Positions 1 through 33,207 of a stretch of 33,207 bases of DNA are shown in pieces. Under the pieces are notes generated by a model, which searched no databases, was not told the DNA's origin, and was given only the letters and a program-made list of their open reading frames with translations. This DNA is from a virus. The stretch is from positions 1 to 33,207 of IMG/VR virus record IMGVR_UViG_3300034064_000098. One strand, given 5' to 3'. Within the stretch, counting starts at the first letter, position 1. Every line of letters begins with the position of its first letter. The translations under genes were made by a program, and so were the position numbers.

Positions 1-127
1 AGATTAAACTTTATTGCCCGAAGACGAGTAGGTACTGCAATTACCTGCAAATCCGAGGGCTTTTTTATTATGAAAAACAAATCTTATTATTTTAGCCACG
101 ACTATAACGCTGCTAATGATACAAAGG
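1..127. repeat. Terminal direct repeat, left copy
   Basis: Bases 1-127 are identical to 33081-33207. The length, 127, is a common assembler k-mer size, so this most likely shows that the contig closes into a circle of 33,080 bp and is not a packaged terminal repeat. The repeat holds a hairpin with a T run and the first 58 bases of the first gene. The gene before the repeat (ends 33061) and the gene in it are then neighbours on the circle. Confidence 0.95.
16..66 (+). terminator. Hairpin with T run just before the first gene
   Basis: GCCC (16-19) can pair with GGGC (57-60), and inside it AGGTA (30-34) can pair with TACCT (42-46). Six T follow at 61-66. CTGCAA occurs twice (35-40 and 45-50). 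This has the form of an intrinsic terminator ending the operon that precedes it on the circle. However, it stops only three bases before the ATG at 70, so it could instead be an attenuator or a structure that limits translation of the first gene. The outer stem is short (4 bp), so termination strength is uncertain. Confidence 0.5.
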
Positions 128-756
128 TGCTTTTTTTAAGACATCAATTAGGGATGGAGGGTTATGGTATCTATTGGTTTTTAATTGAAAAATTAGCCGA
201 TGCAGGAGGTAAAATGCCTTTGGAATTAATACCAATATTGGCAATGCAAATGCAATCAAGTGATACAAAAGTAAAAGGAGTGATTACGCAGTTTGATTTA
301 TTTAGTATTGCAGAAGGGGAGTTTTGGTCAGAAAGGCTTAATGACCATTTAGGATTGAGAGCAAAATTAAGTGAAAGTGGCAAAAATGGAGCAATAAGCA
401 GATGGGGAAATGGGGAGGCTAATAGGGTGGCTATTGGGGAGGGCAATGCAAAGAAAAGAAAAGAAAAGGAAATAAAAGAAAATGAAAGTAAAGTAAGTAG
501 TATAGATATATTTAAAAACAAAATTTTAGAGCATAAAGATTTATTAGCAGATTCATACAATGATTTTTTAGAATACTGGTGCGAACCAAATAAAGATGGT
601 AAATTGCGTTACGAACTAGAAAAGTTCTTTGATGCCAAACGCAGAATAAACACTTGGATAAAAAACAAAAATACTTATGGAAATTCAAAAACATTTAGCC
701 CAACCGCTGCAAGTGAGCAACGAATGGCAACCCTTAAAGACTGGGTCAATAGCTGA
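70..756 (+). CDS. Lin1244/DUF4373-type phage replication protein
   Basis: A 228-residue protein whose N-terminal part (about residues 6-95) matches the Lin1244/Lin1753 N-terminal domain (DUF4373): YYFSHDYN at the start and GMEGYGIYWFLIE at about 28-40. This domain is found in phage and plasmid replication initiation or replisome-organiser proteins, often of DnaD-like design, so a role in starting phage DNA replication is likely. A Lys/Glu-rich linker (about 127-142) separates it from a C-terminal part with the pattern FDAKRRINTWIKNK, seen in similar replication proteins. The start follows directly on a hairpin with a T run. The gene overlaps the next by 80 bases. Function is inferred from the family; origin binding is not shown. 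Confidence 0.8.
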   Translation: MKNKSYYFSHDYNAANDTKVLFLRHQLGMEGYGIYWFLIEKLADAGGKMPLELIPILAMQMQSSDTKVKGVITQFDLFSIAEGEFWSERLNDHLGLRAKLSESGKNGAISRWGNGEANRVAIGEGNAKKRKEKEIKENESKVSSIDIFKNKILEHKDLLADSYNDFLEYWCEPNKDGKLRYELEKFFDAKRRINTWIKNKNTYGNSKTFSPTAASEQRMATLKDWVNS

Positions 757-1411
757 TAACGAGATACTAAATTGCTTCAATGGTGATAAGCTAAACCTAG
801 TTTCGCCAATTATTTTAAAAGAAAATTTAGCCTACATCTTCACTTTGCTTGGTTTTAAAAACTATCCAGATAAAGAAGAAATGATAATCATTGAAGATTT
901 TATAAGGACTAGCTATCCAATGTACACAATACAGGAATTTAGAATAGCTTTTAAGATGGCAGTACAAGGCAAGATAGACTGCTCAACAGAACACTACGAA
1001 AAATTTAGCCCTAAGTTTATTGGGCAGGTTATGTCAGCTTACACTAAAAAAGCTAACGAAGTACGCAAAATGGCAAAACCGATTTTAAGCGCAATAGAGC
1101 CACCCAAATTATCGGATGAGGAGATAGTATCATTTACCCAAAAAGAGTGGCTAGAATCAGCTAGGAATGACTTTAATAGGGTTTTTAATGCTGACAAGGT
1201 ATTTGCAATTCTACTAAAGCAAGGAAAATTAGAGTTTGAGCCTAGCGAAATGCTACAAATTATTAAGACTGTTAGGCAAGATAATCAGTACAAATTAAAC
1301 AAAATGCACGGACAAGATGCTAAAGAATTTAACCAACTAATAAAGGATGAATATTTCTTAGATACCCAATGTAAAAAACTAGCACTAAAAAGATACTTTG
1401 AAAGTTTATGA
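677..1411 (+). CDS. Unidentified protein beside replication gene
   Basis: A 244-residue soluble protein that I do not recognise with certainty. The middle (about residues 55-125) has the pattern of a small helical domain with TIQEFRIAFKMAVQGKI and FSPKFIGQVMSAYTKK, as I recall from proteins placed next to phage replication genes in Bacteroidota phages. The rest is charged and helical. No Walker motif is visible, so it is not an ordinary helicase loader ATPase. The start at 677 lies 80 bases inside the previous gene; the next in-frame ATG is far downstream and would remove the first part of the protein, so 677 is the best choice although not certain. It ends in an ATGA overlap with the methyltransferase, so the two are probably translated together. 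Confidence 0.6.
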   Translation: MEIQKHLAQPLQVSNEWQPLKTGSIADNEILNCFNGDKLNLVSPIILKENLAYIFTLLGFKNYPDKEEMIIIEDFIRTSYPMYTIQEFRIAFKMAVQGKIDCSTEHYEKFSPKFIGQVMSAYTKKANEVRKMAKPILSAIEPPKLSDEEIVSFTQKEWLESARNDFNRVFNADKVFAILLKQGKLEFEPSEMLQIIKTVRQDNQYKLNKMHGQDAKEFNQLIKDEYFLDTQCKKLALKRYFESL

Positions 1412-2187
1412 CACACGCAAGTTTATTTTCAGGAATAGGTGGATTTGACCTGGCTGCTGAATGGGCAGGATGGGAAAATATATTTCATTGCGAATGGAAT
1501 CCATTCGGACAAAAAGTTTTAGCACACCATTTTCCAAATTCAAAATCATACAATGATATTACCAAAACAGACTTCTCAATTCACGCAGGGGAGATTGATG
1601 TTCTCACAGGAGGATTCCCTTGCCAACCATATTCAAGTGCAGGAAAACAACTTGGAACTGCAGATGAAAGACACTTGTGGCCAGAAATGTTGCGAACAAT
1701 TAAAGAAGTTAAACCAACTTGGGTCGTGGGCGAAAACGTACTCGGAATTGTTAATTGGGGGGGGGGGATGGTATTCAACGATGTGCAAGTTGACTTGGAA
1801 AATCAAGGGTACGAAGTACAAGCGTTTATACTTCCAGCTTGTGGCAAAAACGCACCACACAAAAGACAAAGAGTTTTCTTTGTGGCCTACTCCAACAGCA
1901 AGAGATACACAAGGCCCACAAGCACAAGAATTAAAGAAAATGAGAGGAGAGCCAACAATAATGAACATAGAGAGTGTTCCAGGAAGGATAAGGTCAATAA
2001 CTGGAATAATTGGCCAAAACAACCCTATGTTTTATTACGAGATGATGGGTTACCCACCGGATTGGACTATAAAACCTTTCCAAGTATTAGGAGAGAATCA
2101 ATTAAAGCAGCAGGAAACGCAATAGTTCCACAAGTGGCATTTGAAATATTTAAAGCAATAAATCAATTTGAAAGTTTACCAAGTTAG
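1408..2187 (+). CDS. dcm: C5-cytosine DNA methyltransferase
   Basis: A 259-residue C5-cytosine methyltransferase that would transfer methyl from S-adenosylmethionine to cytosine in a specific DNA site. The family motifs appear in order: I FSGIGGFD (7-14), IV GGFPCQPYS with catalytic Cys72, VI GENV (108-111), VIII HKRQRVFF (151-158) and X GNAIVPQ (236-242). The target-recognition region between VIII and X is short (about 70 residues). No restriction enzyme is adjacent, so it is probably a solitary enzyme protecting phage DNA from host restriction. The gene contains a run of eleven G at 1757-1767, encoding WGGG at 117-120. Loss or gain of one G would break the frame before motifs VIII and X. 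A second long, protein-like frame overlaps at 1553-2125. Confidence 0.92.
   Translation: MTHASLFSGIGGFDLAAEWAGWENIFHCEWNPFGQKVLAHHFPNSKSYNDITKTDFSIHAGEIDVLTGGFPCQPYSSAGKQLGTADERHLWPEMLRTIKEVKPTWVVGENVLGIVNWGGGMVFNDVQVDLENQGYEVQAFILPACGKNAPHKRQRVFFVAYSNSKRYTRPTSTRIKENERRANNNEHRECSRKDKVNNWNNWPKQPYVLLRDDGLPTGLDYKTFPSIRRESIKAAGNAIVPQVAFEIFKAINQFESLPS
1553..2125 (+). other. Protein-like overlapping +1 frame in methyltransferase
   Basis: The +1 frame of the methyltransferase gene is open for 190 codons from an ATG. Its translation includes WYSTMCKLTWK, LWPTPTARD and MMGYPPDWT, patterns that I recall being annotated as proteins next to or inside phage cytosine methyltransferase genes. LWPTPTARD lies opposite FFVAYSNSK, and MMGYPPDWT lies opposite LRDDGLPTG, in the methyltransferase frame. 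It may therefore be only a frame shadow that looks conserved because the methyltransferase is conserved, or it may be a true overlapping gene. A one-base loss in the G11 tract would join the methyltransferase start to this frame. Confidence 0.3.
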
Positions 2188-2362
2188 ATACACAGAATAC
2201 GGAACTAGGAAATGGTGTTATACAAATAACTATAAAGACTGCTATTTATCTATACAAGATTTAAAAAATAATATTAATAGGATTTTATTTACAAAAGAAT
2301 TTTACGAAAAACTATGGATATATCAGCAAACGAACTTACAAGATGGGCAAAAGAAAACTTAG
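2168..2362 (+). CDS. Small hypothetical protein, TTG start
   Basis: A 64-residue frame starting with TTG at 2168, inside the end of the methyltransferase gene, and running into the start of the nuclease gene. It fills the otherwise empty stretch 2188-2313. The translation is rich in aromatic residues and basic (KVYQVRYTEYGTRKWCY), compatible with a small folded protein, but I recognise no family. The start is non-ATG and no ATG lies in frame, so it could be chance. It matters mainly because the genome otherwise leaves almost no unused DNA. Confidence 0.4.
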   Translation: MKVYQVRYTEYGTRKWCYTNNYKDCYLSIQDLKNNINRILFTKEFYEKLWIYQQTNLQDGQKKT

Positions 2363-2628
2363 GTTACATAGGAGTAAGATTAAATAGAGTTAATAATATT
2401 CCTTATGGCAAAAGAAAAGGAACGATTCAAAAAGGATGGGCAGACCTGCAAGGTTACAACGCAGAAGGTAAATATGTTATGGTAGAAATAAAAAAACTAG
2501 GTGATAAATTAAGCAAAGAACAAATTGAAAGATTTACTGATTGTTGGAAATGCGGAAGTTTAGTCTATATTTGTACTGAAGTAGATAACAAAGCTGCTTT
2601 AGTTGAATGGACAAAAATAAAATTATAG
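2314..2628 (+). CDS. VRR-NUC-like PD-(D/E)xK nuclease
   Basis: A 104-residue protein with the layout of the small phage VRR-NUC family, a branch of the PD-(D/E)xK nucleases. KGWADLQGY holds the likely metal-binding Asp44, VMVEIKK holds Glu58 and Lys60, and DKLSKEQIERF has the conserved Gln70. Such enzymes cut branched or flap DNA, and in phages they probably help recombination and replication. The size is normal for the single-domain form. It lies between a methyltransferase and a sigma-like gene, overlapping the latter by 22 bases. It could in principle be the nuclease of a restriction system with the methyltransferase, but it has no obvious DNA-recognition domain. Confidence 0.75.
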   Translation: MDISANELTRWAKENLGYIGVRLNRVNNIPYGKRKGTIQKGWADLQGYNAEGKYVMVEIKKLGDKLSKEQIERFTDCWKCGSLVYICTEVDNKAALVEWTKIKL

Positions 2629-3089
2629 AAGAATATTGGCTTAATGAAGAAGTAAACCAAGCATTTGCAAAGATGCAACCAGAGGAGCTACAATATGATT
2701 TAAAGGTTGAGGTCTTTATGGTTCTTTTAGAAATGGAAAAAGAAAAGCTGTTTGGTTTATACGAAAGGAATGAAATTAGATTTTACATAGTACGCACAAT
2801 GCTGAATATGATTAAGTCTGATAGGAGTCAGTTTTGGAAAAAATACAGGAACTATACAGAATACGAAGATAATGATAATGCAGATGTAGAACAAAATAGC
2901 GTTATTGATATAATGGAAAAAGGAATAGAAAATCTTCATTGGTATCAAAAACAAATTTTAAACTTATATACTTTTGAATTTAATAAGAACGCAAAGGAGT
3001 TAAGTAGAAAAACAGGAATACCCTATATGAGTATTATCAGGACATTAAAACAAACTAAAAACGAACTAAAAAAACATATTAGGAAATGA
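2607..3089 (+). CDS. Small sigma-70-like protein
   Basis: A 160-residue protein resembling a minimal sigma-70 family factor. Residues about 30-80 fit a region-2-like helical bundle (EVFMVLLEMEKEK, then RFYIVRTMLNMIKSDRSQFWKKYR). Residues about 110-158 form a region-4-like helix-turn-helix: WYQKQILNLYTF, then NAKELSRKTGIPYMSIIRTL. An acidic linker joins them. It may direct host RNA polymerase to phage promoters. The alternative is a plain HTH regulator, since region 2 is weakly marked. It overlaps the genes on both sides (ATGA at its end), so it is made with the replication genes and would be present before the structural genes are read. Confidence 0.6.
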   Translation: MDKNKIIEEYWLNEEVNQAFAKMQPEELQYDLKVEVFMVLLEMEKEKLFGLYERNEIRFYIVRTMLNMIKSDRSQFWKKYRNYTEYEDNDNADVEQNSVIDIMEKGIENLHWYQKQILNLYTFEFNKNAKELSRKTGIPYMSIIRTLKQTKNELKKHIRK

Positions 3090-3325
3090 TTCAAATTATT
3101 ATAACAAGTGTCTGTACATCATTATTTTTTAGTTCTATCCACAACCTTCATATCAAATGGAAAGTCAATTTCAAACCTTTCAGTTGCGGAAGTTGTCTGG
3201 CTGCGTGGATTGGGGGAGTACTATATTTCTCACCTCAATTAGTTGTAGATATAGCAAGTGTTATTTTTATCTCTGGATTTTTAGCTGCTATTGTTGAAAC
3301 CTTAATTTATAAAATATGGAACTAG
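3086..3325 (+). CDS. Small membrane protein with CxxC
   Basis: A 79-residue hydrophobic protein with about three membrane segments: residues 1-20, about 38-55 and about 53-76. Between the first two lies FKPFSCGSCLAAW with Cys34 and Cys37 spaced as CxxC. Similar small membrane proteins with a Cys pair occur in Bacteroidota phages, but I know no function. The ATGA start overlaps the sigma-like gene, and the end overlaps the next gene by 10 bases. The cysteines could bind a metal or form a disulphide. Confidence 0.6.
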   Translation: MIQIIITSVCTSLFFSSIHNLHIKWKVNFKPFSCGSCLAAWIGGVLYFSPQLVVDIASVIFISGFLAAIVETLIYKIWN

Positions 3326-3600
3326 AACACAGAGAGTTTTTAAAAGAACATTATTATAATTACGAAACTGCAAAAAGTGGTTATGTAAGAAACTTAGATT
3401 TACCTATTCTTAGAATGTATGAACATATTTATAAAACATATCTTAACGCAAGTTTTATTCTTACGATATGGTGTGCAGCTTGTAGAATGGAAATGTTAAT
3501 GAGATTGTATGCGTACTATGAAACCTTACCAATAGAAAAGATTATAGAACCTACTCAAGTTAACATTATAAAAAAAACTAAAAAGAAAACAAATGGCTAA
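3316..3600 (+). CDS. Hypothetical protein
   Basis: A 94-residue protein of unknown family. The first 60 residues are predicted helical with many aromatics (FLKEHYYNYETAKSGYVRN), and the last 15 are very basic (IIKKTKKKTNG). WCAACRMEMLMRL at about 53-65 carries two Cys. No transmembrane signal is clear. It is coupled by overlap to both neighbours, the membrane protein before it and the acyltransferase after it, which suggests co-expression with the surface-modification cassette. Confidence 0.55.
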   Translation: MELEHREFLKEHYYNYETAKSGYVRNLDLPILRMYEHIYKTYLNASFILTIWCAACRMEMLMRLYAYYETLPIEKIIEPTQVNIIKKTKKKTNG

Positions 3601-4129
3601 CTATATACATCCTACTGCTATCATAGGAGACAATGTTATACTAGGAGATAACAATTACATAGGTGCTTATTGTATAATAGGCGACCCTGCCGAACATAAG
3701 AAGTATTGGCAATATGAAGAACAAATAAAAGATTATGGAACTTTAAAAATAATACAGAAAGGGCAAATAAAAAGAGGTAAAATTTTAATTGGAAATAATA
3801 ATATAATCACAGGATTAGTTACTATTGATGCAGGTACAGAACAAATAACTTATATAGCTGATAATTGTTTTATTATGAAGCACGCACATATAGGACACGA
3901 TTGTAAAATAAATAATAATGTTACTATAAGCTGCGGTGCAAAGATAGGCGGACATTCTATTATTGATAAAAATTCAAACATAGGTTTAAACGCAGTATTA
4001 CATCAATTCAGTTATATTAAAGAAGGATGTATGATTGGAGCAAGTGCATTCTTTAAAGGCGAATCAGAACCATTTACAAAATACGCAGGAGTACCTGCTA
4101 GAAAAATAGGAGAAAACAAACCACGATGA
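3593..4129 (+). CDS. LpxA-like acyltransferase (left-handed beta helix)
   Basis: A 178-residue hexapeptide-repeat protein. IHPTAIIGDNVILGDNNYIG (5-24) opens a left-handed beta helix. The segment VTIDAGTEQ...KHAHIGHDC (76-104), followed by GGHSIID and NAVLHQFSYI (119-142), follows the order seen in UDP-N-acetylglucosamine acyltransferase LpxA, the first enzyme of lipid A synthesis. His99, His102, His121 and His137 fall where LpxA has its active-site and substrate-binding histidines. It is much shorter than E. coli LpxA (262 residues) and lacks the C-terminal helical domain, ending instead in PARKIGENKPR, so the substrate may be another nucleotide sugar. With two glycosyltransferases directly after it, it may alter host surface sugars. 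Confidence 0.8.
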   Translation: MANYIHPTAIIGDNVILGDNNYIGAYCIIGDPAEHKKYWQYEEQIKDYGTLKIIQKGQIKRGKILIGNNNIITGLVTIDAGTEQITYIADNCFIMKHAHIGHDCKINNNVTISCGAKIGGHSIIDKNSNIGLNAVLHQFSYIKEGCMIGASAFFKGESEPFTKYAGVPARKIGENKPR

Positions 4130-4713
4130 ACGCAATAATATATCTTAATTATCAGGGTAAGAATATTGAAACTTTATTTAGCAATATAAAAAATGCTAAT
4201 AAACATATTGACCTTATAAGTATTATAAATGAAGTAGGTATTGCCAATGCTATAAATAAAGGTTTAAGACAATTAAACTTTGAGCATATTGATTACGTTA
4301 CCATAATGGGTAATGATATACTAGAGCCAAATAATTGGTTACTAACTAGGAATGAGTTTATGCAAGATAAAACAATAGGCATTTGCTCAATACCTTTACA
4401 TGGCTTTGCAGGTGATAGCCTAGACCTGATAGGAAACTTTACAATAAGCAGCGAAGCAATATTAAAAGTAGGTGCATTCAATGAAGAACTAGACCCCTAC
4501 GGAGCAATAGACCTAGACTACTGTACTAGGGTAAGAGCAGCAGGGTTGCAAACTAAATTCATTCCTAATTCAAAAGCTACTCACATTGAGCAAAATGGTA
4601 GTGATGTTTATGGCTATAACAAAATGGACTTAGTTAAAAAGACTTGGGATTTACACAATAGAAACGTACAAGCATACGGAGATGGCACTAAAACATATTA
4701 CATTCCATTATGA
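4126..4713 (+). CDS. GT2-like glycosyltransferase
   Basis: A 195-residue protein with features of family 2 glycosyltransferases (GT-A fold): the strand MNAIIYLNYQGK at the start, VTIMGNDILEP (58-68) in place of the usual metal-binding DxD, and GAFNEELDPYGAIDLDYC (116-133) matching the family pattern for the acceptor side and catalytic acid. It is shorter than most (usually 230 or more), with a reduced N-terminal half in which the nucleotide-binding motif is not clear. It would move a sugar from a nucleotide donor to an unknown acceptor. It sits between the LpxA-like gene and a second glycosyltransferase, joined by ATGA overlaps on both sides. Confidence 0.75.
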   Translation: MNAIIYLNYQGKNIETLFSNIKNANKHIDLISIINEVGIANAINKGLRQLNFEHIDYVTIMGNDILEPNNWLLTRNEFMQDKTIGICSIPLHGFAGDSLDLIGNFTISSEAILKVGAFNEELDPYGAIDLDYCTRVRAAGLQTKFIPNSKATHIEQNGSDVYGYNKMDLVKKTWDLHNRNVQAYGDGTKTYYIPL

Positions 4714-5714
4714 GAATACTAGCAATTACAAGTAAGTTTAGCGGAGTAGGTTATCATAGAATTATGATGCCACTTGTCAATATGAAGAAGGACTATTGTA
4801 TGATTACGGATGTAATAAACGAAGCGGTTATTGATAACAACTATGACATAGTTTTATTTAATAGATTCCTAGCACACACAGAAATAAATATGCTAGAAGA
4901 AATGAGAAACAAATATAACTTTAAGTTAATAGTTGACAATGATGACTATTGGATTTTACCGCCTTCGCATATTTTAGCAGATAGATACAGAGATAGCGAT
5001 GTAACGAAAAGGATAACAGACTTTATTAGCATAGCAGACCTTTGTACCTGTACGCACGAAAGGTTAGCCGATGAGATTTATAAATACAATAGCAATGTTG
5101 AGATACTACCCAACGCATTACCTTATGGCGAGGAGCAGTTTCAAGATAACAAACTAGAATCAGATTTAGTTAGATTGTTTTGGTCAGGCTCTGGCACTCA
5201 CGTTCCAGACTTAGACATATTACGCAACCCAATGAAGAAGATTAACTTCCCTGTCAAGACAGTAATAGCAGGATATAATCTAGGCGAAAAACATTTATGG
5301 GATAGAATGATAGGAGTATTTACCAATGGCTTAAAGCTAAACCCAACGATATATGACTATGCAGAAATAAGTAAATATATGGGAGCTTATGCTGATTCGG
5401 ATATAAGTATCATTCCTTTAGTTGAGAATAAGTTTGGCTCAATGAAATCAAATCTAAAGGTTTTAGAAACTGCATCAAAGAGAAACCCTGCAATAGTTAG
5501 CAACGTTCATCCATATAAAGATATGCCTGTCTGCTATGTAAACAAACAACAAGATTGGTACTATTGGATTAAGCTATTAGTCAATGATGAAGCAGCAAGG
5601 ATAGAATACGGACAAAAGCTATTTGAGTACTGCAATACTAACTTTAACTTACACGATATAAATAATAAGCGTTTTGCTATTTATAATAAATTGATAGGCA
5701 ATGCCAGTAATTAA
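4710..5714 (+). CDS. GT-B fold glycosyltransferase (GT4-like)
   Basis: A 334-residue protein of the GT-B class. The N-terminal domain has SGVGYHRIMMPL near residue 11 and FKLIVDNDDYW at about 70-80. The C-terminal nucleotide-sugar domain has LFWSGSGTH at about 156-164 and SDISIIPLVENKFGSMKSNL at about 231-250, followed by KVLETAS, the usual donor-binding segment. The likely role is transfer of a sugar to a surface or phage component. The length is normal. It is the last gene of a three-gene cassette coupled by ATGA overlaps, and its own stop overlaps the next gene by 14 bases. Donor and acceptor cannot be read from the sequence. Confidence 0.8.
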   Translation: MRILAITSKFSGVGYHRIMMPLVNMKKDYCMITDVINEAVIDNNYDIVLFNRFLAHTEINMLEEMRNKYNFKLIVDNDDYWILPPSHILADRYRDSDVTKRITDFISIADLCTCTHERLADEIYKYNSNVEILPNALPYGEEQFQDNKLESDLVRLFWSGSGTHVPDLDILRNPMKKINFPVKTVIAGYNLGEKHLWDRMIGVFTNGLKLNPTIYDYAEISKYMGAYADSDISIIPLVENKFGSMKSNLKVLETASKRNPAIVSNVHPYKDMPVCYVNKQQDWYYWIKLLVNDEAARIEYGQKLFEYCNTNFNLHDINNKRFAIYNKLIGNASN

Positions 5715-6267
5715 ATGCTCAAACGGAAAATGGAAAGTAGGACAAAGTGCCTGTATTTATGATACACACGAACAAGCAGCTTTAGTCTGGGCTGCTATAT
5801 TAGCAGGCGGTAAATATGAAGAAACTTATAATGACTATCCTGAATCCGCTACTAACAATGCAAAGAGGGCTTTGAAGTGGGCTGAAGAAAACGGATGGGG
5901 TGAATGCGGAACGGCAGTAGGTAAAGCAAGAGCAAACCAATTAGCTAACAAAGAAAATATATCTAGAGATACAATAGCAAGGATGGCTTCTTTTAAAAGA
6001 CAGCAACAAAATAAAGACGTGCCTTACTCGGAAGGTTGCGGAGGTTTAATATGGGATGCGTGGGGTGGAACTTCTGGTATTGAATGGGCATCAAATAAAT
6101 TAAAGCAAATTGATAAAACAAAATTAGCTGAGGGGATGCCACACTATACGAAAAATGGTGTATTATGGACAGGGGAAACACATAAAGATAGTGAGGGTAA
6201 ATTAATGACAGGCGCAGTACATACAGAAGATAGCGAGTATTTATACCATAAAGAAGAACTAAAATAA
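5701..6267 (+). CDS. Conserved phage protein, unknown function
   Basis: A 188-residue protein made of three recognisable blocks. First comes KCSNGKWKVGQSACIYDTHE, a short Cys-containing start with an Ala-rich helix. The second, about residues 48-140, reads YPESATNNAKRALKWAEENG, then GKARANQLANKENISRDTIA and WDAWGGTSGIEWA; I recall this block as a common domain of Bacteroidota phages, sometimes fused to head proteins. The third, about 146-180, has GETHKDSEGKLMTGAVHTED, a His-containing tail motif also shared among phage proteins. None of these has an established activity that I can name. The gene overlaps the glycosyltransferase before it, and its stop overlaps the presumed ATA start of the HNH gene. 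Confidence 0.6.
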   Translation: MPVIKCSNGKWKVGQSACIYDTHEQAALVWAAILAGGKYEETYNDYPESATNNAKRALKWAEENGWGECGTAVGKARANQLANKENISRDTIARMASFKRQQQNKDVPYSEGCGGLIWDAWGGTSGIEWASNKLKQIDKTKLAEGMPHYTKNGVLWTGETHKDSEGKLMTGAVHTEDSEYLYHKEELK

Positions 6268-6521
6268 AAAATCATACTAAAGTATATTGTTCCCATTTTG
6301 GTTACATCCTAGATGAGTTTATACCTTGCGAAGTATGTGGAGCAAGAGCAGTAGATTTGCACCATATATTTAGAAGGGGAATGGGAGGCAGTAAGTCGGC
6401 AGATACAATTGAAAATATTATGGCTTTATGCAGAGAGCATCATTTAGAATACGGAGACAAGAAACAATATATGGAATTTTTAAAAGAGAAACATAAAGAA
6501 AAATTAGATGGCAAAAGGTAA
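6264..6521 (+). CDS. HNH endonuclease, no standard start codon
   Basis: An 85-residue frame encoding a complete HNH nuclease core: CEVCGARAVDLHHI (two zinc-binding Cys, then the catalytic His pair), RGMGGSKSADTIENIMALC and REHH. Between the in-frame stop at 6249 and the motif there is no ATG, GTG or TTG. The most natural start is ATA at 6264, in ATAA overlapping the stop of the previous gene, just where the rest of the genome uses ATGA. From there the protein would read (M/I)KNHTKVYCSHFGY, which fits the start of related small HNH proteins as I remember them. Either AUA is used, or a point change has silenced the gene. HNH proteins next to terminase genes often help packaging; others are homing nucleases. 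Confidence 0.7.
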   Translation: MKNHTKVYCSHFGYILDEFIPCEVCGARAVDLHHIFRRGMGGSKSADTIENIMALCREHHLEYGDKKQYMEFLKEKHKEKLDGKR

Positions 6522-6630
6522 AAGCGATGCAACCAAAGTATCATTTGGTAAAAGAAAAAGAGGACAAGCAAAGAAATCTTATAATAAACATTCATCAAAA
6601 CCTAAACCTTACAGAGGTCAGGGCAAATAA
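6508..6630 (+). CDS. Very small basic protein (MAKGK type)
   Basis: A 40-residue, strongly basic protein beginning MAKGKSDATKVSFGKRKRGQ and ending in YRGQGK. I recall small proteins of this form next to HNH and terminase genes in Bacteroidota phages, but no function is known. It overlaps the end of the HNH gene by 14 bases in the usual coupled manner. The high Lys/Arg content suggests nucleic acid binding. A longer frame across this stretch (from 6527) is a shadow of this gene joined to the next one. Confidence 0.6.
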   Translation: MAKGKSDATKVSFGKRKRGQAKKSYNKHSSKPKPYRGQGK

Positions 6631-6637
6631 ACAATTT

Positions 6638-6754
6638 ATGAAACTAATAGTAAAAGCAGGAACTTACGAAGCAGATACCTTATTAGGTATTATTATTGAA
6701 GTCTTGAAACATAGATTCTGGCATTTAAGAACACACGGCAAATGGATAGATTAA
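6638..6754 (+). CDS. Very small hypothetical protein
   Basis: A 38-residue frame from the ATG at 6638: MKLIVKAGTYEADTLLGIII, then EVLKHRFWHLRTHGKWID. A longer in-frame reading from 6527 overlaps the small basic gene before it, so the ATG at 6638, seven bases after that gene's stop, is the better start. The composition (short beta segment, then an aromatic and His-rich helix) looks protein-like. No family or function is known to me. A promoter-like -7 box follows it. Confidence 0.5.
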   Translation: MKLIVKAGTYEADTLLGIIIEVLKHRFWHLRTHGKWID

Positions 6755-6766
6755 TCTAGAAAGCAC

Positions 6767-6774
6767 TATCTTTG
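6767..6774 (+). promoter_or_regulatory. Possible promoter -7 box before methyltransferase operon
   Basis: TATCTTTG matches the Bacteroidota -7 consensus TAnnTTTG and equals the box at 9677-9684. It lies in the only gap of this region, 13 bases before the ATG at 6788, so the RNA would have almost no leader. No clear TTTG is seen at the -33 distance, so this is weaker than the promoters at 9652 and 30823. Confidence 0.45.
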
Positions 6775-6787
6775 TTAAAACAAAAAA

Positions 6788-8002
6788 ATGACAGAAAAGA
6801 ACGCAATTACAGAAGTCAAGGTCGTAAAGATTAATGACATTAAATCTAATCCTAATAACCCTAGAATTATTAAGGATGACAAGTTTAAGAAATTAGTAGA
6901 AAGTATTAAGTCATTCCCAGAGATGGCTAATGTTAGACCTATTGTAGTTAATAAAGATATGATTGTCTTAGGTGGCAATATGCGACTAAAGGCAATGAAG
7001 GAAGCAGGTTGGAAAGAAGCACCTATTCAAATAGTAGATTGGGATGAACAAAAGCAAAAGGAATTTATAGTAAAAGATAATGTAGGATTTGGAGAATGGG
7101 ATTGGGATGACCTAGCAAATAATTGGGATGCAGAAGAATTAACTGATTGGGGTTTAGATATACCAAACTTTGATGTAAACAATTTAGAAGCCGAAGAAGA
7201 TGAGTTTGCAATACCAGACGGAGGTATTGAAACGGATATAGTTTTAGGGGATTTATTTGAGATAGGGGAACACAGATTACTTTGTGGCGATAGTACGGAT
7301 AGCGACCAAGTGGCAAAGCTAATGAACGGACAAAAGGCTGATATGGTATTTACAGATCCGCCTTATGGAATGGCTTATGAAAGTAATGCTTGGGATAGTA
7401 AAAAAAGTGAAGTAAAACAAAAGCGAACTGATACACAAATATTAAACGATGAGAATACAAATGTTGGTCAAGACGCATTAAATTTAATACCATTATTTCT
7501 TGAAAACAATAGGCATTTTTATATATGGTGCAGATGGGATTGCTTCAATGATTTTAAAGAAGTATGTCAAAATATTGGCAAGATTAAAAGCGTAGTAGTT
7601 TGGGATAAAGGTGGTCCAGGATTAGGAGATTTAAAAGGTTCTTATGGGGATAGTGAATGGGCTATATTTGGAATGATTGGAAGAAGAGAATTAAAAGAAA
7701 GGCAAAATGGAGTTTGGCAAGTAAATAGAATGAAAGGTTTGCAAATGCAACATCCAACACAAAAACCATTAGAAATATGCGAAAGAGGAATAAATAATTC
7801 TACAAATCAAAATGAATTAATATTAGATTTATTTCTTGGTTCTGGTTCAACAATGGCTGCTTCGCATCAACTTAAACGCAAATGCTATGGTATGGAACTT
7901 GACTCAAAATACTGCCAAGTGATTGTAGATAGGATGCAAAAACTTGACCCAACTTTAGAAGTAAAAAGAAACGGACAACCGTATATTAAAACAGAACAAT
8001 AA
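6788..8002 (+). CDS. ParB-domain DNA methyltransferase (N6-A or N4-C type)
   Basis: A 404-residue fusion. Residues about 8-110 are a ParB/Srx-like domain (NPNNPRI at 21-27; PIVVNKDMIVLGGNMRLKAM at 51-70). Residues about 150-385 are an amino-methyltransferase with FTDPPYG (188-194) as the catalytic motif, HPTQKP (322-327) and LDLFLGSGST (346-355) as the S-adenosylmethionine-binding motif. Catalytic motif before SAM motif is the beta-class order. It methylates adenine N6 or cytosine N4 in an unknown site. This fusion is common in phages next to terminase genes, as here. With no nuclease partner it is probably anti-restriction, or it marks DNA for packaging or replication timing. It starts a transcription unit just after a TATCTTTG box. 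Confidence 0.9.
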   Translation: MTEKNAITEVKVVKINDIKSNPNNPRIIKDDKFKKLVESIKSFPEMANVRPIVVNKDMIVLGGNMRLKAMKEAGWKEAPIQIVDWDEQKQKEFIVKDNVGFGEWDWDDLANNWDAEELTDWGLDIPNFDVNNLEAEEDEFAIPDGGIETDIVLGDLFEIGEHRLLCGDSTDSDQVAKLMNGQKADMVFTDPPYGMAYESNAWDSKKSEVKQKRTDTQILNDENTNVGQDALNLIPLFLENNRHFYIWCRWDCFNDFKEVCQNIGKIKSVVVWDKGGPGLGDLKGSYGDSEWAIFGMIGRRELKERQNGVWQVNRMKGLQMQHPTQKPLEICERGINNSTNQNELILDLFLGSGSTMAASHQLKRKCYGMELDSKYCQVIVDRMQKLDPTLEVKRNGQPYIKTEQ

Positions 8003-8006
8003 CAGA

Positions 8007-8366
8007 ATGAGCAAAGAACATTTAATACCATATAAGCCAGGTGAATCAGGTAACCCAAACGGACGCCCGCGTAAGTATGTTAGCCTACTCAAAGAACAAG
8101 GCTACAAACTAAGCGAAATAAACGACACAATCCAAGTAATGATGTCAATGGATATGGAAGAACTTAATGCAGTTTATAAAAACCCAAAGGCAACAATATT
8201 AGAAAAGACTATTGCAGGTGCTATGAATAAAAGTCTACAAAAAGGTAGCCTGTATTCATTAGATACTTTACTTACCAGAGTATATGGCAAACCTAAAGAA
8301 CAGATGGATATTAAAACAGATAATAAAATTGAGGTTATCTTTATAGATGGCAAAACCATTTTATAG
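8007..8366 (+). CDS. Probable small terminase subunit (DUF5681-like)
   Basis: A 119-residue protein beginning with YKPGESGNPNGRPRKY, the signature of the DUF5681 N-terminal segment, followed by a helical region and a C-terminal RVYGKPKEQMDIKTD. Proteins with this start are found directly before large terminase genes and are taken as small terminase subunits, which recognise phage DNA for packaging. Position and size support this: four bases after the methyltransferase, with its TAG stop sharing a base with the GTG start of the large terminase. No other DNA-binding motif is visible, so the assignment depends on the start motif and context. Confidence 0.7.
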   Translation: MSKEHLIPYKPGESGNPNGRPRKYVSLLKEQGYKLSEINDTIQVMMSMDMEELNAVYKNPKATILEKTIAGAMNKSLQKGSLYSLDTLLTRVYGKPKEQMDIKTDNKIEVIFIDGKTIL

Positions 8367-9517
8367 TGCAAATATTTCTACCAAAGCCACACGCAAACCA
8401 ACAGATAATCTTAGAGTGCGATAAGCGTTTTAGAGTGGTGATGTGCGGTCGTAGGTTTGGCAAGTCGGAACTATCCCAGATACTTTCAGTTACATACGCA
8501 GTTAAAGGGCTTTCTGTGGCTTATATTACCCCTACTTATGGATTGGCTAAGGTTTTCTTTGCAAAGCTAACCGAGAGCCTAGAACTGCCTAAGAATAAGT
8601 CTGACCTTAAAATTGACTTTCCCAATGGCGGACAGATTGAGTTCTTTACAGGGGAACGATTAGATAATCTTAGAGGTAGAAAGTTTCACTTGGTAATAAT
8701 AGATGAGGCTTCATATATCCCTGAACTTGAATCAGGATGGCAAAATAGTATTCGCCCAACGCTAACCGATTACAAAGGCAAGGCAATATTCCTTTCAACC
8801 CCTAGAGGCAAGAACTATTTTTATAGCCTATTTATGAAAGCAGGGGAAAATGATTGGGCTTCCTTTAAGTTTACTAGCTACGACAATCCGCACATAGACC
8901 CTATGGAAATAGACGATGCTAGGATGCAACTGCCGAACGTAGTATTTGAGCAGGAGTATATGGCAAACCCTAGCGAGAATAGTGCGAACCCATTTGGTAA
9001 CAAATTTATACAGGATTGCGTTAAGACTATCAGCAGCCAACCAATAGTTTGTTTTGGGATTGACCTTGCTAAGTCTGTTGACCATACAGTTATCATAGGG
9101 CTTGACAATAGCGGTAACGTGGCTTATTTTGACCGCTATCAAATGGATTGGCATAACACTAAGGAGAATATAAAGAGGCTACCAAGATGCCCTATATTGA
9201 TAGATAGCACAGGAGTAGGCGACCCTATCCTAGAAGATTTAAAAAGGGATGGCATAGCTATTGAAGGCTTAAAGTTTACAAGCTCAAGTAAGCAGCAACT
9301 AATGGAGGGTCTTGCAACCGCCATACAACAGGGCAGGATAGGTTACCCAGAGGGAGCAATAACAAATGAGCTGCAAGTCTTTGAATATCAGTTTACCGCC
9401 AATGGGGTTAAGTACTCTGCACCTAGTGGTTTCCACGATGACTGTGTTATGGCATTGGCTTTAGCTTGGTCAAACTTTAGTATTAAGAGGGGTAATGGCA
9501 GATACTCATTCGTTTAA
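8366..9517 (+). CDS. terL: Large terminase subunit
   Basis: A 383-residue DNA-packaging motor. The ATPase domain has Walker A GRRFGKS (28-34), Walker B LVIIDEA (109-115) and the coupling motif STPRG (144-148). The nuclease domain has Asp233 in FGIDLA, Asp280 in LIDSTGVGD and the pair FHDD (356-359), an RNase H-like metal site. It would translocate DNA into the prohead and cut the concatemer. The length is at the short end but complete. It starts with GTG overlapping the stop of the small subunit. A 192-base gap with an inverted-repeat element follows, so it ends its transcription unit. Confidence 0.95.
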   Translation: MQIFLPKPHANQQIILECDKRFRVVMCGRRFGKSELSQILSVTYAVKGLSVAYITPTYGLAKVFFAKLTESLELPKNKSDLKIDFPNGGQIEFFTGERLDNLRGRKFHLVIIDEASYIPELESGWQNSIRPTLTDYKGKAIFLSTPRGKNYFYSLFMKAGENDWASFKFTSYDNPHIDPMEIDDARMQLPNVVFEQEYMANPSENSANPFGNKFIQDCVKTISSQPIVCFGIDLAKSVDHTVIIGLDNSGNVAYFDRYQMDWHNTKENIKRLPRCPILIDSTGVGDPILEDLKRDGIAIEGLKFTSSSKQQLMEGLATAIQQGRIGYPEGAITNELQVFEYQFTANGVKYSAPSGFHDDCVMALALAWSNFSIKRGNGRYSFV

Positions 9518-9550
9518 TGAATCAATAGAAGTAGCTTTATAGTGCAACTT

Positions 9551-9592
9551 TGAGCCGAAAACGATTGACAATCGGCTCATTTATGATTGATA
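9551..9592 (+). repeat. 42-bp control element, copy 1
   Basis: TGAGCCG (9551-9557) and CGGCTCA (9573-9579) form a perfect 7-bp inverted repeat, and two direct sites, CGATTGACA (9562) and TGATTGATA (9584), start 22 bp apart. The same arrangement with the same spacing recurs at 30712-30753 and, inverted, at 20009-20049. After it come ACCGCTTATCC and, 85 bp on, a promoter. The hairpin could work as a weak terminator for the terminase unit, but it has no T run; a binding site for a regulator is more likely. Confidence 0.75.
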
Positions 9593-9651
9593 TACCGCTT
9601 ATCCTTGATTATTACCACTCATCACAAAGTCTAAAAATAGTTTACAAAATG

Positions 9652-9684
9652 TTTGGAAGGTGTATATATCTTACCCTATCTTTG
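9652..9684 (+). promoter_or_regulatory. Bacteroidota-type promoter before tail module
   Basis: TTTG at 9652-9655 and TATCTTTG at 9677-9684 are 21 bp apart and match the -33 and -7 elements of Bacteroidota housekeeping promoters. Transcription would start about 9691, shortly before the ATG at 9710, and read the tail and head genes. The 42-bp element copy 1 ends 85 bp upstream of the -7 box. Confidence 0.75.
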
Positions 9685-9709
9685 ATTTATCAAACCAAAA
9701 CCAAAGTAT

Positions 9710-9922
9710 ATGTTTAAAATTGACTGGTCATCTTGGGATAAACCAATTACAAAAGAAACTTGTATTGAAGATTTAAATAGATATGTTAAAGGAAAACATA
9801 TTAATAAAACATTATATAAAAAAGCATTAAGTATTATAGAACAAGGCTATCAATTTCAATGCATAGTTCAAGATAATGGACATTTAAAAGTATTAAAAGT
9901 TAATAAAGGAATTAAATTATAA
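9710..9922 (+). CDS. Small hypothetical protein, first gene of late unit
   Basis: A 70-residue protein: MFKIDWSSWDKPITKETC at the start, a central helical part and a basic end (KVLKVNKGIKL). It is the first gene after the 9652 promoter, which suggests that it is made in quantity. No family recognised. A small single-domain structure is likely, since it has no membrane segment and is not repetitive. It is followed by RNA hairpin candidates and tiny genes rather than directly by the structural genes. Confidence 0.55.
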   Translation: MFKIDWSSWDKPITKETCIEDLNRYVKGKHINKTLYKKALSIIEQGYQFQCIVQDNGHLKVLKVNKGIKL

Positions 9923-9923
9923 A

Positions 9924-9957
9924 CCCCCAAAGTCAGGGGTGCGACTGACCAACGCAC
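9924..9957 (+). other. Cluster of overlapping short hairpins
   Basis: Directly after the stop at 9922 three inverted repeats overlap: CCCC (9924-9928) with GGGG (9936-9939), GTCAG (9932-9936) with CTGAC (9945-9949), and GTGCG (9939-9943) with CGCAC (9953-9957). The second excludes each of the others in part, so the RNA could take alternative forms. It lies eight bases before a tiny membrane gene. No T run follows, so it is not an ordinary terminator. Confidence 0.4.
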
Positions 9958-9964
9958 ATTTATT

Positions 9965-10057
9965 ATGAAACAAACGAAACAAACGAAACACAACATAGAG
10001 GCTATTATTATAATAGTAGTAGTATTTCTTATAACCGCATATTTAGAAAACATTTAA
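9965..10057 (+). CDS. Tiny single-pass membrane protein
   Basis: A 30-residue frame: basic start MKQTKQTKHN, then a hydrophobic stretch (AIIIIVVVFLITAYL) and a short end. This is a typical single membrane helix with a positive N-terminus. The DNA encoding the start holds the near-repeat ACGAAACAA. No family is known; small membrane proteins in phages may act in superinfection exclusion or lysis timing. The short length makes chance possible, though the composition favours a real gene. Confidence 0.4.
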   Translation: MKQTKQTKHNIEAIIIIVVVFLITAYLENI

Positions 10058-10062
10058 CTTAC

Positions 10063-10126
10063 TATCCCTGCTAATTAACAATAATTAATAATCTTAGTGG
10101 GTTATCCTGAAATGGGAGCAGGGATA
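10063..10126 (+). other. Long stem-loop between tiny genes
   Basis: TATCCCTGCT (10063-10072) is the exact reverse complement of AGCAGGGATA (10117-10126), enclosing 44 bases. ATTTTAAAA follows. The region 10058-10142 has no gene. It could be an attenuator, an RNA-processing site or a small RNA; the weak T run makes a strong terminator less likely. Confidence 0.5.
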
Positions 10127-10142
10127 TTTTAAAAACTAAACT

Positions 10143-10307
10143 ATGAACAATTACGAACTGAAACAAGGCATCTTAGATAAGATGGAAATAGAAGGTCTTA
10201 TTGAAAGGATTGCTAAACTTGAAAAGAAATTAGCTTCAAAAGAACTTGAAGTAAAAAAACTTACAAGGGAATTAGTATCATTATCATACGAATTTTACAA
10301 AGATTAA
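10143..10307 (+). CDS. Small coiled-coil protein
   Basis: A 54-residue, highly charged protein: after MNNYELKQGILDKMEIEG, the segment LIERIAKLEKKLASKELE shows regular heptad spacing of Leu/Ile, so a short coiled coil is likely from about residue 17 to 46. No Cys, signal peptide or membrane segment. Function unknown. It follows the stem-loop at 10063-10126 and precedes a small membrane protein by two bases, so these are probably one translated group. Confidence 0.5.
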   Translation: MNNYELKQGILDKMEIEGLIERIAKLEKKLASKELEVKKLTRELVSLSYEFYKD

Positions 10308-10308
10308 T

Positions 10309-10425
10309 ATGAAAGAAACATTAGCAATGATTAAGTTCTTCTTTATTTCTGTGCCACTATTTTGTATAGTCTATTTATTTGTCTTATCTTTATGCAAAAT
10401 CAAGGAACTATGTGGAATAAAATAA
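10309..10425 (+). CDS. Small membrane protein
   Basis: A 38-residue protein with one long hydrophobic segment (IKFFFISVPLFCIVYLFVLS) and a basic C-terminal tail containing Cys. It overlaps the start of the next gene (10410) by 16 bases. No family recognised. Its position between a coiled-coil protein and the putative tail chaperone gives no function. Confidence 0.4.
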   Translation: MKETLAMIKFFFISVPLFCIVYLFVLSLCKIKELCGIK

Positions 10426-11081
10426 CTGTCTGGCAATACCAACAGATTTATACTGCTCTTAATTCTAAAGAGAAGGATGCAACGGACTTAGACCTAGAAG
10501 TTAAGCTAGTAGCAATAGTCAACAATATGACTGAAATGCAAATAGATAGCCTTCCTTTGAACGAATACAAGGAACTAAACAAGTCTATTAATTTTCTAAA
10601 CGAGCCGATTCTAGGCAATCCTAAGAAGCATATAACCATATCTAAGGGCAAGAGGTACAGGATTAACTATGATGTTAGCAAGATGCCATTCGCCAGATAC
10701 ATTGAAAGCAAAGTATTTAGTGAGGATTTGTACGGCAACTTACACAAGTTAGCAGCCACAATGGTAATCCCACAAAAAAGAAAGTTTGGCTTTTGGTTTG
10801 ACCAACCCTACGATGCGAGTAGGCATCTGGAGTATTCCAACGATATGCTTGAAGCTAAATTTATAGACGTATATCACTCGTTGGTTTTTTTTTATCAAGT
10901 ATACAGAAATTGGATAGAAGTTTCACAGGACTATTTGGTGAACAAGATGTTAGAAGCAGGGATGAACAAGGACAAAGCGAAAGAGGTGGTTCAAAGTTTA
11001 TGCATTATTTTGGATGGCAATATAGCGCCAAACTTATTGCCGAGTACGAAAATTGCACAGTTACGCAAGGATATGAAATGA
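10410..11081 (+). CDS. Putative tail assembly chaperone
   Basis: A 223-residue protein starting MWNKITVWQYQQIYTALNSK. Longer in-frame starts (10392, 10362) exist but overlap the membrane gene before it. Helical N-terminal half, then a beta-rich KGKRYRINYDVSKM (about 87-100), then a helical C-terminal half with FFYQVYRNWIEV. I know similar proteins only from their position before tape-measure and tail genes in Bacteroidota phages, where they are candidates for the G protein of a G/GT chaperone pair. A T9 run at 10885-10893 contains an in-frame T TTT TTT slippery heptamer, and the -1 frame stays open from 10859 to 11164 past this gene's stop. The chaperone role is inference. Confidence 0.5.
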   Translation: MWNKITVWQYQQIYTALNSKEKDATDLDLEVKLVAIVNNMTEMQIDSLPLNEYKELNKSINFLNEPILGNPKKHITISKGKRYRINYDVSKMPFARYIESKVFSEDLYGNLHKLAATMVIPQKRKFGFWFDQPYDASRHLEYSNDMLEAKFIDVYHSLVFFYQVYRNWIEVSQDYLVNKMLEAGMNKDKAKEVVQSLCIILDGNIAPNLLPSTKIAQLRKDMK

Positions 11082-11164
11082 GTACAATAGAATGTTTAAA
11101 TATATTATCTTACTTAAAAGCAAAGACAGACTTTGACAATGAGCAGATAAAAAAGATTCGTTAG
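11078..11164 (+). CDS. Possible chaperone -1 extension or tiny protein
   Basis: From the ATGA at 11078 this encodes 28 residues (MSTIECLNILSYLKAKTDFD and 8 more). The same frame is open upstream without stop to 10859. Just before the ATG its translation reads HYFGWQYSAKLIAEYENCTV, which together with the following LNILSYLKAK looks like one helical domain and resembles the T part of phage tail chaperones as I recall it. A -1 ribosomal frameshift in the preceding gene would make a G-T fusion. If no frameshift occurs, a small coupled protein remains. Confidence 0.4.
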   Translation: MSTIECLNILSYLKAKTDFDNEQIKKIR

Positions 11165-11191
11165 ATGTTTACATAGGTTTATGGTTTGGCT

Positions 11192-11228
11192 ACCCCTACT
11201 CTTAAAAAAGGTGGGGGTTAGTTATTTT
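11192..11228 (+). terminator. Probable terminator after chaperone genes
   Basis: ACCCCTACT (11192-11200) pairs with GGTGGGGGT (11210-11218) over nine positions including two G-T pairs, with a loop of nine bases. TAGTTATTTTTA follows, a modest T-rich tail. It stands in the 88-base gap before the next gene. Confidence 0.5.
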
Positions 11229-11252
11229 TAGACCTTTACCCTATTTATTGTT

Positions 11253-11924
11253 ATGAGCATTAGTCAAGCACAAGCACAGGCAATAGGAGATGGATTCCTT
11301 AATAAATTTGGGAATGAGGCTTATGGTAGTAAGACAGAATTACCTACTATTGAATACTTATTAGGATTATATGGTGGGGAATTTATAAAAGAAGCTCAAA
11401 AAAATCTTAAGCTAAGTAACTCTATTGCAAGCGGTGATATAAATGATATCATTGCAAGGGTAACTAAATTCGGTACAACCTATACTTTAAGTATGGGTTA
11501 TCCTAAAAGCGACCCTGCATCTAAATACTTTGACTTTATAAATAAAGGGGTTAAGGGTACTAAAAATATTAAAGCAGATAATTCTACTCCATATAAATTT
11601 AACTCATCTAAAAAAAGTGTGCCAATTTCTTCAATAGAAAAGTGGCTTAGTTATAACAAACTAAAAACAGTTAGCGTTAAACCTTATAAAAAATTAGGTC
11701 AAGAAACAAAGGCAATAGATAGTAAAAAATCTTTAGCTTATGTAATAGCTAGTTCTATTCATAGAAAAGGTATAAAGTCAACGCATTACTTTGACAATGC
11801 TGAAAAGTATGTTTTTGATAAATCATTTATAACAGTAATGGAAACAGCATTCGGCAAAGATATTCAAATTTCAGTAAGACAAATAGTTAAAGAAATAACA
11901 AATGGCAATAACAATCCAAAGTAG
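11253..11924 (+). CDS. Conserved tail-region protein, unknown role
   Basis: A 223-residue protein, mixed alpha/beta, with a Gln/Ala-rich start (MSISQAQAQAIGDGF) and a basic, Ser/Lys-rich middle (PYKFNSSKKSVPIS at about 113-126). The C-terminal third has SLAYVIASSIHRKGIKSTHY, a pattern that I associate with small phage head-tail or tail-completion proteins, although I cannot name a family. It overlaps the next tail gene by 23 bases, which places it in the tail module. Function inferred from position only. Confidence 0.55.
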   Translation: MSISQAQAQAIGDGFLNKFGNEAYGSKTELPTIEYLLGLYGGEFIKEAQKNLKLSNSIASGDINDIIARVTKFGTTYTLSMGYPKSDPASKYFDFINKGVKGTKNIKADNSTPYKFNSSKKSVPISSIEKWLSYNKLKTVSVKPYKKLGQETKAIDSKKSLAYVIASSIHRKGIKSTHYFDNAEKYVFDKSFITVMETAFGKDIQISVRQIVKEITNGNNNPK

Positions 11925-13128
11925 CCCTGCGCCTTATAGCAGTATGCACGATGACTTATGGTATGTATCAAGTTCAAACAATGTAGGTGAAACTTCGTTT
12001 AAGTTTGTGTATGATGTTTATGTAAACGGAAGTCAAGTAAGCAGAACTAAGATATTCCCTGCTCCATCTGCCGAAGGTAGCTACGGAGTATTTAACGCAT
12101 CTCCAATTGTAAGGGCTTATGTAACTAATTACTTTGAGCCTTCTGGTTCATCTATCTTAGTTGCATCTAATGATAAAATTAAAGTAGCATCAACAATACA
12201 AATAGGTGAAGAATATGTAAGTGGCAGCAACTTAATAACTAACTTAAACTTAGTTAGTGGTGCTTTAAGTTCTTATAACTATTACCCACCTTTGTTTGCA
12301 GATATTCTTTTTGTTAATAACAATACTCCTTTAGTTCTATCTGATTACTATGATAATTTACTTATAGAAAACTTTACGGATGACTGGCTAACGGAAAGGG
12401 ATAACGATAATATTTCAATAGAGTATGGGGATAATTTCTTTGCTACATATTTTAAGATTACTGCTGGTTCTTATCAGGCTTGGATTGATGTAATAAACGA
12501 ATCAGGAACAGTTATAGATACTGCAAGCGGTGGCATTACATTTAGTGGGGAAATGAATTTATTTAATTGTCAAGCAGGACATATCAATACTTTTGCAGGT
12601 AGGACATTAATAACTGAATCCACCTATGGCTACAATGTTTATATTAAATTAGGAGTAGCAGAATCTAGGAAGCTACAATTTAAACAAAAGTGCTACCCTA
12701 AATATAAGCAGTACAATCTTCATTTCCTTAATAGGCTAGGAGGTTGGGACACTATGAAATTTGCATTAGTTAATAAAAGGTCAACAGAAGTACAAAGGGC
12801 ATCGTATAGAAGAAATGATTATCAGCTATCTGGCAACCAAATGACTAATATAGATTCTTACAATAAGTATAACGAATCCACTTTGAACTATGCTATTCAG
12901 CATAAAGATAAGTTTCATTTAATATCTGATTGGGTAAGCGAGCAAGATTACGAATGGTTAGCACAATTATTTGCTAGTTCTATTTGTTATATGGAAGTGC
13001 AAGGTGCATACTTCCCTGTTACTATTGCAAGTACAAATTACCAATACAAGACAGAAACTTCGGATAAGTTATTTAATTTTGAAATAGACATTGAAGTAGG
13101 TAAATATTTAACAAGCCAATTTAGATAA
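11902..13128 (+). CDS. Tail protein (probable tail tip or distal tail)
   Basis: A 408-residue beta-rich protein. The start (AITIQSSPAPYSSMHDDLWY) and the segment LHFLNRLGGWDTMKFALVNK (about 274-293) are patterns seen in tail proteins of Bacteroidota phages, where the second lies in an Ig- or distal-tail-like domain. The last part (about 320-405) has ISDWVSEQDYEWLAQLFAS followed by beta strands. No enzyme motif is visible. It sits directly before another large tail protein and the tape measure; the stops and starts overlap by one base (TAATG). A structural role at the tail tip is likely, the exact position unknown. Confidence 0.65.
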   Translation: MAITIQSSPAPYSSMHDDLWYVSSSNNVGETSFKFVYDVYVNGSQVSRTKIFPAPSAEGSYGVFNASPIVRAYVTNYFEPSGSSILVASNDKIKVASTIQIGEEYVSGSNLITNLNLVSGALSSYNYYPPLFADILFVNNNTPLVLSDYYDNLLIENFTDDWLTERDNDNISIEYGDNFFATYFKITAGSYQAWIDVINESGTVIDTASGGITFSGEMNLFNCQAGHINTFAGRTLITESTYGYNVYIKLGVAESRKLQFKQKCYPKYKQYNLHFLNRLGGWDTMKFALVNKRSTEVQRASYRRNDYQLSGNQMTNIDSYNKYNESTLNYAIQHKDKFHLISDWVSEQDYEWLAQLFASSICYMEVQGAYFPVTIASTNYQYKTETSDKLFNFEIDIEVGKYLTSQFR

Positions 13129-15230
13129 TGATTAGCACAGAAATATATATTGAAGATTATAAGTTAGATTTGTTGCAAGATATAAGTACAGAGTTTAGTT
13201 ATAGCATTGATGACATAGTAGATTTTGGATCTAAGAATACTTCTTTTTCTAAGACAATTAATATATCTGGTACTGCTATTAACAATAAAATCTTTGGCTT
13301 TGTATTTGACTTAGGTAATGCTAATCTTACGGACGATGAGCTACCAAATGTTAACTACAATTTCAATGCAAGTAAGTCAGCGCAATGTAGAATATTTATT
13401 GATAAGATACAAGTCTTTAAGGGTACATTAAGAATATTAGAGATAGTAATAGATAATAAGACAATAGAATATCAATGTAGTGTGTTCGGTGAATTAGGTG
13501 GGTTTATAACTGCATTAGGAAATAAAAGATTGTCAGGTAATGAGATACCTGCCGATGACTTAGACTTTAGTTTTTACGACCATACATATACTTACGAAAA
13601 TATTACTTCTTCTTGGGAGGTATCGGGTTCAAGAGGCACAGCTAATAGTAGTGCTTATGGCTCTGGATATTATTACCCATTGATTGATTACGGAAATGTA
13701 AGTACAGATAAATTAGATTATAATGTAATGACATTTAGACCTTCTCTATTTGTTAAAGAATACCTAGAAAAGATAATTGAAGATAGTGGATATACTTATG
13801 ACTTTGATTTATTAGATACAGACCCTTTCAAAAGGCTTATAATACCGCACAATCAAAAGATACTTTCAACAATAAGCAATACTCAATTAGTAGCTACTCC
13901 AACTGTTGCAACTTACACAGGCACAGGTATAACTATCCCTTTAGGATTTACTAACACTTCTTTAGGTAGCTTTACTTATGCAGGAACGACATATATTTAT
14001 ACAGGAGCATCTAAGGTAATTAACTTAGATTTTAAATTAGTAGGACTTTATACCGCAGGTGGAATAGCTACTCTTAATGTTAAAAAAGCAGGAGTAACTA
14101 TTGGAAGCTATTATATAGGCGCACCATTTGCAGGTCATTACTTTACTGCTAATATTAATTTAGTAGGAATAACATTTAACACAAGCGATAGTTTAACATT
14201 CTCTTTAGATTGGACTAGCACTTCAACAGGTTATAATTTAGTTGTTCAATCAGGAGGCTCATTAAATTTAAGTACAACAAGCAGTGATATAGTTCCAATT
14301 AACTATAATGAAGCAATAAAAATAAATAGTACAATTCCTAAAGGAATATTTCAAAGAGATTTCTTTTTAAGTATATGCAAGATGTACAACCTATATGTTT
14401 ATGATGACATATACACAGATAAAAAGATTTATATAAAACCTTATATAGACTTTTATCCAACTACAAGTGCGAATGCTTTAGATTGGTCTAATAAGATAGA
14501 CAGGTCTAAGCCATTGAGTATAAAGCCAATGAGTGAACTAAATGCAAGATACTACCAATTTAAATACAAAGATGACACGGATAGTTACAATGAGAATTAT
14601 AAAAAGAAATATAATGAGAACTATGGCGATAGGCTATACGATACTGATTATGATTTTAGTAAAAATACGGACACACTTGAAATAATATTTGCATCAAGCC
14701 CACTAATTCAAGCAACAGGTAGGGATAAACGAGTTACTCAAATATTAAAAATATCTGATAACAATACTAAAGAACAATCGGTAGATAGTGTTATTAGAAT
14801 TATGCAAGTACAAAAGTTAAGTGGTGTAGCAACTTGGAATATAAAAAACCAAGCAGGTTTATCTAACTTAGTAACTTTAAATAGCTATGGTTATGCAGGT
14901 CATTTACATTTTAACGATTCTGGAATACCTGATAATGATATTAATTTTGGTGCGCCTAAAGAGGTTTATATAACTACCACTTCATACCCAACAACAAATT
15001 TATTTAACGCATATTATAGTAATTATTTAGCAGAGATAACAAGCAAGGATAGTAAGCTATTAACTTGTAGTGCTTTATTAAATACAGTAGATATCAATAA
15101 TGTAGATTTCTCTAAATACATTTGGATAGATGGAGTTCTATTTAGGCTAAATAAGATTGAAGGATTTAATCCTATGGAATACAATACAACGAAAATAAGT
15201 TTATTAAAAGTAATTGAAACAATATACTAA
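13128..15230 (+). CDS. Large tail tip/baseplate protein
   Basis: A 700-residue protein. The first 140 residues (SYSIDDIVDFGSKNTSFSKT; then INNKIFGFVFDLGNAN) show a pattern that I know from Bacteroidota phage tail proteins near the tape measure, perhaps a baseplate hub-like fold. The centre (about 250-390) is a Thr/Gly/Ser-rich beta region resembling a carbohydrate-binding or Ig-like insert. The C-terminal third (about 430-700) is mixed. It probably forms part of the tail tip that contacts the receptor. It is linked by TAATG to both the protein before and the tape measure after. No hydrolase motif seen. Confidence 0.65.
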   Translation: MISTEIYIEDYKLDLLQDISTEFSYSIDDIVDFGSKNTSFSKTINISGTAINNKIFGFVFDLGNANLTDDELPNVNYNFNASKSAQCRIFIDKIQVFKGTLRILEIVIDNKTIEYQCSVFGELGGFITALGNKRLSGNEIPADDLDFSFYDHTYTYENITSSWEVSGSRGTANSSAYGSGYYYPLIDYGNVSTDKLDYNVMTFRPSLFVKEYLEKIIEDSGYTYDFDLLDTDPFKRLIIPHNQKILSTISNTQLVATPTVATYTGTGITIPLGFTNTSLGSFTYAGTTYIYTGASKVINLDFKLVGLYTAGGIATLNVKKAGVTIGSYYIGAPFAGHYFTANINLVGITFNTSDSLTFSLDWTSTSTGYNLVVQSGGSLNLSTTSSDIVPINYNEAIKINSTIPKGIFQRDFFLSICKMYNLYVYDDIYTDKKIYIKPYIDFYPTTSANALDWSNKIDRSKPLSIKPMSELNARYYQFKYKDDTDSYNENYKKKYNENYGDRLYDTDYDFSKNTDTLEIIFASSPLIQATGRDKRVTQILKISDNNTKEQSVDSVIRIMQVQKLSGVATWNIKNQAGLSNLVTLNSYGYAGHLHFNDSGIPDNDINFGAPKEVYITTTSYPTTNLFNAYYSNYLAEITSKDSKLLTCSALLNTVDINNVDFSKYIWIDGVLFRLNKIEGFNPMEYNTTKISLLKVIETIY

Positions 15231-17146
15231 TGGCAACAGAAAATTTGAATTTAAACGTCAATGTAAACACCAATGGTGTTGACAATTCTATAGGTTCACT
15301 TAAAAAGCAACTTCGTGAAGCAAATGCAGATGTAGTAAGATTATCAGATAAGTTTGGCGCAACGTCAATACAAGCAGCTAATGCAGCAAAAAAAGCAGCA
15401 GAGCTTAAAGATAGGATAGGAGATGCTAAAGCATTAACAGATTCCTTTAATCCAGATGCAAAGTTTAAAGCACTTACTTCTTCATTATCAGGAGTAGCAG
15501 GTGGATTTGGTGCAGTACAGGGTGCTATGGCTTTATTTGGTGCAGAAAGTGATGATGTTCAAAAAACATTATTAAAAGTTCAATCTGCAATGGCTATATC
15601 GCAAGGTTTACAATCACTTGGTGAAAGTATAGATAGTTTTAAAAACTTAGGTGCAGTAATAAAAAGTACAACAATATTTCAAGAGGCATATAATTTTGTA
15701 ATAGGAAAAAAAGTTGTAGTTACTCAAGCAGATATTGCTGTAACACAAGCGCAAACTGCATCAGTAGTTGAGCAAGGAATTGCAATCGTTGGAACTACTG
15801 CTATTGTTCAAGGAGCAACTGGAGCAATAGGAAATAAAGTTGTAGTTGCTGGAACAGATATTATTGCAATAGAAGGTCAAACAGCTGCAACAGTTCAACA
15901 CGGAGTTGCAGTAGTAGCAACAACAACTGCTGTAACAGGTGCAACTACAGCAATGAAATTGTTTAGAATAGCTTTAATTGCAACAGGTATTGGATTATTG
16001 ATTGTAGCAATAGGATTTGCTGTTGAGGCATTTTCTAAATATATAGGAGCAGCAGAAAAGGCTGCTGAAGCACAAAAAAAATTAAATAAACAAGTTGAGG
16101 ATGGCGCAAAAGTTCAATTAGAAGCTGAACTTGCATTTTTAGATAGAGAACAAAAATTAGCGGTAGCTAGAGCAAAAGCAAAAGGTAATAGCGAAGCGGA
16201 GATATATAAAATAGAACAAACATATAGGCAATTAAAAATAGATTCTCAACAAAGATATCATAATGAAATTGCTAGCATTGATGCAAAAGCTGCTACTGCT
16301 ACTCAAAATACAATAAAAAATATTGTTAACGAAGCAGAAATAGCAAGATTAGCAGAACAAGAAAGATTAAGAAAGATAGCCGAACAAAAAGAAAAAGATG
16401 ATAAAAAGAAAGCTGATGAATTAATTGCATTTAATCTAAGAGCAAAGTTACAAGTACAAGGGGATGATTTAGCATTATTAGAAGATGGTAAGAAATTACA
16501 AGCGGAGGCAGATAAAGCTGATGCTGAAGCAGCAAAAGCTGCAGAAGAAGATAGAATAAAAGGTTTGCAATATAGAACCGCACAAGTTCTACAAATTAAT
16601 AAGACTGCACAAGATGAAGATAAGAAAAATAAAGATGCGCTTTTAAATGCAGAATTACAATTTCAAAATGCAAAATTTGATATTGCAAATCAAGGTTTAA
16701 ACTTAATACAACAATTAGCGGGTCAAGGTACTGCGGTAGCTAAAGCTGCAGCGTTATCACAAATTATTATTGATACAGGTAGAGGTTTTGCAAGTGGTTT
16801 AACTATTGCACAAGAAGGTGCAAAGGCAACTGGTCCGGCTGCTCCATTTGCATTCCCAATATTTTATGCAACACAAATCGCTGCCGTATTAGGTGCGGTA
16901 GGAAAAGCTAAAAGTATTTTAAGTCAAGTGCCAGGTGGTGGTGGAATGGGTTCAATTAGTGCGCCATCAATGATTAATCAAGCACCAATAACTCCACAAC
17001 AACCACAAGCTGCAACAACAAACCTAAGTCAACAATCTATTAATGATATAGGCAATCAAGCAGTAAGAGCTTATGTGATTGAAAGTGATGTTACAAGCAA
17101 CCAACAAAGAATAACCGCAATAAGACAAAGAGCAAGATTTAGTTAA
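15230..17146 (+). CDS. Tape measure protein
   Basis: A 638-residue protein with the usual tape-measure make-up: Asn/Ala-rich helical start (LNLNVNVNTNGVDN, then coiled segments to about 70), a hydrophobic membrane-like segment (LFRIALIATGIGLLIVAIGF, about 244-263), a long charged coiled coil (about 272-460) and an Ala/Gln-rich end. Tape measure length sets tail length; by the usual 0.15 nm per residue this predicts a tail near 95 nm. Residues 158-199 and 200-241 are a tandem duplication of 42 residues. In this genome it comes after the tail-tip genes and before the prohead protease, which is not the common order. Confidence 0.85.
   Translation: MATENLNLNVNVNTNGVDNSIGSLKKQLREANADVVRLSDKFGATSIQAANAAKKAAELKDRIGDAKALTDSFNPDAKFKALTSSLSGVAGGFGAVQGAMALFGAESDDVQKTLLKVQSAMAISQGLQSLGESIDSFKNLGAVIKSTTIFQEAYNFVIGKKVVVTQADIAVTQAQTASVVEQGIAIVGTTAIVQGATGAIGNKVVVAGTDIIAIEGQTAATVQHGVAVVATTTAVTGATTAMKLFRIALIATGIGLLIVAIGFAVEAFSKYIGAAEKAAEAQKKLNKQVEDGAKVQLEAELAFLDREQKLAVARAKAKGNSEAEIYKIEQTYRQLKIDSQQRYHNEIASIDAKAATATQNTIKNIVNEAEIARLAEQERLRKIAEQKEKDDKKKADELIAFNLRAKLQVQGDDLALLEDGKKLQAEADKADAEAAKAAEEDRIKGLQYRTAQVLQINKTAQDEDKKNKDALLNAELQFQNAKFDIANQGLNLIQQLAGQGTAVAKAAALSQIIIDTGRGFASGLTIAQEGAKATGPAAPFAFPIFYATQIAAVLGAVGKAKSILSQVPGGGGMGSISAPSMINQAPITPQQPQAATTNLSQQSINDIGNQAVRAYVIESDVTSNQQRITAIRQRARFS
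15701..15952 (+). repeat. 126-bp tandem duplication inside tape measure gene
   Basis: Two adjacent 126-bp units (15701-15826, 15827-15952) encode related 42-residue segments: both begin IG(K/N)KVVV, then D-I-A-I-or-V, QTA-V, (E/Q)-(Q/H)-G-(I/V)-A-(I/V)-V, T-A-V and GATGA/GATTA. The DNA copies have diverged, so the duplication is old, and its unit length is a multiple of three. Confidence 0.8.
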
Positions 17147-17166
17147 TATTTAAAAAATTACTATTT

Positions 17167-17760
17167 ATGAGTATGGAATTACCTTTATATATGTTAGACA
17201 TATCGGATGACCTTAACGACGATGCAGAGGTTCAATATGTCGCTTTGGTAGATAGACCTGCCATTCAAAAGAATTGGAATGCGTTTAAAAATCAGCAGAA
17301 GTTTGAAATCATTAGCGAAGATAAGCATATTATTAGCGGTTGTGCTATGTTGGCTGACACTCCTATTTTTAGAAGTGATGTTAGCTTTGGTGATTATTAT
17401 GTTGCTTTCTCTAAAGATACTATTGTCAAGATTGCTCAAAAGTATTTTAAGAAGGGCTATCAAAATAATGTAAACTTAATGCACGACCCTAATCAAATTG
17501 AATCAGGTGTTACTATGTTTGAAAGTTTTATTAGTGATAAGTCAAGAGGCATAGCACCAATGAAAGGATTTGAAGATGCGCCAGAGGGAAGTTGGTTTGT
17601 TTCTATGTTAGTAGAAAATGAAGCAGTATGGGCTAAAGTTAAAGATGGTACTATTAAAGGATTCTCTATTGAAGGGATATTTAATTATACTCCAAAGCAA
17701 TCTAAAGATGAAGTAAAGATGCAACAGATTAAAGACATCTTAAGTTCTATTAAGGCTTAA
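17167..17760 (+). CDS. XkdF-like prohead serine protease
   Basis: A 197-residue protein of the XkdF-type phage serine protease group. YVALVDRPAIQKNWNAF (24-40) is the typical start. The likely catalytic His is His106 in NLMHD, and the nucleophile Ser167 in KGFSIEGIF, the pattern shared with other prohead proteases. It would cleave scaffold and capsid proteins during head maturation. The order protease, scaffold, major capsid is the classic head module. Initiation could also be at the ATG two codons later (17173). The length is normal for the single-domain form. Confidence 0.85.
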   Translation: MSMELPLYMLDISDDLNDDAEVQYVALVDRPAIQKNWNAFKNQQKFEIISEDKHIISGCAMLADTPIFRSDVSFGDYYVAFSKDTIVKIAQKYFKKGYQNNVNLMHDPNQIESGVTMFESFISDKSRGIAPMKGFEDAPEGSWFVSMLVENEAVWAKVKDGTIKGFSIEGIFNYTPKQSKDEVKMQQIKDILSSIKA

Positions 17761-17803
17761 GTGATAAACAATATTATTTATTAACATTTAAAGAAAAATA
17801 AAG

Positions 17804-18409
17804 ATGACCACAAAAGAGGCGATACAACAAATTAGAGCATTGTTTGAAGATGTTCCACAAGTAGAACCAAAAGAAGCACCAGTTGCTCCTATGGTTGAAC
17901 CTATTGCACCTGAAGTTACAAAGGTAGAAATGGCTGAATACTCTTTGGCAGATGGTACAAAGGTTATGATTTCTGCATTAGAAATAGGTGGCAAAGTAGA
18001 GTTAGCCGATGGCACTCCTGCTCCACAAGGCGAACATCAATTAATGGATGGTACTTCTATCCAAGTTGATGAGTTAGGTATTATCATTGAAATAGCATCT
18101 CCTAAAGAAGATGTTATAGAAGAAGAACCTATCGCACCTGCTGCTCCTGTTGCACCTGCACAAGACACAACTGCTATGGCAGAAATGTTTGCAGCACAAA
18201 AAGAAGAATTAGAAAAAAAGATTGTTGAATTAGAGAACAAAGTAAAGCAAGGTTTTGCACAAGTAGCTGAATTAGTAGAGGCACTTTCAAATACCCCAAT
18301 GTCTGAGCCTACTCAAAAATCAGCAAACGCATTTCAATCTTATGTATCTACAAATGATATTAAGTATGAAAGATTAGAGAAATATAGAAACGCAATTTTA
18401 AACAAATAA
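17804..18409 (+). CDS. Probable capsid scaffold protein
   Basis: A 201-residue acidic, Ala/Pro/Glu-rich protein between protease and major capsid, the usual place of the scaffold. Residues about 20-45 and 105-125 are Pro/Ala/Glu-rich and probably disordered (EEEPIAPAAPVAPAQ). Residues about 47-98 hold DGT-containing beta segments (SLADGTKVM; LADGTPAPQGEHQLMDGT), and residues about 130-165 form a coiled coil (KKIVELENKVKQGFAQV). Such proteins guide capsid assembly and are removed by the protease. The pairing with an XkdF-like protease supports this; no direct sequence signature proves it. Confidence 0.7.
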   Translation: MTTKEAIQQIRALFEDVPQVEPKEAPVAPMVEPIAPEVTKVEMAEYSLADGTKVMISALEIGGKVELADGTPAPQGEHQLMDGTSIQVDELGIIIEIASPKEDVIEEEPIAPAAPVAPAQDTTAMAEMFAAQKEELEKKIVELENKVKQGFAQVAELVEALSNTPMSEPTQKSANAFQSYVSTNDIKYERLEKYRNAILNK

Positions 18410-18420
18410 AATAATAAAAA

Positions 18421-19371
18421 ATGTCATTTACAGTCAGTTCATTAACAAACTACACTAAAGAGAACGAAGCACAATTAGTATCTTCTTCTGTTTTAGGTGC
18501 AAAAACTGCTGCCCTTATTAAGAGTGCAGGTAACGTTATGGTTGGAGTTAAATCCGCAGAGACCATTAACATTATGGATACAGATGCTTTCTTCCAAGCA
18601 GGTGGAACTTGCGGTTGGAACGCATCGGGTACAACTACTTTTACTCAAAGAACAGTAACAGTTGGTAAGATTAAAGTACAAGAGGCTTTATGTCCTAAAG
18701 CATTAGAAGCAAAGTATTTACAAAAGGCATTACCAACAGGTAGCCAATACGATTCTATTCCTTTTGAGCAAGATTATAGCGAAAGAAAAGCTAAGACTAT
18801 TGCATCTCAATTAGAGACTGCAATTTGGAATGGCGATACTGCTTCAGCTAATGGTAACTTAAACAAGTTTGATGGCTTTGTTAAGTTAATCGGTGCTGCG
18901 GCAGGTGTTGTAGATGCAAACGTATCTGGATTTATTTCAGGTGCTCCTTTGACATCTATCACTGCTGGTAACGTTGTTAGCTTATTTGATGGTGTTTACA
19001 AAGCAATCCCTGCTAAAGTAGTAGCTGCTGACGATATGGTTATCGTTTGTGGTCAAGATACTTTTAGAACTTACACTATTGCATTGAAGAACGCTAATAT
19101 GTTCCAATATTCAATAGATGTTAAAGCTGATAGCGAGTTTATATTACCAGGCACAAACATTAAAGTTGTAGCTTTACAAGGTTTAAACGGAACTAATGAT
19201 GTTTATGCAATGCGTTTAAGCAACTTGTTCTTAGGTACAGATTTATTGAACGAAGAAGAAAAATTTGAAATCTTTTTTGCTAAAGAAGCAGATGAGGTTC
19301 GTTTTGCAGCAGAGTTCAAAATGGGTGTGAACGTAGCTTTCCCTGATGAAATCGTAAAAGTAGCAATTTAA
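18421..19371 (+). CDS. Major capsid protein
   Basis: A 316-residue protein directly after the scaffold and followed by a strong terminator, as expected for the most abundant head protein. It opens MSFTVSSLTNYTKENE and has an HK97-like composition: an extended N-terminal arm, the SQLETAIWNGDTASANGNL segment (about 130-148) leading to FDGFVKLIG, a pattern typical of Bacteroidota phage capsids, then a helix- and beta-rich A domain (about 175-316). No protease or enzyme motifs. The HK97 fold is inferred from position and these patterns. Confidence 0.85.
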   Translation: MSFTVSSLTNYTKENEAQLVSSSVLGAKTAALIKSAGNVMVGVKSAETINIMDTDAFFQAGGTCGWNASGTTTFTQRTVTVGKIKVQEALCPKALEAKYLQKALPTGSQYDSIPFEQDYSERKAKTIASQLETAIWNGDTASANGNLNKFDGFVKLIGAAAGVVDANVSGFISGAPLTSITAGNVVSLFDGVYKAIPAKVVAADDMVIVCGQDTFRTYTIALKNANMFQYSIDVKADSEFILPGTNIKVVALQGLNGTNDVYAMRLSNLFLGTDLLNEEEKFEIFFAKEADEVRFAAEFKMGVNVAFPDEIVKVAI

Positions 19372-19377
19372 TTATAA

Positions 19378-19406
19378 GGGGAGTTGAAATATACTCCCCA
19401 TTTTTT
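19378..19406 (+). terminator. Intrinsic terminator after major capsid gene
   Basis: GGGGAGT (19378-19384) and ACTCCCC (19393-19399) form a perfect 7-bp stem with an 8-base loop, followed by ATTTTTT. It lies seven bases after the capsid stop and would raise capsid RNA over the genes after it, with some read-through into the tail tube gene. Confidence 0.9.
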
Positions 19407-19427
19407 AATAAAATAAAATAAACAAAA

Positions 19428-19946
19428 ATGGCGTGTGCATTAACACAGGGATATACCCTAGATTGTCGTGATTCTTTAGGTGGAATTACAGAGGTTTATT
19501 TTATTGCAAGTTCAGATATTACTTCAAGTACTGAAGTTAGTGGTGTAATTACCGCTTTAGTAAAAGCAGCAGGCAAGAAGTTTTACAAATATGAGTTAAC
19601 AAAAGGAACATCAATGTTTACTGAAAACGTAGCATCAAATGTTCAAAATGGTACTTTGTATTTTACTCCTGAATTGACAATAATTTTAAATAAATTACAA
19701 GCTAATACAAGAAATGAAATCTTATTATTAGCACAAAATAGACTTACTGCCGTTGCTAAAGACAACAATGGTAAGTTCTTTATGCTTGGTAAAACAAGGT
19801 CTTTAGACTTAACAGCAGGTAGTGCTGCAACAGGTACTGCTGAAGGAGATAGAAGCGGATATACTTTAACCTTTGCTGGAGCAGAACCTGCTTTAGCACC
19901 AGAGGTTAATAGTACAGTAGCTGCTGCCCTAACAACTGCAGGATAG
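19428..19946 (+). CDS. Major tail tube protein
   Basis: A 172-residue beta-rich protein beginning MACALTQGYTLDCRDSLGGI, a start that I recognise from putative tail tube proteins of Bacteroidota siphophages. The middle (TLYFTPELTIILNKLQANTR) and the Gly/Ser-rich end fit a tail-tube beta-barrel, though no strict signature can be shown. It is placed between two terminators, after the capsid gene, which again suggests high-level expression. The N-terminal Cys pair (Cys3, Cys13) is of unknown meaning. Confidence 0.75.
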   Translation: MACALTQGYTLDCRDSLGGITEVYFIASSDITSSTEVSGVITALVKAAGKKFYKYELTKGTSMFTENVASNVQNGTLYFTPELTIILNKLQANTRNEILLLAQNRLTAVAKDNNGKFFMLGKTRSLDLTAGSAATGTAEGDRSGYTLTFAGAEPALAPEVNSTVAAALTTAG

Positions 19947-19973
19947 AAGTTTGTAGTTTTTCATAGTTTAGTT

Positions 19974-20004
19974 CCCCTGCCTAGTTCTCTAGGTGGGGGT
20001 TTTT
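19974..20004 (+). terminator. Intrinsic terminator after tail tube gene
   Basis: CCCC (19974-19977) with GGGG (19995-19998), and CCTAG (19980-19984) with CTAGG (19989-19993), form a two-part stem with a TTCT loop, followed by GTTTTTA. Strong by appearance. The regulatory element copy 3 begins five bases later. Confidence 0.9.
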
Positions 20005-20008
20005 ATTT

Positions 20009-20049
20009 TATCAATCATAAGTGAGCTGATTATCAATCATTATCGGCTT
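20009..20049 (-). repeat. 42-bp control element, copy 3 (inverted)
   Basis: On the + strand: TATCAATCA at 20009-20017 and again at 20031-20039, 22 bp apart, with GAGCTG (20023-20028) and CGGCT (20044-20048), starts 21 bp apart. This is the reverse complement of the arrangement at 9551 and 30712, with a few changes in the inverted repeat. It lies directly behind a terminator in a 227-base gene-free stretch. No clear Bacteroidota promoter is seen after it. Confidence 0.7.
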
Positions 20050-20100
20050 TAATGACACATTATCGTATGAATAAGTGTATCAATGTTACACAATTTGTTA

Positions 20101-20137
20101 TGTTCACGTTTTCGTGAAAAAGTTAAAAATGTGAACA
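20101..20137 (+). promoter_or_regulatory. Operator-like inverted repeats before head-connector genes
   Basis: TTCACG (20103-20108) and CGTGAA (20113-20118) form a 6-bp hairpin with a TTTT loop. TGTTCAC (20101-20107) is also the reverse complement of GTGAACA (20131-20137). So three TTCAC half sites lie in 37 bases. This could be an operator or an RNA hairpin in the leader of the unit starting at 20174. Confidence 0.45.
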
Positions 20138-20173
20138 ATTGCAAACATTCATCATTTTACTATTTATTGGTAG

Positions 20174-20548
20174 ATGATACATTTAACAAAAACAGAAACT
20201 AATACTATTGTGTTAACATTAACTGAAAAGCAGTTATTAACAAGCCCTAACTATTTGTTTGTCTTTACTAATAGAAGTACAAATTTAGAGGTTAAGTTTG
20301 TTAAGTTATTTGCTAGTGATACAAGTTTGTACAAGGATAGGTACAATGAATTTAGCATTGTAACAAACACACACTTTGCAAGCCAATTAGAAGGGCAATA
20401 CACATACGAAATATATGAGCAGGCAAGTACCTCAAACACAAATCCTAGTGGCTTAAACAAGCTAGAAACAGGTATTATGTGGCTTTCAGGAACTACGCTA
20501 ACATATAACCAATTTACAACAACAGACACTTATACAATTAGACAATGA
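20174..20548 (+). CDS. Hypothetical structural-module protein
   Basis: A 124-residue beta-rich protein with regular Thr, Tyr and Asn (TNTIVLTLTEKQLLTSPNYL near the start; GQYTYEIYEQAS about 76-87; LETGIMWLSGTTLTY about 99-113). I recall proteins of this build upstream of portal or head genes in Bacteroidota phages, possibly a small virion decoration or fibre-associated protein, but there is no proof. It is the first gene after the regulatory gap and overlaps the portal gene by four bases (ATGA). Confidence 0.5.
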   Translation: MIHLTKTETNTIVLTLTEKQLLTSPNYLFVFTNRSTNLEVKFVKLFASDTSLYKDRYNEFSIVTNTHFASQLEGQYTYEIYEQASTSNTNPSGLNKLETGIMWLSGTTLTYNQFTTTDTYTIRQ

Positions 20549-22527
20549 TAGATTTAAGAGTACTAACATTCGCAGAAGCCAGACAGCCTGAATTTAAAGA
20601 AAAGAAGGGTATTGATGGAGGCTACATTAAATATGGCGAGAACAACGATTACCCTGATTATATAGTTGACCTTTATAACAAGTCATCTAAACATAGTGCA
20701 ATTGTTAAAAGCAAGGTACATTATATTACAGGTAACGGATGGAGTGGCGAAGCGGATGCCCAAGCATTCATAGACAAAGCTAATAGAGTTGAATCTTTAA
20801 ACGATTTAACTAGAAAGGTATCTTTAGACATTGAGATATTTGGCGGTGCTTATTTAGAAGTTATTTGGGATTTATCAGGCAACATTGCAGAGTTATGGCA
20901 TTGTGATTATACTAAGATTAGAACTAATAAGGATAATACTCAATATTGGTATAAAGAAGATTGGAAGGATAACAAGGTTAAACCAGATGTTATTCGTGCA
21001 TTCAATACTAAGCAGCCAAATGGTAAACAAATTCTTTATGTAAAAGAATACAGACCTAACATTGGTATCTATGGATTGCCTTCATACTTTGCAGCTCTAA
21101 ATTATATTGAATCAGATATTGAAGTTTCTAAACATATTTTAGGTAACGCACAGACAGGGTTTTCTGCTAGCAAACTTATTACTTTGCCTAATGGCGAACC
21201 TAGTGATGAAGAAAAGCGTAATGTAGATAATAGATTGCGTAAGACATATAGCGGCGCGGATGGTAAGAAATATATGATTGCTTTTGTCAATGACATATCT
21301 AGGAAGCCTGTCGTAGATGACTTAGGTACAAGTGATTTAACTAAAGAAGATTTCGGTAGAGTAGATTCGTTAATTCAAACTAATATATTTTCAGGGCATC
21401 AAGTTACTACCCCATCTATTATGGGTATTGCCGAAGCAGGTAAGCTAGGAAGCAGAACCGAGATGCGCGATGGTTACGAGATATTTAAAAACACTTATGT
21501 AAACGCAAAACAAATGCACCTAGAAAGTGTGTTTAATATGTTAGCTAAATTAAAAGGTGTTATAAGTGAGATTAAGATTATTCCTACCGAGCCTTTAGGA
21601 ATTGAATTTAGTGAACAAACTATTTCTAATATTGCACCTAAAGAATGGATATTAGAAAAATTAGGTATTGATATGACCAAATATGCTCCTGTAAATGATG
21701 CTACAATACCTGCCGAGCAGTTATCTGTAAACGAGCATATCAAAGGATTGAAAGGTCGTGAGTGGCAAAATATGCAGCGTATCATTCGTGAGTTTACAAA
21801 GGGCAAGATTAACAGAGAACAAGCTACTGCAATGCTTAAAACAGGATATGCTTTAAGTGATGACGAGGTTTCTACTTGGTTAGGTTCGGAAGAATTAGAT
21901 GCTCAATTTGCAGCACAAGACTTTGGTGTATTTTTTGAATTTGGTGAGAGTAAAGAATCTTTTAATGTTTGGAAATCTAAAAAGAGATTTAATGATGAGA
22001 CCGATTTTTATATGTTTGCAGATGTTACACAACTAGAATCAAATATATTAGACCAAATAGCAAAGCAAAAGAATATTACTCCAGAGGTTTTAGCAGAAAT
22101 TTTAGATGAAGATGTTAATAATATAAATAATATTTTAAAAGATTTAGAAGATAGAAAAATATTAAAGGTTAAAGAAACTAAAATAGGAAAAGGTATTAAT
22201 AGTGATATTGAAATATCTAGAGAACTAACCCAACCATTGAGCAAAGCAGTTGGTGAAACAAAGCCAGAAACAACAGAGATTTTAGTTCGTTATTCTTATG
22301 ACTGGATATCAGGTTTTAATGATAGTGATATTAGTACAAGCAGACCTTTTTGCAAAGAATTATTAAGAGCAAATAAGCTATATAGTAGAAGTGAAATTGA
22401 AATGATTAGTGCTAGATTAGGCTACTCGGTTTGGGATAGGAGGGGAGGTTGGTGGAATGATGGTGGCACTATAAGTGAATCTTGTAGGCATCAATGGTTG
22501 ACAAATATTGTTACAAGAAAAAAATAA
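20545..22527 (+). CDS. Portal protein with C-terminal extension
   Basis: A 660-residue protein. The first about 380 residues read as a phage portal: YGENNDYPDYIVDLYNKSSK near 30, IFGGAYLEVIWD near 98, YGLPSYFAALNYIESDIEVS near 175, and a stem/wing region ending near GIEFSEQTI. Portals form the twelve-part ring for DNA passage. Residues about 488-545 look like a winged-helix segment (ITPEVLAEILDEDVNNI). Residues 578-660 carry another block with RYSYDW, SRPFCKELL, RRGGWWNDGG and CRHQW, a Cys/His/Trp-rich domain that I know from phage head-associated proteins. This makes it longer than common portals (400-500). It lies 11 kb after the terminase and after the capsid gene, an unusual position. Confidence 0.8.
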   Translation: MIDLRVLTFAEARQPEFKEKKGIDGGYIKYGENNDYPDYIVDLYNKSSKHSAIVKSKVHYITGNGWSGEADAQAFIDKANRVESLNDLTRKVSLDIEIFGGAYLEVIWDLSGNIAELWHCDYTKIRTNKDNTQYWYKEDWKDNKVKPDVIRAFNTKQPNGKQILYVKEYRPNIGIYGLPSYFAALNYIESDIEVSKHILGNAQTGFSASKLITLPNGEPSDEEKRNVDNRLRKTYSGADGKKYMIAFVNDISRKPVVDDLGTSDLTKEDFGRVDSLIQTNIFSGHQVTTPSIMGIAEAGKLGSRTEMRDGYEIFKNTYVNAKQMHLESVFNMLAKLKGVISEIKIIPTEPLGIEFSEQTISNIAPKEWILEKLGIDMTKYAPVNDATIPAEQLSVNEHIKGLKGREWQNMQRIIREFTKGKINREQATAMLKTGYALSDDEVSTWLGSEELDAQFAAQDFGVFFEFGESKESFNVWKSKKRFNDETDFYMFADVTQLESNILDQIAKQKNITPEVLAEILDEDVNNINNILKDLEDRKILKVKETKIGKGINSDIEISRELTQPLSKAVGETKPETTEILVRYSYDWISGFNDSDISTSRPFCKELLRANKLYSRSEIEMISARLGYSVWDRRGGWWNDGGTISESCRHQWLTNIVTRKK

Positions 22528-22533
22528 AAAGAA

Positions 22534-23106
22534 ATGTCATTAAATACATTATTTATATCGGTACAAAGTATCAAGGATAGAACAGGCTTACACGCAAACG
22601 TGGATGAAAAATTAGTATTGCCAGAAATTAAGACTGCGCAAGATATGTATATAATGCCTGCTCTAGGTAGCACATTATATAATAAATTGCAAAGTGCTAT
22701 TAATGGATCTACATTAAATGGAAATGAAACTACTTTACTAAATGATTATGTAACAGATTGCTTGATTTATTATGTAATGAGTGAGCTACCTATGGGCTTA
22801 TCTTATCAGTTTTATAATAAAGGATTGCTAAGAAAACAAGGCGAAAGTACAGAGAATCCTTCTATGCAAGATATGATTGATGTAGCTAATAGATACAGAG
22901 CAAGAGCAGAGTTTTACAAGCAAAGAATGATTAAGTTTTTAAGACAAAACAATGCTATTTACCCAGAGTATTTAAACTTTACAAGTGGCATAGACACAGT
23001 AGTACCTGACCTTGAGGGTTACACTTCATCTTTATATTTAGAGGATGATAGTTGTTATGATAGTAAGAACTTAGAGAAAAAATATCAAGGTAAAATAGGC
23101 TGTTAA
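22534..23106 (+). CDS. Head-tail connector (DUF6712-like)
   Basis: A 190-residue helical protein beginning SLNTLFISVQSIKDRTGLHA and having DMYIMPALGSTLYNKLQ (about 37-53), a pattern of the DUF6712 group of Bacteroidota phage head-completion or connector proteins. These stack under the portal and seal the head. Helical content and position directly behind the portal agree. The end (SLYLEDDSCYDSKNLEKK) is charged and probably flexible. Confidence rests on the DALG-like pattern and place. Confidence 0.65.
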   Translation: MSLNTLFISVQSIKDRTGLHANVDEKLVLPEIKTAQDMYIMPALGSTLYNKLQSAINGSTLNGNETTLLNDYVTDCLIYYVMSELPMGLSYQFYNKGLLRKQGESTENPSMQDMIDVANRYRARAEFYKQRMIKFLRQNNAIYPEYLNFTSGIDTVVPDLEGYTSSLYLEDDSCYDSKNLEKKYQGKIGC

Positions 23107-23107
23107 T

Positions 23108-23242
23108 ATGAGCAAAGAAGCTAATTTAAAAAATCAAAATAAGCTAAAAGTTTATTTAGAAAAAACAAAAAAAGATGGCATTAACATTAAATCAGTTAGT
23201 AAAGCAAATAACAGCATTCGGAAACAACCACAAACAAATTAA
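23108..23242 (+). CDS. Possible tiny basic protein
   Basis: A 44-residue, Lys/Asn-rich frame starting one base after the previous stop: MSKEANLKNQNKLKVYLEKT and further. It overlaps the next gene by 68 bases. The first 25 residues occupy DNA that is otherwise noncoding and look protein-like; the rest is forced by the overlap. It may be chance. Confidence 0.3.
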   Translation: MSKEANLKNQNKLKVYLEKTKKDGINIKSVSKANNSIRKQPQTN

Positions 23243-23615
23243 GTTTGTGTACTTTGGCGATGTTTGGGAGAGGTTAAGCAATGGTGAGGTAACATACCCT
23301 GCTATGTTTTTTACGTTAACTAATGCTCAGATTTTAGCAAAGCAAATACAATACAGTTTTTCTATTTATGTTATGGATAGAATGCTAATGGAAGAAACAA
23401 ATGAAACGGAGGTACTTAGCGATATGACTTTAATAGGTCAAGATATGGTAGCAGAGTTAAGAGACCCACAATACAATTGGATAGCTAATGATAATATGCC
23501 AATAACATTTTATACAGAAAGCGACCCTGATTCATTAGCAGGTATTAAGATTGATTTTACATTAACATTATCTTCATTAAACGACACTTGTCAAATACCT
23601 ACAAATGGAATCTAA
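23175..23615 (+). CDS. Tail completion/terminator-like protein
   Basis: A 146-residue protein with a helical start (MALTLNQLVKQITAFGNNHK) followed by alternating strands: YPAMFFTLTNAQ, IQYSFSIYVMDRM and a helix with ETNETEVLSDMTLIGQDMV, ending in TFTLTLSSLNDTCQIP. This strand-helix plan and place, after the connector, is that of tail completion or neck proteins which close the tail tube at the head. The exact family is not certain. It overlaps the fibre gene by 11 bases. Confidence 0.6.
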   Translation: MALTLNQLVKQITAFGNNHKQIKFVYFGDVWERLSNGEVTYPAMFFTLTNAQILAKQIQYSFSIYVMDRMLMEETNETEVLSDMTLIGQDMVAELRDPQYNWIANDNMPITFYTESDPDSLAGIKIDFTLTLSSLNDTCQIPTNGI

Positions 23616-26130
23616 AAAAATAAATCAATTAGCGACTAACGTTTCGCCACAAACTTCTGATTTAACTATAATAGGCGACCCTACAACAGGCGTAAGTAAA
23701 AAGATTACGTTATTACAAATAGCTAATTTATTTGCTACAACAGGCACAGTTACAAGCGTAGGTGTTACTGAAACAGGGGATGCTTTAACAATAACAGGCA
23801 GTCCAATAACAACGGCAGGAACAATTAATATAGGCTTTGCAGGAGCAGCTACTCAATATGTTAGAGGGGATGGTGCATTAGCAGATTTCCCAACATCAAC
23901 AGGTGGGGGAAGTTCGGTTAGTTATTATCTAAATTCAAGTGTTTCACAAGGTACTATTGGCGGTGTTGCTTATAGAGAATTAAGTAAAGACCCAATAATC
24001 GGTGCAGGAACTGATATTACTATTTCGGCAGATGGATATATAGCAAGTTATATAACTGATGCTAACGACCCTGCTTTATTAGAAGTACCAGGTGGTAACT
24101 TTAATTGTGAGTTTTATTTTAGTGTAAATAGTAATGCTCATAATCCTTATGTATATGCGGAACTTTACAAATATGACGGAAGTACTTTTACGCTATTAGG
24201 TAGCAGTCAATCAGTACCCGAGTATTTAAGTAATGGTACAACTTTAAGCCCTTATTATTTTGCTATCCCTGTGGCTGCAAGTGCTTTAACAATTACAGAT
24301 AGATTAGCGGTTAGAATATATGCAAACGTAGATACAAAAGTAGTTACTTTACATACAGAGAATAGTCATTTGTGTCAAGTAGTTACAACATTTTCTAAGG
24401 GATTGACTACATTAAATAGTTTAACAAGACAAACACAATTCTTTGCAACAGGAACAAGTGGAACGGATTTTAATATTGTTTCAAGTGTTGCAACGCATAC
24501 TTTTAATATTCCAGATGCAAGTGCTACAAATAGAGGTTTAATAACCACAGGAAGTCAAACGATTGCAGGGGATAAAACAATTAATGGCAATACTGATTTT
24601 GTTGGCAATAGTAATTTTTCTGGTTATGCAATATTTTCAAATGCAATACCTACACAAATAAACTATGGTGCTAAAATTGCTAAAGGTTCAGTTCCTGCAA
24701 CATTTGGCAGTGATGCAGTTAATTTATATTCAGATGCTACAACAAATAATATTATTTTTAGGGACAATTTAAGTATTGCAAAATTATTATTTAATAATAG
24801 TACACAGACTTTCACATTCCCTGCTGCAAGTGGAACAATAGCTTTAGTAGGTGGCTCAGGTGTTGGAACTGTTACTTCGGTAGCTGCTTTAACTTTAGGT
24901 ACAACAGGAACTGATTTAAGTTCATCTGTTGCTAACGGCACTACAACTCCTGTTATAACATTAAATGTGCCAACGGCTAGTGCAACAAATAGAGGAGCAT
25001 TAAGTTCTGCTGATTGGACAACCTTTAATAATAAACAATCGGCTTTAACTAATCCTGTGACAGGAACAGGAACAACTAATTACATTTCTAAATTTACAGG
25101 CACATCAACCATAGGCAATAGCTTAATATTTGATAATGGAACTAATGTTGGAATAGGTAATACTAATACCTCTTATACATTAGATGTTACAGGTACAGGA
25201 AGATTTACAGGAGCATTAAGAGTAGACCATTCAACTGCTGTGGCTTATGGTGCAGTAATCTATAATACATCTGCAACAGGACAAGGTTTGACTGTTCGTG
25301 GAGGTTCTACATCAAGTCAAGATGCTTTTAATGTTCAGACTTATGATGGCAATAAAAGTTTGTTATCAGTTCAAGGTGGTGGTAATGTAGGTATTGGTAT
25401 GACACCTGACGTGAATTTGCAAGTAAAAGCAATTTCAGGAAATACTACAACATTTAGAATTGGACCAAGTGCAAGTGGTTTTGAATTAAGTCAAGACAAT
25501 GGTGGATTTACTGTTTGTACTATTAAAAATATATATGGAAGTACAAGTGCTTCAGCAGAATTAGCTCTTAAAAGTGGATTTTTAACATTTTATTCAGGTA
25601 CATCTCTTACCGAAAGAATGCGTATTACAAGCGGTGGTAACACTCAGCCGGGAACAGATAATGCTTATTCATTAGGTGTTAGTGGAACAAGATGGTCAGC
25701 AGTATGGGCAGCAAACGGAACAATACAAACATCGGATGAAAAAGAAAAGAAGGATATTATTGATGCTGATTTAGGATTAGATTTTATTAGTAAATTAAGA
25801 CCTGTTTCTTTTAAATGGAAAGTTGGTCAAAATATAGTAACAAGTGAAGTTGTTAAAGATGAAGAAGGTAACCCTATATTAGATGAAGAAGGTAATGAAA
25901 AAACCGAATCTGTTATAGTTCCAAGAAAAGGGAAAAGAACACATTATGGTTTAATTGCTCAAGAGGTAGAAGAATTATTAGATGGTAAAGATTTTGGTGG
26001 ATTCATACACGATGAAGAAACAGATACAAAGGGTTTAAGATATGACCAATTTATTCCACTTTTAATAAAAAGTATTCAAGAGCAACAAGTACAAATAGAG
26101 GAATTAAAAGCAATAATTGCAGCTAAATAA
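23605..26130 (+). CDS. Tail fibre with S74 self-cleaving chaperone
   Basis: An 841-residue fibre. The start (MESKKINQLATNVSPQTSDL; then TGTVTSVGVTETG) and repeats such as TASATNRGALSSADWTTFNN and SATNRGLITTGSQTIAGDKT are typical of phage and surface fibre shafts in Bacteroidota. The middle is a Gly/Thr/Ser-rich beta region, probably with the receptor-binding part. From about residue 705 comes the Peptidase S74 intramolecular chaperone: TSDEKEKKDI with Ser710-Asp711 at the expected self-cleavage place, LRPVSFKWK and THYGLIAQEVEELL, then a closing coiled coil. The chaperone helps trimer folding and is then released. The fibre is the most likely host-range determinant. Confidence 0.9.
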   Translation: MESKKINQLATNVSPQTSDLTIIGDPTTGVSKKITLLQIANLFATTGTVTSVGVTETGDALTITGSPITTAGTINIGFAGAATQYVRGDGALADFPTSTGGGSSVSYYLNSSVSQGTIGGVAYRELSKDPIIGAGTDITISADGYIASYITDANDPALLEVPGGNFNCEFYFSVNSNAHNPYVYAELYKYDGSTFTLLGSSQSVPEYLSNGTTLSPYYFAIPVAASALTITDRLAVRIYANVDTKVVTLHTENSHLCQVVTTFSKGLTTLNSLTRQTQFFATGTSGTDFNIVSSVATHTFNIPDASATNRGLITTGSQTIAGDKTINGNTDFVGNSNFSGYAIFSNAIPTQINYGAKIAKGSVPATFGSDAVNLYSDATTNNIIFRDNLSIAKLLFNNSTQTFTFPAASGTIALVGGSGVGTVTSVAALTLGTTGTDLSSSVANGTTTPVITLNVPTASATNRGALSSADWTTFNNKQSALTNPVTGTGTTNYISKFTGTSTIGNSLIFDNGTNVGIGNTNTSYTLDVTGTGRFTGALRVDHSTAVAYGAVIYNTSATGQGLTVRGGSTSSQDAFNVQTYDGNKSLLSVQGGGNVGIGMTPDVNLQVKAISGNTTTFRIGPSASGFELSQDNGGFTVCTIKNIYGSTSASAELALKSGFLTFYSGTSLTERMRITSGGNTQPGTDNAYSLGVSGTRWSAVWAANGTIQTSDEKEKKDIIDADLGLDFISKLRPVSFKWKVGQNIVTSEVVKDEEGNPILDEEGNEKTESVIVPRKGKRTHYGLIAQEVEELLDGKDFGGFIHDEETDTKGLRYDQFIPLLIKSIQEQQVQIEELKAIIAAK

Positions 26131-26133
26131 TTG

Positions 26134-26141
26134 TAAATTTG
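26134..26141 (+). promoter_or_regulatory. Weak promoter-like box before GIY-YIG gene
   Basis: TAAATTTG fits TAnnTTTG and lies in the short gap before the ATG at 26146, but no -33 TTTG is found at the right distance, and the box would leave almost no leader. An own promoter would fit an inserted homing gene. Confidence 0.25.
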
Positions 26142-26145
26142 TAAT

Positions 26146-26688
26146 ATGGCATATGTATATAGACATATTAGATTAGATAAAAACGAGCCTTTTTATATCG
26201 GAATTGGAAGCGATGAAAGATATAATAGGTCAAGAGAAAGATATAATAGGAATGGTTTGTGGAAAATTATAGCTGATAAATCTAATATTGAAATTGAAAT
26301 TTTATTAGATGGGTTAAATTATAACGATGCACAAGAAAAGGAAAAAGAGTTTATTGCTCTTTATGGAAGAAAAAACAATGGAACTGGTATATTGACAAAT
26401 TTGACTGATGGTGGAGAAGGAACTTTAGGAACTGTTATTACCGAAGAAACTAGAAAAAAACTTTCTATTTCAAGAATGGGCAATAAAAGTAAGACAGGAC
26501 AAAAGCTATCAGAAGAAACAAAATTGAAGATGTCTTTAGCTAGAAAAGGTGTAAAAAGACCAAAATTGACTGAAGAACATAAGAAAAAGTTATCTTTGGC
26601 TAAGATTGGAAAAAAACAAAGTATAGAAACTATAGAAAAAAGAAATGAATCTAGAAGGTTATTTTATATAAACAAAAAAAACAAATAA
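26146..26688 (+). CDS. GIY-YIG homing-type endonuclease with NUMOD3 repeats
   Basis: A 180-residue protein. The N-terminal nuclease domain has YVYRHIR (3-9) and FYIGIGSDERY (16-26), the form of GIY-YIG motifs in phage-type homing nucleases; Glu68 in EKEKEFIALYG is the likely metal ligand. Residues 98-165 contain three NUMOD3-like DNA-binding repeats: ITEETRKKLSISRMGNKSKT, LSEETKLKMSLARKGVKR and LTEEHKKKLSLAKIGKK. It is free-standing (no intron seen) and sits between the fibre and the lysis genes, a common site for homing genes. It would cut a phage lacking the insertion and so spread itself. Confidence 0.85.
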   Translation: MAYVYRHIRLDKNEPFYIGIGSDERYNRSRERYNRNGLWKIIADKSNIEIEILLDGLNYNDAQEKEKEFIALYGRKNNGTGILTNLTDGGEGTLGTVITEETRKKLSISRMGNKSKTGQKLSEETKLKMSLARKGVKRPKLTEEHKKKLSLAKIGKKQSIETIEKRNESRRLFYINKKNK

Positions 26689-26689
26689 A

Positions 26690-26848
26690 ATGGTAACATT
26701 AACAACAGACCAAATTAAGGAATTAGAGGCTTATTTATTGGAAATCCCAGCTAAGTTTGCTAATCCAATTTTAAACTTTTTGGGTAAATTAAATGCCGAG
26801 CAAAATCCTAAAGAAGATGCTAAGGTCGTAGATTTAAAAGAAGATTAA
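26690..26848 (+). CDS. Small acidic hypothetical protein
   Basis: A 52-residue frame: MVTLTTDQIKELEAYLLEIP, then a helical AKFANPILNFLGKL and an acidic end with KEDAKVVDLKED. It starts two bases after the GIY-YIG stop and ends just before the small membrane gene at 26850. No family recognised. Tight packing and regular composition favour a real gene. Confidence 0.55.
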   Translation: MVTLTTDQIKELEAYLLEIPAKFANPILNFLGKLNAEQNPKEDAKVVDLKED

Positions 26849-26849
26849 G

Positions 26850-27029
26850 ATGACACAGCATAGCAATCAAGCTGACTTTGGAGTGGTATTAAGCATTACA
26901 AGTGCTGCAATAAGTATCGCAAGTATTCAACCTATTGTGACACTATTTGGTAGCTTGGTTGCTATTATCTCTGGTTTATTCGCAATTCGTTATTATTACA
27001 AAGCAGCTAAAAAATTCAAGAATGATTAA
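26850..27029 (+). CDS. Holin-like small membrane protein
   Basis: A 59-residue protein with two hydrophobic segments: about 10-30 (DFGVVLSITSAAISIASIQP) and about 30-48 (VTLFGSLVAIISGLFAI), followed by a basic tail YYYKAAKKFKND. Size, two membrane helices and a charged C-terminus are the form of class II holins, which open the inner membrane at lysis. The endolysin lies 1.8 kb downstream with further small membrane genes between. A second holin candidate is at 28518. Family-level identity cannot be proved. Confidence 0.5.
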   Translation: MTQHSNQADFGVVLSITSAAISIASIQPIVTLFGSLVAIISGLFAIRYYYKAAKKFKND

Positions 27030-27570
27030 AAATTTCCTAATTTTTTTATTAGCATTTTTAATAATCATAGTATATCTTAATAGAGAAAAGTTTACTAATA
27101 GAGAACTTTTGGAAACTATTAAGTATGATACTATATACACAACAAAACAATCCATTAAGTATAGAAAGGGGAATGATATACCATTCTATATTATTGATAG
27201 TGTACGTACAGAGGTACACGATACAATACGTATAATAAACGACTACAATAGAATATATGCGTATAATGACACAATATTAATGGATTCCAATACGTTCTAC
27301 ATACAGGACACAATTACACAAAACAAAATAATAGGCAGGAAGTTTGAAGCTAACATAAAAGAAAAGGCTATATATATTACAAAGACAATTCAGCCTAAAG
27401 TAAAGAATGCCCTTTATTTGGGGTTTATGGGCGAAATAAGAGAGGATAGGCAATTAGATGGGATAGGTATTGGAATGATGTACAAGGTCAAAAATAAGGC
27501 TCTAATAGGCTTTAATTTAAAAAGTGGTCAAAATGTAAAATATGGCTTTGGATTCTATTTAAAATTATAA
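27022..27570 (+). CDS. Membrane-anchored lysis-region protein
   Basis: A 182-residue protein. A start at 27022 gives a clean N-terminal anchor (MIKNFLIFLLAFLIIIVYLN); the longer in-frame start at 26947 would lie inside the membrane gene before it and spoil this. After the anchor comes a segment with repeated Asp-Thr-Ile (YDTIYTT, HDTIRII, YNDTILMD, QDTITQN), probably beta strands, and a Gly-rich beta end (GIGIGMMYK ... YGFGFYLKL). I recall such proteins in lysis regions of Bacteroidota phages. It may reach across the periplasm like a spanin, but its beta nature differs from classic Rz. Function unknown. Confidence 0.55.
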   Translation: MIKNFLIFLLAFLIIIVYLNREKFTNRELLETIKYDTIYTTKQSIKYRKGNDIPFYIIDSVRTEVHDTIRIINDYNRIYAYNDTILMDSNTFYIQDTITQNKIIGRKFEANIKEKAIYITKTIQPKVKNALYLGFMGEIREDRQLDGIGIGMMYKVKNKALIGFNLKSGQNVKYGFGFYLKL

Positions 27571-27579
27571 TCATATTTA

Positions 27580-27882
27580 ATGGCAACAAGTAAAAAGTTA
27601 AATGTTTCAGCTAATCCGCTTCCAATAAGTTTTAAAGACTTTAGTAAAAACCCTGTGGTTGGAACTATGTTTTTAGTAATTATTGGAATTTCAGTTTTAT
27701 ATATTGACATAAGAGGAACGTTTAATAATCAAATTGAAGGGCAAGGTCGCAAGATTGAAAAATTAGAATATCGTGTTGACTTGGTAAGCGATGCGCTGCG
27801 TCGTTGTGATTCTTCATTGGCTTCAGCTACGACTAAACTTTCAACTTTAGAGCAATTAGGTAAGATTCAAAAAATTAAATAA
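27580..27882 (+). CDS. Membrane protein with coiled coil (spanin-like)
   Basis: A 100-residue protein with a membrane segment at about 26-44 (VVGTMFLVIIGISVLYIDIR), then a coiled coil (IEGQGRKIEKLEYRVDLVSD) with two Cys-free heptad runs up to residue 95. This plan, an N-terminal membrane helix and a periplasmic coiled coil, is that of an inner-membrane spanin (Rz-like). It is followed by a one-base stop/start overlap with a signal-peptide protein, so the two could make a two-part spanin. The assignment is by form and place. Confidence 0.5.
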   Translation: MATSKKLNVSANPLPISFKDFSKNPVVGTMFLVIIGISVLYIDIRGTFNNQIEGQGRKIEKLEYRVDLVSDALRRCDSSLASATTKLSTLEQLGKIQKIK

Positions 27883-28199
27883 TGAAATATTTATTTATTC
27901 TATTCTTATTTGGATGTACTGTATCGGCACAAAAAACAAGTGAAGAAGCTGAACAAGAACGTGAGTTTCAACAACTTATGTCAAAAGTAACTGAAACAAA
28001 TAATAGGTCAGTACAGGTTCAGAAAGCAGCAAGTAAAAAGGAAGGCGAATTAGTAACACAAACAATTGCAACAATTGTCTCAATGAAGGGGGAAATTAAA
28101 GATTTAAAAATTGAATTAAATGAACTTAAAAGCAAGTTGGATTCTGTTAGTATTGATACTGGTGGCAAATTTATGTTATTGCCAATACCCAATTACTAA
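27882..28199 (+). CDS. Secreted coiled-coil protein, possible outer spanin
   Basis: A 105-residue protein with a signal peptide, MKYLFILFLFGCTVSAQKTS. It may be cut by signal peptidase I after SA, or processed as a lipoprotein at the Cys in LFGC. Then follow charged heptad-rich segments (EEAEQEREFQQLMSK; MKGEIKDLKIELNELKSKL). A secreted coiled coil after an inner-membrane coiled coil fits an outer-membrane spanin. The last 80 bases also encode, in another frame, the signal peptide of the next gene. Confidence 0.55.
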   Translation: MKYLFILFLFGCTVSAQKTSEEAEQEREFQQLMSKVTETNNRSVQVQKAASKKEGELVTQTIATIVSMKGEIKDLKIELNELKSKLDSVSIDTGGKFMLLPIPNY

Positions 28200-28515
28200 A
28201 AAGATAGGCGAAGATACAGTTGTTATTATGACTTTAAAACAAGGAGAACAAATTAATAAAACTTTTAATAAATTCAATCAAGATTTAAGTTTAACAAAAG
28301 ATAGTTTCAATATAAAGAGAATACAATATGATAGTTTATTCAATACAATTTTTTTGCTCAAAGATTCGTTCTATGATTGGAAATGGAAATACACAGAAAA
28401 TAAAAGAATATATGAAGCGTATAATGAAAATCAAAGAAAAATTGAAAAGTTACACGCAGCAAGTAAACTAATTTTAATTGGGATTATCATTTTTCAATTC
28501 AGTAAATTACATTAA
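28120..28515 (+). CDS. Signal-peptide protein nested into preceding gene
   Basis: A 131-residue protein whose start lies 80 bases inside the preceding gene. Its N-terminus is a clear signal peptide (MNLKASWILLVLILVANLCY), which supports the overlapping start. The body is charged and helical (NKTFNKFNQDLSLTKDSF; YENQRK-like heptads), and the end has a hydrophobic helix (LILIGIIIFQFSKLH) that could be a membrane anchor. Overlapping genes with signal sequences are typical of spanin pairs (Rz/Rz1). It could be the second spanin component with the preceding gene, or a unimolecular spanin with both ends anchored. Function inferred. Confidence 0.6.
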   Translation: MNLKASWILLVLILVANLCYCQYPITKKIGEDTVVIMTLKQGEQINKTFNKFNQDLSLTKDSFNIKRIQYDSLFNTIFLLKDSFYDWKWKYTENKRIYEAYNENQRKIEKLHAASKLILIGIIIFQFSKLH

Positions 28516-28517
28516 TT

Positions 28518-28736
28518 ATGAAACAATTTTTTTGCGAAGATAATGGAACTTTAAGTATGAAAAGGCTTTGTGGTTTAATGTGCGTAGTATCGTTATGTGT
28601 TACTATGTATCATAATTCATTTAGTGAATTAAATAAAGCACCTAGTGAGGCTTTAGTTTATGCGGTATCTGCATTAGCTTTTGGATGCTTAGGGTTAACA
28701 ACGGCTGAGAAAATATTTAAAAAAAATGAACAATAA
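28518..28736 (+). CDS. Putative holin
   Basis: A 72-residue protein: MKQFFCEDNGTLSMKRLCG, then hydrophobic segments at about 17-34 (LCGLMCVVSLCVTMYHN) and about 44-62 (EALVYAVSALAFGCLGLT) and a basic end (EKIFKKNEQ). Small two-helix proteins with the start ...DNGTLSMKRL are found as putative holins in many Bacteroidota phages. It lies less than 100 bases before the endolysin gene with one tiny membrane gene between. It is the better of two holin candidates in this region. Confidence 0.65.
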   Translation: MKQFFCEDNGTLSMKRLCGLMCVVSLCVTMYHNSFSELNKAPSEALVYAVSALAFGCLGLTTAEKIFKKNEQ

Positions 28737-28821
28737 TAAAATAACTACTTATGAACAAAAGGTATTAATCTTTGGTGTATTTTTGTGGTTAATATTGATT
28801 TGTTTTTTTGTATCTAAATAA
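28726..28821 (+). CDS. Tiny single-pass membrane protein
   Basis: A 31-residue frame (MNNNKITTYEQKVLIFGVFL, then WLILICFFVSK) with one hydrophobic helix and short charged ends. It overlaps the putative holin gene by 11 bases and ends eight bases before the endolysin start. It may be an antiholin or other lysis partner, but only its place suggests this. Confidence 0.45.
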   Translation: MNNNKITTYEQKVLIFGVFLWLILICFFVSK

Positions 28822-28829
28822 AATAATAT

Positions 28830-29288
28830 ATGAAATTATCCGAACATCTTGAATTAGCAGAAATCATTAGGTCAGAATCAGCAAAGCGCAATGACATTAG
28901 TAATATGCCAACGGCAGAACATATAGCAAACTTAAAGCTATTAGCAGAACATATCTTTGAGCCTATTAGGGCTAATTTCAGATGCCCTATTTTAATTTCA
29001 AGCGGATACAGGTCTAAGGAATTAAATGCCAAAGTAGGGGGTTCAAATACATCACAGCACTCATTAGGTCAGGCAATAGATATAGATATGGATGGCACTA
29101 GCTATGGGGTTGAAAATGAAGAAATATTTTACTACATAAAAGATAAGCTACCTTTTGACCAATTAATTTGGGAATTTGGTACTGACAAAAATCCTGCGTG
29201 GGTTCACGTTTCCTATTCAGATAGACACAGAAGGCAAGTATTAAAAGCAATAAAACTAAATGGAACGACTAACTACAAAAATATATAA
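28830..29288 (+). CDS. M15 peptidase endolysin
   Basis: A 152-residue protein of the M15 (VanY / D-Ala-D-Ala carboxypeptidase-like, M15_3) family. SSGYRSKELN (58-67), SQHSLGQAIDID (75-86) with zinc ligands His77 and Asp84, IWEFG (113-117) and WVHVSY (124-129) with zinc ligand His126 are all present. It cuts peptide links in peptidoglycan to free progeny. It has no signal peptide, so it needs a holin, and candidates are directly upstream. Complete and of normal length. Confidence 0.92.
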   Translation: MKLSEHLELAEIIRSESAKRNDISNMPTAEHIANLKLLAEHIFEPIRANFRCPILISSGYRSKELNAKVGGSNTSQHSLGQAIDIDMDGTSYGVENEEIFYYIKDKLPFDQLIWEFGTDKNPAWVHVSYSDRHRRQVLKAIKLNGTTNYKNI

Positions 29289-30028
29289 TGCTAAAAACCA
29301 AAAGGAGAAGATTATTCTTTGACATTGAAACAAGTCCAAACATTGGATTGTTCTGGGAAGCAGGGTACAAAAAAAACATAACAACAGATAACATAATAAA
29401 AGAACGTGCAATCATTTGCATTTGTTATAAGTGGGAAGATGAAAAGGAAGTTTACTCTTTGCAATGGGATAGTAAACAAAATGATAAAACAATGCTTACC
29501 AAATTTATTGATGTAGCAAATCAATCTAATGAGATGGTAGGACACAATGGCGATAAGTTTGATTTAGCTTGGATAAGAACTAGATGCTTATTCCATAAAA
29601 TAGATATGTTTCCAACCTATGTAACTATTGATACTTTAAAAGTTGCAAGATCTAAATTTAGGTTTCAGTCTAATAGGCTGAATTACATAGCAGAGTTTCT
29701 AGGTTTAGGCGGCAAGATTAAAACCGAATATAATCTTTGGAAGGATATACTATTAAAGAATGATAAGATAGCTATGGATAAAATGATTAAGTATTGTAAG
29801 AAGGATGTAACATTACTTGAGCAAGTATTCAAAGCGTTAAGAGGGCATATGATACCTAAGACACATTATGGGGTTATATTTGGAGAGGATAGAGGGAGCT
29901 GCCCTGAGTGTGGTGCAGGTGGCAAAGATTTGATTTTAAATAATAAAGTTATAACCGCAACAGGTTTAACTAGGATTCAATATAAGTGTAAAGTTTGTAA
30001 TAAATATCATTCTAAAACAGATAAGTAA
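29288..30028 (+). CDS. DnaQ-like 3'-5' exonuclease with zinc ribbon
   Basis: A 246-residue protein. FFDIET (10-15) gives the first acidic pair, VGHNGDKFDLAW (84-95) the second motif, and YCKKD (169-173) the last, so it is a DEDDy-type exonuclease of the RNase H-like superfamily. After about residue 200 a zinc ribbon follows: CPECG (205-209) and CKVC (234-237). It may trim DNA ends in replication or recombination, or act on RNA. The C-terminal zinc ribbon may bind the nucleic acid. It is linked by TAATG overlaps to the endolysin and to the MazG-like gene. Confidence 0.85.
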   Translation: MLKTKRRRLFFDIETSPNIGLFWEAGYKKNITTDNIIKERAIICICYKWEDEKEVYSLQWDSKQNDKTMLTKFIDVANQSNEMVGHNGDKFDLAWIRTRCLFHKIDMFPTYVTIDTLKVARSKFRFQSNRLNYIAEFLGLGGKIKTEYNLWKDILLKNDKIAMDKMIKYCKKDVTLLEQVFKALRGHMIPKTHYGVIFGEDRGSCPECGAGGKDLILNNKVITATGLTRIQYKCKVCNKYHSKTDK

Positions 30029-30231
30029 TGAGTAAGATTATGTATTCTATAATTGATGACTTAATTGCTAGAGAAGAAAAAGGTAAAAAAGAATATGGAA
30101 CTACTATGGATAGAACTGATTTAGATGAAGAACAATGGTTGCAACACGCTTACGAAGAAGCATTAGACTTAGCTATATATTTAAAGAAGATAATAAAAAC
30201 TAGACAGAATGAAAATGCCAAAAGGTTTTAA
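30028..30231 (+). CDS. MazG-like NTP pyrophosphohydrolase fragment or small protein
   Basis: A 67-residue protein with EKGKKEYGTTMDRTDLDEEQ (17-36) and AYEEALDLAIYLKKII (41-56). The EExxD-like pattern EEALD and the helical layout resemble MazG-like/dNTP pyrophosphohydrolase proteins that phages carry to balance nucleotide pools. It is shorter than full MazG domains (about 90-110) and so could be a small related binding protein. The family link is moderate. It lies directly after the exonuclease. Confidence 0.55.
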   Translation: MSKIMYSIIDDLIAREEKGKKEYGTTMDRTDLDEEQWLQHAYEEALDLAIYLKKIIKTRQNENAKRF

Positions 30232-30394
30232 CAAAATGACAATACAAGAACAAGAGAGTTGGTTAGTTAACGAGTTTGAAAAAGTATGTGAGTTGCAAAC
30301 TGACATAAGTAGAATGTTAGCTAAGATTCGTGGTGGAACTAAGATGGTAGTTAAAGAGATTGAAAGACCAGATGAACTGCTTTTAAAATCGTGA
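30209..30394 (+). CDS. Small helical hypothetical protein
   Basis: A 61-residue protein (or 59 from the ATG at 30215): MPKGFNKMTIQEQESWLVNE, then a helix with EKVCELQTDISRMLAKIRGG and a basic end. It overlaps both neighbours. No family recognised. The pattern QEQESWLVNEFE suggests a helical pair; nothing more can be said. Confidence 0.5.
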   Translation: MKMPKGFNKMTIQEQESWLVNEFEKVCELQTDISRMLAKIRGGTKMVVKEIERPDELLLKS

Positions 30395-30660
30395 AAATTA
30401 AAATCATATATAGGAAACTTGGTAAGCAACAGGCTTACGGAATTTCATCTAGCGATGGGGTGATAGAAATTGATGAAAGGCTGCGTGGAAAAAAGGCAAT
30501 GGAAATTTTAATACACGAGCTAATGCACCTGATAAATCCTAAAGATTGTGAAAAAACTATTATCAGAAAAAGCATAATATTAACTAAAGTCCTTTGGCAA
30601 GAAGGCTACAGAAAAATAGATGACACAATAGATCTACCTTTACAAGATGGCAGCCTTTAA
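30391..30660 (+). CDS. Small zinc metallopeptidase-like protein
   Basis: An 89-residue protein starting with GTG (GTGA overlap with the preceding stop). ILIHELMHLI (39-48) holds the zinc-binding HExxH pattern (His42, Glu43, His46). Before it, GVIEIDERLRGKKAMEI resembles ImmA/IrrE-like or SprT-like small metallopeptidases. A third metal ligand is not evident, so it may be a minimal or inactive form. In phages such proteins sometimes cleave repressors or help virion processing; here the role is unknown. It is the last gene before the early-region promoter gap. Confidence 0.65.
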   Translation: MKIKIIYRKLGKQQAYGISSSDGVIEIDERLRGKKAMEILIHELMHLINPKDCEKTIIRKSIILTKVLWQEGYRKIDDTIDLPLQDGSL

Positions 30661-30711
30661 CTAAATTCTTTAGTATTTATAGGTTTTGTCCAGACAATTA
30701 TAACATTTACT

Positions 30712-30753
30712 TGAGCCGTATTTGATTGATAAACGGCTCACTTTTGATTGATA
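30712..30753 (+). repeat. 42-bp control element, copy 2
   Basis: TGAGCCG (30712-30718) and CGGCTCA (30734-30740) form a perfect 7-bp inverted repeat, and TGATTGATA occurs at 30723-30731 and 30745-30753, 22 bp apart. After it come ACCGTTTATCC and ACCGCTTAT, the first similar to ACCGCTTATCC after copy 1, and 94 bp on a promoter -7 box. The gene-free stretch is 30661-30878. Confidence 0.75.
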
Positions 30754-30822
30754 AATTAGCCATTTACCGTTTATCCTTTGTATTTACCGCTTATAAAATT
30801 ATGTAAAAAATTGGGTATAATT

Positions 30823-30854
30823 TTTGGATAATACGAGGATAACCTTTATTTTTG
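30823..30854 (+). promoter_or_regulatory. Bacteroidota-type promoter of the early/recombination unit
   Basis: TTTG (30823-30826) and TATTTTTG (30847-30854) are 20 bp apart and match the Bacteroidota -33 and -7 boxes. Transcription would start about 30861, which rules out an in-frame TTG at 30852 as the first gene's start and supports ATG 30879. The unit runs through the ERF and DnaA-like genes to the contig end. Confidence 0.75.
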
Positions 30855-30878
30855 CTTCATAAACAAACTAAAAAAATT

Positions 30879-31076
30879 ATGAAAAAAGTAGAATTTGTAC
30901 AAGAACAAAGAGCAAATGATGCGTGGATTTTTTATTACACAACTGTTGATTCGTATTTTGTAAGTGAATCAGGAAGTAGTGATAAAGAGACCGCTTATCA
31001 AAAGTTTATTATCATTTCAAATGGTGGCAGCCTATCACCGATTAAAACAATTTTAGAAACTAAAACTATTGACTAA
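30879..31076 (+). CDS. Small hypothetical protein, first gene of early unit
   Basis: A 65-residue protein: MKKVEFVQEQRANDAWIFYY, then a beta-rich part with SEYF-like strands (SYFVSESGSSDKETAYQKF) and a charged end. The start at 30879 is chosen because it follows the promoter at 30823-30854 and an A-rich leader. No family recognised. Phages often encode a host-takeover protein first in an early unit. The TAATG overlap couples it to the next gene. Confidence 0.55.
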   Translation: MKKVEFVQEQRANDAWIFYYTTVDSYFVSESGSSDKETAYQKFIIISNGGSLSPIKTILETKTID

Positions 31077-31306
31077 TGGACTATCAATTAATGAAACTAG
31101 GAGATAACCTGGACTATTGGAGATATAAATATAAGAACTGTCATAAATTTTTTAAGGCAGAGTATTATATAATGTACGAAAAAGCTAAGGATGAATTTGG
31201 CGAATATTACAAAGCTAAATATCCAGATGCTAAAGTAGAACCACAAGTAGCTAGACCTTTCATAAGGTTAAGCGATATGACCGAAGTATTTGAAGAACAT
31301 CAATAA
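31076..31306 (+). CDS. Small hypothetical protein
   Basis: A 76-residue helical protein rich in Tyr and Lys (YWRYKYKNCHKFFKAEYYIM at about 14-33; AKDEFGEYYKAKYPDAK), with an acidic end. No family or motif recognised; the single Cys and His are not arranged as a metal site. It lies between the first gene of the unit and ERF, so it may relate to early functions or single-strand DNA metabolism. Confidence 0.55.
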   Translation: MDYQLMKLGDNLDYWRYKYKNCHKFFKAEYYIMYEKAKDEFGEYYKAKYPDAKVEPQVARPFIRLSDMTEVFEEHQ

Positions 31307-31326
31307 TAAAAATTAAAAACAAACAA

Positions 31327-31872
31327 ATGAACTTAGTAAAAATTCAAGCAGAATTAAAAGCCCCAAAAGGGCAAACAAACAACTTTGGGAAATACAAGTA
31401 CCGAAGTGCAGAGGACATCATTGAAGCGGTCAAACCTATTTTACATAAATACGGAACTGCTCTGATAGTAAGTGATGAAGTAGTACAGGTAGGTGATAGG
31501 ATCTACATAAAGGCTACTGCAACGCTATTAGATGGCACAGATGACCACATCTCTGTATGTGGTTGGGCTAGGGAAGAAGAAGTAAAAAAGGGAATGGATG
31601 CAGCACAAATAACAGGTGCTGCTTCATCTTACGCAAGAAAGTACGCATTGAATGGTTTATTTGCCATTGATGACACCAAAGATGCCGATGCTAATAATGA
31701 GCATAAGGACGAAGTAGGCGAGGTTAAAAGAATGGAATTAATATCTTTACTAGAGAATACTACTTGGGATGAAGATATGAAGTCAAAGGTAGCTATTAAG
31801 ATAAGTGCTATTACTTCTTTAGAACAGTATAACAAGGCTTTAAAATCTATTAATCAAAATCAAACTAAATAA
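31327..31872 (+). CDS. erf: ERF-family single-strand annealing protein
   Basis: A 181-residue protein of the ERF recombination family. The start has LVKIQAELKAPKGQTNNFGK, then YKYRSAEDIIEAVKPILHKY (24-43), and GMDAAQITGAASSYARKYAL near residues 88-107, which are the family's best-conserved parts. ERF proteins form rings on single-stranded DNA and anneal complementary strands; in phages this serves circularisation and recombination-dependent replication. The C-terminal part after about 120 is variable and acidic. It works plausibly with the exonuclease at 29288 and the nuclease at 2314. Confidence 0.85.
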   Translation: MNLVKIQAELKAPKGQTNNFGKYKYRSAEDIIEAVKPILHKYGTALIVSDEVVQVGDRIYIKATATLLDGTDDHISVCGWAREEEVKKGMDAAQITGAASSYARKYALNGLFAIDDTKDADANNEHKDEVGEVKRMELISLLENTTWDEDMKSKVAIKISAITSLEQYNKALKSINQNQTK

Positions 31873-31874
31873 TT

Positions 31875-32036
31875 ATGTCATACTCAACTTGCTGTGGCGC
31901 ACATACTACAATGCCAGAAATAGATATATGTCCTGATTGTCTTGAGCATTGTGATTGGGAAGATGAAGAAGAAGAAGAAGAACAGGACAAACAAACAGAA
32001 AACCAAATTGATGAAGAAAAATTAAAAGACAAATAA
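31875..32036 (+). CDS. Small zinc-binding-type acidic protein
   Basis: A 53-residue protein: MSYSTCCGAHTTMPEIDICP, then DCLEHC, so Cys6, Cys7 and His10 together with Cys19, Cys22 and Cys26 could make one zinc ribbon. The rest is highly acidic, with a DE run at 30-36 encoded by repeated GAA codons. Similar small zinc-ribbon proteins accompany recombination genes in Bacteroidota phages. It starts two bases after the ERF stop. Function unknown. Confidence 0.6.
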   Translation: MSYSTCCGAHTTMPEIDICPDCLEHCDWEDEEEEEEQDKQTENQIDEEKLKDK

Positions 32037-32038
32037 CT

Positions 32039-32215
32039 ATGGAAAATATTTGGGGAATTAAAGTAAGCAGAATAGCTTTACCAGAGAAGAAATTAACCGA
32101 ACAAGAGTGGTTTAATAAGTTAAAAGTATCTAGCAATTTCCGTAGTAATACTGCCGATAATTCATATACTTTAAACAATCAATACAATTTTTCAAAATTA
32201 AAAAACAAAAAATGA
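32039..32215 (+). CDS. Small hypothetical protein
   Basis: A 58-residue protein: MENIWGIKVSRIALPEKKLT, then EQEWFNKLKVSSNFRSNT and an Asn/Lys-rich end. I recognise no family. It starts two bases after the zinc-ribbon gene and ends in an ATGA overlap with the next gene. The tail is probably disordered. Its reading is supported by the tight packing rather than by a match. Confidence 0.5.
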   Translation: MENIWGIKVSRIALPEKKLTEQEWFNKLKVSSNFRSNTADNSYTLNNQYNFSKLKNKK

Positions 32216-32424
32216 GTGTACAAACAATGGTGCTTAATCACCTAAAAAAAGAGCCGCTTACTCCATTAGTGGCATTAAGAAAATATGGAACATTTAGACT
32301 AGCTGCTTTAATTTTTAACCTTCGTGATGAAGGACACAATATTAAAACAGATATTGTAAATGTAGGAACAAAACGCAATTGCAAATATGTTGCTAAATAT
32401 TCACTTTTAAAAAATAAAAACTAA
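32212..32424 (+). CDS. Small helix-turn-helix protein
   Basis: A 70-residue protein with the pattern VLNHLKKEPLTPLVALRKYG (7-26) and FRLAALIFNLRDEGHNIKT (28-46), typical of small winged helix-turn-helix domains in phage proteins (HTH_55-like), followed by two short strands. It probably binds DNA, as a regulator of this unit or as a partner of the recombination proteins. It has no other domain, so it is a minimal HTH protein. It is coupled by ATGA and TAATG overlaps to its neighbours. Confidence 0.65.
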   Translation: MSVQTMVLNHLKKEPLTPLVALRKYGTFRLAALIFNLRDEGHNIKTDIVNVGTKRNCKYVAKYSLLKNKN

Positions 32425-32633
32425 TGTCAGAAATTAAAAAAAAGTATGGAGCTTGGAAAAAAACCACCGCTAAAGGCGAAGTAATTAGCTTTACCATTGA
32501 AGATAAAAAGTATTCAATGTGGGTAAACACTTACAAGACAGAAAGTAAACATCCAGATTACCAGATCTACGAGGATAATTTTAAACCTAAAGAACAAAAT
32601 CAGCCTGTGGTAAAAGATGATTTAGAATTTTAA
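32424..32633 (+). CDS. Small hypothetical protein of the ERF region
   Basis: A 69-residue protein with MSEIKKKYGAWKKTTAKGEV, then SFTIEDKKYSMWVNTYKTE, which looks like a small beta-barrel with exposed aromatics, and an acidic end with VVKDDLEF. An acidic, aromatic-ended tail is also typical of single-strand DNA-binding proteins, but the domain is too short for a normal SSB. Small proteins of this form lie near ERF genes in Bacteroidota phages as I recall. Function unknown. Confidence 0.55.
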   Translation: MSEIKKKYGAWKKTTAKGEVISFTIEDKKYSMWVNTYKTESKHPDYQIYEDNFKPKEQNQPVVKDDLEF

Positions 32634-32635
32634 TT

Positions 32636-33061
32636 ATGCAAACAATAGAAGCAAACATTCTAGATTATTATTTAGCACAAAAGAGTAATTTAAAAAAATT
32701 AAAAACTACTTTGGTAGCTTATAATATTTTAGAAAAAGATGAGGTTATTAGAAATAATAACAGGGTTACAATGAAAAAATTAGTTGGCTTAGTAGAGGAT
32801 ATTTTTGATACAGAAGTGCTTGTTAAAAACAGATTACAGAATACTGTGTTTGCTCGTAAGGCTGCGGCTTATATATTAAGGAAGCATACTAATTTATCTT
32901 TGAGTGAGATAGCTCCTTACATAGGTGTAAAAGACCACACTACTGTACTTTACAATGTTTCTACTGCTAAGGATCTAATACATACTGAAGGATGGTATAA
33001 AAATAAAATTGATGAAATTGAGGATGAAATCAAAAAATTCAATACCTTTGTTCAGAATTAA
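32636..33061 (+). CDS. DnaA domain IV-like protein
   Basis: A 141-residue protein whose residues about 45-118 match the C-terminal DNA-binding domain (domain IV) of bacterial DnaA: KLVGLVEDIFDTE, ARKAAAYILRKHTNLSLSEI and GVKDHTTVLYNVST, which contains the DnaA signature (DHTTV) that reads the DnaA box. The AAA+ ATPase domain and other parts of DnaA are missing; the first 44 residues are helical and specific. It may bind DnaA boxes in the phage origin or block host initiation. A Lin1244-type replication gene follows it on the circle, across a hairpin with a T run. Confidence 0.8.
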   Translation: MQTIEANILDYYLAQKSNLKKLKTTLVAYNILEKDEVIRNNNRVTMKKLVGLVEDIFDTEVLVKNRLQNTVFARKAAAYILRKHTNLSLSEIAPYIGVKDHTTVLYNVSTAKDLIHTEGWYKNKIDEIEDEIKKFNTFVQN

Positions 33062-33080
33062 GATTATTGCAGAATCTTAA

Positions 33081-33207
33081 AGATTAAACTTTATTGCCCG
33101 AAGACGAGTAGGTACTGCAATTACCTGCAAATCCGAGGGCTTTTTTATTATGAAAAACAAATCTTATTATTTTAGCCACGACTATAACGCTGCTAATGAT
33201 ACAAAGG
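33081..33207. repeat. Terminal direct repeat, right copy
   Basis: Identical to bases 1-127. It includes the second copy of the hairpin with T run (33096-33146) and the first 58 bases of the first gene (33150-33207). Confidence 0.95.
33150..33207 (+). CDS. Start of Lin1244-type replication gene (partial copy)
   Basis: The first 19 codons of the gene at 70-756 appear again because of the terminal repeat; the reading is cut by the window end. It is not a second gene. Confidence 0.9.
   Translation, partial: MKNKSYYFSHDYNAANDTK

Follow-up and report, generated by a model that had tools for sequence, protein, structure and literature searches.

A covarying kissing-loop RNA element between a stand-alone DnaA domain IV gene and a replication initiator gene in a family of phages

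Comparison of 35 viral loci demonstrates a covarying, predicted kissing-loop structure with a terminator-like end in the short space between two genes, of which the upstream one encodes a protein with domain IV of DnaA and the downstream one a replication initiator. The RNA element, which consists of two hairpins with complementary 7-nt loops placed between the stop codon of the first gene and the start codon of the second, is compact and strongly covarying and stands ahead of a phage initiator; it is the part of the locus that deserves work. The protein itself is an ordinary added member of a widespread and already annotated kind, since many phages are known to carry stand-alone DnaA domain IV proteins.

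The domain IV protein and its relatives

The window, that is, the whole stretch of viral DNA analysed here (33,207 bases), ends with the same 127 bases with which it begins. This terminal overlap closes it into a circle of 33,080 bases, and thus the gene next to that of the domain IV protein on the circle is the one that starts at position 70 (Table 1). A Lin1244-type gene had been proposed at this place from the letters alone, and the Pfam match agrees. The host likely belongs to the class Flavobacteriia, because the best matches of the portal protein are those of Nonlabens phages (25% identity). Elsewhere in the window, 2607-3089 encodes a sigma-70/ECF-like protein, a possible phage sigma factor (TIGR02937, E 2.2e-5, under the cut-off of that model), a DNA methyltransferase-like gene matching TIGR00675 lies at 1408-2187, and a methyltransferase-like gene at 6788-8002 has the appearance, by reading only, of a ParB-methyltransferase fusion. 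Two tandem 126-nt copies, 71% alike, occupy 15700-15951 inside a gene for 638 amino acids, which looks, also by reading only, like a tape-measure protein gene.

Table 1. Coordinates of the features in the window, with the evidence for each
Feature	Position	Strand	Evidence
Lin1244-type replication initiator gene	70-756	+	Pfam Lin1244_N, E 6.4e-10; PHROG 2562 'replication initiation protein'
Candidate origin: TGGGGAGGCTAAT/TGGGGAGGGCAAT repeats (411-447) and A-rich repeat tract (450-499)	411-499	+	repeat scans
Gene for DnaA domain-IV-only protein, 141 aa	32636-33061	+	Pfam Bac_DnaA_C; hhalign to 28 DnaA proteins; structure, Z 12.6 to 3pvp
N-terminal extension, residues 1-33, mostly one predicted helix	32636-32734	+	helix 2-28 in model
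Recognition-helix motif DHTTVLYN, residues 100-107	32933-32956	+	1j1v alignment; E. coli DnaA has DHTTVLHA
Promoter-like TACCTTTG	33043-33050	+	weak; TAnnTTTG just before the RNA
RNA hairpin 1: 8-bp stem, 7-nt loop AUUGCAG (33066-33072)	33058-33080	+	fold; scan
RNA hairpin 2: closing stem GCCC/GGGC, two purine-rich internal loops	33096-33140 (also 16-60)	+	fold; covariation
U-tract directly after hairpin 2	33141-33146	+	sequence

How much of DnaA is retained in this protein? It matches Pfam Bac_DnaA_C with E 1.3e-13 and 51.2 bits (cut-off 31.5), and the NCBIfam model of full-length DnaA is matched in its C-terminal part only, with 56.8 bits (cut-off 343.9). By profile-profile comparison with hhalign, the similarity to 28 DnaA proteins extends over residues 34-133 (E 1.2e-15), and a profile built from ten members of the family recognizes solved DnaA structures. 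In the AlphaFold2 model (mean pLDDT 77.1, pTM 0.60), residues 44-137 superpose on the DnaA DNA-binding domains 3pvp (Z 12.6, 2.2 Å, 88 residues) and 1j1v (Z 11.8, 2.4 Å, 86 residues). Residues from about 44 to 137 are a complete DnaA domain IV. The sequence-only reading, in which the protein consists of domain IV with a DnaA-box motif, is therefore borne out by the profile, by hhalign and by the superposition, except that the mostly helical residues 1-33 are present in addition. The same reading held that the ATPase domain is missing, and rightly so: with 141 residues starting shortly before domain IV, and with only the C-terminal part of the full-length model matched, the protein has no AAA+ domain III. 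As to whether its N-terminus is a remnant of DnaA domain IIIb, profile-profile comparison gives no significant match to DnaA for residues 1-58, and the hmmsearch alignment to Aquifex DnaA begins at residue 5.

In E. coli DnaA, the DnaA box is recognized by R399 and D433-T436. Alignment to 1j1v places R66 of the phage protein on R399 and its DHTTV on D433-V437, so that the recognition positions are kept as R66 and D100-T103, the latter within KDHTTVLY (residues 99-106), and none of these residues is missing from that alignment. Changed positions are E. coli R401, Q408, H439 and A440, which are Q, K, Y and N, respectively, in the phage protein. Scans of viral contigs found relatives in 34 other contigs, 39-87% identical to the window protein. 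DHTTV is present in 34 of the 35 members, including that of the window, with DHSTV in the remaining one (L098), and where E. coli has H439, all 35 carry Tyr. The most frequent helix in DnaA of the class Flavobacteriia is DHSTVIHA (13 of 26 loci). The domain IV gene directly precedes the initiator gene, with the RNA between them, in 34 of the 35 loci; in the other (L006), the order is domain IV gene, RNA, an inserted methyltransferase gene, and then the initiator gene.

Fold comparison of the model with predicted viral proteins gave seven matches with E no higher than 0.001. The fold list contains many proteins of 100-190 aa named DnaA C-terminal, from uncultured Caudovirales and from Cellulophaga, Flavobacterium and Tenacibaculum phages. 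Cellulophaga phage phi19:3, Flavobacterium phage tooticki6-1 and Tenacibaculum phage Gundel_1 likewise have domain IV alone in about 100-190 aa, and so do Pelagibacter Skadi phages and Microcystis phage Mae-JY35, which, together with a Rhizobium phage, are among the deposited examples of the kind. These proteins were recognized by fold or by the annotation of depositors; in the fold list they are mostly 15-30% identical to the window protein, and the best one is A0A6J5KMB1 (41%). Neighbourhoods were read for four named unrelated phages, and in two of them (ctOK67 and Rhizobium phage RHph_N28_2) the domain IV gene adjoins an initiator-like gene. Five GenBank 'Bacteriophage sp.' fecal clones (L062-L065 and L067) carry a full DnaA beside chromosomal genes; these phage-labelled records with chromosomal dnaA regions appear to be mislabelled host DNA, and were set aside. 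No paper testing a stand-alone phage DnaA domain IV protein was recognized in the open-licence literature.

DnaA boxes, a candidate origin and the possible role of the protein

To which DNA, then, might a DnaA domain IV without the rest of DnaA bind? One of the proposals made from the letters was that it recruits host replication proteins to DnaA boxes of the phage. Exact TTATNCACA is not found in the window; with up to one mismatch, it occurs at 39 sites against 57.7 expected, and none of these lies in the 2.2-kb stretch after the domain IV gene. Over 16 sources together, there are 10 exact copies against 16 expected, and 7 of these sources share one TTATTCACA roughly 1.5 kb downstream. As for the boxes of the host class, E. 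coli-type TTATCCACA pairs were found in none of 20 Flavobacteriia-class genomes, and the box was therefore sought upstream of dnaA instead (loci L034-L061). There, 27 regions together contain 11 copies of TTATTAACA, where 0.38 would be expected (nine copies without a duplicate, L034 and L036 being the same gene). Any TTATNNACA site is present in 8 of the 27 regions, and at none of five dnaA genes with DHTTVIH helices. TTATTAACA-TTATYAACA pairs are found in 23 of 60 genomes, against a reversed-pattern control found in 9 of those 60. From these counts, the DnaA box of the class Flavobacteriia appears to be TTATYAACA (TTATTAACA/TTATCAACA) rather than TTATCCACA. The box pair, mostly 28-30 nt overall and present in one or two copies in each genome that has it, may mark oriC.

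When the phages are searched with this putative host-type box, TTATYAACA is found 12 times over 19 sources against 16.1 expected, with neither enrichment nor a cluster near the domain IV gene in the window and its relatives. Since neither TTATNCACA nor TTATYAACA clusters in the phage or in its relatives, recruitment to phage DnaA boxes is left unsupported. Moreover, DnaA recruits the helicase by its domains I and III, and these are absent from the phage protein. It should be added that the phage helix DHTTVLYN differs from that of the host class, for the most part DHSTVIHA, so that a search with host or E. coli boxes can miss sites. Avoidance of boxes as a sign of action on the host was also considered, and was dropped as too weak: the box ratio is 0.71-0.74 in the window and 0.67 in the relatives, which are mutually non-independent, compared with 0.80 in P12024S (a control without the motif), 0.92 in CRP5 and 1.18 in phage 1/32.

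The initiator gene is another place to look for the start of phage replication. Its N-terminal domain has been exchanged between relatives, while the C-terminal part is common to them. The N-termini comprise two Lin1244 subtypes and two further kinds whose matches fall short of the model cut-offs, one resembling HTH_36 (22.6 bits where 25 are required) and the other DUF1376 (24.6 bits where 30.1 are required). A match to the C-terminal part was also obtained in a Riemerella phage, in a gene overlapping the beginning of that for a replicative helicase. Direct repeats in the linker of the initiator differ by initiator type: a 22-nt unit occurs two and a half times in L007 and L008, L009 and L012 have ATAACAGAAGATAACA at 21-nt spacing, and an A-rich tract is found in the Lin1244 types. 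The repeats inside the gene are weak in the window, where they take the form of TGGGGAGG, and stronger in relatives. Nine of the ten initiator genes scored exceed the maximum of 30 codon shuffles, L033 being the exception; the window and L013 do so through the A-rich tract only, and L002 does so narrowly (17.5 against 16.0). These repeats suggest a putative origin inside the initiator gene in the manner of phage lambda, whose O gene contains the lambda origin. As in lambda O, direct repeats and an A-rich tract lie in the linker between the DNA-binding and C-terminal parts of an initiator gene; unlike lambda O, the proteins belong to other families, the N-termini are exchanged between phage relatives together with the repeats, and the origin is a predicted one. 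Because the domain IV protein is constant across initiator types, it probably does not target these repeats.

Phage replication would then more likely start at these iteron-like repeats, bound by the exchangeable initiator, and the domain IV protein would most likely bind DnaA-box-like DNA elsewhere, at host oriC or at DnaA-regulated promoters, where it would compete with host DnaA or act as a regulator. Occupation of host boxes, the other proposal of the sequence-only reading, is possible because the recognition residues are kept, and binding of host boxes or regulation seems likelier, by elimination, than recruitment to phage boxes. The best explanation that we can offer is that the domain IV module is used alone in the early replication block and works away from phage boxes, binding elsewhere, with the origin in the next gene and an RNA leader controlling the initiator; as a whole it is tentative, and we would put it a little short of an even chance. 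It is favoured by a recognition motif that remains constant while the next initiator and its repeats change with type. Against it, the initiator-like neighbours in ctOK67 and RHph_N28_2 are compatible with a function in phage replication no less than with interference with the host, and the recurrence of TTATTCACA, the weakness of the repeats in the window and the repeats of L033, which are not above shuffles, also count.

Might the protein instead be an accessory replication factor near the phage origin, which helps the initiator via its N-terminal helix or by bending DNA? Its place directly before the initiator in 34 of 35 loci (before the methyltransferase and the initiator in the other), the initiator-like neighbours in ctOK67 and RHph_N28_2, and a match of the protein to PHROG 30669 'replication initiation protein' would all suit such a factor. 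However, DnaA boxes do not cluster by either consensus, the protein is constant while initiators and repeats are swapped, and the domains by which DnaA loads the helicase are lacking, so that we consider this role rather unlikely. That the protein is a functionless relic of a captured host dnaA, of which only a part still matches the full DnaA model, is barely credible with a frame that is open, kept over 34 other contigs and invariant in its recognition residues. In any case, a fixed DnaA domain IV reader beside swapping initiators provides a clean setting in which to ask whether such proteins act on the host or at the phage origin.

Structure and conservation of the kissing-loop RNA

The kissing-loop element spans 33058-33146 of the window and is partly repeated at 1-66, and only its first bases fall within 32636-33061. 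The inner stem of hairpin 2 pairs 33108-33114 with 33122-33128, and its loop, CUGCAAU (33115-33121), is the perfect complement of the loop of hairpin 1. The linker between the hairpins has 13-14 nt, or 18 where hairpin 1 is longer. Between the end of the U-tract and the initiator start codon there are 3 nt in the window (start codon at 33150, equal to window position 70) and 3-5 nt across loci. The folding energy beats that of shuffles in eight loci (z from -1.9 to -5.7), and one such hairpin pair exists on the + strand of the window against 0.03 expected from shuffles. G-U pairs on the + strand indicate that this strand is the RNA. Just upstream stands TACCTTTG, which presumably resembles the -7 promoter element of Bacteroidota. 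TAnnTTTG is found in 12 of the 15 loci examined, the window included, and since it is missing in three, a separate leader transcript is suggested at most; a scan for sigma-70-type promoters gave no more matches than chance.

The 7-nt complement between the loops is perfect in all 35 loci, although the loops themselves exist in four versions: GUCGCAU/AUGCGAC, GUCGUAU/AUACGAC, AUUGCAG/CUGCAAU, and a swapped AUGCGAC/GUCGCAU, which is found in L100, L101 and L102 at about 3424-3523. In the RNA alignment of 15 rows (13 distinct), 94.3% of cells are paired against 79.9% in shuffled ones, although the closing stem is misaligned in two window-type rows and there counts against the structure. Two-sided changes are seen at 16 of 27 pairs, with a covariation score of 0.443 against 0.149, and none of 500 shuffles is as high on paired cells or on two-sided changes. 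A set of 24 rows (13 distinct in the helices) was counted by script, since hairpin 1 of two rows, the window and L007, is misplaced in the alignment. In this set, all 65 cells of hairpin 1 are paired, with two-sided changes at all five positions, as are all 78 cells of the inner stem, with changes at five of six; the kissing helix pairs in 91 of 91 cells with changes at five of seven positions, where parsing required the loop complement and all 24 rows passed. The closing stem of the window row was mis-assigned by the script and left out.

The hairpin-1 pattern is matched by 17 stretches, and the 15 with the whole element all have a domain IV gene directly upstream. L073 and L075, which share the hairpin-1 sequence and lack the rest of the element, were dropped as chance matches. 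Rfam 15 gave no match in the window at gathering score, and for the element in L005 or L008 it gave none even when hits up to E 1 were allowed. The RNA was found in none of 395 Flavobacteriia-class genomes under strict filters, with no positive control among them, and in six other phage stretches nothing came below E 1. With model R1, it was not found in the stretches of Mae-JY35 (L066), Skadi-10 (L079), RHph_N28_2 (L080) and ctOK67 (L081). No paper describing this kissing-loop element was recognized in the open-licence literature.

Possible control of the initiator by the RNA

Why should two kissing hairpins be kept in front of an initiator gene? As an mRNA leader with a terminator-like end, they would most likely set the amount of initiator that is made. 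Because the U-tract nearly touches the start codon, transcripts that reach the initiator must cross the terminator-like stem, and 3-5 nt before the ATG leave no room for a promoter after that stem. An attenuator, that is, a conditional terminator, would be the simplest reading, and we infer from position and covariation that the RNA is probably an attenuator-like leader controlling initiator expression. The methyltransferase gene inserted in L006 means that the element precedes whatever gene follows.

The RNA could also be a plain, robust terminator, or a structure protecting the 3' end of the early operon upstream, in which case the initiator would be expressed by read-through. Its location directly after the stop codon of the domain IV gene, its end in a U-tract and its persistence in L006, where the next gene is a methyltransferase gene, are all in keeping with this. 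Nevertheless, no promoter fits between the U-tract and the start codon, and a plain terminator has no need of a loop complement that is kept through two-sided changes and even through a swap of the loops; on balance we think it unlikely, though worth bearing in mind. A more ambitious view takes the leader of about 95 nt as a new class of phage regulatory RNA, which gates transcription past the terminator-like stem into the initiator gene and the origin inside it and so licenses replication, with the always-adjacent domain IV protein being part of the same switch, for instance by sensing occupancy of host DnaA boxes or by binding the region; this is a long shot, in our judgement. Still more doubtful is pairing of the loops between two RNA molecules to form dimers or multimers. 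A fully stacked loop helix of 7 bp would need the linker of 13-14 nt to span about 90 Å, which is near the limit (our estimate from standard A-form geometry with both hairpins fully formed and stacked), and the pRNA of phage phi29, with its intermolecular loops, serves as a phage precedent; however, the linker is kept at 13-14 nt, and at 18 with a longer hairpin 1, as would be expected of an intramolecular tether.

If the RNA does work by attenuation, it would give a phage a novel means of timing its replication; the swapped-loop version is a ready-made set of compensatory variants provided by nature. The closest known systems are leaders of plasmid rep genes: pT181, pIP501 and the RNAI/RNAII pair of ColE1 are controlled by attenuation or antisense RNA. 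The repB leader of pMV158 is reportedly under such control as well (PMC4485353). Like these leaders, the phage element places hairpins ahead of a replication initiator gene, and loop pairing also takes place in some of those plasmids. Unlike them, it carries both complementary loops in cis on one phage leader, with no antisense RNA identified.
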